Source of the DNA: Ferrovibrio sp.
Lineage (GTDB): Bacteria > Pseudomonadota > Alphaproteobacteria > Ferrovibrionales > Ferrovibrionaceae
Reading direction: 5' to 3'
DNA: 51,731 bases
Assembly (NCBI RefSeq): GCF_002796975.1
Contig: NZ_PEKV01000013.1
Location: 13,577 to 65,307 of the forward strand
Position 1 is the first letter of the stretch, and every line of letters starts with the position of its first letter. Both the position numbers and the translations under genes were made by a program. The notes beneath the pieces were generated by a model. The model was given only the letters and a program-made list of their open reading frames with translations, was not told where the DNA came from and ran no database searches. Below are positions 1-51,731 of the stretch, piece by piece.

Positions 1-369
1 GGCCAGCTGACGATACAGGAAGGCATCGTCGAAATTGATCGCCGCCGCATCGGCCTGTTCGTTGGCGTAATAGACCTTGTCGATTCGCGCCCAGTAGGTG
101 GCTGACAGGCACATCGGGCAGGGTTCGCAGCTGGTATAGAGCACGCAGCCTTTCAGATCGAAACGCGCCAGCCGCGTGCAGGCGTCGCGGATCGCCATCA
201 CCTCGGCATGCGCGGTCGGATCGTTGGTCGAGGTCACCCTGTTCCAGCCCTCGCCCACCACCTTGCCGTCCCGCACGATCACCGCACCGAAGGGCCCGCC
301 GGCATTGGCGCTCATATGGATGCGGCTCAGCGCAATCGCCTGCCGCATGAAAGTGTCGTGACCGGACAT
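1..369 (-). CDS. guaD: guanine deaminase (nucleoside/cytidine deaminase superfamily), 3' end outside window
   Basis: Zn-dependent deaminase expected to convert guanine to xanthine in the cytoplasm. The first 123 residues are present; the C-terminus lies beyond the window start. The zinc and catalytic signature is complete: T-A-H-A-E near residue 57 (zinc His and proton-shuttling Glu) and S-C-E-P-C-P-M-C near residue 86 (two zinc Cys). The N-terminus MSGHDTFMRQAIALS and the G-G-P-F-G-A-V-I segment are typical of bacterial GuaD and also of TadA-like enzymes. I prefer guanine deaminase because the gene follows uraD and uraH with a 14-bp gap, so it looks like the last gene of a purine-catabolic operon. 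A generic nucleoside deaminase is the alternative. Confidence 0.8.
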   Translation of the reverse strand, partial: MSGHDTFMRQAIALSRIHMSANAGGPFGAVIVRDGKVVGEGWNRVTSTNDPTAHAEVMAIRDACTRLARFDLKGCVLYTSCEPCPMCLSATYWARIDKVYYANEQADAAAINFDDAFLYRQLA

Positions 370-383
370 CGGAACCTCCGGGG

Positions 384-740
384 TTACGAACCGCGATACG
401 TCGAATAACTCCAGGGCGAAGCCAGCAGCGGCACATGATAATGCCCGTCGGCCTCGGCAATGCCGAACCGCAACGGCACGACATCGAGAAACGCCGGCTG
501 CGGCAGGTGTGCGCCCAGTCCGCGAAAATAATCGCCGATGCGGAAGACCAGCTCATACTGGCCGGACTGGTAGTCGTCGCCAGTCAGCAGCGGCGCATCG
601 GTGCGGCCATCGGCATTGGTGACCACCTCTTTCACCAGGCTGCGTGCCTCGCCATCGCCCAGGCGATAAAGCGCGATCTTCACGCCGGCTGCCGGCCTGC
701 CGTTCATGGTGTCGAGAACATGGGTGCTCAGGCGGGCCAT
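384..740 (-). CDS. uraH: 5-hydroxyisourate hydrolase (transthyretin-like protein)
   Basis: Hydrolyses 5-hydroxyisourate, the product of urate oxidation, to OHCU. The protein is 118 aa, the usual length. It begins [19 protein letters not shown], with the family's N-terminal catalytic His in S-T-H-V-L-D, and ends in the diagnostic C-terminal tetrapeptide Y-R-G-S. A longer open frame extends upstream to 830, but residues before this Met are not family-like and would overlap uraD, so I start at 740. It sits 10 bp downstream of uraD and 14 bp upstream of guaD, consistent with one transcript. The pathway assignment follows from established urate catabolism (urate to HIU to OHCU to allantoin). Confidence 0.93.
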
Positions 741-750
741 TCTCTGTCTC

Positions 751-1272
751 CTACTCGCCCAGCAGCGCTTCGAGGCGGATGCGGGCGATCTTGCCGACCT
801 CGGCCAGTGCCGTGGTGAATTCGATGTCACGCGGATGGTTCACGCGCTGCTCGAAGCTTTCGAAAATCTGCCGCTTGCTGCGCAGCTTCACCGCGATGAT
901 GAAGGGAAAACCGTGTTGCTCCAGATAGGCGGCATTGAGCGCAACGATCTTGGCCTTTTCCTCAGGCGTCAGGCGGGTCAGCCCGACGCTGTCCTGCTCC
1001 GAAGTGGAATGCGCCGTCAGCGTGCCGGCGTCGGCTTCCTTGCCGGCGAGCTGCGGATGGGCGCGCAGCAAAGCCAGCTTCTCGGACTCGTTCGCGGCCC
1101 ACATCGCCAGCACCATGGCGCCATGCAGGCTGTCGAGGCTGGAAAACGGCCGCTTTGCCGTGGTGCGCTCGGGCACCCAGGGCGAATGTTCGAAAATGCC
1201 GCCCAGCGCCGCGACGAAATCGGCCGCGCTCATGCGGTTAAGGTCAGCAAGACTCAGCGTGACATGCTGCAT
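751..1272 (-). CDS. uraD: 2-oxo-4-hydroxy-4-carboxy-5-ureidoimidazoline (OHCU) decarboxylase
   Basis: Decarboxylates OHCU to S-allantoin, the step after UraH. The protein is 173 aa, normal for stand-alone UraD. Visible family motifs are the N-terminal F-x-x-x-L-G-x-I-F-E-H-S-P-W segment (residues about 20-33), the catalytic-His motif A-H-P-Q-L-A-G-K near residue 70, and the S-x-x-E-Q-x-S-x-G-L segment near residue 88. The open frame continues upstream to 1383, but the first Met with family-like sequence ([12 protein letters not shown]) is at 1272 and is used here. It is the first gene of a tight three-gene unit uraD-uraH-guaD. No urate oxidase is encoded in this window, so the upstream oxidation must be encoded elsewhere. 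Confidence 0.92.
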
Positions 1273-1306
1273 GACGCCTCCGGGATGCGGCTTCCTGTAT
1301 AGCCGA

Positions 1307-2590
1307 TCACGACCTGCGTGGGAAATACTGGCGCAGGCCGCGCCACAAGGCCGTGGTCTCAGCGCCGCCGGCATCGCGCGCATCGGGCCGCACGGCGGTA
1401 TGCACCATCACCAGCCGGCGGGACGGGTCGACGAAGATGGTCTGGCCGCGCACGCCGAGCAGGGCGAAGCTGCCGTCGTTCTCCGGGAAGATCCAGGTCT
1501 GGAAACCGTAGCCGAACCACCGGCCGGTATGATTGCTGTCGAAATGCATCCGGGTCATCTCGCGCAGCCAGGCGGCCGGGATCACCTGCCGCTCGCCCAC
1601 TTTTCCGCCATTGGCCAGCAGCATGCCGAGTCGCGCATAGTCGCGCAGCACAGCGTTGAAGTTCGACGAGGTATTCTCCTGGCCGGTGCGGTCGATCACC
1701 CAGCTGGCATCGGCCTCAGCACCGATCGGCTGCCAGATACGTTCCGACAGATACTCGGCAATCGGGCGTTTCAGCGCAGCCGTGAGCACCAGCCCCAGCA
1801 CCTGGCTTTCTGCCGAGGCGTAATACCAGCGTGCGCCGGGCGCAGCATCGCGCGTGTTGAACTGCCGCACCGCGCCGGCGCCGCCGGTGCCGAACAGAAG
1901 CGCGCGAGAGAGTTTCGCGGAATCGTCAAGGCCGTCGTAATCCTCGCGGAACTGCACGCCCGACGACATGGTGAGCAGATGCCGGATCGGCGTGCGGCCA
2001 TACTCGCTGCCCTTCAGCGCCGGCACGTATGTCTCGGCCGAATCCTCGATGGAGGCGATGGCACCGTCCTGCACCGCCAGACCGACCAGCAGGGCGCAGA
2101 TCGTCTTGGCCATTGAGAAGGAAATGAAGCGATGAGTCTCGCCGCGGCCATACTGGTAGCGCTCGACATGGATGGTGTCGCCCACCGCCACCAGCAGGCC
2201 GGTGGCGGGATTGCGCGCCAGATAGCCGTCGAGATTGGCGCGTCCGCCGCCGCGCACCGGCGGAATCAGATACTGCACCGCCGGTTCGGCAGTTGCACGC
2301 CGCCACGGGCGCGGCGTCTCGGGCCGCCGCACGGTGCGGGCGTTGAAAATCTCGTCCATGCGTGAGAAGGCATCGACGCTGTAGGCCGGCTGCCACCAGG
2401 TAAACGGCGTGGCGCGCGGATACTGGCCGAGGCTGTTGGTATAGTCCTGCAGGTTGGGACCGCCGGGATTCATGCGGATGGCGGTGGCCGATGGCGTTGC
2501 GGCCTGTTGCGGCGCCTTCGCCCCACCGCTCGGCGTGCAGGCGGCCAGCGCCAGCACAAGGCCCATACCCAAGATGGAGTGACGCAACAT
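1307..2590 (-). CDS. serine hydrolase of the beta-lactamase / class C penicillin-binding family, lipoprotein
   Basis: A 427-aa exported hydrolase of the AmpC/EstB-like fold; the substrate cannot be told from sequence. The N-terminus MLRHSILGMGLVLALAAC is a lipoprotein signal with lipobox L-A-A-C, so the mature protein should be membrane-anchored in the periplasm. The nucleophile motif S-x-x-K appears as S-M-A-K at about residue 158, preceded by F-I-S-F, and a Y-x-S/N-type motif (Y-A-S-A-E-S) is near residue 255. The third box is probably H-T-A near the C-terminus. A GTG 12 bp upstream is an alternative start; the ATG at 2590 gives a clean signal peptide. It lies between uraD and glycerate kinase but has no obvious purine role. 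True beta-lactamase activity is not implied. Confidence 0.82.
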   Translation of the reverse strand: MLRHSILGMGLVLALAACTPSGGAKAPQQAATPSATAIRMNPGGPNLQDYTNSLGQYPRATPFTWWQPAYSVDAFSRMDEIFNARTVRRPETPRPWRRATAEPAVQYLIPPVRGGGRANLDGYLARNPATGLLVAVGDTIHVERYQYGRGETHRFISFSMAKTICALLVGLAVQDGAIASIEDSAETYVPALKGSEYGRTPIRHLLTMSSGVQFREDYDGLDDSAKLSRALLFGTGGAGAVRQFNTRDAAPGARWYYASAESQVLGLVLTAALKRPIAEYLSERIWQPIGAEADASWVIDRTGQENTSSNFNAVLRDYARLGMLLANGGKVGERQVIPAAWLREMTRMHFDSNHTGRWFGYGFQTWIFPENDGSFALLGVRGQTIFVDPSRRLVMVHTAVRPDARDAGGAETTALWRGLRQYFPRRS

Positions 2591-2611
2591 TCCACTGCCC
2601 ACTTTAGTTTG

Positions 2612-2747
2612 TCATGGCCGGGCTTGACCCGGCCATCCACGTCTAATTGCTTTTCAGTCAGCCGAACAGCCGAAATCTTGTTCTGCATATCACGCCAGTG
2701 AAGGCGTGGATGGCCGGCCAAGAAGCGTTTTCTGGGCCCGGCCATGA
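2612..2747. repeat. composite palindromic intergenic element with GTCATGGCCGGG ends
   Basis: The gap between two minus-strand genes is filled by nested inverted repeats. ATGGCCGGG (2614-2622) pairs with CCCGGCCAT (2628-2636), and ATGGCCGG (2710-2717) pairs with CCGGCCAT (2738-2745). The outer ends GTCATGGCCGGG and CCCGGCCATGAC are also inverted with respect to each other, as are the inner GGCCATCCACG and CGTGGATGGCC. The same core recurs at 12718-12750, 13068-13100 and 16109-16137. It looks like a MITE-like or REP-like unit; it could also end transcription in either direction. Confidence 0.75.
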
Positions 2748-2765
2748 CACTTTTGTGGTTGATCT

Positions 2766-4034
2766 TTAAAGAATCAAAATGGCGCGGAAATCGTTGACGT
2801 TGGTCAGGGTCGGGCCGGTCACCACCAGGCTGCCGGCGGCCTGGAAGAAGCTGTAGCCGTCGTTATTGGCCAGGCAGGCCTTCACGTCGATGCCCTTCAT
2901 CGCGGCGCGGCCGATGCTGTCGGGCGCAAGCCAGGCGCCGGCATTGTCCTCGCTGCCATCGATGCCGTCGGTATCGGCGGCCAGCGCGTAAATACCTTCC
3001 GCGCCATCGAGCGCGACCGCCAATGCCGTGAGGAATTCCCCATTGCGCCCGCCGCGGCCCTTGCCGCGCAGGGTCACCGTCGTTTCGCCGCCCGACAGCA
3101 GTACGCAGGGCGCTTTCGCCGGCTGGCCATGACGGCGCACCTGCCGGGCGATGCCGGCCATCACCATCGCCACGTCGCGCGCCTCGCCCTCGATGGCATC
3201 GCCGAGGATCAGCGGCGTGAGACCGGCGTCGCGCGCCACTTTCGCTGCGGCCTCCAAAGCCATCTGCGGCGTGGCGATCATTTTCATGGTCGTATTGGCG
3301 AAAGCCTTGTCGCCGGGCTTCGGCGACTCATCTTTCGCGGCGGCCAGATGCTTCTTCACATTGGCCGGCAGGTCGATGCCGTATTTCTCGATCACCGCCA
3401 TTGCATCCGCGTAAGTCGTCGGATCTGGCACCGTCGGTCCGGACGCAATGACAGCGGGATCGTCGCCCGGCACGTCCGAGATCAGCAGCGAGACCAGCGG
3501 CGCCGGCGCGGCAGCGGCCGCCAGACGCCCGCCCTTGATGGCGGAGAGATGTTTGCGCAGGCAGTTCATCTCCGCGATATTCGCGCCGCAGGACAGCAGC
3601 GCGCGGTTCACCGCCTGCTTGTCGGCCAGCGTCAGGCCGTCGGCGGGCAGCGACAGCAGCGCCGAGCCGCCGCCCGAGATCAGGCAGAGCACCAGATCGT
3701 CAGGCCCCAGGCCCTGCACCTTCTGCAGGATCAGCGCTGCGGCCTTTTCGCCAGCGGAATCCGGCACCGGATGCGAGGCTTCCACCACCTGGATGCGGTC
3801 GCAGGGCACGTCATGGCCGTAGCGCGTCACCACCAGGCCTTCGAGCGGGGCATCCGCCGGCCAGGCCAGTTCGACGGCGCGCGCCATGCTGGCGGCGGCC
3901 TTGCCGGCGCCGACCACCACCGTGCGCCCCTTAGGGACTGGCGGCAGATGCGGCGCGACGCAATGGGCCGGATCGGCGGCGTCGCGCGCGGCCGTGAACA
4001 TCGCCTGCAGCAGGGCAACCGGATCGCCAGTCAT
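2766..4034 (-). CDS. glycerate 2-kinase (MOFRL family; also annotated TtuD/hydroxypyruvate reductase)
   Basis: Phosphorylates glycerate to 2-phosphoglycerate, feeding glyoxylate-derived carbon into lower glycolysis. The protein is 422 aa, the normal length. The N-terminal DUF4147 domain shows V-V-V-G-A-G-K-A-A near residue 40 and L-I-S-G-G-G-S-A near residue 118; the C-terminal MOFRL domain shows L-S-G-G-E-T-T-V-T and G-R-N-G-E-F. The historical name hydroxypyruvate reductase has been given to this family, but members tested are mostly glycerate 2-kinases. It is 13 bp downstream of the AGE epimerase gene and probably co-transcribed with it. Next to the allantoin genes, the simplest inferred role is using glycerate made from ureidoglycolate-derived glyoxylate. 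Confidence 0.88.
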   Translation of the reverse strand: MTGDPVALLQAMFTAARDAADPAHCVAPHLPPVPKGRTVVVGAGKAAASMARAVELAWPADAPLEGLVVTRYGHDVPCDRIQVVEASHPVPDSAGEKAAALILQKVQGLGPDDLVLCLISGGGSALLSLPADGLTLADKQAVNRALLSCGANIAEMNCLRKHLSAIKGGRLAAAAAPAPLVSLLISDVPGDDPAVIASGPTVPDPTTYADAMAVIEKYGIDLPANVKKHLAAAKDESPKPGDKAFANTTMKMIATPQMALEAAAKVARDAGLTPLILGDAIEGEARDVAMVMAGIARQVRRHGQPAKAPCVLLSGGETTVTLRGKGRGGRNGEFLTALAVALDGAEGIYALAADTDGIDGSEDNAGAWLAPDSIGRAAMKGIDVKACLANNDGYSFFQAAGSLVVTGPTLTNVNDFRAILIL

Positions 4035-4047
4035 AGTTTCACCCCTG

Positions 4048-5271
4048 TCATGACGTCACCTTTATTCCATAGGCTTCCGCCACTTTGAGCGCCGCGGTGG
4101 CGATGTGATAGGGCGTGGTGGCCGGCAGGTAGTCACTGTCGGGGGAGAGATCGCGGCGCAGGAATTCGCGCCAGCCGCCGCCCGGCGTCAGATAATGCTG
4201 CGCCAGGAAAGCAATGCGGCGGTCCAGCGCCGCATAGGCCGCCGGCTCCGCCATGGCGATGGCGCGCATCGCCTGCAGCTTGACGCATTCGGTCATCGGC
4301 CAGATCCGCTTGCGGTCGCTGACCACCCGGCTTTCGGTATCCAGCTGGTCATAGATGCCGCCATGCTGTGGATCGACGCCATGCATATCGGCCCAGGCCA
4401 GCAGCGGCATGGCAATCTGGCGATACTGCGTCTCGCCACTCGCCGCTGCATAATCCAGCAGCAGGCCGGCCCATTCGTAGGAATGACCGGGCTCGACAAT
4501 GCGGCCATTTTCCCCGTCCGGTCGGCCGGCGGCGTCGAAATGCTCCAGCACCCGGGTGCCGTCATCGGCGCGCAGCCGCTGCATGAACAGCAGCACGATA
4601 TCGCCGGCATCGCGCAGCACGCCCTCCTGCGATATGGCGGAATCGCGCGTGGCAGCATGCAGCGCCAGCAGCGCCTCCAGCAGATGCATATGCGGATTCT
4701 GCTCCAGCGCCATGTCGCGTTCGCGCCAGTCGCGACTGGCAGATTGCGCGTACCAACCCTGCGGCAGCAGCAGGTGCTGCTTCATCGCCACCAGTGTGCG
4801 CTGCGACCAGTCCAGCGCGGCGCTCTTGCCGAAGATCGCGCCATATTCGGCCAGCGCGAAGATCGCAAACGCGTGCCCGTAGGCATCCTTGCGCGGATCG
4901 GCCGGCGCCTGTGCATCCGCGCCGGTCTTCAGGCTGAAGAACCAGCCGTGATGCTGGTGGTCCCAGAACCGGCCGGTGAGATCGGCATAAAGTGCATGGG
5001 CGCGCGCGGCGTACTTTTCATTGCCGGTGATGCGCCAGGCCTGTGAAAAGAAGAACAGCTGCCGCGCCACCGCCATGCTGCGGCGGTAGCCCACCAGCAC
5101 CGGCGCCAGATCGGCGGCCTGCAGCCGTTCGATATTGTGGCTGCCGGCGGCATCCCAGCCGTGGTCGAGCCAGAGCCCCGCCATGTCGACGAAGACATGA
5201 CGGACGAAGCGCTGCGCGGTGCTGCGCTGCGGCTCGCTGAACGGTGGCAGGACGGACGACGACTTGGTCAC
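4048..5271 (-). CDS. AGE-family (N-acylglucosamine 2-epimerase-like) sugar epimerase/isomerase
   Basis: A 407-aa (alpha/alpha)6-barrel protein of the family that contains N-acylglucosamine 2-epimerase, mannose isomerase and cellobiose epimerase. Conserved catalytic-site segments are visible: Q-N-P-H-M-H-L-L-E-A about residue 210 and E-P-G-H-S-Y-E-W about residue 260, both carrying the family's functional His. The specific sugar cannot be told. The open frame reaches ATG codons at 5358 and 5373, but those extra residues do not look like the family. The GTG at 5271 has GAAGG 4 nt upstream and gives the normal family length, so I use it; the start remains uncertain. It is divergent from the allantoate amidohydrolase gene and 13 bp upstream of glycerate kinase. 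Confidence 0.83.
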   Translation of the reverse strand: MTKSSSVLPPFSEPQRSTAQRFVRHVFVDMAGLWLDHGWDAAGSHNIERLQAADLAPVLVGYRRSMAVARQLFFFSQAWRITGNEKYAARAHALYADLTGRFWDHQHHGWFFSLKTGADAQAPADPRKDAYGHAFAIFALAEYGAIFGKSAALDWSQRTLVAMKQHLLLPQGWYAQSASRDWRERDMALEQNPHMHLLEALLALHAATRDSAISQEGVLRDAGDIVLLFMQRLRADDGTRVLEHFDAAGRPDGENGRIVEPGHSYEWAGLLLDYAAASGETQYRQIAMPLLAWADMHGVDPQHGGIYDQLDTESRVVSDRKRIWPMTECVKLQAMRAIAMAEPAAYAALDRRIAFLAQHYLTPGGGWREFLRRDLSPDSDYLPATTPYHIATAALKVAEAYGIKVTS

Positions 5272-5415
5272 GGTGCCTTCATTGCCATGTCCGGCGGCAT
5301 ATTTCGAGGCATTGCCGGCCACCGACGTTTCTCTCCCCGGAAATTTATCCCGAACCATTGCCGGCGTCGCCAACCCGCGCTTGGCCTCGATGGCGGCCCG
5401 GTGTTACAGTCAACA

Positions 5416-5427
5416 ACTGTATACAAT
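5416..5427. promoter_or_regulatory. GTATAC-centred palindrome, candidate GntR/FCD operator
   Basis: ACTGTATACAAT lies in the divergent gap between the AGE epimerase and allantoate amidohydrolase genes, about 30 bp before the latter's ATG. Its 8-bp core TGTATACA is a perfect palindrome. A related 12-bp perfect palindrome (ATCGTATACGAT) precedes the gntR-type gene at 11352. Many FadR/FCD regulators bind short palindromes with a central TAC/GTA, so a shared operator is inferred, not shown. Confidence 0.35.
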
Positions 5428-5456
5428 ATTCCAGCGTCACGACAGGACTACAGCCC

Positions 5457-6692
5457 ATGGCCGCCACCCGCTTCGCCGACCGCATGCTTGCGCAGCTCGA
5501 CGAACTCGGCCGCATCAGCGAAAGCCCCGACTTCCTGCAGCGGACCTTTCTCACGCCCGAACACCGCACCGCCCATCTGCGCGTCGCCGACTGGATGCGT
5601 GAGGCCGGCATGGAGGTCGAGCATGATTCGGCCGGCAACGTGGTGGGGCGTTATGCTGGCACCGATCCGGACGCACCTGCCCTGATGACCGGCTCGCATC
5701 TGGATACCGTGCGCAATGCCGGCAAATACGACGGCATGCTGGGCGTGATCGCGCCGCTGGCCTGCATCGCGGACCTGCACAAACGCGGCAAGCGGCTGCC
5801 CTTTGCCATCGAACTGGTCGGTTTCGCCAATGAGGAAGGCACCCGCTTCGGCGCCAGCATGGCCGGCAGCCGCGCCGTGGCCGGCACTTTCGACGGTGCC
5901 ATGCTGAAGCAGACCGACAAGCAGGGCGTCAGCATGGGCGACGCCTATCAGGCGTTCGGCCTCGATCCCGCCAAAGTCGGCGCCTGCGCGCGCAAGCCGG
6001 GCAGTATCGCCGCCTTCATGGAGCTGCATATCGAACAGGGCCCGGTGCTGGAGCATGAAGGCCTGGCACTCGGCGTCGTGACAGCAATTTCGGGTGCCAA
6101 GCGGCTGCGCGCCGAGATCACTGGCCTGGCCGGTCATGCCGGCACCGTGCCGATGGGTCAGCGTCAGGATGCTTTGCTCGCCGCCGCCGAGGCCGTGCAG
6201 TATATCGAGACGCGCTGCACCGGCACGCCGACCCTGGTCGGCACCGTCGGCGTGCTGGAGACGCTGCCCGGCGCGATGAACGTGATTCCGGGCAAGACGA
6301 TCTTCTCCATCGACATCCGCGCCGCCGAAGACAGCGTGCGCGATGCCGCCATTGCCGATGTGCTGAAAGAGATCAAGGCGATCTGCGCCCGCCGCAAGCT
6401 GGAAGTCAGGATCACCGAGCTTTACGCCAGCACCTCGACACCGTGCCATCCGGCGCTGATGGAGGCCGCCGAGGCCGCGATCAAGGCGCAAGGGCTGCCG
6501 ACCATGCGGCTGCCGTCCGGTGCCGGCCACGATGCCGCCACGCTGGCGCCGCTCTGCCCCATCGGCATGATCTTCATGCGCTGCACGCGTGGCATCAGCC
6601 ACAATCCGCTCGAAGCCGTGCTGCCCGAAGATGTGGAAGTGGCGACCGCGGCGCTGCTGCATTTCATCGAGAATTTCAAACCCGTCCAGTGA
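5457..6692 (+). CDS. M20-family Zn-dependent amidohydrolase, hydantoinase/carbamoylase type; probable allantoate amidohydrolase
   Basis: A 411-aa dinuclear zinc amidase. The full ligand set of the AllC/HyuC family can be read: G-S-H-L-D (His) near residue 79, G-K-Y-D-G (bridging Asp) near residue 90, A-N-E-E-G-T-R-F (catalytic and ligand Glu) near residue 125, E-L-H-I-E-Q-G near residue 190, and the final His in G-I-S-H-N-P-L-E near residue 382. By context with allantoinase it most likely cleaves allantoate to ureidoglycine/ureidoglycolate and ammonia; N-carbamoyl-amino acid hydrolase is the alternative, as the sequence alone does not separate them. The ATG at 5457 was chosen over an in-frame extension to 5244 because the extension lacks family sequence. 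The M20 gene follows after 13 bp. Confidence 0.85.
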   Translation: MAATRFADRMLAQLDELGRISESPDFLQRTFLTPEHRTAHLRVADWMREAGMEVEHDSAGNVVGRYAGTDPDAPALMTGSHLDTVRNAGKYDGMLGVIAPLACIADLHKRGKRLPFAIELVGFANEEGTRFGASMAGSRAVAGTFDGAMLKQTDKQGVSMGDAYQAFGLDPAKVGACARKPGSIAAFMELHIEQGPVLEHEGLALGVVTAISGAKRLRAEITGLAGHAGTVPMGQRQDALLAAAEAVQYIETRCTGTPTLVGTVGVLETLPGAMNVIPGKTIFSIDIRAAEDSVRDAAIADVLKEIKAICARRKLEVRITELYASTSTPCHPALMEAAEAAIKAQGLPTMRLPSGAGHDAATLAPLCPIGMIFMRCTRGISHNPLEAVLPEDVEVATAALLHFIENFKPVQ

Positions 6693-6705
6693 TCAGGCTT
6701 TTCCC

Positions 6706-7941
6706 ATGACCATCGACAAGGCCGTCGTCACGGCGATCCACGATTTCGTCACCGCCGAGCAGGGCAACATGGCCGGCATGCTGGCCGAACTGGTGAAGGT
6801 GCCGTCCGACAATCCGCCGGGCGACTGCGCGCCGCATGCCAAACGCGCCGCCCAGCTGCTGGAAAGCCTCGGCTTCACCGTCGAGCAGCATCCGGTGCCG
6901 GCCGATCTGGTGCAGGCCAACGGCATGATCAGTTGCACGAATCTGATTGTGCGCAAAAAATTCGACGACGGACCCGTGGTGGCGATGAATGCCCATGGCG
7001 ACGTGGTGCCGCCCGGCGAAGGCTGGAGCGTCGATCCTTTCGCCGCCGTGGTGAAGGATGGCGTGATGTATGGCCGCGGCGTGGCGGTATCGAAATCCGA
7101 TTTCGTCACCTACGCCTATGCCCTGCTCGCGCTGCAGAAACTCGACAAGCCGATCAAAGGCAGCATCGAACTGCACCTGACCTATGACGAGGAGGTCGGC
7201 GGCGGCATCGGCCCGGAATGGATTCTCAAGACCGGACTCTCCAAGCCCGATTACGCTTTCTCGGCCGGCTTCTCCTATGCGGTGACGACAGCGCATAACG
7301 GCTGCCTGCATCTGGAAGTGACCGTCAACGGGCTGTCGGCGCATGCCGCGCGGCCCGACACCGGCCATGACGCGCTGGAAGCCGCCACCAAGGTGCTGAC
7401 CGCGCTCTATGCCTATCGCGACACGCTGAGCGGCACATGCTCGAAGGTGGAAGGCATCACCACGCCGTCGCTGGTCGTCGGCCTGATCAAGGGCGGCATC
7501 AACACCAATGTGGTGCCGGACCGCGTGTCGCTGCGGCTGGACCGCCGCATGATCCCGGAAGAAAATCCGGAGCAGGTCGAAGCGGGCCTGCGCGACCTGA
7601 TCGCCAAGACCGTTGCCGGCCTGCCCGGCATCTCCGTACAGGTCAGGCAGGTGCTGCTGGCGCGGCCGTTCGGCGGCGTGCCCGGCGTGGAAAAGCTGAT
7701 CGAGATGCTGACGCGCAACGCCACCGAGGTGATGGGCAAGCCCGTGGGAACAGAAGGCATCCCGCTTTACACCGATGCGCGGCATTACTCGGCCGCCGGC
7801 GTGAAGACGGTGCTCTACGGTGCCGGGCCGCGCAACCTGCTGGAAGCCAACGGCCATCGCGCCGACGAGAAGCTGGTGCTCAGCGACCTTTATAAAGCAA
7901 CGGAAGTCGTCGCCCGCACGCTGTACGAACTGCTGGGCTGA
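6706..7941 (+). CDS. M20-family peptidase/deacylase homologue with altered metal-binding residues
   Basis: A 411-aa protein with ArgE/DapE/CPG2-like architecture: catalytic domain, dimerisation lid (about residues 205-315) and C-terminal catalytic segment. Retained are the first metal motif N-A-H-G-D-V-V-P (about residue 94), the catalytic E-E in Y-D-E-E-V-G-G (about 162), and a late His in E-A-N-G-H-R-A-D-E (about 386). Where the family normally has G-R-G-A-x-D-M-K with the bridging Asp, this reads G-R-G-V-A-V-S-K, and the usual G-E-P-T ligand segment reads A-G-F-S-Y. Two of five metal ligands therefore seem replaced. The gene lies between allantoate amidohydrolase and allantoinase (2 bp before puuE), so a role on a ureide or related amide is inferred. 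The substrate is unknown. Confidence 0.78.
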   Translation: MTIDKAVVTAIHDFVTAEQGNMAGMLAELVKVPSDNPPGDCAPHAKRAAQLLESLGFTVEQHPVPADLVQANGMISCTNLIVRKKFDDGPVVAMNAHGDVVPPGEGWSVDPFAAVVKDGVMYGRGVAVSKSDFVTYAYALLALQKLDKPIKGSIELHLTYDEEVGGGIGPEWILKTGLSKPDYAFSAGFSYAVTTAHNGCLHLEVTVNGLSAHAARPDTGHDALEAATKVLTALYAYRDTLSGTCSKVEGITTPSLVVGLIKGGINTNVVPDRVSLRLDRRMIPEENPEQVEAGLRDLIAKTVAGLPGISVQVRQVLLARPFGGVPGVEKLIEMLTRNATEVMGKPVGTEGIPLYTDARHYSAAGVKTVLYGAGPRNLLEANGHRADEKLVLSDLYKATEVVARTLYELLG

Positions 7942-7943
7942 GC

Positions 7944-8909
7944 ATGGCGAAAAAGAAGGCTGCAAAAAAGATCGATATTGTCGCGGCGGCTCTCGGCAAA
8001 AAGCCCTATCCGCGCGACCTGAAGGGCTATGGCCCGAATGCGCCTGATCCGAAATGGCCGGGCGGCGCCAAAGTCGCGGTCAGCTTCGTGCTGAATTACG
8101 AGGAAGGCGGCGAGCGCAGCATCCTGCATGGCGACCGGACGTCGGAAGCCTTCCTGCATGAAGTGCCCGGCGGTGTTCCGCGCGAGAAGATGCGCGACGA
8201 GCAGGTGGAATCGGTCTACGACTACGGCAGCCGCGCCGGCCTGTGGCGCATCCTGCGTCTGTTCGCCGAACGTGGCATCCCCTTCACCTCCTGGGCCGTC
8301 GGCATGGCAGTGGCGCGCTATCCCGAAGCGGCCGCTGCGATGCACGAGCAGGGCCACGAAGTCGCGAGCCACGGCTGGCGCTGGATCGATTACAGCAAGA
8401 TACCGCTGGCGACCGAACGCGCCCATATGAAGCTGGCCATCGAAGCGATCCGCCAAGCGACCGGCGTGGCACCGCAGGGCTGGTATACCGGGCGGCTGTC
8501 GTCCAACACACTCAAACTGGTCGCCGAAGAGAAGAGCCTGGTCTACGCGTCGGATGCTTACGACGACGACCTGCCGTATTGGACGACGGTAGGGAAAAAG
8601 CCCCTGCTGATGCTGCCCTATACCTTCGACAACAACGACATGAAATTCGGCCAGCTGCACGGTTTTGCCACCGGCGCGGATTTCGAGAGCCATGTGAAGG
8701 ATGCCTTCGATGTGCTCTATCGCGAGGGCAACGACGGCGCGCCCAAGATGATGACGATTGCGCTGCATTGCCGCCTGATCGGCCGGCCGGGTCGCGCGGC
8801 GGCATTGGCGCGGCTGATGGATTACATCCAGAAACACGACAAGGTCTGGATCGCGCGGCGTATCGACATTGCCGAGCACTGGAAGACGGTGCATCCGTTT
8901 AAGGGGTGA
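7944..8909 (+). CDS. puuE: polysaccharide-deacetylase-fold allantoinase, PuuE type
   Basis: A 321-aa NodB-fold protein of the cofactor-independent PuuE group, which opens allantoin to allantoate. Family features visible are the start of the fold W-P-G-G-A-K-V-A-V-S-F-V-L-N-Y-E-E-G-G-E, the segment V-P-G-G-V-P, the second-strand G-H-E-V-A-S-H-G-W-R-W near residue 140, and Y-T-G-R near residue 180. The N-terminal 40 residues are basic (K-K-K-A-A-K-K) and longer than usual. The start is 2 bp after the M20 stop codon, so the three plus-strand genes form an operon. Together with uraH and uraD it reconstructs the path from hydroxyisourate to allantoate. A chitin/peptidoglycan deacetylase is a much weaker alternative. 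Confidence 0.85.
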   Translation: MAKKKAAKKIDIVAAALGKKPYPRDLKGYGPNAPDPKWPGGAKVAVSFVLNYEEGGERSILHGDRTSEAFLHEVPGGVPREKMRDEQVESVYDYGSRAGLWRILRLFAERGIPFTSWAVGMAVARYPEAAAAMHEQGHEVASHGWRWIDYSKIPLATERAHMKLAIEAIRQATGVAPQGWYTGRLSSNTLKLVAEEKSLVYASDAYDDDLPYWTTVGKKPLLMLPYTFDNNDMKFGQLHGFATGADFESHVKDAFDVLYREGNDGAPKMMTIALHCRLIGRPGRAAALARLMDYIQKHDKVWIARRIDIAEHWKTVHPFKG

Positions 8910-8910
8910 T

Positions 8911-8979
8911 CGTCGTCCCCGCGAAAGCGGGGACCCAGTCTGACGGTTGTTCTGGGTTCCCGCTTTCGCGGGAACGACG
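8911..8979. repeat. composite inverted repeat with CCCGCGAAAGCGGG cores, probable terminator
   Basis: Two short palindromes, CCCCGCGAAAGCGGGG and TTCCCGCTTTCGCGGGAA, are placed in opposite orientation with CCCAG/CTGGG and CGTCGT/ACGACG as matching arms, so the whole 69 bp can also fold as one long hairpin. It separates the puuE and tetR genes, which converge here. A degenerate relative occurs at about 17630-17657. Repeats of this kind are dispersed intergenically in many alphaproteobacteria. Confidence 0.7.
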
Positions 8980-8986
8980 TCGAGGA

Positions 8987-9625
8987 TTACCTCTTCCCCA
9001 CCATGCCATCCCACGCCGCCATTGCCGCTTCTACGGTGGCCAGCAGCTGCTTCTTCGTCGCGCCGTCACGCGCCTGGATCGACATGCCCTGCATAAGCGT
9101 CGTGTAAAACGTCGCCATCGCCACGGCGTCGGCGCCCTTCGGTACATCGCCCGCCGTGATCCCGCGCCGAATCCGCGCCGCCAGCATCTCGACCGCACTG
9201 CGGCGCGTCTTGGTCATCAGCCCGCGCACGCTCTTGTTCTCCGGCGCACCGACAATGGCGGCCAGCACCACCATGCAGCCCGGCGGCTTCTGCGGATTCA
9301 CATAATCGCCGGCATGGAAACGCAGCATCGCCGCAAAACTTTCCTTCGCCGTTCTGCCCTGTGCCAGCAGCCGCTGCGGTTCGGCGCCCTCGGTGACCTG
9401 ATAGAGATCGAGCGCTTCCCCGAACAGCGCCTCCTTGCAGTCGAAGGCTGCGTAAAGACTCGGCGCATTGATGCCCATCGCCCCGGTCAGGTCGCTTAAG
9501 GAGGTCGCCTCATAGCCGCGTTGCCAGAACACCTCCATCGCGGCCCTGAGCGCCGCGGCGCGATCGAAGCTGCGCGGCCGGCCTTTTGCCGGCTTCTGAG
9601 CTTTTGTGACCCTGCGCACGGCCAT
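8987..9625 (-). CDS. TetR/AcrR-family transcriptional regulator
   Basis: A 212-aa one-component repressor. The N-terminal helix-turn-helix is clear: G-R-P-R-S-F-D at about residue 16, A-L-x-A-A-M-E-V-F-W-Q-R-G-Y-E-A-T-S-L-S-D-L about residues 27-48, then the recognition region G-I-N-A-P-S-L-Y-A-A-F about 54-64. The C-terminal two thirds is the variable ligand and dimer domain. The open frame continues to 9715, but the ATG at 9625 has AGGAA 8 nt upstream and is used. It is divergent from an SDR gene with 128 bp between start codons, and two matching 16-bp sites in that gap suggest it represses both itself and the SDR gene. The ligand is unknown. Confidence 0.88.
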   Translation of the reverse strand: MAVRRVTKAQKPAKGRPRSFDRAAALRAAMEVFWQRGYEATSLSDLTGAMGINAPSLYAAFDCKEALFGEALDLYQVTEGAEPQRLLAQGRTAKESFAAMLRFHAGDYVNPQKPPGCMVVLAAIVGAPENKSVRGLMTKTRRSAVEMLAARIRRGITAGDVPKGADAVAMATFYTTLMQGMSIQARDGATKKQLLATVEAAMAAWDGMVGKR

Positions 9626-9654
9626 GACCGTTTCCTGCGCTCCCATTCCAATTC

Positions 9655-9670
9655 TGTAGCAATCGATAAA
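9655..9670. promoter_or_regulatory. candidate TetR operator, site 1
   Basis: TGTAGCAATCGATAAA lies in the leader of the tetR gene. Compared with the reverse complement of site 2 (TGTAGTAATCGATACA) it matches at 14 of 16 positions, so the two sites are inverted with 49 bp between them. The spacing and placement fit an autoregulated divergent promoter. Confidence 0.5.
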
Positions 9671-9678
9671 TAAAGCGC

Positions 9679-9706
9679 TTGACCCCGGCCGGCAAGCCCC
9701 TATCCT
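9679..9706 (+). promoter_or_regulatory. sigma-70-like promoter of the SDR gene
   Basis: TTGACC (9679-9684), 16 bp, then TATCCT (9701-9706). The expected transcription start near 9713 would put candidate operator site 2 (9720-9735) immediately downstream, a position where a repressor would block initiation or clearance. Read by eye against consensus. Confidence 0.45.
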
Positions 9707-9719
9707 CCGCCTCACATTC

Positions 9720-9735
9720 TGTATCGATTACTACA
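9720..9735. promoter_or_regulatory. candidate TetR operator, site 2
   Basis: TGTATCGATTACTACA, inverted relative to site 1 and located just 5' of the AAGGAG ribosome binding site (9741-9746) of the SDR gene. The inner TGTA...TACA arms make the site itself partly palindromic. Confidence 0.5.
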
Positions 9736-9753
9736 CAACAAAGGAGACTCCCC

Positions 9754-10479
9754 ATGACCGACCTCAATCTCAAAGGCAAGGCCGCGCTCGTCACCGGCGC
9801 CAGCCGCGGCATCGGCGCCGCCATCGCCAGGGCGCTGGCTGCGGCTGGCGCCGATGTGGCGATCACCTATTCCGCCTCGCCCGACAAGGCGCAGGCCGTG
9901 GTCAAAGACCTCGGCGGCAAGGCCATCGCGATCCAGGCCGACAGCGCCGATGCCAAAGCCGTGCAGGCGGCCGTGGCGCAGACGGCAAAGACCTTCGGCC
10001 GCTTCGATATCCTGGTGAACAATGCCGGCATCGTGACCTATGAGGACACGCTGGAAAATATCGACAAGGTGCTGGCGGTGAACACCCGCGCGCCTTACGT
10101 GGCCGCGCTGGCGGCCGCCGGGCAGATGAAGGACGGTGGTCGCATCATCACCATCGGTTCCTGCCTGGGCGAAAACGTGCGCCAGCCCGGCATCACGCTC
10201 TATTCGATGAGCAAGGCGGCGATGACCGGCATGACGCGCGGCCTGGCCCGCGACCTCGGCCCGCGCGGCATCACCGTCAATGTCGTGCAGCCCGGTCCGA
10301 CCAACACCGACATGAACCCGGCCGACGGCGAATATGCTGCCAGCCAGGCGGCATTCACTGCGCTCGGCCGTTACGGCCGGCCGCAGGAGATTGCCGATAC
10401 CGTGGTGTTCCTCGCCAGCGACGCCGCCAGCTATATCACCGGCGCGCAGATCGCCGTCGACGGCGGCACCAATGCCTGA
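9754..10479 (+). CDS. SDR-family NAD(P)-dependent oxidoreductase
   Basis: A 241-aa classical short-chain dehydrogenase. Cofactor motif T-G-A-S-R-G-I-G is at residues 14-21, the structural N-N-A-G motif is near residue 88, the catalytic Ser lies in I-T-I-G-S, and the catalytic Y-S-M-S-K pentad is near residue 148; the C-terminus G-A-Q-I-A-V-D-G-G-T-N-A is typical. The Arg after the Gly-rich motif would favour NADPH, as in FabG-like enzymes. Substrate is not predictable. A strong AAGGAG site lies 7 nt before the ATG. It is divergent from tetR and probably controlled by it; such TetR/SDR pairs often respond to electrophiles or aromatic compounds, which is context inference only. Confidence 0.88.
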   Translation: MTDLNLKGKAALVTGASRGIGAAIARALAAAGADVAITYSASPDKAQAVVKDLGGKAIAIQADSADAKAVQAAVAQTAKTFGRFDILVNNAGIVTYEDTLENIDKVLAVNTRAPYVAALAAAGQMKDGGRIITIGSCLGENVRQPGITLYSMSKAAMTGMTRGLARDLGPRGITVNVVQPGPTNTDMNPADGEYAASQAAFTALGRYGRPQEIADTVVFLASDAASYITGAQIAVDGGTNA

Positions 10480-10500
10480 ATAAAGCCGCGGCCGGCGGTG

Positions 10501-11352
10501 CTATTTGCGGCTGCCGCCGGCCATCCGCGCAAACACATCCTGCAGATCGACCGGCTTGCGCCGGCCGGCGCTGAGATCGAGGCTGTCTTCCAGCCGCTGC
10601 AGATGCTCATCCATGTAGCGCACCGCGCTGGCCACATCATGCGCGGCGAGCCGGTCGAGCAGCGCGCCGTGCTCTTCATGGCTGCACAGGCTGCTGCCCG
10701 GCATTTCATAGACCGCGACGATCAGCGAGGTGCGCGAGATCAGCGCGCGCAGGAACACGAGTAAAGGTTCGTTGCGGATCAGCTTGGCGATCTCCAGGTG
10801 GAATTCGCCCGACAGCTTGATCGCCATGCGGCGATCGCGGTGCTTTTCGGCGTCATGCTCGCGTGCCACGAAGCGGCGCAAACTTGCCACCTGGTCCGGT
10901 GTGATGCGGCGCGCCAGTTCCGCGATAATCCCGGCCTCCACCACGCGGCGCGCGGCAAACACCTCGCGCGCCTCCTGCTCGCCCGGCTTGGCGACCGATG
11001 CCCCGCGGTTATGCTGCAGGGTCACCAGGTTGAGATTCTCATGCGCCAGCGCCAGCAGCACCTTGCGGATGCGCGTGCGGCTGACGCCGAAAGCCCTGGC
11101 CAGCACATCCTCGGGCAGCTTGGTGCCCGGCAGGATGATCTGGTCGACGATGGCGGTATAGACGCTGTCGTAGATGGTGGCGTCGTCCACCGCCCTGCGA
11201 CCCGGCTTTTTCCCCGTCGCCGATACGGCTGCAGTTCGGGGCAGCCGCGGCACTGCCATTGCTTCGGCCGGCGTGATCTTACGGTCGGCCCTGGTCATGG
11301 CCGCGCCGCGCTGAGTTTTTGCCGCCTGACTCTTTGCTCCGGCCCGCGCCAT
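10501..11352 (-). CDS. GntR-family transcriptional regulator, FCD (FadR/VanR-like) subgroup
   Basis: A 283-aa regulator with an unusually long basic N-terminal extension (about 60 residues) before the winged helix. The DNA-binding domain runs through Y-D-S-V-Y-T-A-I-V-D-Q-I-I-L-P-G-T-K-L-P-E and V-S-R-T-R-I-R-K-V-L-L-A-L (about residues 62-110). The all-helical FCD ligand domain follows, with R-R-V-V-E-A-G and D-E-H-L-Q-R-L-E segments. The start at 11352 has GGGGGA 6 nt upstream; a longer frame to 11517 would run through the putative operator. A perfect GTATAC palindrome 30 bp upstream suggests autoregulation. Its resemblance to the site before the allantoate gene makes purine/ureide control a hypothesis. 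Confidence 0.87.
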   Translation of the reverse strand: MARAGAKSQAAKTQRGAAMTRADRKITPAEAMAVPRLPRTAAVSATGKKPGRRAVDDATIYDSVYTAIVDQIILPGTKLPEDVLARAFGVSRTRIRKVLLALAHENLNLVTLQHNRGASVAKPGEQEAREVFAARRVVEAGIIAELARRITPDQVASLRRFVAREHDAEKHRDRRMAIKLSGEFHLEIAKLIRNEPLLVFLRALISRTSLIVAVYEMPGSSLCSHEEHGALLDRLAAHDVASAVRYMDEHLQRLEDSLDLSAGRRKPVDLQDVFARMAGGSRK

Positions 11353-11381
11353 GCCTGTCCCCCGGACAATCCCCGGAAGCG

Positions 11382-11393
11382 ATCGTATACGAT
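11382..11393. promoter_or_regulatory. 12-bp perfect palindrome, candidate autoregulatory GntR operator
   Basis: ATCGTATACGAT is a perfect dyad 30 bp upstream of the GntR start codon and about 115 bp upstream of the divergent sugar-epimerase gene. The dyad extends two further matched base pairs on each side after one mismatch. See the related site at 5416-5427. Confidence 0.5.
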
Positions 11394-11507
11394 TGCCGGT
11401 TTTCCGGCTATATCGCCGACGTCCCGCCACCCGGCCGCTGTCCTGGGGAACTGGCTGTTCCGACAGGCGTTTCCACAGTCTCGTTTGCGTAGATCGGGAC
11501 GGCCCGA

Positions 11508-12527
11508 ATGCCCACATTCCTTGTCACCGGCGGCTGCGGCTTCATCGGTTCCCATCTGGTGGACCTGTTGCTGCGTCAGGGCCACCGCGTGCGCGTGCTG
11601 GACGATCTTTCCACCGGCCGCACCCATAACCTGGCGCCGGAAGCCGAACTGATGATCGGCGATGTCGCCGATGCCGCCATCGTGGCGCTGGCCATGAAAG
11701 GCGTGATGGGCTGCTTTCATCTCGCCGCCGATACCAGCCTGCAAACCTCCGCCGAGGACTGGCTCCGCAGCCATCGCACCAATCTCACCGGCACGATCAC
11801 CATCTTCGAGGCCGCGTGCAGCCGCGCCGTGCCGGTGGTCTATGCATCTTCGGCCGCGGTCTATGGCGACAGCGGCGATCAGCGCCTGTCGGAAATGGCG
11901 CCGGCGCGACCGCTGAACGCCTATGGCGCCGACAAGCTGGGCTGCGAGCTGCACGCCCGCATCGCTGCCAGCCTGCATGGCGTGCCGACAGCCGGCCTGC
12001 GCTTTTTCAATGTCTACGGCCCGCGCCAGGATCCAGCCTCGTCCTATACCGGCGTGATCAGCATTTTCGCCGCCCGCGCCATGGATGGCGAACCGATGCA
12101 GCTGCATGGCGATGGCGAGCAGCTGCGCGATTTCATCTTCGTCGCCGATACGGCCGCGCATCTGGTGGCGGCGATGGACCGCCTGCTGGAGCGCCAGCGC
12201 GACCGCCGCCCGGCCGCCGCCGGCGTGTTCAATGTCTGCACTGGACAGCCGACGCGTATCCGCGAACTGGCCGCGATGATCGCGCGGCTGAGCGGCCGGC
12301 CGCTACGCCTGCAGTCGACGCCTGCCCGCGCCGGCGATATCCGCCGCTCGCTCGGCGATCCGTCGGCCGCGATCCGTCATCTGCGCATCGCTGCAACGAC
12401 GGCGCTGGAAGACGGCCTGCGCCAGACCTTGAGCCGCCTGCAGCCGCCGACGCCGACGAATATCCCCGGCCTCGAACCGGTCACGCCCTTCGGCGTGCAC
12501 TGGTCGAGCCGCCTGCTGTCGCAGTGA
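11508..12527 (+). CDS. NAD-dependent nucleotide-sugar epimerase/dehydratase (extended SDR, GalE-like)
   Basis: A 339-aa extended SDR. The NAD motif G-G-C-G-F-I-G-S-H is at residues 8-16, followed by L-D-D-L-S-T-G-R-T-H-N-L, the typical UDP-sugar epimerase segment. S-S-A-A-V-Y-G is near residue 118 and the catalytic Y-G-A-D-K near residue 142, then R-F-F-N-V-Y-G-P-R-Q-D-P. These are features of UDP-glucose or UDP-N-acetylglucosamine 4-epimerases, but the exact sugar is not certain. It shares a divergent promoter region with the GntR gene (155 bp between starts) and stands apart from the polysaccharide cluster at the far end of the window. Confidence 0.85.
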   Translation: MPTFLVTGGCGFIGSHLVDLLLRQGHRVRVLDDLSTGRTHNLAPEAELMIGDVADAAIVALAMKGVMGCFHLAADTSLQTSAEDWLRSHRTNLTGTITIFEAACSRAVPVVYASSAAVYGDSGDQRLSEMAPARPLNAYGADKLGCELHARIAASLHGVPTAGLRFFNVYGPRQDPASSYTGVISIFAARAMDGEPMQLHGDGEQLRDFIFVADTAAHLVAAMDRLLERQRDRRPAAAGVFNVCTGQPTRIRELAAMIARLSGRPLRLQSTPARAGDIRRSLGDPSAAIRHLRIAATTALEDGLRQTLSRLQPPTPTNIPGLEPVTPFGVHWSSRLLSQ

Positions 12528-12583
12528 CAGCTGCCGCCGCCGCCGCGTTTCGACATCCGTAACGGCAGCCTGCCGGGACAAAT

Positions 12584-12619
12584 ACGAGGGTATGTAGCTC
12601 CCTCGTATGTAGCTCCCTC
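12584..12619. repeat. 15-bp tandem duplication with hairpin potential
   Basis: TATGTAGCTCCCTCG occurs twice in tandem (12591-12605 and 12606-12619, the last base differing). ACGAGGG (12584-12590) can pair with CCCTCGT (12600-12606), giving a hairpin after the epimerase gene that may act as a weak terminator. The rest of the 12528-12768 gap holds another short palindrome, ACCCTCGG/CCGAGGGT (12661-12682), and the left inverted repeat of the GIY-YIG unit. Confidence 0.55.
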
Positions 12620-12717
12620 TTAGTCCGTCATGGCCGGCCTTGTGCAGCAACATAACCGTCACCCTCGGCTTGCCCCGAGGGTCCATCCCGTACGATCTCC
12701 ATAGGCATTACCCCCTT

Positions 12718-12750
12718 CCGTCATGGCCGGCCTTGTGCCGGCCATCCATC
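12718..12750. repeat. left 33-bp inverted repeat flanking the GIY-YIG gene
   Basis: This 33-bp sequence is internally palindromic (ATGGCCGGC 12723-12731 with GCCGGCCAT 12737-12745). It matches the reverse complement of 13068-13100 at 31 of 33 positions. The pair encloses the GIY-YIG gene, with 18 bp from this copy to the ATG. Confidence 0.8.
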
Positions 12751-12768
12751 CCGTGCCAGCGTCAGTGT

Positions 12769-13056
12769 ATGGCGGGCGGGTGGCTGTACATCATGACCAA
12801 CGGACCAAACGGCACGCTCTATGTCGGCGTGACGGCCGATCTCAAACGGCGCGTGCATGAACATCGCACGGGCGACGCCGGTGGCTTCACCAAACGCTAT
12901 CGGCTGACGCAGCTGGTCTACGCCGAAGCGCACGACACCATTCAGTCCGCCATCCAGCGCGAGACATCGATCAAGCGCTGGCCGCGCGCCTGGAAGCTGC
13001 GCACCATTCACGCCCTGAACCCAGACTGGCGCGATCTCTACGACGATCTGACCTGA
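12769..13056 (+). CDS. small single-domain GIY-YIG nuclease family protein
   Basis: A 95-aa protein consisting only of a GIY-YIG domain. The motif variant is L-Y-I-M-T-N (GIY position) and L-Y-V-G-V-T (YIG position), followed by the Arg of D-L-K-R-R-V-H-E-H, a conserved Tyr (Y-R-L-T-Q-L-V-Y), the metal-binding Glu in I-Q-R-E-T-S-I-K, and the tail N-P-x-W-R-D-L. This is the UPF0213/YhbQ-like group of stand-alone domains whose cellular role is poorly known. An in-frame extension to 12640 runs through the repeat and is rejected. No good ribosome binding site precedes the ATG. The gene is enclosed by 33-bp inverted repeats, which suggests a small mobile unit. Confidence 0.85.
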   Translation: MAGGWLYIMTNGPNGTLYVGVTADLKRRVHEHRTGDAGGFTKRYRLTQLVYAEAHDTIQSAIQRETSIKRWPRAWKLRTIHALNPDWRDLYDDLT

Positions 13057-13067
13057 CCCATTCGTCT

Positions 13068-13100
13068 GATGGATGGCCGGGACAAGCCCGGCCATGACGG
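13068..13100. repeat. right 33-bp inverted repeat flanking the GIY-YIG gene
   Basis: Reverse-complement partner of 12718-12750 with 2 mismatches. Its internal palindrome is ATGGCCGGG (13073-13081) with CCCGGCCAT (13087-13095). It begins 12 bp after the GIY-YIG stop codon. Confidence 0.8.
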
Positions 13101-13136
13101 TGGTGTTGAAGGCGGTGCCTCGCCTAGTATCCATCC

Positions 13137-14327
13137 ATGTCCTCTTCCCCCTCCCTCGCCCCCGCCCCGATCACGTCAGCCGTAGCCGCCGGGCTGCTCT
13201 CCGCCTTCGTCGGCTTTGCCTCGTCCTTTGCCGTCATCCTGCAGGGGCTGATCGCCGTGGGCGCGACGCAGGCGCAGGCGGCATCCGGCCTGATGGCGCT
13301 CAGCCTCGCCATGGGCGTCTGCGCCATTCTCCTCTCCTTACGCACGCGCATGCCGATCAGCATCGCCTGGTCGACGCCGGGCGGCGCGCTGCTCGCAGCT
13401 TCGGCCGGCCATGAAATCGCCGGCGGCTTTGCCGGCGCGGTCGGCGCCTTTCTCATCTGCGGCGCGCTGCTGACATTGGCCGGCCTGTGGAAACCGCTCG
13501 GCCGCGCCGTCGCCGCGATTCCGTCGCCGCTGGCCAATGCCATGCTGGCCGGCATCCTGCTCAGCCTCTGCCTTGCGCCAGTGAAAGCCGTGGCTGCGCT
13601 GCCGGTCGCGGGCCTGAGCATCGTGATCGTCTGGGCGCTGGTGGCAAAGTGGAAACGCCTCTATGCGATGCCGGCCGCCGTGCTGGTCACGCTCGGTTTC
13701 ATTGTCGCCGGCGGTGAGTTGAACACCCTCGACATCGCCACCCTGTGGCCGCAGCCGATCCTGGTGCCGCCGCAATTCTCAGTGAGTGCGCTGCTCGGTA
13801 TCGCGCTGCCGCTGTTCATCGTCACCATGGCATCGCAGAACATCCCCGGCATCGCCGTGCTGCAGGCCAACGGCTACAGGCCAGATCCGGCGCCGCTGTT
13901 CCGCGAGACCGGGATTTTCTCGGTATTAGGCGCGCCCTTCGGCGGCCATGCCGTCAACCTCGCCGCCATCACAGCGGCGATCTGCGCCGGACCCGAGGCG
14001 CATCCAGATCCGGCCCGGCGCTGGGTCGCTGCCGTCGTCGCCGGTGTCGGCTATATCGTCTTCGGCCTGCTGGCGACGGCAGCGACGGCGGTGTTCAGCG
14101 CCGCGCCGCCTCTCTTGATTCAAGCTGTCGCGGGGCTCGCCCTGCTCGGCGCTTTCGCCAATTCGCTGGTGGCCGCGTTGTCCGATCCCGAAAGCCGCGA
14201 GGCCGCCGCGATCACTTTCATCGTTGCCGCCAGCGGCCTGACGCTGTTCGGCATCGGCGGCGCTTTCTGGGGGCTGATCGCCGGCGGCGCCATCCTGGCG
14301 CTGACGCGGTGGCGGCGCAAAGCTTAA
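13137..14327 (+). CDS. BenE-family benzoate/H+ symporter-like inner-membrane transporter
   Basis: A 396-aa, strongly hydrophobic protein with about 11-12 predicted membrane spans. BenE-family segments are visible: G-L-L-S-A-F-V-G-F-A-S-S-F-A near the start, I-A-W-S-T-P-G-G-A-L-L near residue 80, and the paired Q-N-I-P-G-I-A-V-L-Q-A-N-G-Y and A-P-F-G-G-H-A-V-N-L-A-A-I-T-A-A-I-C segments around residues 240-285. The founding member imports benzoate, but many homologues occur without benzoate catabolism. No aromatic-degradation genes are nearby, so the substrate is open. The gene follows the GIY-YIG repeat unit and lies 50 bp upstream of a small hypothetical gene. Confidence 0.87.
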   Translation: MSSSPSLAPAPITSAVAAGLLSAFVGFASSFAVILQGLIAVGATQAQAASGLMALSLAMGVCAILLSLRTRMPISIAWSTPGGALLAASAGHEIAGGFAGAVGAFLICGALLTLAGLWKPLGRAVAAIPSPLANAMLAGILLSLCLAPVKAVAALPVAGLSIVIVWALVAKWKRLYAMPAAVLVTLGFIVAGGELNTLDIATLWPQPILVPPQFSVSALLGIALPLFIVTMASQNIPGIAVLQANGYRPDPAPLFRETGIFSVLGAPFGGHAVNLAAITAAICAGPEAHPDPARRWVAAVVAGVGYIVFGLLATAATAVFSAAPPLLIQAVAGLALLGAFANSLVAALSDPESREAAAITFIVAASGLTLFGIGGAFWGLIAGGAILALTRWRRKA

Positions 14328-14377
14328 GGAACCTCGGCCGCTCGAACGGGTTTTCTTCTGTAACAAGGAGGCCCGCC

Positions 14378-14680
14378 ATGTCCAGACAGACACCCCCGCC
14401 GATTCCGCAACCGAGCCAGTTCACGCTGGAGCCCGGCGATCACGGCCGCGGCACCGGGCCGCTGCATACCGAACCGCTGGTGAAGAATTCGCCGCAGCGG
14501 GAACGCGTCGGCCCCGGCACCTATGGCAACGACCAGTTCGCCGCCGAGCATCACGACGATTTCGTGCAGGACCGCGAACTGCCCGAGGGTTTATGCGATC
14601 CGCAGGGTGGCCCACTGCGGCCGACCAGGAAGCCGAAGGAAGCGCGCTACGGCCGCCATGGCGGTCAGGGCAAGGGCTGA
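14378..14680 (+). CDS. hypothetical protein, 100 aa, hydrophilic
   Basis: I do not recognise this family. The product is hydrophilic, rich in Pro, Gly, Arg, His and Glu, with no membrane segment or signal peptide: a Pro-rich start (T-P-P-P-I-P-Q-P), an acidic middle (A-A-E-H-H-D-D-F-V-Q-D-R-E-L-P-E) and a basic Gly-rich end. It is probably largely disordered. An excellent ribosome binding site (AAGGAG at 14365-14370, 7 nt before the ATG) and codon use like its neighbours support it as a real gene. It is the last GC-rich gene before the AT-richer islet. Confidence 0.65.
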   Translation: MSRQTPPPIPQPSQFTLEPGDHGRGTGPLHTEPLVKNSPQRERVGPGTYGNDQFAAEHHDDFVQDRELPEGLCDPQGGPLRPTRKPKEARYGRHGGQGKG

Positions 14681-15107
14681 TCCGGACTACGTCCTTACAG
14701 CATCCTTATGAGTAAACTCATATCATAGCTCTGATGCGATATTCATATAATATACTGAAATATAATAATTATTTTTAGAACATCCTTGAAAATCCCTTTA
14801 CCGTGAGAGCTTTTATGAGGAATGCGGGCTCTTCCTCGTTATTTTATGCGCGCCTACGCGCTCAACACGAAAACGACTTGACCGTTATGAGGAATCGGGT
14901 TATCAGCAGAATAGAGCCGAAAATCAAACGGCTCTGGCGGGAGGACACCCGCTCAGAGCCGCCGATTGTAAGTCTTGGTGCTAAGAACGACCCTCAGTCA
15001 CCAAGGTGGAAGCAGGGCCAAGAGAAGGCCACTACTCTCACGTACGCACGTAGAGTATGGCACACTCCCCGCGTCTTTTCAAGGGTTTAGCGGATTAGGA
15101 GGTCACC
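14681..15107. other. non-coding AT-richer region with inverted repeats, upstream part of the islet
   Basis: No convincing gene is present in these 427 bases. The first part (14700-14790) is strongly AT-rich, with runs such as ATATTCATATAATATACTG, and contains the inverted repeat ATGAGT/ACTCAT (14708-14721). Promoter activity there is likely, but I cannot name a single best hexamer pair. The second part (14817-15060) is a chain of hairpins described separately. The base composition contrasts sharply with both flanks. Confidence 0.6.
14817..15060 (+). ncRNA. candidate structured RNA or long structured 5' leader
   Basis: Reading the plus strand as RNA gives successive stems. GAGGAA/TTCCTC is at 14817-14837. 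AGAGCCG (14913-14919) can pair with CGGCTCT (14929-14935). The same CGGCTCT can instead pair with AGAGCCG (14955-14961) in a longer stem that adds GCGGG/CCCGC around the loop AGGACA. A 13-bp bulged hairpin at 15029-15060 has CCA, TACTCT and ACGT arms around the loop ACGC. The two mutually exclusive partners for CGGCTCT are the kind of arrangement seen in riboswitches and attenuators. I recognise no known RNA family. The strand is assigned from the downstream plus-strand genes. Confidence 0.35.
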
Positions 15108-15194
15108 ATGCCCCCCAAGAAAAAGCGCAAAAAGCCGGGAACTCCGGATCGTCGCTATGGGATCGGTACGCGTCGCTACTATTTACGTCTCTGA
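15108..15194 (+). CDS. 28-aa Lys/Arg-rich small ORF, possible leader peptide
   Basis: The ORF encodes MPPKKKRKKPGTPDRRYGIG followed by TRRYYLRL. It is preceded by TTAGGAGGTCACC, one of the best Shine-Dalgarno sequences in the window, 4 nt before the ATG. Of 28 residues, 12 are Lys or Arg. It lies after the hairpin chain and 105 bp before the next gene, with a perfect 11-bp hairpin between. It might be a leader peptide controlling the 263-aa gene or a small nucleic-acid-binding protein. Nothing in it is a family I recognise. Confidence 0.5.
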   Translation: MPPKKKRKKPGTPDRRYGIGTRRYYLRL

Positions 15195-15260
15195 CGTGTA
15201 GCACCAAAACGATCTGCGTTGAGACCGGGACGCCGGCTTGGCGCTTCTTTAAACGCCTTA

Positions 15261-15285
15261 AGCGCGGGGTTGAGAACCCCGCGCT
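15261..15285 (+). promoter_or_regulatory. perfect 11-bp hairpin before the 263-aa gene, attenuator-like
   Basis: AGCGCGGGGTT (15261-15271) and AACCCCGCGCT (15275-15285) are fully complementary around the loop GAG. There is no T-tract after it, so it is not a standard intrinsic terminator; the ribosome binding site TTGGGGG follows within 4 nt. The upstream GCGCTT (15241-15246) can pair with AAGCGC (15260-15265) and would open the base of this hairpin. Confidence 0.5.
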
Positions 15286-15299
15286 CCTTGGGGGATAAA

Positions 15300-16091
15300 A
15301 TGCCGATAGAAAGAAAGACCAAACCTGCCGCCGCCGAGCCAAAAGCCGGACGTGAAGTGTCCGCAATCGGCTTCCCATACCTCGACCTCGATAACGCAAT
15401 TTCGGTGGCTCGAGCAATGATAGAGAACGGTGGCGTTCCCTGCACTCGAGACCAACTGGCCGGTGCAATGAAGCAAGTTCCCAGCAGCGGCAATTTCGTT
15501 ATGAAACTCGCCGCAGCCCGACTTTTCGGGCTGATCGAAGTCAATCAGGGAAAAAACCATCTGACTCAGAATGGCTTCGCCATTGTTGATCCAGAACGTC
15601 AAAAAGCGGCTAGAGCCGAGGCATTTCTAACCGTGCCTCTTTATCGCCGTGTTTACGAGGAGTTCAGAGGCAAGCAGTTACCCCCTCGTCCATTGGGATT
15701 GGAACAAGCATTCGTTAATTTTGGGGTTCCGGCTAAGCAAAAAGATAAAGCTCGATGGACCTTTGAGAAATCAGCAAGACAAGCTGGCTTTTTTAATGCT
15801 GCTGAAGATCGACTGGTTGAACCGATCTTGGCATCGACTGGTTCTGAAAAATCATCTGCCGCCGCCGAACCAAATAAGAAAAGCAATATTTCTGAGAGTT
15901 CCACTACTTCGGGGGCGAATCTTGACCCGCTCATTGAGGGCTTGTTGAGACGCTTGCCTGATCCCGGTTCGGATTGGGATTACAACAAGCGGGTCCAATG
16001 GCTGCGGACATTGATTGCCAATTTGGATGTCGTATATCCCTCTGTTGATGACAGTAAATACATTGCTGTATCAGTGGAAGTTGACGAGTAA
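15300..16091 (+). CDS. unassigned 263-aa protein, probable winged-helix-type N-terminal domain
   Basis: I do not recognise the family with certainty. Residues about 20-125 look like a helical, probably DNA-binding module: F-P-Y-L-D-L-D-N-A-I-S-V-A-R-A-M, then D-Q-L-A-G-A-M-K-Q-V-P-S-S-G-N-F, K-L-A-A-A-R-L-F-G-L-I-E, L-T-Q-N-G-F-A-I-V-D-P and A-R-A-E-A-F-L-T-V-P-L-Y. This pattern resembles conserved hypothetical proteins and DUF5343-like sequences. A Ser/Asn-rich linker (about 185-215) leads to a short C-terminal segment with L-L-R-R-L-P-D-P and V-Q-W-L-R-T-L. Base composition is lower in GC than the neighbours, suggesting transfer. TTGGGGG precedes the ATG. The long structured leader and 28-aa ORF upstream suggest post-transcriptional control. 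Confidence 0.75.
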   Translation: MPIERKTKPAAAEPKAGREVSAIGFPYLDLDNAISVARAMIENGGVPCTRDQLAGAMKQVPSSGNFVMKLAAARLFGLIEVNQGKNHLTQNGFAIVDPERQKAARAEAFLTVPLYRRVYEEFRGKQLPPRPLGLEQAFVNFGVPAKQKDKARWTFEKSARQAGFFNAAEDRLVEPILASTGSEKSSAAAEPNKKSNISESSTTSGANLDPLIEGLLRRLPDPGSDWDYNKRVQWLRTLIANLDVVYPSVDDSKYIAVSVEVDE

Positions 16092-16108
16092 GAGACTTAG
16101 CTCCTGCC

Positions 16109-16137
16109 GTCATGGCCGGGACAAGCCCGGCCATGAC
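16109..16137. repeat. GTCATGGCCGGG palindrome copy, probable bidirectional terminator
   Basis: GTCATGGCCGGG, then ACAAG, then CCCGGCCATGAC: a perfect 12-bp dyad with a 5-nt spacer, followed by TTGATTTTT on the plus strand. It lies between the 263-aa gene and the convergent GST gene. It belongs to the same family as 2612-2747, 12718-12750 and 13068-13100, and marks the right edge of the AT-richer islet. Confidence 0.75.
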
Positions 16138-16145
16138 ATTGATTT

Positions 16146-16787
16146 TTAAACGTCAGTTACGGCGCGTGTGTCGGACATGCTTTTGCGCGCCGCCATCCGC
16201 CCCCACCAGGCTGAGAGCTTCGGATGCGCGGCCATCATGCTGCGGCCTTCGTCCGTCATCGCCAGGCAGGCCAGCATCGGCGCCGCGTGAAGATCGGCGA
16301 GGCTGAGCGCGTCGCCGCAGAGATAGTCCTGATCGTTCAGGATACCGGCCAGCACCGCGTGACAGGCCGCCGCCTTCGGCAGGCTGGCCGCGATCTTCGC
16401 TTCATCCGCCGTCTCGCCGCGCTTCGGCTTCGACACACGCTCGACGAAAATGCCCCAGACGCCGCGCGGGTAGAGATAGCTGTCGCAGACCGAGATCGCC
16501 TGGGTCATGCGGGCGCGCTGCTGTATATCGCGCGGCTGCAGGGCCGGACCGGGAAAGGCCTCGTCGACATAGCGCAGGATCGCGCCGGTCTCGAACAGGG
16601 CGAAGCCGTCATGCTCGAAGGCCGGCACCTTGCCGAAGGGCTGCCGCACCAGATGTTCGGCCGGCGGGCCGCCCGGCGCAAAGACATGCACCTCTTCGAA
16701 ACGATGCGCGACGCCCTTCTCGATCAGCGCCAGACGGCAGCTGCGCGTGTAGACGCTATAGGCGGCGCCGAAAAGCATAACCGCCAT
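16146..16787 (-). CDS. glutathione S-transferase family protein
   Basis: A 213-aa cytosolic GST-type protein. The N-terminal thioredoxin-like domain has the start M-L-F-G-A-A-Y-S-V-Y-T-R-S-C-R, the cis-Pro motif G-K-V-P-A-F near residue 52 and the glutathione-binding L-F-E-T-G-A-I-L-R-Y near residue 64 (E-T/S motif). The C-terminal helical domain carries Y-L-C-G-D-A-L-S-L-A-D-L-H, the N-capping and hydrophobic staple region. Substrate is not predictable from sequence. The start codon is 1 bp from the LysE stop codon, so the gene is probably co-transcribed with and downstream of lysE. Confidence 0.87.
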   Translation of the reverse strand: MAVMLFGAAYSVYTRSCRLALIEKGVAHRFEEVHVFAPGGPPAEHLVRQPFGKVPAFEHDGFALFETGAILRYVDEAFPGPALQPRDIQQRARMTQAISVCDSYLYPRGVWGIFVERVSKPKRGETADEAKIAASLPKAAACHAVLAGILNDQDYLCGDALSLADLHAAPMLACLAMTDEGRSMMAAHPKLSAWWGRMAARKSMSDTRAVTDV

Positions 16788-16788
16788 T

Positions 16789-17421
16789 CTATCGCTTTGC
16801 TTCCAGCGCCATGCGCACCGCTAGCCCGGCCAGCACGGTGCCCATCAGCCAGCGCTGCACCAGCAGCCAGAGCGGACGACCGGCCAGGAAGCCGGCGATG
16901 CTGCCCGCCGTAATCGCGATCACCGCATTGACGCTGATGCTGATGCAGATCTGGATGAAACCGAGCGTGATCGACTGGCCCAGCACATTGCCCTGTTCCG
17001 GGTCGAGGAACTGCGGCAGCAGCGAGAGATACAGCATGGCGATCTTGGGATTGAGCAGGTTGGTGATCAGCCCCATGGTAAAGAGCTTGCGCGGGCTGTC
17101 CTGCGGCAGCTGCTTGACCTGGAACGGCGAACGGCCGCCGGGCTTGATTGCCTGCCAGGCGAGGAACAGCAGATAGGCCGCGCCGCCATAGCACAAAGCC
17201 TCGTAGGCATAGGGCACCACCAGCAGCAACGCCGTGATGCCGAAGGCCGCGGCCAGCATGTAGAAGACGAAGCCCAAAGCGACGCCGCCCAGCGAGATGA
17301 TCCCCGCCATGCGGCCCTGACAGATCGAGCGCGAGATCAGGTAGATCATGTTGGGGCCCGGCGTCAGCACCATGCCGAGGGAGACGGCGGCGAAGGCCAG
17401 CAGGTTTGCGGTGGTGGGCAT
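16789..17421 (-). CDS. LysE/RhtB-family amino-acid exporter
   Basis: A 210-aa inner-membrane protein of normal family length with about six predicted spans. The N-terminal signature G-M-V-L-T-P-G-P-N-M-I-Y-L-I-S-R-S and the downstream G-x-x-x-G-F segment (G-V-A-L-G-F-V-F) are diagnostic for LysE/RhtB proteins, and the cytoplasmic-loop segment F-T-M-G-L-I-T-N-L-L-N-P-K-I-A follows near residue 118. Members export amino acids such as lysine, homoserine or threonine; which one is unknown here. It is the first gene of a lysE-gst pair on the minus strand. Confidence 0.88.
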   Translation of the reverse strand: MPTTANLLAFAAVSLGMVLTPGPNMIYLISRSICQGRMAGIISLGGVALGFVFYMLAAAFGITALLLVVPYAYEALCYGGAAYLLFLAWQAIKPGGRSPFQVKQLPQDSPRKLFTMGLITNLLNPKIAMLYLSLLPQFLDPEQGNVLGQSITLGFIQICISISVNAVIAITAGSIAGFLAGRPLWLLVQRWLMGTVLAGLAVRMALEAKR

Positions 17422-17545
17422 GGAGAGACTCGTGCGGCTGGGGTTTGTGCCCGCATCCTAGCCGAGCGGCCGCCGTGCTTCAGCAGCGGAATTGTCGGGG
17501 GACATTCAAATGATTCGTCGCTCCCGCGCCCGGCGGCTTTGCCGC

Positions 17546-17601
17546 CATGCATATCCTTTCGCGCAAAGCGCGACATGCATATCCTTTCGCGCAAAGCGCG
17601 A
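17546..17601. repeat. two exact tandem copies of a 28-bp palindrome-containing unit
   Basis: A 28-bp unit (17546-17573) is repeated without change at 17574-17601. Each unit contains TTTCGCGCAAAGCGCGA, itself partly palindromic (TCGCGC/GCGCGA). Further palindromes, CCGGCGG-type and ATTCCCGCTTTCGCGGGAAT (17632-17651), fill the rest of the 17422-17670 gap between lysE and the GNAT gene. Two copies with no spacer are not a CRISPR; recent replication slippage is likely. Confidence 0.7.
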
Positions 17602-17670
17602 CGGGAGGAGCCCGGTCGATCCGTCTGCTGGATTCCCGCTTTCGCGGGAATGACGAGTCTCCCAAAAGCG

Positions 17671-18150
17671 CTACAACACCCGTGCGAAAATTCCCAGGCC
17701 ATCCGCATTGATATCGCGGTCGATCGCCTGCCAGCCGCGCTTTTCGTAGAAAACCTGCGCAGGCGGCAGGGCCGAGAGATAGAGCCGCGCGATGCCGAGC
17801 GCCGCCGCACGCCGCTCGATCTCCGTCACCAGCGCCGCCCCCAGCCCCGCCCGGCGATGCTGCGGTTCCACCCACAGCGCGGCCAGCCAGGGCACCATAT
17901 CCGTGCGACCGGACACCGCCACGTAGTCGGGTTCGTCGCAGGCGATCAGCGACACCGTGCCGGCAAAGGTGCCATCCGCTTCGGCCGCCAGCGTGAAGGG
18001 CAGCGCACCGGCGGCGAGATGCCGGCGGAACCCCGCCTGCAGAGCGGCGAGCGGCGTGCCCTTGTGCTGCCAGAACGCGGCCCAGACGGCGGACGCCACC
18101 GGATCGATCAGGTCGCTGCGGTCGCGCAGGTCATGGATCGTGCAGATCAT
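17671..18150 (-). CDS. GNAT-family N-acetyltransferase
   Basis: A 159-aa acetyltransferase. The acetyl-CoA-binding motif A is clear: L-W-V-E-P-Q-H-R-R-A-G-L-G-A-A-L-V (R-R-x-G-x-G type, about residues 90-106), followed by motif B with L-Y-L-S-A and F-Y-E-K-R-G-W near residue 138. The substrate is unknown. The open frame extends upstream to 18201, but the family-like sequence begins at the Met at 18150 (MICTIHDLRDRSDLIDPVAS). It is a single gene, about 115 bp downstream of the PRC-barrel gene on the same strand. Confidence 0.85.
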   Translation of the reverse strand: MICTIHDLRDRSDLIDPVASAVWAAFWQHKGTPLAALQAGFRRHLAAGALPFTLAAEADGTFAGTVSLIACDEPDYVAVSGRTDMVPWLAALWVEPQHRRAGLGAALVTEIERRAAALGIARLYLSALPPAQVFYEKRGWQAIDRDINADGLGIFARVL

Positions 18151-18266
18151 GCCCTGGCATAACACGGAAAGACCGGAAACGAAAAACGGACGGCCCGGCA
18201 TACTGCGCCGGACCGCCCGCTCTCTGCCTCAAACCCCGCCGCAGAAGCGGGTTTTTGAAAGCGCCG

Positions 18267-18854
18267 TTACTTCGCCACCGCGCCGCTGTCGTTGAACAGT
18301 TTGCCGCGCAGGTTCTTGTCGGAATATTCGTATTCCGGCATCGCCTTGAGCTGATCTTCGGTCAGCGTGGTGCGCAGCGTGTCGCCGCCATCGGCCACGG
18401 TCAGCGCACTGGGCGCCACCGCCACCGCGCGCTCGCCCAGGCCCATGAAGCCGCCGACGCCGACGCCGACGATCAGGTTCCGCACCTTGCCGGCCGCGTC
18501 GAGCTGGACCGCCTGCACCTCGCCGACCTTTTTATTCTCGGCATTCTTCAGGTCGGCGCCGATCAGTTCCTTGGCATCGACACCGGCCATGGCGCCGCCG
18601 GTCGCATCCGGCGCTGCCGACATGGTCGTGCTGCTTCCTGGCATGCCGGAGGTGCCGCTGCCCATGCCCCCACTGCCCATACCTTTGTCGCCCATGCTCG
18701 GCGGACTGGTCGCAGGACCGGTCTGGTCGGTGGCGGCCGGCGGGGTGCCGGCGCCCGGTGCGGTGCCGGGACTGCGATCGGTCTGCGCGAAGGCGGCACC
18801 GCCCAGGCCAAGCCCGAGCACGGCTGCTGTCAGGGTCAGATGTCTTGCTTTCAT
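18267..18854 (-). CDS. exported PRC-barrel domain protein with Gly/Met/Ser-rich linker
   Basis: A 195-aa protein. The N-terminus MKARHLTLTAAVLGLGLG with G-G-A-A-F-A-Q is a Sec signal peptide with probable cleavage after A-F-A. A low-complexity linker rich in Pro, Thr, Gly, Met and Ser (G-M-G-S-G-G-M-G-S-G-T-S-G-M) covers about residues 30-85. Residues about 90-185 form a PRC-barrel domain: G-A-D-L-K-N-A-E-N-K-K-V-G-E-V-Q-A-V, then I-V-G-V-G-V-G-G-F-M-G-L-G-E. Similar periplasmic PRC-barrel proteins are common in alphaproteobacteria, sometimes stress-induced, with no defined activity. GGAGG precedes the ATG by 6 nt. Confidence 0.84.
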   Translation of the reverse strand: MKARHLTLTAAVLGLGLGGAAFAQTDRSPGTAPGAGTPPAATDQTGPATSPPSMGDKGMGSGGMGSGTSGMPGSSTTMSAAPDATGGAMAGVDAKELIGADLKNAENKKVGEVQAVQLDAAGKVRNLIVGVGVGGFMGLGERAVAVAPSALTVADGGDTLRTTLTEDQLKAMPEYEYSDKNLRGKLFNDSGAVAK

Positions 18855-19043
18855 AGTCGCCTCCATATGTGTGAACCGGATCGCCGGTCGCTTCGGCAGC
18901 GACGCCGCGTTCCTGGCCAACCCCGTCGATGCCGCACAGGTTCCCTTGCCCAAGCAGGGTTGAAAGCCGGATCATGTTTTCTATATGTTCCTATAGTTGC
19001 ATTGGCAGTCGCCCTGGACAAGGAGAAGGCGTAACAAGCTAAA
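18855..19043. other. non-coding: leader of the PRC-barrel gene, with hairpin
   Basis: No gene is visible. On the minus strand this is the 5' leader of the PRC-barrel gene and contains the hairpin GTCGCT/AGCGAC (18887-18903) and the CCGG-ATCG-CCGG inverted repeat (18876-18887). The GC-rich leader of about 120 nt ends where the sequence turns AT-rich (18970-19000, TTTTCTATATGTTCCTATAG), which is probably the promoter zone for both directions. Confidence 0.45.
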
Positions 19044-19092
19044 ATAAGGGTGCTATAAGCCTGCAATAAGCCCCAAATAAGAGTGGGATAAG
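19044..19092. repeat. five ATAAG motifs at exact 11-bp spacing
   Basis: ATAAG occurs at 19044, 19055, 19066, 19077 and 19088, each exactly 11 bp after the last, separated by unrelated 6-bp spacers. Because the period is not a multiple of three and each copy contains TAA, the stretch cannot encode protein on this strand. The periodicity of about one helical turn places all copies on one DNA face, as in tandem sites for OmpR/PhoB-type regulators. It lies between the PRC-barrel gene and purB, which diverge. From 19093 to 19300 I see nothing beyond the purB leader and GAGG ahead of its ATG. Confidence 0.7.
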
Positions 19093-19300
19093 CCGGTCTT
19101 GAGCCCGGACAAAGCCGCCACAGGCTTGTACCAGCACGCCGTAGATATCCCTAAATTACTGATTAAACTTCATAAAGCTGCGGCAAACCGCGTTCTTGAT
19201 CGCCTGCCGCGAAGCCGCTACACCAGCCGCGGCCATCCGGCCGGCTTTCCGCCCGAGTCCTTTCTGATCCGCTGTCCGCCCCTTCTTTGCTGAGGCTTCG

Positions 19301-20689
19301 ATGATCCCGCGTTACACCCGTCCCGAAATGGCCGCCATCTGGGAACCGGAGCAGCGGTTCCGCATCTGGTTCGAGATCGAGGCGCATGCCTGCGACGCCC
19401 AGGCCGCACTCGGCGTGATCCCCAAGGCCGCCGCCAAGGAAGTGTGGAAGAAGGGCAAGTGGAAGGTTGATCGCATCGATGAGATCGAACGCGAGACCAA
19501 ACATGATGTCATCGCCTTCCTGACCAACCTCGCTGAATATGTCGGGCCCTCTGCCCGCTTCGTGCACCAGGGCATGACCTCGTCGGATGTGCTCGACACC
19601 TGCCTGAATGTACAGCTGGTGCGCGCCGCCGATCTGCTGATCGCCGGCACCGACCGCGTGCTGGCCGCACTGAAAGACCGCGCCTTCGAATTCAAGCTGC
19701 TGCCCACCATCGGCCGCAGCCACGGCATCCATGCCGAGCCGACCACCTTCGGTCTCAAGCTGGCCGGCTTCCATGCCGAGTTCCAGCGCGCGCGCAAGCG
19801 CCTGGTGGCGGCGCGCGAGGAAGTCGCCACCTGCGCGATTTCCGGCGCGGTCGGCACGTTTGCCAATATCGATCCCTTCGTCGAGGAATGGGTCGCCAAG
19901 AAGCTCGGCCTGCAGCCGGAGCCGGTCTCGACGCAGGTGATCCCGCGCGATCGCCATGCGGCTTACTTTGCGCATCTCGCCGTGGTGGCGTCTTCCATCG
20001 AGCGGCTCGCCACCGAGATCCGCCATCTGCAGCGCAGCGAAGTGATGGAAGCGGAGGAGTTCTTCTCGCCCGGCCAGAAGGGCTCGAGCGCGATGCCGCA
20101 CAAGCGCAACCCGGTGCTGACCGAGAACCTGACCGGTCTGGCGCGCCTCGTCCGCTCGGCCGTGGTGCCGGCGCTGGAGAATGTCGCGCTGTGGCATGAG
20201 CGCGACATCAGCCATTCGTCGGTCGAGCGCGGCATCGGGCCCGACGCCACCATCCATCTCGACTTCGCGCTGCATCGCCTCGCCGGCGTGATCGAGAAGC
20301 TGGTGGTCTATCCCGACAACATGATGAAGAACCTCGACCGCTTCGGCGGCCTGGTGCATTCGCAGCGCATCCTGCTGGCACTGACGCAAGCCGGGTTGAG
20401 CCGCGAGGATTCGTATCGTCTGGTGCAGAAGCATGCGCTGAAAATCTGGCAGCATGGCGGCGACTTCCTGCAGGCTTTGCTGGCCGAGAAGGAAGTTACG
20501 GCCAAGATCAAGCCCAGGCAGCTGACGGCGCTGTTCGACCTCGGCTATCACCTCAAGCATGTCGACACCATCTTCGCCCGGGTCTTCGGCAAGGAGGGCG
20601 TCACGCCCGGAGTCAGGAAGGGTAGCCTCCGTAAGGGCAAGGCGAAGAAAGCCGCCCCGAAGAAGAAGGCAGGGAAGAAGAAGCGTTGA
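19301..20689 (+). CDS. purB: adenylosuccinate lyase with Lys-rich C-terminal extension
   Basis: Cleaves SAICAR to AICAR and adenylosuccinate to AMP plus fumarate in purine synthesis. At 462 aa it is slightly longer than the Bacillus-type enzyme (about 430). The fumarase/aspartase signature S-S-A-M-P-H-K-R-N-P is at about residues 263-272, with the catalytic Ser in the flexible loop; G-M-T-S-S-D-V-L-D-T is near residue 91 and the catalytic His in T-I-G-R-S-H-G-I-H-A near residue 140. The last 25 residues are a basic tail (K-A-K-K-A-A-P-K-K-K-A-G-K-K-K-R) outside the catalytic fold. GAGG lies about 6 nt before the ATG. The gene is 47 bp upstream of the dehalogenase. Confidence 0.95.
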   Translation: MIPRYTRPEMAAIWEPEQRFRIWFEIEAHACDAQAALGVIPKAAAKEVWKKGKWKVDRIDEIERETKHDVIAFLTNLAEYVGPSARFVHQGMTSSDVLDTCLNVQLVRAADLLIAGTDRVLAALKDRAFEFKLLPTIGRSHGIHAEPTTFGLKLAGFHAEFQRARKRLVAAREEVATCAISGAVGTFANIDPFVEEWVAKKLGLQPEPVSTQVIPRDRHAAYFAHLAVVASSIERLATEIRHLQRSEVMEAEEFFSPGQKGSSAMPHKRNPVLTENLTGLARLVRSAVVPALENVALWHERDISHSSVERGIGPDATIHLDFALHRLAGVIEKLVVYPDNMMKNLDRFGGLVHSQRILLALTQAGLSREDSYRLVQKHALKIWQHGGDFLQALLAEKEVTAKIKPRQLTALFDLGYHLKHVDTIFARVFGKEGVTPGVRKGSLRKGKAKKAAPKKKAGKKKR

Positions 20690-20701
20690 CTTATGTGATC
20701 A

Positions 20702-20736
20702 GGCGGCCTCTCCTTTGGAAAAAAGGGAGAGCCGCC
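20702..20736 (+). promoter_or_regulatory. hairpin overlapping the dehalogenase ribosome binding site
   Basis: GGCGGC (20702-20707) plus TCTCC and TTT on the left pair with AAAGGGAGA and GCCGCC on the right, ending directly at the ATG at 20737. The Shine-Dalgarno AAGGGAGA is inside the right arm. It could be a purB terminator without a T-tract or a translational block on the dehalogenase gene. Confidence 0.45.
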
Positions 20737-21618
20737 ATGATAGAAGCCCTGCGCACGCCCGAGGAGAGGTTCGAGAACCTGCCAGGCTATGCCTTCCGGC
20801 CGCATTACCTCGAGCATACCAACGGCTTGCGCATGCATTACCTCGACGAGGGCAGGCATGCCGGCAAGACCTTCCTCTGCCTGCATGGCCAGCCGACCTG
20901 GAGCTATCTCTATCGCAAGATGATCCCGGTCTTCACCGCGGCGGGGCATCGCGTGGTGGCGCCGGATCTGTTCGGCTTCGGCAAATCCGACAAGCCGCGC
21001 GACGATGCCACCTACACTTTCGATTTCCACCGTGACAGCCTGATCGCGCTGATCCGCGCGCTCGACCTGCATGACGTCGTGCTGGTCTGCCAGGACTGGG
21101 GCGGGTTGCTCGGGCTCACATTGCCGATGAAAATGCCAGAGCGCTTCACCGGCCTGCTGGCGATGAACACCGCATTAGGTACCGGCGACATGCCGCTGAC
21201 GCAAGGGTTTCTGGACTGGCGCGCCTGGAACAACAAGAACCCGGATATGGCGATTGCCAAGCTGATGCAGCGCAGTTGTCCGCAGCTGTCCGACGCCGAA
21301 GCCGCCGCCTATGAAGCGCCCTATCCCGACCAGGACTACAAGGGCGGCGTGCGGCGTTTCCCCAATCTGGTGCCGGATGCACCCAATGCGCCGGGTGCTG
21401 CAACGTCACAGCGCGCGCGCGACTTCTGGAAGAACGACTGGAATGGCGTGAGCTTCATGGCCATCGGCATGACCGATCCGGTGCTCGGCGCACCGGTGAT
21501 GTATGCGCTGCAGAAGCTGATCAGGAATTGCCCGGCACCGCTGGAATTGGCCGACGCCGGGCATTTCGTGCAGGAATGGGGCGAGCGCGTCGCCACCGAA
21601 GCGCTCGGAAGGTTCTAG
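20737..21618 (+). CDS. haloalkane dehalogenase, HLD-I (DhlA-like)
   Basis: An alpha/beta hydrolase of 293 aa that should cleave carbon-halogen bonds hydrolytically, releasing halide and an alcohol. Sequence resembles Xanthobacter DhlA throughout: oxyanion-hole H-G-Q-P-T-W-S-Y-L-Y-R, nucleophile Asp120 with the adjacent halide-binding Trp in C-Q-D-W-G-G, the acid in A-I-G-M-T-D-P-V-L-G (position of DhlA Asp260), and base His276 in A-D-A-G-H-F-V-Q-E-W-G. A Trp in the cap segment F-L-D-W-R-A-W fits the second halide ligand. The catalytic triad is therefore complete. The true substrate is unproven, as HLD-I homologues are widespread in marine and soil bacteria. The gene converges on the VOC gene with no gap between stop codons. 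Confidence 0.88.
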   Translation: MIEALRTPEERFENLPGYAFRPHYLEHTNGLRMHYLDEGRHAGKTFLCLHGQPTWSYLYRKMIPVFTAAGHRVVAPDLFGFGKSDKPRDDATYTFDFHRDSLIALIRALDLHDVVLVCQDWGGLLGLTLPMKMPERFTGLLAMNTALGTGDMPLTQGFLDWRAWNNKNPDMAIAKLMQRSCPQLSDAEAAAYEAPYPDQDYKGGVRRFPNLVPDAPNAPGAATSQRARDFWKNDWNGVSFMAIGMTDPVLGAPVMYALQKLIRNCPAPLELADAGHFVQEWGERVATEALGRF

Positions 21619-22074
21619 TTACTTCGCAAAGATCGCCGAATCGTTGGCAAAGGCCTTGAACTCGAGCGCATTGCCCGAGGGATCGAGGAAGAACATGGTG
21701 TGCTGCTCGCCCACCTCGCCCTCGAACCGCACATAAGGCTCGATGATGAAGTTCATGCCGGCTTCGGTCAGCTTCTTCGCCAGCGCCTTCCAGTCCGGAA
21801 TGGAAAGAATGACGCCGAAATGCTTGGCCGGCACCTGGTGGTCGTCGACCGAGCTGTAGGCCTTGATGGCGCATTCTTCCGGCGCCAGATGCGCCACCAG
21901 CTGGTGGCCGTAGAAATCGAAATCGACCCAGTGTTCCGCCGAGCGGCCTTCGGCGCAGCCGAGCAGTTCGCCGTAGAACTTGCGCGTCACCGCAATGTCC
22001 TTGACCGGGAAGGCAAGATGGAACGGACGTAGCGTGGAGGCGGCCTGCTTCTGAACCGGGGCAAGGGCGTTCAT
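21619..22074 (-). CDS. VOC-family (glyoxalase/bleomycin-resistance/dioxygenase) protein
   Basis: A 151-aa protein with the beta-alpha-beta-beta-beta vicinal-oxygen-chelate fold in two modules. The N-terminal F-H-L-A-F-P-V-K-D-I-A-V-T-R-K-F-Y-G-E-L-L-G-C carries the first metal His; the second module has H-F-G-V-I-L-S and ends F-F-L-D-P-S-G-N-A-L-E-F-K, with the terminal metal Glu. The segment H-W-V-D-F-D-F-Y-G-H-Q-L is typical of ring-cleavage dioxygenase-like members. Function beyond a probable metal-dependent reaction is unknown. It is divergent from the LysR gene (87 bp between starts), which may regulate it. Confidence 0.86.
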   Translation of the reverse strand: MNALAPVQKQAASTLRPFHLAFPVKDIAVTRKFYGELLGCAEGRSAEHWVDFDFYGHQLVAHLAPEECAIKAYSSVDDHQVPAKHFGVILSIPDWKALAKKLTEAGMNFIIEPYVRFEGEVGEQHTMFFLDPSGNALEFKAFANDSAIFAK

Positions 22075-22161
22075 TATGAGTTATCCTCGTTTCTGGGGGG
22101 CTTAAACTGGGCGAGATACTAGCCGCTGGCACTGGACCGGCAACCGATTTAAACTCGCAGC

Positions 22162-23064
22162 ATGATGAGTTTTTCTCATACTGATATTGCCCGGACTTTG
22201 CCCTCGCTGAATGCCCTGCGCGCCTTTGTCGCCGCGGGCCGGCATCTGAGTTTCACGCGCGCCGCCGACGAACTGCATGTGACGCAGGGCGCAGTGAGTC
22301 GTCTGGTGAAGCAGCTGGAGGAGGATCTGGGCGTCAGCCTGTTCAGCCGCGGACCGCGCGGGCTGGAACTGACCGAAGCCGGCGCCGCCTATCTGCCGCC
22401 GCTGACCGATGCTTTCGAGCGCATGCTGGCCGCGACTAGGCTGATCGCGCGCAGCACGCGGCCGGCCAATCGTCTGGCCATCACCATGCTGCCGACCTTT
22501 GCGATGCGCTGGTTCATGCCGCGGCTGGCGGATTTCCATCAGCTCAATCCCGAGATCGCAGTGGATGTCACCAGCGCAGACCGGCTGGTGGATTTCGCCG
22601 CCGAACCGGTCGATGTCGGCATTCAATACGGCAGTGATCGCTGGCCCGACGACCTGCATGCCGAATTCCTCTTCGCCGAAACCGTCACGCTGGTGGCGAG
22701 CCCTGCCCTGCTGAAACGCAAGCCGCTGCACAAGCCGGACGACGTGAAGCGCCACACGCTGCTGACGCATTCGACGCGACCCGAAGCCTGGGCCGAATGG
22801 TTTGCCGCTGCAAACCTCAAAGGCCAGGCGCCGCATGGCCCGGCCTTCGAGCATTTCTTCATGTCGATCGAGGCTGCCGTGAACGGGCTCGGCCTCGCGC
22901 TGGTGCCGGATTTCTTCGTCGCATCGGAACTGCGCGACGGACGACTGGTCGAGCCGCTGCCAAACCTGCGGCTGCAGCGACCGGGCGGTTATTACCTGCT
23001 CTGCCTGAAGGGTCGCGAACGCGAGCCGGCGGTCCGCGCCTTTCGTAACTGGCTGTTCAGCTGA
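22162..23064 (+). CDS. LysR-family transcriptional regulator, GcvA-like
   Basis: A 300-aa LysR regulator. The N-terminal helix-turn-helix is L-P-S-L-N-A-L-R-A-F-V-A-A-G-R-H-L-S-F-T-R-A-A-D-E-L and V-T-Q-G-A-V-S-R-L-V-K-Q-L-E (about residues 13-55), the form typical of GcvA/AmpR-type proteins. The effector domain has the usual two-lobed periplasmic-binding-like fold, with T-M-L-P-T-F-A-M-R-W-F-M-P-R-L and the segment G-L-G-L-A-L-V-P-D-F. Divergent orientation to the VOC gene suggests control of that gene. The intervening 87 bp contains two TTTAAACT/TTAAACT direct motifs (around 22102 and 22148), possible parts of a binding site. The effector is unknown. Confidence 0.88.
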   Translation: MMSFSHTDIARTLPSLNALRAFVAAGRHLSFTRAADELHVTQGAVSRLVKQLEEDLGVSLFSRGPRGLELTEAGAAYLPPLTDAFERMLAATRLIARSTRPANRLAITMLPTFAMRWFMPRLADFHQLNPEIAVDVTSADRLVDFAAEPVDVGIQYGSDRWPDDLHAEFLFAETVTLVASPALLKRKPLHKPDDVKRHTLLTHSTRPEAWAEWFAAANLKGQAPHGPAFEHFFMSIEAAVNGLGLALVPDFFVASELRDGRLVEPLPNLRLQRPGGYYLLCLKGREREPAVRAFRNWLFS

Positions 23065-23133
23065 AACTGGACAGTCGCTGCAACTGCCTTATATCGCCCT
23101 GCACCTCACTCTCCGTCTCGCGCTTTAGAAAAC

Positions 23134-24018
23134 ATGCCCCTCAGCACCTCACGCTCCTATCCGCTGCTGCTCCTGCTCGCCACCGGTACGACGCTCGGCA
23201 TGGCACCGCCCTTTGCGCGGATCGCTGCAACAAGCGGTATTCCAATGATCGGTTTCGCTTTCTGGCAGAACCTGATCGGCGGACTGCTGCTGCTCGCCCT
23301 CGCCGTACTGACCGGTGCGCGGCCGCCGCTGAAGCATCTGCGCTTTTATGCGATCAGCGGCCTGATCACCCTGGCGCTGCCCAGCGTGCTGATCTTCCTC
23401 GCCGTCGCCCGCATCGGCGCCGGCCTGCCCAGCATCGCCTATGCCTTCCCCGCCATGCTGACCTATGGCTTCGCGCTGGGCTTACGCATGGAAAAGCTGA
23501 TCTGGACCCGTGCCGCCGGTATTGCGCTCGGCCTGGTCGGCATTTTGATGATCCTGCTGCCGCGCTCCGGCCCGATCCGCGATGCCGATCTGCCCTGGAT
23601 GCTGCTGGCGCTGGTGGCGCCGGTGTCGCTGGCGGCCGGCAATATCTATCGCACGCGCTACTGGCCCAAGGATGCGCCGCCGCTGGCGCTCGCCGCCGGC
23701 ACCTTGCTGGGCGCAGCCTTCTGGCTGCTGCTCGCCGGTCTCGCTTTTAGCGGTGGCCTCTATCTGCCATCAAATGCTGCGTCGGCAGACTGGGTTCTCG
23801 CGGCAGCCGGGCTATTTGCCTGTCTCAGCTTCATCCCCTATTTCGAACTGCAGCGCGTCGCCGGGCCGGTTTACCTGAGCCAGATCGGCTATGTGATGGC
23901 CGCAACCAGCCTCGGGATCGGGCATTTCGTCTTCGGCGAACGCTATGGCCTGCTGGTCTGGATGGCCGTGATTGTGATCGTTGCCGGCATCCTGCTGGTC
24001 AATCGCAGGAAGGTATAA
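23134..24018 (+). CDS. EamA/DMT-family transporter
   Basis: A 294-aa membrane protein with about ten predicted spans in two EamA repeats of five. The N-terminal repeat contains G-F-A-F-W-Q-N-L-I-G-G-L-L-L-L-A-L; the second begins around residue 150 (L-P-W-M-L-L-A-L-V-A-P-V-S-L-A-A-G-N-I-Y) and ends F-V-F-G-E-R-Y-G-L-L-V-W, the typical terminal Glu-containing segment before the last helix. Such proteins export metabolites or amino acids; the substrate is unknown. The gene stands alone between lysR and a shared terminator with argB. Confidence 0.87.
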   Translation: MPLSTSRSYPLLLLLATGTTLGMAPPFARIAATSGIPMIGFAFWQNLIGGLLLLALAVLTGARPPLKHLRFYAISGLITLALPSVLIFLAVARIGAGLPSIAYAFPAMLTYGFALGLRMEKLIWTRAAGIALGLVGILMILLPRSGPIRDADLPWMLLALVAPVSLAAGNIYRTRYWPKDAPPLALAAGTLLGAAFWLLLAGLAFSGGLYLPSNAASADWVLAAAGLFACLSFIPYFELQRVAGPVYLSQIGYVMAATSLGIGHFVFGERYGLLVWMAVIVIVAGILLVNRRKV

Positions 24019-24049
24019 AAAAAGCCGCCAGTTTGCACCGGCGGCTTTT
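24017..24049. terminator. bidirectional intrinsic terminator between EamA transporter and argB
   Basis: AAAAAAAGCCGCC, a 10-nt loop, then GGCGGCTTTT: the stem has six GC pairs extended by A-T pairs, giving T-tracts on both strands. It begins at the EamA transporter's stop codon and lies 20 bp from the convergent argB stop. Confidence 0.85.
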
Positions 24050-24069
24050 CAGAACTTCGACGCTGACGC

Positions 24070-24984
24070 TTACGGCGTCTTCTCGATCATGGTGCCGACG
24101 CCATGCGCGGTGAAGAGTTCGAGCAGCAGCACATGCGGGATGCGGCCATCCAGGATATGCGCGGCATTCACGCCGCCGCGCACGGCATCCAGGCAGGTTT
24201 CCACCTTCGGGATCATGCCGCCCGAGATCGTGCCGTCGCCCATCAGCACCAGCGCTTCCTTGGCCGTGAGGCTCGGGATCAGCTTCTTGTCCTTGTTCAG
24301 CACGCCGGCCACGTCGGTCAGCATCAGCAGCTTGCTGGCGCCGACAGCGGCGGCAATCGCGCCAGCCGAGGTGTCGGCGTTGATATTGTAGGTCTCGCCA
24401 TTCTCGCCGATGCCGATCGGGGCAACGACGGGAATGACATTGGAATTCTGCATGGTGCGCAGGATGTCCGGATTGATCCGCGTCGGCTCACCGACGAAGC
24501 CGAGATCGAGCAGCTTCTCGATATTCGAGCCGGGATCGCGCACGCTGCGGCGCAATTTACGCGCCTCGATCAGGCGGCCGTCCTTGCCCGAGATGCCGAT
24601 CCCGGTGCCGCCGGCGCCGTTGATGGCGGTAACGATCTGCTTGTTGATCGAACCGGCCAGCACCATCTCGACGATCTCGACGGTGGCCTGGTCGGTGACG
24701 CGCAGGCCATCGATGAATTCGCTCTTGATCTTCAGCCGCTCCAGCATCGCGCCGATCTGCGGCCCGCCGCCATGCACCACGATGGGATTGATGCCGACCT
24801 GCTTGATCAGCACCACGTCGCGCGCGAACTGATGCGCCAGTTCCTCGTCGCCCATGGCATGGCCGCCGTATTTGATCACCATGGTATGGCCGGCGAAGCG
24901 GCGCATATAGGGCAGCGCCTCGGACAGAACCTTGGCGGTCTGCTGCAGATGCTGTTCCAGCGGTTGCGGCCCGGTCGTCTTCAT
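24070..24984 (-). CDS. argB: acetylglutamate kinase
   Basis: Phosphorylates N-acetyl-L-glutamate, the second and usually Arg-inhibited step of arginine synthesis. At 304 aa it is of the longer, N-terminally extended type: residues 1-25 before the core form a helix, a feature known from arginine-sensitive hexameric enzymes. Visible motifs are V-I-K-Y-G-G-H-A-M (residues 38-46), V-V-H-G-G-G-P-Q-I near residue 68, the substrate-binding L-R-V-T-D near residue 94, and [10 protein letters not shown] near residue 203. It is the last gene of the rpmH-rnpA-yidD-yidC-engB-argB group and ends at a shared terminator. Confidence 0.95.
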
Positions 24985-25032
24985 GGCTGTGCGTCTCGGC
25001 GTTTTCTGTGGTTCAGAAGGTTATAAAACGCG

Positions 25033-25683
25033 TCAGGCAAGCGCTGCAAGCTCGGCCCGCAGCTCCGGGATGCCGGAGCCGTTCTCGCTGGAGGTGACGC
25101 GGATGATCGGATGCGCCGCCACATGACGTTTCAGCGTCTCTGCCGTGGCAGCCTTGACCTCGGCCAGCGCCTGCGGCCCGGTCTTGTCGGCCTTGGTCAG
25201 CACGACCTGGTAGATCACGGCCGACTTGTCCAGCAGCTTCATGATGTCTTCGTCGCCGGGCTTGAGGCCATGACGGCTGTCGACCAGCAGGCAGACACGC
25301 TTCAGTTCGGTACGGCCCTTCAGATAGGCGCGCGTCGTCTCGGTCCAGGCCGCGGCCTTGGCCTTGCCGACCGAGGAATAGCCGTAGCCCGGCAGATCGA
25401 CGAGGCTGAGGATGCCGCCGAGATCGAAGAAGTTGAGCTGCTGGGTGCGGCCCGGCGTATTGGACACGCGCGCCAGCGTCTTGCGCCCGGTGAGCGCGTT
25501 GACCAGCGACGACTTGCCCACGTTGGACCGCCCGGCAAAGGCGATTTCCTGTCCGCGCGCCGGCGCCAGCTGGGGCACCGTCATCGCGCCGGCGAAGAAA
25601 TCGCAGGGTCCGGCAAACAGCAGCCGGCCGCGCTCCAGCGCGGCCGGCGTGAAGCTTTCGTCGACGGCCGGCAAATCGGCCAT
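25033..25683 (-). CDS. engB: ribosome biogenesis GTP-binding protein EngB/YsxC/YihA
   Basis: A 216-aa TRAFAC-class GTPase needed for late large-subunit assembly. The G motifs are complete: G1 G-R-S-N-V-G-K-S (about residues 51-58), G2 region N-T-P-G-R-T-Q near 75, G3 D-L-P-G-Y-G near 95, G4 T-K-A-D near 163, and a G5-like T-S-S-E-N near 193. The length is typical of alphaproteobacterial forms. It is 6 bp downstream of yidC on the same strand, the usual order in this class. Confidence 0.95.
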   Translation of the reverse strand: MADLPAVDESFTPAALERGRLLFAGPCDFFAGAMTVPQLAPARGQEIAFAGRSNVGKSSLVNALTGRKTLARVSNTPGRTQQLNFFDLGGILSLVDLPGYGYSSVGKAKAAAWTETTRAYLKGRTELKRVCLLVDSRHGLKPGDEDIMKLLDKSAVIYQVVLTKADKTGPQALAEVKAATAETLKRHVAAHPIIRVTSSENGSGIPELRAELAALA

Positions 25684-25689
25684 GAGATG

Positions 25690-27522
25690 CTACTTCTTTT
25701 TCGACTTGGCGGCCGGTGCAGGATCGGGCTTCTCGGCGCCGCCGCCGATCTTCACGCCCATGCGCTTCATGATCACATACTGCTGCAGGATCGACAGCGT
25801 GTTGTTCCAGCTCCAGTAGATCACCAGGCCGGCGGCGAAGCTGCCGAGCATGAAGGTGAACACCAGCGGCATCAGCGCGAAGATCTTCTGCTGCACCGGA
25901 TCGGGCGGCGTCGGATTCATCTTCATCTGCAGGAACATCGAGATGCCCATGATGATCGGCCAGACGCCGATCGAAAGGATATGCAGCGGGCCGAGATGCG
26001 GCACATCCCAGGGCAGGAAGCCGAAGCCGTTCAGCCAGGAAGTCGGATCCGGCGCGGACAGATCGTGGATCCAGCCATAGAAGGGCGCATGACGCATTTC
26101 GATGGCGATGTAGAGCACCTTGTAGAGCGAGAAGAATACCGGGATCTGCAGAAGGATCGGCAGGCAGCCGGCGGCCGGATTGACCTTTTCCTTCTTGTAC
26201 AGCCCCATCAGTTCCTGCTGCATCTTGGCGCGGTCTTCGCCGTATTTCTCGCGCAGCTTCTGCATCTCGGGCTGCAGCTTCTTCATCGAGCTCATCGCCA
26301 CGTAGGATTTGTAGGCGAGCGGGAAGAACAGCAGCTTGACGATCACGGTGACCGCCAGCATGGCAAGACCGATATTGCCAAGCACACCCTTGAGATATTC
26401 GATGCTGTAGAACATCGGCTTGGTCAGGAAGTGGAACCAGCCCCAGTCGATGGAGAGCTCGAACTTGGCGATCTTGTGCGTTTCTTCGTAGCGGTCGATC
26501 AGCTTCACTTCCTTGGCGCCGGCAAACAGCAGCGAGGTGGCGCTGACGCTCTTGCCGGCTTCGAGCTGCTGGCCGCCGCCGAGATAGTCGGCCTGGTAGC
26601 GGTCGACGCCGTTGGCCGGCCTGGCATGGGTGAAGCGCGCCTTCACGCTCTGCTCGACGCCCGGCACCAGCACAGCCTGCCAGTATTTGTCGGTGAAGCC
26701 GACCCAGCCGCCGACGCTGTCATACTCACGCGCCTTGTCGTCGCTGAGATCTTTGTAGCTCAGTTCCTTCAGCGTGCCGCCATCGGACGCCTTGTCGCGG
26801 AACACGCCGACCGGGCCTTCATGCAGGATGTAGAGGCCGTCGGTATGCGGCGTGCCATGGCGTGACACCAGCGCATAGGGGAACAGCGTGACGGCATTGC
26901 CGCCCTTGTTCTCCACGGTCTGCGTGACGGTGAAGAGATAGTTGTCGTCGATCTCGATCTTGCGGCTGAACACCAGGCCCTGGCCGTTATCCCAGGTCAG
27001 CGTCACCGGCTGCCCGGGCTTGAGCACATCCTTGTCGGCGGTCCAGCGCGTCTGGCCGGTCGGCAGCGCCACGGCGCTGCCCGCGGCAGTCCAGCCGAAT
27101 TCGGCGTAATAGGGCGACGGGCCGCCGGTCGGCGAGAGCAGATGGATCGGCTTGGAATCCTTCGCGATGGTCTCGCGATATTCCGGCAGCACCACATCAT
27201 CGATACGGCCGCCGACCAGATTGAGCGAACCGAACAGGCGCTTGCCCTCGATCTTCACGCGCGGGCTTTCGGCCAGCGCCTTGTCGCGCGAGGCCGCCTG
27301 CTCAACCTGTTGCGCCAGGCTGGGCAGCGCCGGCAGGCCACTGGCATCGGGCGCACCCGGAACGCTGCCCGGGGACGCCGAGACAGCGGTCTGGCTCTGC
27401 TGCTGCGTGATCTGCTGTTCGCGCAACCGGTCCTGCTTCGGCTTTTCCACAAAAAACTGGAAGCCGAGCATGATCGCCACCGACACGGCGATCGCGATGA
27501 TGAGATTCTTCTGGTCGGACAT
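25690..27522 (-). CDS. yidC: membrane protein insertase YidC
   Basis: A 610-aa inner-membrane insertase that places proteins into the membrane with or without SecYEG. The N-terminal anchor is N-L-I-I-A-I-A-V-S-V-A-I-M-L-G-F-Q-F-F-V, followed by a Gln/Ser/Ala-rich linker and a large periplasmic beta-sandwich domain (about residues 85-350). The conserved 60KD insertase core with five spans follows (about 365-580), including the cytoplasmic helical hairpin K-L-Q-P-E-M-Q-K-L-R-E-K-Y-G and G-C-L-P-I-L-L-Q-I-P-V-F. The C-terminus is basic (A-A-K-S-K-K-K), a ribosome-contact tail. Its ATG overlaps the yidD stop by one base (TGATG), indicating translational coupling. Confidence 0.96.
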   Translation of the reverse strand: MSDQKNLIIAIAVSVAIMLGFQFFVEKPKQDRLREQQITQQQSQTAVSASPGSVPGAPDASGLPALPSLAQQVEQAASRDKALAESPRVKIEGKRLFGSLNLVGGRIDDVVLPEYRETIAKDSKPIHLLSPTGGPSPYYAEFGWTAAGSAVALPTGQTRWTADKDVLKPGQPVTLTWDNGQGLVFSRKIEIDDNYLFTVTQTVENKGGNAVTLFPYALVSRHGTPHTDGLYILHEGPVGVFRDKASDGGTLKELSYKDLSDDKAREYDSVGGWVGFTDKYWQAVLVPGVEQSVKARFTHARPANGVDRYQADYLGGGQQLEAGKSVSATSLLFAGAKEVKLIDRYEETHKIAKFELSIDWGWFHFLTKPMFYSIEYLKGVLGNIGLAMLAVTVIVKLLFFPLAYKSYVAMSSMKKLQPEMQKLREKYGEDRAKMQQELMGLYKKEKVNPAAGCLPILLQIPVFFSLYKVLYIAIEMRHAPFYGWIHDLSAPDPTSWLNGFGFLPWDVPHLGPLHILSIGVWPIIMGISMFLQMKMNPTPPDPVQQKIFALMPLVFTFMLGSFAAGLVIYWSWNNTLSILQQYVIMKRMGVKIGGGAEKPDPAPAAKSKKK

Positions 27523-27779
27523 CAGACTGAGCCTTGCTGTACGGAGGAAATTTCAGAAACCGGCGGGACCGGATCGTAACCACTGCCACCAAAGGGATTG
27601 CAACGGGCCAATCGTCGCACCGCGAGATAACCGCCACGCACCGCACCATGCGAGTCGAGCGCTTCGAGCGCATAGCAGGAGCAGGTCGGCTGATAGCGGC
27701 AGTTATGCCCGACCCAGGGCGACAGCACGAGTCGGTAAGCCTGGATGGGTAAAGCGAGGAAACGGGCAGCCGGCGTCAT
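27522..27779 (-). CDS. yidD: membrane protein insertion efficiency factor YidD
   Basis: A small (85 aa) amphipathic inner-membrane-associated protein helping YidC. The family core is visible: [10 protein letters not shown], then [15 protein letters not shown], with three conserved Cys, then G[19 protein letters not shown]. A longer frame begins at 27818 inside rnpA, but the ATG at 27779 gives the normal length. It overlaps the rnpA stop by 4 bp and touches the yidC start, so rnpA-yidD-yidC are tightly coupled. Confidence 0.94.
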
Positions 27780-28153
27780 GCAGATCCCGTCTGGTTCACA
27801 ACAGACTGGTCCGACCACAGCCGCAGCTTCTTCAACGCGGTTTCGAGATCGCGACGCAATGCCGAATAGTCGCGCTGCGGCGTAGCCTGACGCGCCACCA
27901 GCACATAGTCGTGGCCGGCGATCGCATATCTGGGCAGGATTTCGCCGGCCAGCGCCTTGAGGCGGCGGCGGGCGCGGTTACGGGTGACAGCATTGCCCAC
28001 TTTACGCGAAGCAGTGAAGCCGACACGGCAACAGCCGGTCTCCCCGGGCGCGGCCTGCAGCAGCAGTCCCGGCAGCGCTATGCGCCGCTCGGCCGCCTGC
28101 ACCCGGAGATAATCCGCGCGGCGGCGGAGTCGCTCGACACCGCCCGACGCCAT
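27776..28153 (-). CDS. rnpA: ribonuclease P protein component
   Basis: A 125-aa basic protein that binds the RNase P RNA and pre-tRNA leader. Family motifs: [10 protein letters not shown] at the N-terminus, [25 protein letters not shown], the RNR signature, in the middle, and D-Y-V-L-V-A-R near residue 83. Of normal length. It follows rpmH by 10 bp and shares its promoter. Confidence 0.95.
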
Positions 28154-28163
28154 CGCGGGTTAA

Positions 28164-28301
28164 TTACGCCGAGAGCTTGCTGCGGCCCTGGGCGCGCCGG
28201 GAGGCGACAACCTTGCGGCCGCCCACGGTGGCCATGCGGGCGCGAAAACCATGGCGGCGCTTGCGCACCAGCTTCGAGGGTTGATAAGTCCGTTTCGACA
28301 C
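28164..28301 (-). CDS. rpmH: 50S ribosomal protein L34 (GTG start)
   Basis: A 45-aa, very basic protein with the unmistakable L34 sequence [21 protein letters not shown] and [13 protein letters not shown]. The open frame continues upstream to 28346, but the GTG at 28301 gives the standard N-terminus (M-S-K-R-T) with GGAG about 8 nt upstream. It is the first gene of the rpmH-rnpA-yidD-yidC group. Confidence 0.95.
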
Positions 28302-28371
28302 AGCGGCTCTCCGTCTGACTTCCCATCTTCCGCGGAAAACCGCCAAAAAGATGGTTCAACATAAACACGTC

Positions 28372-28391
28372 GGGGGCCCGCAAAGGCCCCC
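28372..28391 (-). promoter_or_regulatory. GC hairpin in the rpmH leader
   Basis: GGGGGCC (28372-28378) and GGCCCCC (28385-28391) form a 7-bp stem with a 6-nt loop in the rpmH 5' untranslated region, about 10-30 nt after the inferred transcription start. It has no T-tract. It may stabilise the leader or serve in growth-rate or autogenous control. This and the two promoters account for the 28302-28619 gap; nothing else is visible there. Confidence 0.4.
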
Positions 28392-28407
28392 GGAAAATCG
28401 GTCCCGC

Positions 28408-28436
28408 TGTATACGGGGTCGCCTGCACAGAGTCAA
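28408..28436 (-). promoter_or_regulatory. sigma-70 promoter of rpmH
   Basis: On the minus strand TTGACT (28436-28431), 17 bp, TATACA (28413-28408). Ten of twelve positions match the -35/-10 consensus with ideal spacing. The inferred start near 28401 gives a leader of about 100 nt before the GTG. Confidence 0.75.
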
Positions 28437-28544
28437 CGCGGGATTTGGCAGGGATTTGGCCGGCTTTTCCGCCATTTTGTCGCAGCCAGGCAAGGCCGGA
28501 CCGGGATCGTGCTTTTACGGTCAATACACAGGTTGACGCCCCAG

Positions 28545-28573
28545 TTGACTACGGGGGGCCCAGTCCCTATAAC
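28545..28573 (+). promoter_or_regulatory. sigma-70 promoter of rpmB
   Basis: TTGACT (28545-28550), 17 bp, TATAAC (28568-28573), about 46 bp before the rpmB ATG. It shares the -35 hexamer and spacing with the divergent rpmH promoter 109 bp away, as expected for strong ribosomal protein promoters. Confidence 0.75.
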
Positions 28574-28619
28574 CGGCCACCAAATTTACGACCAACACTT
28601 GGAAAGTTAGAGGTTCATC

Positions 28620-28913
28620 ATGGCCCGTCGTTGCGAAGTGACCGGCAAGGGCGTTCAGTCCGGTAACAACGTCAGCCACGCCAACAACAAGACCCGTCGC
28701 CGGTTCCTGCCGAACCTGCATGTCGTGTCGCTGATCAGCGAAGCGCTGGGTCGCGATGTGACGTTGCGCGTTTCGAGCCATGGCCTGCGCTCGGTCGAGC
28801 ACAATGGCGGCATCGACAACTGGCTGATCAAGACCAAGGACGAGCTGCTGTCGAGCGACGCCCTGACGATCAAGCGCAAGATCAAGAAGGCGCTGGCCGC
28901 TAAGGCTGCCTAA
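28620..28913 (+). CDS. rpmB: 50S ribosomal protein L28
   Basis: A 97-aa ribosomal protein of the longer alphaproteobacterial form. Diagnostic sequence: [28 protein letters not shown]-x-P-N-L. The zinc-binding Cys pairs of some L28 paralogues are absent (only one Cys), so this is the C-minus type. GAGG precedes the ATG by about 7 nt. It has its own strong promoter and a strong terminator just after the stop. Confidence 0.95.
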
Positions 28914-28934
28914 GCTTTCTGAAAAGAATTTCGT

Positions 28935-28969
28935 AAAACGCCCGTCGGGTTCTGCCCGGCGGGCGTTTT
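28935..28969. terminator. intrinsic terminator after rpmB, bidirectional
   Basis: AAAACGCCCGTCGGG, loop TTCTG, CCCGGCGGGCGTTTT: a 15-bp stem with one G-U pair, ending in T4 on each strand. It serves rpmB on the plus strand and the convergent phytase-like gene on the minus strand. Confidence 0.9.
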
Positions 28970-28974
28970 GCATT

Positions 28975-29976
28975 TCAGGGTGCGAGACGGAAGACCATGA
29001 GCAGCGTGCGCTGCAGGACATTCTGGTTGTCATCCGACATCACATAGAGCCACAGGCTGCCATCGGGCATGCGGCGCAGATCCAGCGCCTCCATGTTGTC
29101 GACCGAATACGGCGCCGCCCATTCCGCCAGCAGTTCGGGCTGGAGCTGGCTGGCCTCGAGCGAGGCGGCGGGAATGCGCTGCAGCCGCGCCTTCGGGCCG
29201 ATGATCGGCATGTAGAAACGCTCCAGCACGATCACATCGCCATTGTCGAGCGCGACCGCATCCGTGGGCTTGAAATCGTCGCGCGCCGGCCAGACGAGAT
29301 CGTGCCATGCGCCTTTGCGCCACAGCCAGGCCGCACTGCCCGCAGTGCTGTTGACGGCCGGCATATCCTCGCTGAACAGCAGCAGATCGCCGTTGGTAAA
29401 TGCTGCGACCGCTTCGATGCCGCCATTGGCGGGCTGCTGCGCAACACTTGGCGGCACGTCCAGTGTACCGGTCGCAGCGCCGCCCGGCTGATCATAGAAC
29501 CACAGGCGATGCGCACGCTCGAACGACACCAGCCAGCGCCCATCGGGCAGGCGACGCAGCCCCTCGGCATCGCTGAGCACCTTGCGGGTGACAGCAGTGC
29601 CGTTGGCATCGCGCAGCGGCAGGATCTGCGCCGCGCTGACGTCAGTCGGCACACCCTTGTCATCACGCCGGAAGTCGAGCCGCAGCCAGTGGCCGGTATC
29701 GGCAATCGCCCAGAGCCCCGCCCCGTCGGCATCCGCTGCAATGCCGGAATAGCTACCGAAACTGCCGTCTTCGCTGGCCAGGATCAGGCCGCCGAGATAA
29801 TCCAGCCGGCCCAGTTGCGATTCGCTGGCGGCGGTCGGGTTGAGTTCGAGTACCGCTGTACGCACCGCCACCGGATCGGCCCGGCCCTGCGCTCCGGGCA
29901 GCAGCCAGAACAGGCCGGCAAAGCCCAGTAGAATCAGCCTGTTCAAACGTTTAGCTTTGCCCGCGGACGTCATCAT
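28975..29976 (-). CDS. exported esterase-like/phytase-like beta-propeller protein
   Basis: A 333-aa secreted protein matching the pattern of the family named esterase-like activity of phytase (PF13449). The N-terminus has a basic start and hydrophobic stretch (L-I-L-L-G-F-A-G-L-F-W-L-L-P-G-A) ending near A-Q-G-R-A. The propeller carries G-R-L-D-Y-L-G-G-L-I-L, Y-S-G-I-A-A-D-A-D-G-A-G-L-W-A-I-A-D-T-G, D-A-E-G-L-R-R-L-P-D-G-R-W and D-N-M-E-A-L-D-L-R-R, conserved Glu/Asp sites of the family. The activity of most members is untested, so the name should not be taken as phytase. It is divergent from the PAS-rich kinase with only 37 bp between start codons. Confidence 0.82.
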   Translation of the reverse strand: MMTSAGKAKRLNRLILLGFAGLFWLLPGAQGRADPVAVRTAVLELNPTAASESQLGRLDYLGGLILASEDGSFGSYSGIAADADGAGLWAIADTGHWLRLDFRRDDKGVPTDVSAAQILPLRDANGTAVTRKVLSDAEGLRRLPDGRWLVSFERAHRLWFYDQPGGAATGTLDVPPSVAQQPANGGIEAVAAFTNGDLLLFSEDMPAVNSTAGSAAWLWRKGAWHDLVWPARDDFKPTDAVALDNGDVIVLERFYMPIIGPKARLQRIPAASLEASQLQPELLAEWAAPYSVDNMEALDLRRMPDGSLWLYVMSDDNQNVLQRTLLMVFRLAP

Positions 29977-30013
29977 TCGCTATGCTTTCCAGGCGGAGGA
30001 TCGAAGGTCAACC

Positions 30014-35284
<5,271 letters not shown>

Positions 35285-35303
35285 GAAATACGGATTTAAA
35301 CGA

Positions 35304-37202
35304 TCAGGCCGCGCGACCGGTTTTCTTCGGCCGGCCAAGGCTTTTGCCCTTGCCGGGCACACCCTTGCCCTGTTCTGGCGTCTCGTCGAACAGTTCGGCG
35401 AGCTTTTCCATCATCACGCCACCGAGCTGTTCGGCATCCACGATGGTGACTGCGCGCTTGTAATAGCGCGTCACGTCGTGGCCGATGCCGATGGCGGTGA
35501 GTTCGACCGGTGAGCGGCGCTCGATCCAGTCGATGGTCTCGCGCAGATGTCTGTCCAGGTAGTTGCCCGGATTGACCGACAGCGTGGAATCGTCCACCGG
35601 CGCGCCATCGGAGATCACCATCAGGATGCGGCGCTGTTCGGTGCGCGCCAGCAGGCGGTCATGCGCCCAGAGCAGCGCCTCGCCGTCGATATTCTCTTTC
35701 AGCAGGCCCTCGCGCAGCATCAGGCCAAGATTGCGACGGGCACGGCGCCACGGTGCGTCGGCACCCTTGTAGACGATGTGGCGCAGGTCGTTCAGGCGGC
35801 CGGGCTGTGCCGGCTTGTTGTCGGAGAGCCAGCGTTCGCGGCTCTGGCCGCCCTTCCAGGCGCGCGTGGTGAAGCCAAGGATCTCCACCTTCACCGCGCA
35901 GCGTTCCAGCGTGCGGGCCAGAATATCGGCACACATTGCCGCCACGGTGATCGGGCGACCGCGCATCGAGCCGGAATTGTCGATCAGCAGCGAGACGACG
36001 GTGTCGCGGAAATCCGTGTCGCTTTCCTGCTTGTAGCTGAGCGGCAGCGTCGGATTGGCAACCACGCGGGCAAGCCGCGCGGCATCCAGCATGCCTTCCT
36101 CGAGATCGAAATGCCACGAACGCGACTGCTTGGCCAGCAGGCGGCGCTGCAGGCGGTTGGCCAGCTTGCCGACCACCGACTGCAGGTGATTGAGTTGCTG
36201 GTCGAGATGATGGCGCAGCCGCGCCAGTTCCTCGGTATCGCAGAGATCGTCGGCGCCGACCACTTCGTCGAACTGCTTGGTATAAGCCTTGTACAGGGCT
36301 TCGCGATTATGGCCCATCATGTCCGACGACGGCGGACGACGGCCCTTGCCGGCTTCCTCGCCCGATCCTGCGACCTGCTCCTCCATGCCGGCTTCGGCTT
36401 CCATCTCGACGGACTCGCCGCCCGAGGCATCGGCCGCATCGGCCTGGTCCATGCCGGAAGATGCCGCCTCGCCCTGTTCGGAATCGGACCCGTCCGACTG
36501 GCTCTGCGGCTGCTGGCCCTGGCTGTCCTGGTCCTCGCCTTCATCCTCGTCGTCGAGATCGCCGTCTTCGTCATCGACGAGTTCGAGATCCTTGATCAGC
36601 TTACGCGCGACTTTCGCGAAGGCCCGCTGGTCGTTCAGGTTGGCGATCAGGCCGTCGAGATCGGGGCCGCCCTTCTCCTCGACCCATTCACGCCACAGCG
36701 AGACCATCTTCTGCGCCTGCGCCGGCACCTTTTCACCGGTCAGGCGCTCGCGCGCGATCAGGCCCAGCACATCGGCGAGCGGCGCCTCGGAGCGGTCCTT
36801 GACCTTGGCATAGCCTTTAGAGCGGCAGCGTTCGTCCAGCGCTGCGTTCAGGTTCTGCGCCACACCGGCCATGCGCGTGGCGCCAATGGCTTCCACACGG
36901 GCCTGCTCGATGGCGTCGAACACGGCGCGCGCCGTGCCGCCCTGCGGCAGCAGACGGGAATGCAGGCTGTCGTCGTGATGGCGCAGGCGCAGCGCCATCG
37001 AATCCGCCAGGCCGCGAATCTGTGCCACTTCGGCCGCAGGAAGATCGCGACCCGGCACCGGTAGGCGCGCGCGCTTGCCGCGCAGGCCCGGCGTTTCCGG
37101 CCCGAAGCTGACCTGCAGGTCGCGATCCTTCGAGATCGCGCGAGTCGCTGCGGTCAGCGCGCGCTTGAACGGCTCGATCGGGCTTTCCGGCTTGTTGGCC
37201 AC
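35304..37202 (-). CDS. cobT: aerobic cobaltochelatase subunit CobT
   Basis: Subunit of the CobN-CobS-CobT chelatase that inserts cobalt into hydrogenobyrinic a,c-diamide in the aerobic B12 pathway. A 632-aa protein: N-terminal CobT domain, a highly acidic Asp/Glu/Gln/Ser-rich linker (about residues 210-300), and a C-terminal von Willebrand A domain with the MIDAS motif D-N-S-G-S near residue 405 and S-D-G-A-P near residue 545. The tail is basic ([10 protein letters not shown]). The start is GTG, with GAGAGGAG about 10 nt upstream. It follows cobS by 21 bp, the standard alphaproteobacterial order. CobN is not in the window. Confidence 0.95.
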
Positions 37203-37223
37203 GCCGTAACGCTCCTCTCCGGC

Positions 37224-38225
37224 TTACGCCAGATCGGCCTTGGCTGCGGTTTCCGGCAGTTCCTCGCCGAAGCTGCGCTGGTAATACTCAGCCACCAGCG
37301 GGCGCTCCAGCTCGTCGCACTTGTTGAGGAAGGTGAGACGGAAGGCGAAACCGATGCTGCCGAAGATGCGCGCATTCTCGGCCCAGGTGATCACGGTGCG
37401 CGGACTCATCACGGTCGAGATGTCGCCGTTCATGAAGCCGGCGCGGGTGAGTTCGGCCACCGCCACCATGTTCTGGATCGTCTTCTTGCCCTTGTCGCCG
37501 GTATAGGTCGGCGACTTGGCCAGCACGATGGCGGTTTCGTCTTCGGCCGGCAGATAGTTGAGCGTGCAGACGATGCTCCAGCGGTCCATCTGGCCCTGGT
37601 TGATCTGCTGTGTGCCGTGATAGAGCCCGGTGGTGTCGCCGAGGCCGACCGTGTTGGCGGTCGAGAACAGGCGGAAGCCCTTGTGCGGGCGGATCACGCG
37701 GTTCTGATCGAGCAGCGTCAGCTTGCCTTCGACTTCCAGGACGCGCTGGATCACGAACATCACGTCCGGACGGCCGGCATCGTATTCATCGAACACCAGC
37801 GCCACCGGCGACTGCAGTGCCCAGGGCAGAATACCTTCGCGGAATTCCGTCACCTGCTTGCCGTCGCGCAGCACGATGGCGTCCTTGCCGACGAGGTCGA
37901 TACGGCTGATATGGCTGTCGAGGTTGACGCGCACGCAGGGCCAGTTCAGTCGTGCGGCGACCTGCTCGATATGCGTCGACTTGCCGGTACCATGGTAGCC
38001 TTGGACCATGACGCGGCGGTTGTAGGCAAAGCCGGCGAGGATGGCGAGCGTGGTCTCGCGGTCGAAACGGTAGGTCGAATCCAGATCCGGCACGTGCTCG
38101 GTCGGCTGGCTGAACGCCGGCACCTTCATGTCGCTGTCGATCCCGAACACGTCGCGCACGGAAATCGTGGTATCCGGCAAATCGTTCGCCGGCATGGAAA
38201 CAGGCTTGGTCTGAAGGGCCGTCAT
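37224..38225 (-). CDS. cobS: aerobic cobaltochelatase subunit CobS (AAA+ ATPase)
   Basis: MoxR-like AAA+ ATPase that powers cobalt insertion with CobT and CobN. At 333 aa it is the usual length. Walker [10 protein letters not shown] is near residue 77, Walker [11 protein letters not shown] near residue 142, sensor 1 in [11 protein letters not shown] near residue 187. The N-terminus contains [13 protein letters not shown], the CobS-specific extension. A GTG two codons upstream is an alternative start; ATG 38225 is favoured by GAGAG 7 nt before it. It lies upstream of cobT and downstream of a J-domain gene. Confidence 0.95.
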
Positions 38226-38279
38226 CGTCACTCTCGGGTTCTTTTGGGCTTATTATTACGCCGTGGGGAGATTGTTCGC

Positions 38280-38891
38280 CTAAGTATAGCCGCGCGATTG
38301 CAGATAGGCATAGGCTTGAGTGATGCTTTTCAGCCGCTCCTCGGCGTCTTTGTCGCCGCCATTGGCATCCGGGTGATAGCGTTTCACCATTGTTTTATAT
38401 TGCTTTTTCAGCACACCCTTCCCTAAGGGCAGATCGAGTCCGGCCAGGTCGAAACCCAGCGCGACCAGGGCTTCGCGCTCGCGCGGCGGCAGGCGCAGCT
38501 CGGCTGCGCTTTTGGGTCGCGCCTCACCCATCCGCAGCCCCACATCGGCCAGGATGCCAAGGTCGTCCTTGACCCAGACCTGCGGATCTTCGGTCTGCGG
38601 CTTGGTGCCGATCCGCCAGGTCGGCCGATGTCCCAGCGCATCCTCGCGCTGGTATTTCTCGATATCGGCATCGGTCATGCCGCGGAAGAAATCCCAGCCC
38701 AGATTGTACTGACGCACATGCTCAAGACAGAACAGCCAGCGCCCGTCGCGCGATTCCCGGCTTTTCGGCGCCGGAAACCGGCCTTCCTCGTTGCAGCTCG
38801 GATGGTCGCAGCGCCGCAGCCCCTGCCGGCCGAAGGCGGCTTCGGCTTCCAGTCCGAGGAAAAATTTCTGCTGTGCTCGTGCGCGCGGCAT
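38280..38891 (-). CDS. J-domain (DnaJ-like) protein with N-terminal Cys motif
   Basis: A 203-aa protein whose J domain is at the C-terminus (about residues 140-203), with the H-P-D motif in M-V-K-R-Y-H-P-D-A-N-G-G, so it should stimulate an Hsp70 ATPase. The N-terminal part has a short Cys/His arrangement (R-R-C-D-H-P-S-C and F-C-L-E-H) resembling a small zinc site and W-D-F-F-R-G-M. This architecture is common next to cobS and bolA in alphaproteobacteria. It may belong to a cobST transcript (54 bp gap) or have a separate role. The client is unknown. Confidence 0.88.
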   Translation of the reverse strand: MPRARAQQKFFLGLEAEAAFGRQGLRRCDHPSCNEEGRFPAPKSRESRDGRWLFCLEHVRQYNLGWDFFRGMTDADIEKYQREDALGHRPTWRIGTKPQTEDPQVWVKDDLGILADVGLRMGEARPKSAAELRLPPREREALVALGFDLAGLDLPLGKGVLKKQYKTMVKRYHPDANGGDKDAEERLKSITQAYAYLQSRGYT

Positions 38892-38997
38892 GACCGCTAA
38901 AGTATGGGTCTGGGGCGCAGCACTGGCAAGGCCAGAGGCGACGTCTTACGCTGTCGCAAAGCTGCAATTTTCTTGAGCCGACGAGGAGTTTTTCATC

Positions 38998-39270
38998 ATG
39001 TCGATCGCCGCGCGCATTCGCGCCAAGCTGACCGGGGCACTCAACCCGGTCCGGCTCGAACTGGTGGATGAATCCGCGCATCACGCCGGCCATGCCGGGA
39101 TGCAGGGACTGGCGGCGCAGGAAACCCATTTCCGCCTCGCCATCGAGGCCGAAGCCTTTCGCGGCCAGTCCCGGGTCCAGCGCCAGCGCGAGGTTTACCG
39201 CCTTCTGGCGCAGGAATTCGAGGACGGGTTGCATGCCCTGGCGGTCACTGCGAAAGCGCCCGGCGAGTAG
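38998..39270 (+). CDS. bolA: BolA-family protein
   Basis: A 90-aa BolA/IbaG-fold protein, likely a partner of monothiol glutaredoxins in iron-sulfur cluster trafficking. Visible family features: I-R-A-K-L-T-G-A-L-N-P-V-R-L-E-L-V-D-E-S-A-H-H-A-G-H-A with the conserved His cluster near residue 30, the central F-R-L-A-I-E-A-E-A-F-R-G, R-V-Q-R-Q-R-E-V-Y-R-L-L, and L-H-A-L-A-V near the end. GAGGAG lies 8 nt before the ATG. It is divergent from the J-domain gene (106 bp between starts). Confidence 0.93.
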   Translation: MSIAARIRAKLTGALNPVRLELVDESAHHAGHAGMQGLAAQETHFRLAIEAEAFRGQSRVQRQREVYRLLAQEFEDGLHALAVTAKAPGE

Positions 39271-39369
39271 TAAACCGGCAAACCGAGCTGAGCCGTACTG
39301 CGGCCAACAGGTTGATTCGCAAATGCAACTTCACGAGTCGATAATATCTCAAAGTTACAACCTTTTCCT

Positions 39370-39398
39370 TTGATAATTCAAAAAATATCCATTATAGG
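39370..39398 (+). promoter_or_regulatory. promoter immediately before the RHH gene, possibly giving a leaderless mRNA
   Basis: TTGATA (39370-39375), 17 bp, TATAGG (39393-39398). The ATG at 39406 is 7 bp after the -10 hexamer, so transcription could begin at or next to the start codon. The gap 39271-39405 is otherwise AT-rich with no other visible signal. Confidence 0.45.
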
Positions 39399-39405
39399 TT
39401 GCGAT

Positions 39406-39753
39406 ATGCCGACGACACGCCGCTCGCAACACACCGCCCTGCATGGCTCCAGTCTGGTGACGCGCAACCTGCGTCTGGGACGCGGACGCACCAGTATCCG
39501 GCTGGAACAGCTGGAATGGGCGGCGCTGGATGCGATCTGCAACGCCGAGGGCGTCGACCGCCATCATTTCGCTATGCAGGTGGATCGCGATCCGCAGCGG
39601 CGGGAAAAAACCCTCACTTCCCGTGTGCGCAGCGCCATCCTCGCCTATTTCGTGGCACGGTCGGGCCTGATCGTGCTGCAACCCGGCAACGGGCTGATGG
39701 CCGGCCTCAGCCCAGCACAAACGCCAGCAGAGCGGGAAGAGTCGCGAAACTGA
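39406..39753 (+). CDS. ribbon-helix-helix domain protein
   Basis: A 115-aa protein with the alphaproteobacterial RHH_4-type core: L-V-T-R-N-L-R-L-G-R-G-R-T-S-I-R-L-E-Q-L-E-W-A-A-L-D-A-I-C (strand, then first helix, about residues 17-45) and L-T-S-R-V-R-S-A-I-L-A-Y-F (second helix, about 68-82). Such proteins are expected to dimerise and bind DNA as regulators, but their targets are mostly unknown. The frame opens at a TTG at 39370 inside the putative promoter; ATG 39406 is preferred although its ribosome binding site is poor. Its last 47 bp overlap the 3' end of the convergent AEC transporter gene. Confidence 0.8.
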   Translation: MPTTRRSQHTALHGSSLVTRNLRLGRGRTSIRLEQLEWAALDAICNAEGVDRHHFAMQVDRDPQRREKTLTSRVRSAILAYFVARSGLIVLQPGNGLMAGLSPAQTPAEREESRN

Positions 39754-40597
39754 GCAGGGTGGAAATCACCACCAGGCTGGCCATGGTCTGCGGATCACGG
39801 TTGTAGCGCACCGCGAAGATATAATTCACCACCGCCACCGGCATCGCGCACTGGATGATGAAGACGCCGCGCGCGACGCCTTCAAGTCCCAACAACGCGC
39901 TCAGGCCGAAACCGGCGACCATGCCGATGGCCAGCCGCAGCGCCGACAGGAGCAGGCCGCGTTTCAGGTCGTTGACTTTCAAGGTCGCCAGCGACACGCC
40001 GAGCGTGAACAGCATCAGCGGAATGGCGATGCCGCCGCCGACCTGCAGACTGCGCATGATCCAGAGCGGCGGATGGATTTGCAGCAGATTGCCCGCGATG
40101 CCGATCAGCACGGCCCAGATCATCGGCGAGCGCAGCACGGCGCCGAGGTTGCCGCGCCCGGCCAGGATCGACTGACCGACGGTGAAATTGCTCAGGGAGC
40201 AGACGGCGAAATAGATGATGCCGAGTGCCAGACCCGGCTGGCCGTAAGCGAACAGACTGAGCGACAGCCCTGCATTGCCGGCATTGGGAAAAGTCAGTCC
40301 GCTAACATAGTCGCGCACCGAGAGATTCATGAACCGCAGGATGACAGCGTTGACTGCCATGAAAACGGCCATTGCCACCAGCGTGGCAAAAGCCATCGTG
40401 CCGATCATCGTACGCTCGATTTCGGCGACCAGCAGCGAATGGATCACCAGACATGGCGTGCCGAAATTCGTCACCAGCAGGCTGATCTGGTCGACCTGAT
40501 ACGGCTTGCCGCGCTTGGCCCAGACCCAACCGGAACCAGCCAGCACCACCAGCGGCGCAATGACCGAAAAGATTTCCGCGAGTAAAGCAAGTTGCAT
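39707..40597 (-). CDS. AEC-family (auxin efflux carrier-like) transporter
   Basis: A 296-aa inner-membrane protein with about ten predicted spans, two inverted five-span halves. Conserved segments include V-L-A-G-S-G-W-V-W-A-K-R-G, F-G-T-P-C-L-V-I-H-S-L-L near residue 45, F-P-N-A-G-N-A-G-L-S-L near residue 103 and P-V-A-V-V-N-Y-I-F-A near residue 255. Bacterial members export small organic acids such as malonate or malate; the substrate is open here. The open frame continues upstream through aroB, so the start is set by the Met that opens the family sequence (MQLALLAEIFSVIAPL). It is 14 bp downstream of aroB. Confidence 0.87.
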   Translation of the reverse strand: MQLALLAEIFSVIAPLVVLAGSGWVWAKRGKPYQVDQISLLVTNFGTPCLVIHSLLVAEIERTMIGTMAFATLVAMAVFMAVNAVILRFMNLSVRDYVSGLTFPNAGNAGLSLSLFAYGQPGLALGIIYFAVCSLSNFTVGQSILAGRGNLGAVLRSPMIWAVLIGIAGNLLQIHPPLWIMRSLQVGGGIAIPLMLFTLGVSLATLKVNDLKRGLLLSALRLAIGMVAGFGLSALLGLEGVARGVFIIQCAMPVAVVNYIFAVRYNRDPQTMASLVVISTLLSFATLPALLAFVLG

Positions 40598-40611
40598 GAA
40601 GGACTGACTGT

Positions 40612-41736
40612 TCAGGCCGCGGCGAGCTGTTCGGCGAGCAGGGTCTCGACCGCCTGCGGCTGCACGTCTTTGCGCTCCACCGCGCGACCGATCGCTTCGG
40701 CGAGAATGAAGACCAGCCTGCCGTCGCGCACCTTCTTGTCCTGCTTCATATGTTCCAGCAGCATGGCAGGTTTGAATTGTTTCGCGCCATCCACTTCGGC
40801 GAGCCGCGCCGGCAGACCGCTTTCGGTGAGATGGTTTTCGACCCTCGGCGCCAGATCGGCCGCGCAAAGCCCGAGCCGTGCCGACAGATGGAAGGCCAGC
40901 GCCATGCCGACCGCGACGCCCTCGCCATGCAGCAGGCGCTGCGAATAACCGGTTTCGGCTTCCAGCGCATGGCCGAAAGTGTGACCAAGATTGAGCAGCG
41001 CGCGTTCGCCTTCTTCGCGCTCGTCCGCCGCCACGATGCGTGCCTTGTGCGCGCAGCAGCGCGCCACGGCCTCGGTGCGCAAGGCCAGATCGCCGGCCAG
41101 CAGTTTCCCGCCGTTCTGTTCCAGCCAGGTATAGAATTCGGCATCGCCGAGCAGGCCGTATTTCACAACTTCCGCATAGCCGGCCCGCAATTCGCGCGGC
41201 GATAGCGTATCCAGCAGCGCCACATCGGCCAGCACCAGTTTGGGCTGATGAAATGCGCCGATCAGGTTCTTGCCCTGACGGCTGTTGATCGCGGTCTTGC
41301 CGCCGACGGAACTGTCGACCTGCGCCAGCAGCGAGGTCGGCACCTGGATGAAATCCATACCCCGGCGCAGCACGCTGGCCGCGAAGCCTACGAGGTCGCC
41401 GATCACGCCGCCGCCGAGTGCGACCAGGTGATCGCGCCGTTCGATCTTCAGCGCCAGCAGCGCCTCGCACAGATGTTCGAACCCGGCATAGGATTTCTGC
41501 GCCTCGCCCGGCGGCAGGATCACGACCTCGCAGCCGATATTCTTCAGCGCCAGCGCGCGCCTCAGCGTGTCGAGATGCGTCGCCGCCACATTCTGGTCGG
41601 TAACGATCACCGCAAACGGCCGGCGCAGCAGCGGCGCGATATGCTCGCCCGCGCGCTCCAGCAGGCCGCCACCGACCTGGATGTCATAGGCGCGCTGGCC
41701 AAGATCGACGCGCACGGTCTTATGCGGAATGTTCAT
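40612..41736 (-). CDS. aroB: 3-dehydroquinate synthase
   Basis: Second shikimate-pathway enzyme, converting DAHP to 3-dehydroquinate with NAD and a divalent metal. The 374-aa protein has the NAD-binding segment L-G-G-G-V-I-G-D-L-V-G-F-A-A (about residues 107-120), V-P-T-S-L-L-A-Q-V-D-S-S-V-G-G-K-T (about 132-148), the metal-site A-G-Y-A-E-V-V-K-Y and the L-N-L-G-H-T-F-G-H-A-L-E motif near residue 250, with metal His. Its ATG overlaps the aroK stop (ATGA), indicating translational coupling. Confidence 0.96.
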   Translation of the reverse strand: MNIPHKTVRVDLGQRAYDIQVGGGLLERAGEHIAPLLRRPFAVIVTDQNVAATHLDTLRRALALKNIGCEVVILPPGEAQKSYAGFEHLCEALLALKIERRDHLVALGGGVIGDLVGFAASVLRRGMDFIQVPTSLLAQVDSSVGGKTAINSRQGKNLIGAFHQPKLVLADVALLDTLSPRELRAGYAEVVKYGLLGDAEFYTWLEQNGGKLLAGDLALRTEAVARCCAHKARIVAADEREEGERALLNLGHTFGHALEAETGYSQRLLHGEGVAVGMALAFHLSARLGLCAADLAPRVENHLTESGLPARLAEVDGAKQFKPAMLLEHMKQDKKVRDGRLVFILAEAIGRAVERKDVQPQAVETLLAEQLAAA

Positions 41737-42350
41737 TCTGTCGGACCAATCTTGCCATCTTCGACATGCGCTGCCTGGCGATAGGCCTCGGGCAGCACCT
41801 GGAGAATTTCCTCGACCACAGCTTCGTGCGGACCGTCGAGACTCGTGACGGTGAATTCGGCCTCGGCATAGACCGGATAGCGTTCGCGCATCAGCCGGTC
41901 GAGCGTGCCGCGCAGATCGCCGTTGGCCAGCAGCGGGCGGTTGGTGCGGCGCGCGCAGCGCTTGACCAGCACATCCAGCGAGGCCTTGATCCAGATCGAA
42001 TGGCCGCGTTCCTGGATGCGGGCACGCGTCTCGGCATTCATGAATGCGCCACCGCCGGTGGCCAGCACGATACGCGGCTGGTCGAGCAGGCGGGCAATCA
42101 CCTTGCGTTCGCCCTCGCGGAAGGCGGACTCGCCGTGTTCGGTGAAAATTTCGGGAATCGTGGCGCCGGCCGCCTTCTCGATTTCGGTATCTGCATCGAT
42201 GAAATCGAAGCCGAGCCGGGTCGCGAGCCGGCGGCCGACTGAACTCTTGCCGGCGCCCATCAGGCCGACCAGCACCAGGCTGCGCAGCGCCGCCGCGCCC
42301 GTCCCGGCACCCGTGGCGCCAACGTCCGCGGCGGCGGACGAAGCAGCCAT
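41733..42350 (-). CDS. aroK: shikimate kinase
   Basis: Phosphorylates shikimate at O3. 205 aa. Walker A G-L-M-G-A-G-K-S-S-V-G-R is at about residues 29-40, the shikimate-binding Asp in D-F-I-D-A-D-T-E-I near residue 54, Arg in F-R-E-G-E-R near residue 80, G-G-G-A-F near residue 101 and the lid R-P-L-L near residue 140. An Ala/Ser/Gly-rich tail of about 25 residues precedes the core. The start is uncertain: GTG at 42377 with GGAA upstream would add nine residues. The 460-aa open frame reaching 43115 is not credible, because it runs antisense through two plus-strand genes. aroK-aroB is the normal alphaproteobacterial pair, divergent from xerD. Confidence 0.93.
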   Translation of the reverse strand: MAASSAAADVGATGAGTGAAALRSLVLVGLMGAGKSSVGRRLATRLGFDFIDADTEIEKAAGATIPEIFTEHGESAFREGERKVIARLLDQPRIVLATGGGAFMNAETRARIQERGHSIWIKASLDVLVKRCARRTNRPLLANGDLRGTLDRLMRERYPVYAEAEFTVTSLDGPHEAVVEEILQVLPEAYRQAAHVEDGKIGPTE

Positions 42351-42564
42351 GGCGGAAACGGTCTCGGTGCTGGTCACGCTGAATTCCGTAATACTGGCGC
42401 TGTGATGCCCAGACGGGCCAAACGGCCGGATTTGCCTTTGCTGCCCGCCAATTGCCTGAAACCGGCAGCGCCGATACAATAGAGCAATCGAGTCATATTT
42501 CCAGCACGCGTGCCGCAGCCGGACCGGTTGCGGGCCGGTTTGTGCAAGTCGGGAGAGTATCTGA

Positions 42565-42705
42565 ATGGCCCGTATGTCGATGATCCTGGGGCTGATCCTG
42601 ATCCTGCTGGTGGGCGGCGGCGTCGCCTTCCTGGCGACCTGGGACATTCCCGCCCCCCGTTCCAAGGTCGAAAAGGTCATTCCGGCCGACCGGCTCGGGA
42701 AATAG
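42565..42705 (+). CDS. 46-aa single-span membrane peptide
   Basis: A short protein starting M-A-R-M-S-M-I-L-G-L-I-L-I-L-L-V-G-G-G-V with one strong hydrophobic segment (about residues 5-25), then T-W-D-I-P-A-P-R-S-K-V-E-K-V-I-P-A-D-R-L. GGGAGAG lies about 8 nt before the ATG, and the stop codon is 2 bp before the next ATG, so it is almost certainly translated with the 635-aa gene. The tail resembles small conserved hypothetical peptides that occur beside aroK in this class, but I recall no function. The 214 bp before it form the divergent promoter region with aroK. Confidence 0.75.
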   Translation: MARMSMILGLILILLVGGGVAFLATWDIPAPRSKVEKVIPADRLGK

Positions 42706-42707
42706 CC

Positions 42708-44615
42708 ATGTCGTCGCGGGGGGGCCGTTCCACCAGGGCCATCTTGCTGGCCGGCGGCCTCACCCTGGCGCTCTGGCCTGCCGTGCAGGCCCAGCCGATC
42801 CGCCTGACGCCTCCAGGTGGTGGGCAGGCGGCTGGACAGGAACCGGCTGGGCAGGAACCGGCACCGCAGCTCACGCCGCCGGGACAGACCAATACGATGC
42901 CGGCCGGCAGCATTCCGGCTCCGGTGATGCCTGCCGCCCCCCGACCGGTGCTCGGCGAAACCGCCGGCACTGCACCGCAGACCGGGCCGGGCGCAGAAGG
43001 CGGTCACGGCCAGAAAGCCCCCGAATTCGTCATCCAGCCGCTGAAGGCGCCCGATCCGTCCTCGGCCGGCCTGCTGGATGACGGCAATGGCGGTCTCGGC
43101 ACTGCCATGTGGCAAGGCTCAAACCGCGCCCAGGCCGTACAGGCGCTCGGCGTGCTGCCCGCACCGGTGTCAGGCCCAGCGCTCCGTGACCTGCAGCGCC
43201 GGCTGCTGCTGAGCGTCGCCGAGGTTCCGCCCGGCAACGCCGCCACGCCCAGTATTCTCGGCCTGAGAGTTGCGCAGCTCTATCGCCTGGGCCGTCTGGC
43301 CGAGGCCGAGCGGCTCGGTTCGCTGCCCTCGCGCGACCTGAAAGATCCGATCTTCCGCGAGTTGCCCTTCGATCTTGAGCTGCTGAAGAACGATCTGGCG
43401 AAAGCATGCGAGATCGCGACCACCGGCCTGCGCGAGGACGCCTCGCCCTTCTGGCAGAAGGCCACCGTACTGTGCCGCTACAGCGCCAAGAACATTGCCG
43501 GCGGCGATCTGGCGCTGAGCCTGTGGCGCGATGGTGGCGGTAATGATCCCGCCTTCAACACGCTGGCCGCTGCGTTGCGCGGCGACGCGCGCGCCAAGGT
43601 CGACACGCTGGGCGGCGCCACGCCTCTGCATTTCGCCATGCTGCGCGCCGCCGGACGGCCGCTGCCCAAGGATACGCTGGATGCTGCCACGCCGGCTTTG
43701 CTGGTGGGGCTGGCCGGATATGACAAGGCCGATGCCGAAACGCGGCTGACGGCGGCCGAACGCGCCGTGCAGTATGGCGCACTGACGCCCGAACTGCTCG
43801 GCGAGGCTTATGCAGCCGCCGAAATCCCCGAGGCCCAGCGCAATGCACTGCTCGCCAGTGTCGCGGCCGGCAAGGACAAGAGTGTGCGTGGCGCAGCCCT
43901 GCTGTATCAGGCCACCAAAAACGCGACCGATGCCAAGACCCGTGCCGAGCTGGTCAAACGCGCCTATGACCTGGCGGTGGCGCGCGACCTGCTGCTGGTG
44001 ACAGCCGCGGTCTACAAGCCGCTGCTGAACAACCTGGTGCCGAACGAGAATAGCATCGCCGCCGCACCTGCGGTGATCCGCATGGCGCTGGCGGCCAATG
44101 AGCCCGGTACGGCGCGGCTGTGGCGCAACATCCTGCTGGCGCTGCCGCCGGAACGCGACAATGCCGGCGAGATTGCTGCCGAAGCCTGGCCGCTGCTGCT
44201 GATTGCCGGCGAAGACGGTGACTGGCGCGACAGCCGTTACGAAGCCTGGATGACGGTGCAGGCCGATCTGCCGCCGGCCGAACGCGCCAGCCGCGCCGCG
44301 CAGTTGCTCACGCTGGCAGAAGCCGCCGGCATTCATGTGCCGCCCGAAAAATGGGACACCCTGCTGACTGCTGCGGCCGGTAACGACCGCCGCGGTTCGC
44401 CCTCGGTCGCCGTGTGGCGCAACCTGCAGCGCGCCAATGCGGCCAAGGCGAAAGCCGAAACCGCGGCGCTGGCGCTGGCCATGCTGGGCGGCAAGGGCGG
44501 CCTGGAGATCGACGGCCAGGGTCTGGCCAGTGCACTCGGCGCATTGCGCGACCAGGGCCTGACGGCGGAAGCGAAGCAGATCGCGCTGGAAGCGGCGCTG
44601 CTGCGCGGCCTGTAA
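42708..44615 (+). CDS. exported 635-aa protein of unknown function, Ala/Leu-rich helical repeats
   Basis: I do not recognise a defined domain. A Sec signal peptide (R-A-I-L-L-A-G-G-L-T-L-A-L-W-P-A-V-Q-A) is followed by a disordered region rich in Pro, Gly and Gln (about residues 30-125, with A-G-Q-E-P repeated). The remainder is Ala/Leu-rich and predicted mostly helical, suggestive of TPR-like or armadillo-like repeats (for example L-G-L-R-V-A-Q-L-Y-R-L-G-R-L-A-E-A-E-R). Similar proteins in related bacteria have been given the uninformative name antifreeze glycopeptide polyprotein. It is coupled to the 46-aa membrane peptide (2 bp gap) and lies 11 bp before xerD. A periplasmic scaffold role is possible but unsupported. 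Confidence 0.8.
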   Translation: MSSRGGRSTRAILLAGGLTLALWPAVQAQPIRLTPPGGGQAAGQEPAGQEPAPQLTPPGQTNTMPAGSIPAPVMPAAPRPVLGETAGTAPQTGPGAEGGHGQKAPEFVIQPLKAPDPSSAGLLDDGNGGLGTAMWQGSNRAQAVQALGVLPAPVSGPALRDLQRRLLLSVAEVPPGNAATPSILGLRVAQLYRLGRLAEAERLGSLPSRDLKDPIFRELPFDLELLKNDLAKACEIATTGLREDASPFWQKATVLCRYSAKNIAGGDLALSLWRDGGGNDPAFNTLAAALRGDARAKVDTLGGATPLHFAMLRAAGRPLPKDTLDAATPALLVGLAGYDKADAETRLTAAERAVQYGALTPELLGEAYAAAEIPEAQRNALLASVAAGKDKSVRGAALLYQATKNATDAKTRAELVKRAYDLAVARDLLLVTAAVYKPLLNNLVPNENSIAAAPAVIRMALAANEPGTARLWRNILLALPPERDNAGEIAAEAWPLLLIAGEDGDWRDSRYEAWMTVQADLPPAERASRAAQLLTLAEAAGIHVPPEKWDTLLTAAAGNDRRGSPSVAVWRNLQRANAAKAKAETAALALAMLGGKGGLEIDGQGLASALGALRDQGLTAEAKQIALEAALLRGL

Positions 44616-44626
44616 TCCAGCGCGTC

Positions 44627-45538
44627 ATGGCACGCGCCAGCCGCCACTTCGACAGTTTCCTGGAAATGCTGAGCGCCGAGCGCGGCCTGGCGCAGAATTC
44701 GCTGCTGGCCTATCGCAACGACCTGGCCGATTTCAGCGGCTTCCTCACCGGCCGCGGCGAGAGTGCCGAAACCGTCGGCACCGAGGCGCTGCGACTCTAT
44801 ATGCAGGGCCTTTCAGATGCGGGCATGACGGCATCCACCGCCGCGAGACGCCTGTCGGCCTTGCGGCAGTTTTTCAAATTCCTGGTGCAAGAGAATATCC
44901 GCAACGACGATCCGGCCGACCTGCTGGATGCGCCGAAACGCGCGCGGCCATTGCCCAAACTGCTGAGCGAGGATGAAGTCGACGCATTGCTGACCGAAGC
45001 GCGAGGCTTGCGCGACGATCCGGCCGAAAGCGCGCGGCTGACCGCGCTGCTGGAAATCCTTTACGCCACCGGACTGCGCGTCAGCGAACTGGTCGGCCTG
45101 CGCTGGCCGCCCTTCGGAGACGATGCACGTTTTCTCGTCATTCGCGGCAAGGGCAACAAGGAGCGGCTGGTGCCGCTGTCCGAACCGGCGCGGCAAGCCA
45201 TTGAGGCGTATGCCGGCTGGCGCAGCGATTTCATCGAAGGCAAAACCTCGCCCTGGCTGTTTCCCTCGCGCAGCGAGAGCGGCCATCTGACGCGCCAGCG
45301 CTTCGGCCAGCTGCTGAAGGAGTTGGCTGGCGAGGCCCGGATCAATCCGGCCAAGGTGTCGCCGCATGTGTTGCGCCACGCCTTTGCCAGCCATCTGCTG
45401 GCGCGCGGCGCCGACCTGCGCGCCGTGCAGAAGATGCTGGGCCACGCCGATATCAGCACCACGCAGATTTACACGCACGTGCTGGAAGCCCGGAAACAGG
45501 CCTTGGTGCGCCAGCATCACCCCTTGGCTAAAGTCTAG
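44627..45538 (+). CDS. xerD: site-specific tyrosine recombinase XerD
   Basis: Resolves chromosome dimers at dif with XerC under FtsK control. 303 aa, normal length. The N-terminal SAM-like core-binding domain (about residues 5-90) has S-L-L-A-Y-R-N-D-L. The catalytic domain carries Arg in T-G-L-R-V-S-E-L-V near residue 150, Lys in G-K-G-N-K-E-R near 176, H-x-x-R in S-P-H-V-L-R-H-A-F-A near 247, His in M-L-G-H-A-D-I-S-T-T near 270 and the nucleophile Tyr in Q-I-Y-T-H-V. All residues are intact. XerD is preferred over XerC by its location opposite aroK, the standard alphaproteobacterial arrangement, and by S-L-L-A-Y-R-N-D-L. Confidence 0.92.
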   Translation: MARASRHFDSFLEMLSAERGLAQNSLLAYRNDLADFSGFLTGRGESAETVGTEALRLYMQGLSDAGMTASTAARRLSALRQFFKFLVQENIRNDDPADLLDAPKRARPLPKLLSEDEVDALLTEARGLRDDPAESARLTALLEILYATGLRVSELVGLRWPPFGDDARFLVIRGKGNKERLVPLSEPARQAIEAYAGWRSDFIEGKTSPWLFPSRSESGHLTRQRFGQLLKELAGEARINPAKVSPHVLRHAFASHLLARGADLRAVQKMLGHADISTTQIYTHVLEARKQALVRQHHPLAKV

Positions 45539-45640
45539 ATTTCACGGGGATTTCCGGCTTACCCCAACGTCAGGCTTGCCAAATCCTCGCGCGCCAGTTA
45601 GCAGGTGCAACATAGAGAAAGACAGGGAGTTAGGCGCGCC

Positions 45641-46618
45641 ATGAGCTTCAAGACGATCACCCCCGCCCCCGCCCGGCTGAACCGCTGCGAACTGGCAGTG
45701 CCCGGCAGTAGCGTGAAGCTGTTCGAGAAGGCGGCGAAATCTGCTGCCGACGTGATCTTCCTCGATCTCGAAGACGCCGTGGCGCCCGACGACAAGCCGC
45801 AGGCGCGTAAGAATATCGTGCAGGCACTGCAGGATATCGACTGGGGCCGCAAGACCATGTCGGTACGCATCAACGGCCTCGACACCCATTACATGTATCG
45901 CGATATGGTTGAAGTGATCGAGGGCGCCGGCGACAAGCTCGACCTGGTCATGGTGCCCAAGGTCGGTACCGCCGCCGACATCTATGCCGTCGACATGCTG
46001 CTGACCCAGATCGAAACCGCCAAGGGATTCAAGAAGCGCATCGGCATCGAGGCGATCATCGAGACCGCACTGGGCATGCAGAATATCCACGAGATCGCCG
46101 CCGCAAGCCCGCGCATGGAAAGCCTGCATTTCGGCGTCGCCGATTACGCCGCCTCGACGCGCGCCCGCACGACTTCCATAGGCGGGCCAAACCCGCTCTA
46201 TGGCGTGCTGACCGACAAGGACGGCGATAAGCCGCGCGATTATTTCTGGGGCGACATGTGGCATTACGCGATTTCGCGCATGGTAGTGGCCGCACGCGCC
46301 AACGGATTGCGTCCCGTCGATGGCCCGTTCGGCGATTTTTCGGACAACGAAGGCTATACCGCGCAGGCCAATCGCGCCGCCATTCTCGGCTGCGAAGGCA
46401 AATGGGCGATCCATCCGGCGCAGATTCCCTTGGCCAACGACGTCTACACGCCCCCAGAGGCCGAAGTGACCAAGGCGCGCCGCATTCTGGAAGCGATGAA
46501 AGAGGCGCAGGCCAAGGGCCAGGGCGCCGTGGCGCTGGACGGCAAGCTGATCGACATCGCCTCGATCCGTCAGGCCGAAGGTATCGTCAAGCAGGCCGAA
46601 CTGATCGCGAAGGGGTAG
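45641..46618 (+). CDS. mcl1: L-malyl-CoA/beta-methylmalyl-CoA lyase (CitE-like)
   Basis: A 325-aa HpcH/HpaI/CitE-superfamily lyase that reversibly joins acetyl-CoA or propionyl-CoA to glyoxylate. Sequence matches the Rhodobacter/Chloroflexus Mcl type throughout: L-N-R-C-E-L-A-V-P-G-S, A-A-D-V-I-F-L-D-L-E-D-A-V-A-P-D-D-K (metal-binding Glu/Asp and CoA region), V-R-I-N-G-L-D-T, M-V-P-K-V-G-T-A-A-D-I-Y-A-V, I-E-A-I-I-E-T-A-L-G and P-V-D-G-P-F-G-D-F-S-D-N-E-G near residue 230, and K-W-A-I-H-P-A-Q-I. In this class it works in the ethylmalonyl-CoA pathway or in glyoxylate assimilation. No other gene of that pathway is nearby. GGGAG precedes the ATG by 13 nt, a rather long spacing. Confidence 0.9.
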   Translation: MSFKTITPAPARLNRCELAVPGSSVKLFEKAAKSAADVIFLDLEDAVAPDDKPQARKNIVQALQDIDWGRKTMSVRINGLDTHYMYRDMVEVIEGAGDKLDLVMVPKVGTAADIYAVDMLLTQIETAKGFKKRIGIEAIIETALGMQNIHEIAAASPRMESLHFGVADYAASTRARTTSIGGPNPLYGVLTDKDGDKPRDYFWGDMWHYAISRMVVAARANGLRPVDGPFGDFSDNEGYTAQANRAAILGCEGKWAIHPAQIPLANDVYTPPEAEVTKARRILEAMKEAQAKGQGAVALDGKLIDIASIRQAEGIVKQAELIAKG

Positions 46619-46622
46619 TTCC

Positions 46623-48593
46623 TCAGGCCGCCGGACGGTCGAGCGGGGCGGCGTCGCCGCTGCCCTGACCGTTCGGGGCATGCTGGAATTCCGGCACCAG
46701 CGCAGCGATCCCGGTAACCAGCGCCGCCGTGTCGCGCCGCTCAGCATGATGGATCAGCGCGGCGATGGCACCCTCCAGTTCGGCACGGTCGATGATGCGC
46801 GGCGCCGCCAGCATCACGCCTTCCTGCGGTGTCGGCACGGTCGTCTCGGCGCTGTGCAGCACTTCCTCATACAGCTTTTCGCCCGGACGCAGGCCGGTGA
46901 AGACGATCTTCACATCCTTGTCCGGCTCGCGGCCGGCCAGGCGGATCATCTGTCGCGCCAGATCCTGGATGCGGACCGGCTCGCCCATGTCCAGCACGAA
47001 AATCTTGCCTTCGGCATGGACGATATCGCCAGGCATCGCCGCAGCCTGCAGGATCAGTTCGACCGCTTCGCGCGTGGTCATGAAGAAGCGCGTCACGTCG
47101 GGATGCGTAACCGTCAGCGGGCCGCCATGGCTGAGCTGGCGCTGGAACAACGGCACCACCGAGCCTGACGAGCCGAGTACGTTGCCGAACCGCACCGTGA
47201 CATACTGGGTGGAGTTGCGCCGCGTGGTGACGCGTTCAAGGTCGAGACTCTGGCACACCATTTCGGCAATGCGCTTGGTCGCACCCATCACATTGGTGGG
47301 ATTCACCGCCTTGTCGGTGGAGACCATCACCATGACGGCAACATTGTGCCGCTGACAGGCCTGCGCCACCACCTGCGTGCCACGCACATTGGTCAGCAGT
47401 CCCTCGCCGGCATTGGCCTCCACCAGCGGCACGTGTTTATAGGCCGCAGCATGTAAAACAATATCCGGGTGCTGCGCCGCGAACACAGATTCCACGGCAT
47501 CCGGATCGCGCACGTCGCCCAGCACCGCCACGCGCGGCAGCAGCGGAATGCGCTCGGCCATTTCCATGTCGATCTGGTACAGCGCATGCTCGCTCTGCTC
47601 GAACAGCACGATGGCAGCGGGCTGCAAAGCCGCCACCTGGCGCACGAGTTCCGAGCCGATGGTGCCACCCGCGCCAGTGACCAGCACACGGCGGCCCGCG
47701 ATCAGGCGGGTCACCGCGCTGCGATCCAGCACGCGCTGCGCCCGGCCCAGCAGGTCTTCCACGTCGATCGACTGCACCTGGCCGACTTCGCCTTCCTTGC
47801 GGAATTCGGTCATGCGCGGCAGGCGCGCCACCGTGATGCCGAGCTGCGATGCCGTCTCCACCAGCTCCCGGATGATGCGGCCATCCAGCCGGTCGTCAGC
47901 AATGATGGCCCGGCGCGGCCGGTCCATTTCACGCATGTTGCCTACGATGGCGGGCAGATCGGCCAGCCGGCCGAGCACACGGATGCCACGCATGTCGCGG
48001 CCGTGCCGGCCAGCGGAATCGTCGACGATCCCGACCACGCGGTAGGAGGCCTGGCTGCGTTCCATCTCGCGAATAAAGGTATCGGCAGCGAGGCTGGAAC
48101 CGATCAGCACCACCGGCACACGCCTGTCGTCGCCACTCCACAACACGGTGGCCAGGCTGCCATCCTTCCAGCTGCGATACAGGATGCGCGGACCGGCCAG
48201 CAGCAGCATCAGGATGAAGAACTGCATCACCAGCGCGCTGCGCGGGTAATCATCCAGGCGGGTGAAGACGAAGAGCAGCGGCAGGAAGACCAGCAGCGAC
48301 AGCAGGCTGCCGCGCAGGATCGCCAGCATGTCGCGCAGCGAGGCAAAGTGCCAGATGCCGCGATAGAGCCCGGTATACTGGAAAACCACGCCGGCCACTG
48401 CGGCGAAGATCAACGTCGGCTGCCAGGCTTCCGCCGGCGACCACGCGATATCGACGATCCAGAACCGCAGCCAGATCGCCAGCGGCAGCGACACTGCTGC
48501 CATGACGATATCATGCGCTGCCACCAGCAGAACGCGGGGGTTCAGGCGCGGAAAAAGAGCGAATCGCGGGTGGTCCGTCATCGGTGACGGCAT
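46623..48593 (-). CDS. polysaccharide biosynthesis NDP-sugar dehydratase/epimerase, CapD/WbpM/FlaA1 type
   Basis: A 656-aa membrane enzyme. The N-terminal third has four predicted membrane spans (about residues 20-130), a CoA-binding-like Rossmann domain follows (about 150-270), then the extended SDR domain with NAD motif V-T-G-A-G-G-T-I-G-S-E near residue 305. The catalytic region reads V-S-T-D-K-A-V-N-P-T-N-V-M-G-A-T-K-R: as usual in this family, Met replaces the Tyr of Y-x-x-x-K. Such enzymes act as UDP-GlcNAc 4,6-dehydratases in O-antigen, capsule or glycan synthesis. The stop codon is 5 bp from the convergent mcl stop. It lies 8 bp after the phosphoglycosyl transferase gene, with AGGGG before the ATG. 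Confidence 0.9.
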   Translation of the reverse strand: MPSPMTDHPRFALFPRLNPRVLLVAAHDIVMAAVSLPLAIWLRFWIVDIAWSPAEAWQPTLIFAAVAGVVFQYTGLYRGIWHFASLRDMLAILRGSLLSLLVFLPLLFVFTRLDDYPRSALVMQFFILMLLLAGPRILYRSWKDGSLATVLWSGDDRRVPVVLIGSSLAADTFIREMERSQASYRVVGIVDDSAGRHGRDMRGIRVLGRLADLPAIVGNMREMDRPRRAIIADDRLDGRIIRELVETASQLGITVARLPRMTEFRKEGEVGQVQSIDVEDLLGRAQRVLDRSAVTRLIAGRRVLVTGAGGTIGSELVRQVAALQPAAIVLFEQSEHALYQIDMEMAERIPLLPRVAVLGDVRDPDAVESVFAAQHPDIVLHAAAYKHVPLVEANAGEGLLTNVRGTQVVAQACQRHNVAVMVMVSTDKAVNPTNVMGATKRIAEMVCQSLDLERVTTRRNSTQYVTVRFGNVLGSSGSVVPLFQRQLSHGGPLTVTHPDVTRFFMTTREAVELILQAAAMPGDIVHAEGKIFVLDMGEPVRIQDLARQMIRLAGREPDKDVKIVFTGLRPGEKLYEEVLHSAETTVPTPQEGVMLAAPRIIDRAELEGAIAALIHHAERRDTAALVTGIAALVPEFQHAPNGQGSGDAAPLDRPAA

Positions 48594-48601
48594 CCTAGCC
48601 C

Positions 48602-49612
48602 CTAGGCCGGCTCAGCGAAATGCCTGCAAAGGGCAGCGGTGGCCACAAAGGCGATCAGAATGGCGGCCAGGGCCGCTGTTGAGCCGTGAAGGCTGACCAC
48701 GGCAAGAACAAGCAGGAGAAAATTCAACACCGCAATCCGCCCGGCGACAGCGGCGTGGTTGCCCAGCTTGCGCGCGCCCTGCTGATAGAAATGGCTGCGA
48801 TGGGCCTGCCAGATTTTTTCACCGCGCAGCAGCCGGCGCAGCAGCGTGTATGTCGCATCGACCCAGTAGAACATCGGCAGGATCAGCGCCGCCGCCCAGT
48901 TGCCTGAGAGCGCCAGCATCAGCAGCAGGCCGCCCAGCAGATAGCCCGCCGGGACGCTGCCGACATCGCCGAGGAAGACTTTCGCGCGCGCGCCCCAGTT
49001 CCAGGGCAGGAAGCCGATGGCCGCGGCAGCGACGATCAGGCCGGCGGCCATGACGGTTGCGTCATGCAGCAGCAGCGCGACCGATGCCGCCCCCAGTCCC
49101 ACGGCGATCATCTCGACGCCGGAGATGCCGTTGATGCCGTCCATGAAATTGAACAGGTTGGTAAACCAGAGCCATGCGAACAGCAGCACGATCCGCTCGA
49201 GCCAGACCGGAACGAAGCCCTGCGTGATGGTGGCTTCCCCCGGCAGCATTGCCAGCACCAAGCTGACGCAGGCTGCCTGTATGCCCAGACGGATGCCGAC
49301 CGGCAGCCCGCCGCTGCGATCGTCCAGCCACGACACCAGCGCGAGGACGGCCGTCCCGAGCATGGGCAGCAGCATCGCCGCATCGGGCCGAAGCGCCAGC
49401 CAGACGGCAAGGCCGAGCAGTATCCCTGTCGTGGTGGCGATGCCGCCGCCGCGCGGCGTGACCTCGATATGGCTGGAACGGTCGTTGGGGACATCCATGA
49501 TCGCACGCCGCTGCAGCCAGCCGATCAATGGCTTCAGCAGCAGGAAAACGAAAAGCCCGGTACCGGCGGCCACGACCGCCAGGATCGGCCAGTCGGCTGC
49601 CGCGCCAATCAC
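48602..49612 (-). CDS. MraY/WecA-family phosphoglycosyl transferase
   Basis: A 336-aa polytopic membrane enzyme (about 9-10 spans) transferring a sugar-phosphate from a UDP-sugar to undecaprenyl phosphate, the first step of lipid-linked glycan assembly. Family motifs are D-V-P-N-D-R-S-S-H near residue 42, W-L-D-D-R-S near residue 95, the catalytic N-L-F-N-F-M-D-G-I-N-G-I near residue 152, and F-L-G-D-V-G-S near residue 213, with the cytoplasmic H-R-S-H-F-Y-Q near residue 268. The sugar is not certain (GlcNAc, QuiNAc or FucNAc types all look alike). The start is GTG; its GTGA overlap with the upstream glycosyltransferase stop supports that choice. Confidence 0.9.
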   Translation of the reverse strand: MIGAAADWPILAVVAAGTGLFVFLLLKPLIGWLQRRAIMDVPNDRSSHIEVTPRGGGIATTTGILLGLAVWLALRPDAAMLLPMLGTAVLALVSWLDDRSGGLPVGIRLGIQAACVSLVLAMLPGEATITQGFVPVWLERIVLLFAWLWFTNLFNFMDGINGISGVEMIAVGLGAASVALLLHDATVMAAGLIVAAAAIGFLPWNWGARAKVFLGDVGSVPAGYLLGGLLLMLALSGNWAAALILPMFYWVDATYTLLRRLLRGEKIWQAHRSHFYQQGARKLGNHAAVAGRIAVLNFLLLVLAVVSLHGSTAALAAILIAFVATAALCRHFAEPA

Positions 49613-50790
49613 AGGCTTGCCCCCTGCATGCGCAGCACGCGGTCATAGGCGTTCAGACTGGCATCGACGAAATGCTCGACGGAGAATTCCTCTTCGGCAA
49701 TCGCCCGCCCGCGGGCCGCCAGCCGTTGCCGCAGCACGGAGTCTTCGAGCAGCCGACGTATCGCTGCCGCTACGGCAACGCCGTCACCAACAGGCACCAG
49801 CAGGCCGTTCCCTTCATGTCGCACCACTTCGCGGCAGCCTGGCGCATCGGTGGTGACAATGGCGCGACCGATGGCTGCCGCCTCGATCAGACCGCGCGGC
49901 AGCCCTTCGCGATAGGACGGCATGACGATGACATGCGCGCGCGCCAGCGTCGCCGGCATGTCCTCGGAGAAGCCCCAGTATTCGACCGCGCCACTGTCGA
50001 TCCAGGCCTGAAGCTGCGCTTCACCAATATCGGTCTTGTTGTCGGGATCGCGACGGCCGATCAGCACGAAACGCGCCGTCACGCCGGCCGCACGCAACTG
50101 TTCCGCGGCGGCAACGAATTCTCGCACACCCTTGTCGCCTAGCAGGCGCGCCGGAAACATTACAACAGGCGGATGTTCGGCATCGATGGCGGGTTCGGGT
50201 TGCGCGGCGAAGACCTGCATGTCGACGCCGCAGCCACGGATCATCGCGGTGCGATCCTGTGATACCAGCCGGCGTTGCTCGAAGACCACAAGGTCGTCGG
50301 GATTCTGGAAAATTGTCACGCTGTTACCATGCGCCAGCGCGAGCCTGTACAGCCCCTCGACCAGACGCCGCAGCAGGTCGGTCTTTGTACCCGAAAGCCC
50401 GGGAGCTTTTTTCGCTGTCCGGATGAAGACATAGCCCAGCCCGGTGATGGCATGAACCACGGCCGGCAGGGCCAGCAGGCGTGCTGCCACGCCGCCCCAG
50501 ACCACCGGCTTGACCGAAACCAGATGCAGCAGGTCAGGGCGCAGGCGCAGGCACAACCCGAAAAGCACCAGCAGAAGCCTCAGTTCAGCGAGTGGATTCT
50601 GCCGGCTGCGGATCAGAGGGATCGGATGGAAGGTAAAGCCCTCAGCCGCGAGACTGGCGGCAATGGCCGAATCGTCGGGGGCCGCGACGTGCACCGCCCA
50701 GCCACGCTGCCGCATTGCCCGGCCGACCGGCAACCGGTGGGTGGTGAAAAACAGGGCTTCCTGGACGACGATGAGCAACCGACGGGCCAT
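49609..50790 (-). CDS. GT4-family glycosyltransferase
   Basis: A 393-aa GT-B-fold retaining glycosyltransferase for the envelope polysaccharide. The N-terminal domain contains [16 protein letters not shown] and [12 protein letters not shown]; the C-terminal domain has [14 protein letters not shown] near residue 220, the E-x7-E motif in [13 protein letters not shown] near residue 295, and [10 protein letters not shown]. This pattern is like CapM/WbpT/TuaC-type enzymes that extend undecaprenyl-linked sugars. Donor and acceptor are unknown. It heads the three-gene minus-strand unit, overlapping the phosphoglycosyl transferase gene by 4 bp, and is divergent from the nucleotide-sugar dehydrogenase. 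Confidence 0.9.
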
Positions 50791-50934
50791 CCCCGCGCTC
50801 TACCGGCTGCAGCGAGGCGGGTCAAGTCACTGAAATCCCTTCCATCGCCGGCACCGGTCGAAGCCCCCACTTTATTGACAGTTGGGGGCCAGACGGTTAC
50901 CCCCTACTGGCAGTTTCCACTGAAAGTCCCACCG

Positions 50935-51731
50935 GTGTCTCACCCCCATTCCTCTCCGTCTATTGCTGTCATCGGCCTAGGCTATGTCGGCCTGCCGCTG
51001 GCCGTGGCCCTGGCCCGGCACTTCCCCGTTCTGGGCTTCGATATCGACCGCAGCCGGGTGGACGAACTGGGCCGCAGCGAAGACCGGACCCGGGAAATCG
51101 AGCCGGAAATTTTGCGCAGTTCCAGTCTTAAGCTAAGCGCCGATCCGGCCGCCCTGCCCGGCCATGCCATCTATATCGTGACCGTACCGACCCCGGTGGA
51201 CGACAGGAATGTCCCCGATCTCGGTCCGGTCCGCTCGGCCTCGCGCACCGTGGGTGCGGCGCTCAAGACCGGTGCCCGGCCGGGGGCCATCGTCGTCTAC
51301 GAAAGCACCGTCTATCCCGGCGTGACCGAGGATATCTGCGGCCCGCTGCTGGAACAGCTGTCCGGCCTGACCTGCGGCAAGGACTTCTTCCTCGGCTATT
51401 CGCCCGAGCGCATCAATCCCGGCGACAAGGTGCATACGGTCGACAAGATCACCAAGGTGGTGGCCGGCCAGACACCGGACGTCGCTGCCACGCTGGCCGG
51501 CATCTATGGCAAGATCACCTCGGGCGGCATCCATCTGGCGCCTACGATCAAGACGGCCGAGGCCGCCAAGGTGATCGAGAATGCCCAACGCGACATCAAC
51601 ATCGCCTTCATCAACGAGATCGCGATGATCTTCGGTAAGCTGGGCATTTCCACCTACGACGTGCTGGAAGCCGCCAGCACCAAGTGGAACTTCCTGAAAT
51701 TCCAGCCCGGCCTGGTCGGCGGCCACTGCAT
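50935..51731 (+). CDS. nucleotide-sugar dehydrogenase, TviB/WbpA/WecC type, 3' end outside window
   Basis: First 265 residues of an NAD-dependent UDP-sugar 6-dehydrogenase that makes uronic-acid sugars for surface glycans. NAD motif [14 protein letters not shown] is at residues 10-23; T-V-P-T-P-V-D near residue 82, [11 protein letters not shown] near residue 122, [10 protein letters not shown] near residue 153, [11 protein letters not shown] near residue 205, and the final V-G-G-H-C carries the catalytic Cys at the window edge. The V-G-G-H-C form points to the UDP-HexNAc group rather than UDP-glucose dehydrogenase. The GTG start is inferred from the family N-terminus, with a weak GAAAG upstream. 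A TTGACA at 50875-50880 may be its -35 element, without a good -10. Confidence 0.87.

Follow-up and report, generated by a model that had tools for sequence, protein, structure and literature searches.

A structured RNA, a small ORF, a GC-rich hairpin and a gene encoding a predicted winged-helix protein follow one another in identical order in four genomes of distantly related bacteria: in the window (by which we mean the whole analysed stretch of 51,731 nucleotides from Ferrovibrio sp.) and at loci L002, L003 and L044. Comparison of these sequences supports the view that RNA, small ORF and gene form a co-inherited unit, and we are highly confident that the cassette is real, though in few genomes. 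The window carries it on an islet (Table 1) whose GC content at about 14,680-16,100 is 39-57%, as against 65-70% in the flanks (200-bp windows). A first-pass annotation, made from the letters alone, had pointed to this change of composition and to an ordered layout of RNA, tiny ORF with ribosome-binding site, 11-bp hairpin and a 263-aa gene without known match. Each of these parts was recovered, and the recurrence of the layout at three unrelated loci places it beyond chance. As for its interpretation, co-inheritance is borne out by the four syntenic loci, the RNA covariation and the conservation of the peptide, while control of the last gene by RNA and ORF is still something that we infer.

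Table 1. Features of the islet, in positions of the window
Feature	Position	Strand	Basis or remark
AT-rich left part of islet	14681-14877		composition, sequence
Direct repeat TTATGAGGAATGCGGG / TTATGAGGAATCGGG	about 14814 and 14887		possible regulator site, role putative
Candidate promoter TTGACC-(16/17)-TTATCA/TATCAG	14878-14906	+	four-locus sequence comparison; putative
Structured RNA, about 180 nt	14908-15086	+	fold, model match to L002, covariation
P1 hairpin	14929-14961	+	part of structured RNA
P2 hairpin	14974-15005	+	part of structured RNA
P4 enclosing P3	P4 15008-15017/15067-15078; P3 15028-15038/15050-15061	+	covariation
CAAGGG, immediately 3' of P4	15080-15085	+	direct sequence
Shine-Dalgarno AGGAGG of small ORF	15097-15102	+	sequence
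28-codon ORF, MPPKKKRKKPGTPDRRYGIGTRRYYLRL and stop	15108-15194	+	last 15 residues conserved in four loci
Perfect 11-bp GC-rich hairpin, GAG loop	15261-15285	+	between small ORF and gene
263-aa protein	15300-16091	+	AlphaFold2 model, structural comparison, alignment of 12 homologues
Regions of 263-aa protein	residues about 24-181; linker; residues about 210-245		predicted tandem winged-helix; flexible linker; short C-terminal helical motif

A protein scan of one genome per species (84,980 species) yielded two loci, L002 and L003, and a similar RNA and small ORF were seen at both when the upstream DNA was read. The fourth full cassette, L044, comes from the order of the L003 genome, L003 itself being a low-coverage metagenome contig. 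In all four loci, the stop codon of the small ORF lies 78-105 nt from the gene; complete loci number only four, and the E-values given here are rough. More distant protein homologues were added by genome searches. The co-occurrence search suggested by the first-pass annotation thus united RNA, small ORF and gene at four loci, and homologues lacking the upstream region, which it had named as evidence against its reading, were also found: 9 of 13 protein homologues carry neither RNA nor peptide upstream, so that the protein can exist without them. As the tree of the 13 homologues is poorly resolved, one and two gains of the RNA are indistinguishable. Neither plasmid nor phage records contained a relative of the 263-aa protein, and in plasmid records the RNA region and the L003 element described below were likewise without relatives; the sequences of solved structures gave none. 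Three winged-helix relatives were detected in viral contigs (L011, L012 and L013), none of them matched by the RNA model. The small number of complete loci and the frequent occurrence of the protein without RNA and peptide might indicate that the parts are chance neighbours in foreign DNA, but this is strongly disfavoured by identical order in four genomes, covariation and peptide conservation, and we consider it extremely improbable.

As for the RNA, the first-pass annotation had described a 244-nt chain of hairpins. Its folding was upheld, the segment 14800-15100 reaching -111.6 kcal/mol (z -4.1), which none of 100 shuffled sequences equalled; its length was not, the part conserved across species being the narrower 14908-15086. 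An RNA model (R1) built from the window sequence alone matched L002 with E 7e-9 in 134 kb and 3e-7 in the L002 genome. The best-supported core is 15008-15086. For this 3' domain, the four RNAs were aligned with MAFFT, structure being ignored, and the covariation anticipated by the first-pass annotation was present in P3/P4 of this sequence-only alignment. P4 closed on P3 in all four independent minimum-energy folds, and the P3 columns 21-24/52-55 were likewise present in 4/4. When one named structure was laid over the alignment, 88.8% of cells were paired compared with 39-53% when the partner was slid, a comparison in which the structure has an advantage, chiefly in cells paired, since it was picked from folds of the same four sequences. 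Two-sided changes occurred in 9 of 20 pairs versus 1-4 in the slid controls, and none of 500 shuffles reached either 88.8% paired or nine two-sided pairs. Judged from these aligned sequences, the RNA core is shown to be under base-pair selection.

Outside the core, P2 differs in sequence in each locus while retaining 6-7 pairs, as could be read directly (CTTGGTG/CACCAAG, CTGGTG/CACCAG, CCGGCA/TGCCGG and CGACGT/ACGTCG). Its loop might pair with CAAGGG (ACCCU/AGGGU) as a pseudoknot; this pairing is possible in L003 (7 bp) and L044 and comprises only 4 bp in L002, which is suggestive only. The RNA also contains a conserved internal loop, AAGAGAAG / GCAC. No Rfam 15 family was assigned to the RNA when the whole window was searched and the four RNA loci were searched at E<=1, the latter giving two weak matches, one of 20.6 bits (gathering score 97) and one of 15.7 bits (gathering score 53.5). 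A covariance model of the four RNAs, which recovers them at 1e-15 to 1e-19 by construction, found one weak further site, at L030 (E 0.002 in 256 kb). Matches of the RNA model in genomes G097, G952 and G868 were rejected as chance, lying within or between ordinary genes where neither a small ORF nor a winged-helix gene could be recognised, and so was the outcome of scanning viral contigs for an RNA motif pattern, which matched one gene of one virus group only. A 95-aa ORF over the RNA (14803-15090) was dismissed as coding, having only a weak Pfam match (0.004, below cut-off) in a region that is RNA by covariation. It could be argued that the RNA itself is the product, trans-acting or dual-function, with the small ORF and the winged-helix gene as its partners, because the strength of the covariation and the conserved internal loop exceed the needs of a simple leader. 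We regard this as quite unlikely, however: the RNA always abuts the ribosome-binding site of the small ORF, and P4 of L044 has no T run, so that no terminator is shared. For the same lack of a T run, P4 was dropped as an intrinsic terminator.

Upstream of the RNA, the candidate promoter contains in its spacer the sequence GAATCG, present at the same position in L002, L003 and L044; this promoter was absent from the list of a generic promoter scan. Repeated TTATGAGGAAT sites within the DNA at 14681-14910 could be regulator sites. At the other end, one copy (16109-16137) of a palindromic repeat, TGGCCGGGACAAGCCCGGCCATGAC, closes the islet as a terminator-like site. Three further copies are located at 13074-13098, 2611-2635 and 12720-12744, the four having 0-2 mismatches, and none would be expected in the window by chance. 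A small ORF at 12640-13056, judged by eye, looks like a member of the GIY-YIG nuclease family. No tRNA or tmRNA was detected in a search of the whole window.

The small ORFs of the four loci encode arginine-rich peptides of 26-28 residues (MPPKKKRKKPGTPDRRYGIGTRRYYLRL, MPRSFWRRPRIRDKRFRAVKPHIRLRL, MCKHRYPRPLRNGKRFGVSPRRYHLRL and MDKRWTAPVLRGKRYVIPRKLYRLRL) which, aligned without gaps from the stop codon, have in common the C-terminal motif [DG][KR]R[YF]x[IVA]xx[RPK]x[YI]xLRL, or in condensed form xKR[YF]x[IV]xxRxYxLRL. Over its final 15 residues the alignment scores 172, whereas shuffled sequences average -67 (p<5e-5). The invariant LRL is encoded by TTA-CGT-CTC, CTC-CGC-CTG, CTT-CGC-CTC and TTA-AGG-CTC; these codons differ synonymously, indicating that selection acts on the peptide. 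At the level of sequence comparison, the small ORF is thereby shown to be selected for its protein product, with conservation anchored at the stop codon. The 28-aa peptide of the window matched nothing in Pfam, PADLOC or PHROGs, an absence which at such a length says little.

The end of the peptide resembles that of apidaecin, which arrests ribosomes at stop codons and in which the penultimate Arg and last Leu, contacting the release factor and the P-site tRNA, as well as Pro11-Arg12, are critical (PMC11347161). All four cassette peptides have the penultimate Arg and the C-terminal Leu, and an aromatic residue at -12, as apidaecin Tyr7; the ending of L003 is PRRYHLRL versus PRPPHPRL in apidaecin. 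An equivalent of Pro11-Arg12 (-8, -7) is found only in L003, the window having Thr-Arg, L002 Lys-Pro and L044 Arg-Lys. Unlike apidaecin and other type II proline-rich peptides, the cassette peptides come from bacterial genes and have more Arg/Lys and little Pro, and the likeness, if real, is likely convergent.

A GC-rich hairpin is found at the equivalent place in 4/4 loci; it is not a canonical terminator. The ribosome-binding site of the gene is predicted to be largely paired (mean probability of being unpaired 0.16-0.52 across the four loci). The reading that we prefer, quite possible though somewhat short of probable, has two steps: the RNA would regulate how a peptide that arrests ribosomes at its stop codon is translated, and this peptide would regulate the winged-helix gene. 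A single transcript from about 14912 would cover all three parts. P4 and the CAAGGG end, upstream of the ribosome-binding site of the small ORF, would make the RNA a leader that gates translation of this ORF. The peptide of 26-28 residues would sit wholly inside the ribosome exit tunnel and might, by means of its -RL end, slow or arrest termination at the stop codon of its own ORF; the arrested ribosome would then alter the fate of the downstream hairpin and of the occluded ribosome-binding site. The outcome would be control of a DNA-binding winged-helix protein acting in defence or in control of mobile elements. Several traits argue for a peptide of the arrest type: spacing that is constant relative to the stop codon, a length matching the exit tunnel, the strength of the ribosome-binding site and the hairpin that follows. 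Leader control as a whole is favoured by the four-locus layout, covariation, the peptide motif, the paired ribosome-binding site of the gene and the apidaecin precedent with its common -RL end, and further by the L003 transposon and by the defence site and Septu neighbour (see below). Against it count the absence of the leader in most homologues, the fact that complete loci are only four, the non-canonical hairpin and the result of masking: when a ribosome footprint was masked at the stop codon of the small ORF, the ribosome-binding site of the gene was clearly freed in 0/4 loci and pairing altered little, so that folding displayed no simple switch.

The 263-aa protein belongs to no family in Pfam, NCBIfam, PHROGs or PADLOC 2.0.0, in agreement with the first-pass annotation, and Pfam gave only weak matches for 12 homologues. 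An AlphaFold2 model based on these 12 homologues is confident for winged helices at residues 24-170 (block-mean pLDDT 81-95), the linker being disordered, and has structural matches of MarR/DtxR/FokI type; the protein is predicted to bind DNA. Its closest structural neighbours are the recognition domains of Nt.BspD6I and FokI and an uncharacterised Magnetospirillum protein (PDB 3bhw), with Z 8.0-8.5, rmsd 3.4-4.2 over 144-155 residues and identity 11-16%, values which may reflect only a common arrangement. The likeness extends over about 150 aligned residues, and the nuclease domain of FokI and Nt.BspD6I is absent from the 263-aa protein. Some distant winged-helix relatives bear C-terminal extensions: a TIR domain by Pfam in L005, a deoxyribosyltransferase-like domain below Pfam's cut-off in L028, and in L017 an extension matching only a PADLOC TIR effector model. 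Three otherwise different proteins (L009, L020 and L021) end in a motif like the C-terminal one of the 263-aa protein, PLIxxLLxxLPxxxxxWxxxxRxxWLxxxxxxxxxxY.

The cassette can ride in a transposon of the IS1595 family, as is shown in sequence by L003. There, positions 2643-5122 are a complete element carrying the whole cassette, with perfect 25-bp inverted repeats GGTAATAATATACTTGACTCAGTAA at 2643-2667 and 5098-5122, an 8-bp target duplication AAAACAAA on both sides and an IS1595-type (DDE_Tnp_IS1595) transposase with one in-frame stop. Homologues of the protein also adjoin IS1595 transposases in L013, L030 and L037 (a remnant) and IS1 transposases in L011 and L035. In L035, where homologue and IS1-type transposase lie at 7352-9442, ARAGORN called a tRNA-Ser (anticodon act) between them at 8458-8533. 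From such neighbourhoods it could be proposed that the winged-helix protein is a transposon accessory, helping or limiting IS1595/IS1 transposition and tuned by RNA and peptide. This seems very unlikely to us, as several homologues reside in phage or core-gene contexts without a transposase, no transposase is near L002 or L044 or among the ORFs surrounding the window islet, and no inverted repeat or target duplication encloses that islet; a search for inverted repeats with target duplication gave nothing convincing at the window, L002, L030, L032-L035 or L037.

In two congeners, the equivalent of window 14680-16150 is flanked by a GST gene on one side and, on the other, by a small-protein gene next to BenE; congener G005 has there a dCTPase defence gene (L041, 4143-5780; PADLOC E 8e-163) and congener G001 a PIN_10 gene with a partner (L042); the site is a defence hotspot whose cargo differs between genomes. 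In L002, the cassette comes after a Septu-like pair, consisting of a PtuA match and a match to the partner model of a candidate system. Structured 5' leaders hold translation low in many toxin mRNAs, and the peptide might be the effector: a basic, ribosome-acting peptide kept low by the leader, with the winged-helix protein as regulator or sensor of a toxin-antitoxin-like or anti-phage system. The defence cargo of the congeners and the pair adjoining L002 fit this alternative, as do the constant position of the RNA beside the small ORF, the resemblance of the peptide end to a termination inhibitor and, in more distant proteins, the fusion of the winged-helix domain to a TIR or a deoxyribosyltransferase-like domain. 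A basic 38-aa ORF (MRPRVHVRAYERHRHGALEHVRAHTRRWPGQLEFAFTF) follows the weak RNA match of L030, 3' of the winged-helix gene, match and ORF lying at 7028-7237 on the minus strand. That arrangement is unsuited to a leader role and, if the match is real, would mean that RNA and peptide can form a unit apart from the gene, a point that speaks for the peptide as effector; the L030 peptide, however, has no LRL end. Moreover, no antisense RNA was seen and placement in a defence island is indirect support, and we hold the effector role to be somewhat unlikely. Unlikely too is a joint reading, a mobile module in which the RNA gates an apidaecin-like ribosome-trapping peptide and the winged-helix protein serves as sensor, with an anti-phage or element-stabilising function.

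Compared with known systems, the cassette under the preferred leader reading resembles leader-peptide attenuation of the TnaC, SpeFL or ErmBL type, in which a short ORF with a strong ribosome-binding site and a hairpin precede a gene and selection on the peptide is strongest at its C-terminal end; ORF with ribosome-binding site, conserved peptide end and hairpin before the gene are all present here. It differs in that the leader ORF is preceded by a covarying RNA of about 180 nt and followed by a gene for a predicted DNA-binding protein, that the cassette is mobile and that arrest is putative. With toxin-antitoxin and small anti-phage systems it shares a small basic peptide, a structured 5' leader, a regulator gene, a defence-gene site and a patchy mobile distribution, but it has no PADLOC match, known toxin fold or identified antitoxin. 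L003 fits IS1595-family transposons with passenger genes in its transposase, repeats and duplication, whereas at the copy in the window transposase and inverted repeats are both missing.

What is new is the joining of a folded RNA and a conserved micropeptide, both without a match in the RNA and protein families searched, to each other and to a predicted DNA-binding protein, all within a compact cassette that passes between bacteria. Should the peptide indeed arrest ribosomes at termination, bacteria would have, in their own genes, an equivalent of the mechanism of an insect antibiotic. Should it control the winged-helix gene, the cassette would represent a leader-peptide switch in a mobile, defence-associated setting.

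Follow-up and report, generated by a model that had tools for sequence, protein, structure and literature searches.

A lineage-specific family of promoter-linked arrays, one short word per DNA turn, with words that interchange between orthologous loci

Introduction

The plasmid parC/ParR centromere consists of arrays of 10–12 bp direct repeats to which a polar superhelix of protein binds, and the Pho box has the consensus CTGTCAT. ArcA, of the OmpR/PhoB family, binds sites made of multi-copy direct repeats, with 3–5 repeats at 11-bp spacing (PMC3798270), and the MerR-like BldC forms a head-to-tail filament on direct repeats with a 9-bp unit, AATTXXXX(C) (PMC5859096). The TAACTGA repeats of the Beggiatoaceae are contiguous, identical 7-bp units of one word, mostly within a few nucleotides of start codons (PMC4679880). 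The alphaproteobacterial LexA (SOS) operator, reported for Caulobacter, is GTTCN7GTTC (PMC12700426).

Here we describe an array of short direct repeats upstream of purB in Ferrovibrio. It is one member of a lineage-specific dispersed element and not a feature specific to purB; regulation dedicated to purB is rejected, since the same element stands at many unrelated loci.

Results

The window is the whole 51,731-nucleotide stretch of DNA that was analysed. It contains five exact ATAAG words on the plus strand at 11-bp steps (19044, 19055, 19066, 19077 and 19088; 19044..19092), just as a sequence-only reading had reported, and adjacent ATAAG-N6-ATAAG pairs occur four times in the window against 0.01 expected from dinucleotide shuffles. 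Two degenerate units, AGAAG at 19024 and ACAAG at 19034, extend the array upstream at 10-bp steps, and the whole phased array (19024..19092, plus strand) runs in steps of 10, 10, 11, 11, 11 and 11 bp. It lies in a divergent gap that is, as first read, 446 bp long and non-coding, between the gene for a PRC-barrel protein (PF05239; 18267..18854, minus strand, ATG at 18854) and purB (adenylosuccinate lyase, 462 aa, assigned by DNA matches to annotated purB; 19301..20689, plus strand, ATG at 19301), ~190 bp from the start of the former and 208 bp from that of the latter. The array is upstream of the probable purB promoter, TTGATC-N16-CTACAC (19196..19223, plus strand), which was assigned by inspection and is conserved in G001, G005 and G008.

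A second, sigma70-like promoter stands upstream of the array. Its -35-like TTGAAA (18960..18965, plus strand) is followed after 16 bp by a -10-like TATATG (18982..18987, plus strand), recognised from the sequence and the family pattern, which lies inside a box, TGTTT-N6-TGTTC (18975..18990, plus strand). This box repeats at 11 bp and differs at one position from the LexA box of alphaproteobacteria, GTTCN7GTTC (PMC12700426). Downstream of the array there is a hairpin with a T-rich tail (TGCGGCAAACCGCG TTCTT; 19179..19192, plus strand), and a similar hairpin and tail lie downstream of the orthologous G001 array; the window hairpin might, as a weak suggestion, be the end of a transcript that starts near 18995.

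The sequence-only reading had proposed a scan for further sets of three ATAAG at 11-bp period, and this pattern occurs 27 times in the window genome against 0 for the reversed control. Two-copy ATAAG patterns occur 69 times against 8 for the control at period 11, and 34 against 2 at period 10; together the ATAAG matches amount to 26 arrays with four or more words each. The second family is ACGAA at period 10, with 61 matches against 1 for the control, and makes up 18 arrays in the same genome. A third, CAAAAC, occupies seven places, all in G008, and for it the reversed-pattern control gives no information, since this word is unchanged by reversal. The shuffle and reversed-pattern controls lead us to reject a chance origin of the arrays.

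Among the 61 relatives searched, exact three-copy ATAAG at 11 bp occurs only in four members of the genus, and three-copy ACGAA arrays occur in 5 of 10 genus members. Outside the genus, 6 of 381 sampled genomes have one or two scattered matches, of a kind that chance or simple repeats would give. When all genomes were scanned for four-copy ATAAG, the matches listed were mostly near-identical repeats in AT-rich genomes. The viral matches inspected were exact repeats or coding-like, and a virus origin was set aside. In a purB tree, the five array-rich species group apart from four sister species. Within the sister clade, otherwise poor in arrays, a box in G002 is followed by seven ATAAG with a step of exactly 10 bp (L303, G002:C1 near 2439836), an array missed by the 11-bp search, so 11-bp searches under-count. 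Since ATAAG or ACGAA led to most of the array loci, the census of words is incomplete.

In each element a single short word stands in 4 to 15 direct copies, with one copy to each DNA turn. Distances between ATAAG words are almost only 10–11, 20–22, 31–33 and 42–44 bp, so skipped units keep the helical phase. The best-fit period is 10.65 for ATAAG and 10.05 for ACGAA; the exact 11-bp period first claimed for the window holds for its five ATAAG, but not for its full array, which has 10-bp steps too, or for the family, with steps of 10 or 11 bp. The step in ACGA[AG] arrays is coupled to the fifth base of the word, with 11-bp steps after ACGAG and 10-bp steps mostly after ACGAA (Fisher P = 9e-14). 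Spacers have position preferences as well, C-N-Y-S-R-A in 11-bp units and C-N-R-R-A in 10-bp units, which contradicts the initial view that they are unconstrained; the broader idea of a constrained, helically spaced array is supported. Spacer identity is 0.42/0.48 between neighbours and 0.38/0.53 between arrays; neighbouring spacers are thus no more alike than those of different arrays, which argues against recent tandem duplication and rules out a minisatellite or slippage repeat. Both halves of the alternative that the sequence-only reading had left standing, chance or slippage, are in this way rejected.

Phased curvature of the DNA, and not a word read by a protein, could in principle be the selected property. 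The CAAAAC class of G008, a phased A-tract, has predicted curvature (z 2.4), but ATAAG and ACGAA arrays are predicted from a wedge table to be no more curved than their own shuffles (mean z 0.28 and -0.56, respectively), and curvature needs neither strand polarity nor an exact word. We regard this explanation as very improbable.

Some arrays adjoin other repeats. Phased 10-bp units of GATANG/ATACG lie next to ACGAA or ATAAG arrays at L202, L209, L211, L212, L173 and L298, like joined blocks of different words, and a 21–22 bp (two-turn) repeat of the ATAGACCTGACTCAGCNCCAA or AATGGGAC type is found near 10-bp arrays or in their place (L246, L262, L268, L316 and L341). Before some ATAAG arrays (L137, L142, L151, L155, L160, L161, L165, L169 and L272), GTTTCACGG occurs twice in direct orientation, 12–14 bp apart, with its last copy abutting the first ATAAG (GTTTCACGGAATAAG). 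By its sequence GTTTCACGG looks like half of a parS site, and a full parS palindrome, TGTTTCACGTGAAACA, lies beyond the array at one orthologous locus in two species, ~20 bp away at L147 (4122-4137) and 75–100 bp away at L168 (G001). An explanation by parS and ParB was rejected: most arrays have no parS, half-sites are confined to a subset, and the full site is near one orthologous pair.

The arrays are nearly all intergenic, with 2 of 62 inside weak ORF calls, and a coding role is rejected on this ground. Their flanking genes include those for ribosomal proteins S4 and S6, alanyl-tRNA synthetase, a tRNA-modifying enzyme, dehydroquinase, DNA polymerase III alpha, SecG and PurB, and no common functional theme was found among the annotated ones. 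With gene starts taken from a simple ORF caller, 16 arrays in co-directional contexts are same-sense and 10 opposite, so array polarity does not follow the genes; five contexts are convergent. Nor does polarity appear to follow the replichore, since the strands of the listed G005 sites are mixed by inspection.

Array polarity does follow the upstream box. About 70% of arrays stand downstream, on the same strand, of a sigma70-like promoter containing TGTWS-N6-TGTTC (~30% have no recognised box), and ATGTTC occurs within 220 bp upstream of 61 of 101 arrays and downstream of 1 of 101. Of the 72 boxes, 39 contain TGTWS-N6-TGTTC; in a G000 sample (L215-L234) it occurs 3 times per 400 kb, and this sample was chosen away from known arrays, contains no further arrays and is not an unbiased density estimate. 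Across the 72 boxes, TTG[ACT] peaks 25–26 nt before [AT]TGTTC, which gives 16–17 bp sigma70 spacing to TATATG/TATAAT; the upstream box has the layout of a sigma70 promoter, in the window TTGAAA-N16-TATATG. There are 11–22 boxes per genome in array-rich species and 1–4 in others, and the distance from box to array shows no helical phasing. GTTCN7GTTC is exact in 23 of 72 boxes and is GTTTN7GTTC in the window, and from this likeness LexA control of the array promoter is a possibility. Several box sites without arrays lie directly before ORF-like sequence (L287 and L300; L288; L292; L301) and may be ordinary promoters or true LexA targets.

Because polarity is fixed relative to the promoter, a role at the RNA level is kept open. 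The array would be transcribed from the box promoter, either as a leader or as a small RNA, and its words would be read by a protein that binds RNA. The polarity and the sigma70 spacing fit such a role, as do the hairpins with T-rich tails after the window array and its G001 ortholog and the predicted folding of the window RNA, which is no better than that of shuffles (z +0.88). The strict step of 10 or 11 bp, with phase kept across missing units, is instead a signature of the double helix; terminator-like sites are not clearly enriched downstream of arrays (13 of 101 on the same strand, 8 of 101 on the opposite one), and Rfam covariance models matched no array, only tRNAs, across 12 sources. 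We judge an RNA-level role unlikely; it is the main rival of the protein filament that we propose below.

Most of the discovery was carried by the box, and the box was learned on array loci and then tested on different ones. Fifty-nine box sites outside the training loci were taken without regard to arrays and scored for at least four words at steps of 10 or 11 bp. Array chains lie downstream of 19 of these 59 sites (20 if L325, a masked N run, is included) and upstream of at most 2, with some sites orthologs of each other and so not all independent; lag-10 autocorrelation is 0.314 downstream and 0.261 upstream. L325 (G008:C48) has a box and a CGAAC start followed by a stretch masked as N, so the array there is unreadable. 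The blind sites brought new words, TTGGC (L312, L319 and L327), ACTGG (L290, L299 and L315), GAACC (L329) and ACAGG (L285), and 21–22 bp types at L316 and L341, including a 21-bp GACCT type; the ATAAG array of the sister clade is among the blind-test arrays as well.

The arrays fall into ~31 ortholog groups, a count that is approximate because two larger groups merge neighbouring loci. Orientation is kept in 75 of 76 ortholog pairs, including all 14 word-flip pairs; L156 and L174 are the only orthologous pair with opposite array orientation. At the purB locus the word is ATAAG in G000, G001 and G004 and ACGAA in G005, and G008 has the box and a CAAAAC array. The sequence-only reading had held that absence of the array from orthologous loci, along with no bound protein, would speak for chance or slippage, and the purB loci of G001 and G004 keep the ATAAG array. 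The flip from ATAAG to ACGAA was checked by hand at seven orthologous loci, purB and six others (L136/L166/L173 vs L211; L142/L272 vs L247; L171 vs L209/L235; L143 vs L260; L149 vs L246; L150 vs L268).

This interchange bears directly on the original proposal of a Pho-box or OmpR-type operator of purB, which is not supported: dozens of housekeeping loci with no relation to each other share the architecture, and the core word changes by locus and species. In its more general form, one OmpR/PhoB-type response regulator would bind every ATAAG array as it would a normal tandem operator. The direct repeats spaced at 11 bp and the five or more copies do resemble ArcA sites, with their 3–5 repeats at 11-bp spacing (PMC3798270). 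However, the word can differ between orthologous loci, one architecture is common to at least eight words, the flanking genes have no functional theme, and five contexts are convergent by ORF calling, and we find a single regulator improbable.

Orthologous arrays also retain almost no memory of their spacers (z = 0.95 for ACGAA, 2.6 for ATAAG), and their identity exceeds that of unrelated arrays by only 0.02–0.03, compared with 0.03–0.14 for the flanks. Together with whole-array word switches at a fixed place, this is what would be expected if a putative active process, such as templated or transcription-coupled repeat synthesis, made or rewrote arrays that have little or no function of their own. 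Against this, neighbouring units are not more alike than distant ones, and the intergenic flanks have themselves diverged, so the loss of spacer memory is not far beyond background. Such rewriting seems to us decidedly unlikely.

Discussion

At the level of sequence, the dispersal, anatomy, grammar, promoter linkage, fixed polarity, positional conservation and word interchange of these arrays are established. As to what they do, the reading we prefer, tentatively and with a little less than even confidence, is that they are a platform on which several related putative proteins bind DNA head-to-tail and with a fixed polarity. What is read would be double-stranded DNA, and the DNA-binding proteins would form a related set in which each member recognises one word. 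They would assemble head-to-tail, one protomer per turn, into a polar filament that covers the beginning of the transcribed region, and the filament would block or insulate transcription between the promoter of the array and that of the neighbouring gene. The constant 10–11 bp step would follow from a protein scaffold held in common, and the different words from divergence of the paralogs. The co-operative tandem-binding protein of the sequence-only reading is still plausible in this form, but a set of proteins with different word preferences is needed and not one.

The preserved helical phase, the coupling of fifth base and step, the margin over controls, the conservation of place and orientation, and the blind test all argue for such a filament, and we also count for it that curvature is not raised and that the window RNA has no excess folding. 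Several observations count against it. Several paralogs that differ in specificity would be required for the eight or more words; polarity is fixed to the promoter and not to the flanking genes, which a function at the RNA level explains equally; the distance from box to array is not helically phased, and ~30% of arrays have no recognised box; and the ACGAA period of 10.05 differs from the 10.5 of relaxed B-DNA, with the spacers constrained too.

Taken together, it is possible, at somewhat less than even confidence, that this is a chromosomal element not described before, in which place, polarity and the one-word-per-turn grammar are kept while word and spacers are replaced, and which would be either read by a diversifying polar filament family or actively rewritten. 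A strict grammar with interchangeable words, genome-wide, is unusual. If proteins read the words, the arrays would offer a natural series for the study of specificity change in filament-forming regulators; if the arrays are rewritten, they would point to a new repeat-making activity in bacteria. The promoter box is a simple handle for finding every copy, and the related species allow locus-by-locus comparison, also where the word upstream of purB or another housekeeping gene has been swapped. We found no precedent for word interchange behind a common promoter in the open-access literature, and an earlier description elsewhere is possible.

Several known systems share parts of this design. The upstream box is like the LexA operator in its half-sites, its 11-bp period and its overlap with the -10 (PMC12700426), but its first half-site is often GTAC or GTTG and no SOS theme is seen in the annotated flanking genes. 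Nor is the array itself a LexA site. Unlike parC/ParR, the arrays have no parMR-type partner that we could see, and they are dozens of dispersed chromosomal copies with differing words. With the TAACTGA sets they share many intergenic, one-orientation short direct repeats near housekeeping genes (PMC4679880). Unlike the TAACTGA/STRR heptamers, they have 5-bp words, variable spacers of 5–6 bp, several words and linkage to a promoter, and they stand mostly ~100–250 bp from start codons and not within a few nucleotides of them.

Like BldC sites, which are read by a polar protein filament, the arrays have a variable number of directional direct repeats (PMC5859096), but their units are 10 or 11 bp and not the 9-bp AATTXXXX(C), their words are others, and no BldC-like protein is tied to them. 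The direct repeats ~11 bp apart of OmpR/PhoB operators are found here (11 bp in the window, 10 or 11 bp in the family). One consensus across sites is not, and would hold only within one word class, and the window units ATAAG/ACAAG do not match the Pho box CTGTCAT. As in ArcA sites, direct repeats at 11-bp centre spacing occur in more than two copies with whole-turn gaps (PMC3798270). ArcA has one consensus per regulator and mostly 2–5 repeats, whereas the arrays reach 15 copies, with words that interchange, a promoter fixed upstream and no functional regulon. The TAACTGA sets are the nearest described repeat family, and the ArcA and BldC sites are the nearest described operators, precedents for multi-copy direct-repeat binding of which neither has interchangeable words; if the arrays are indeed read by proteins, they would be a new variant of multi-copy direct-repeat operators.
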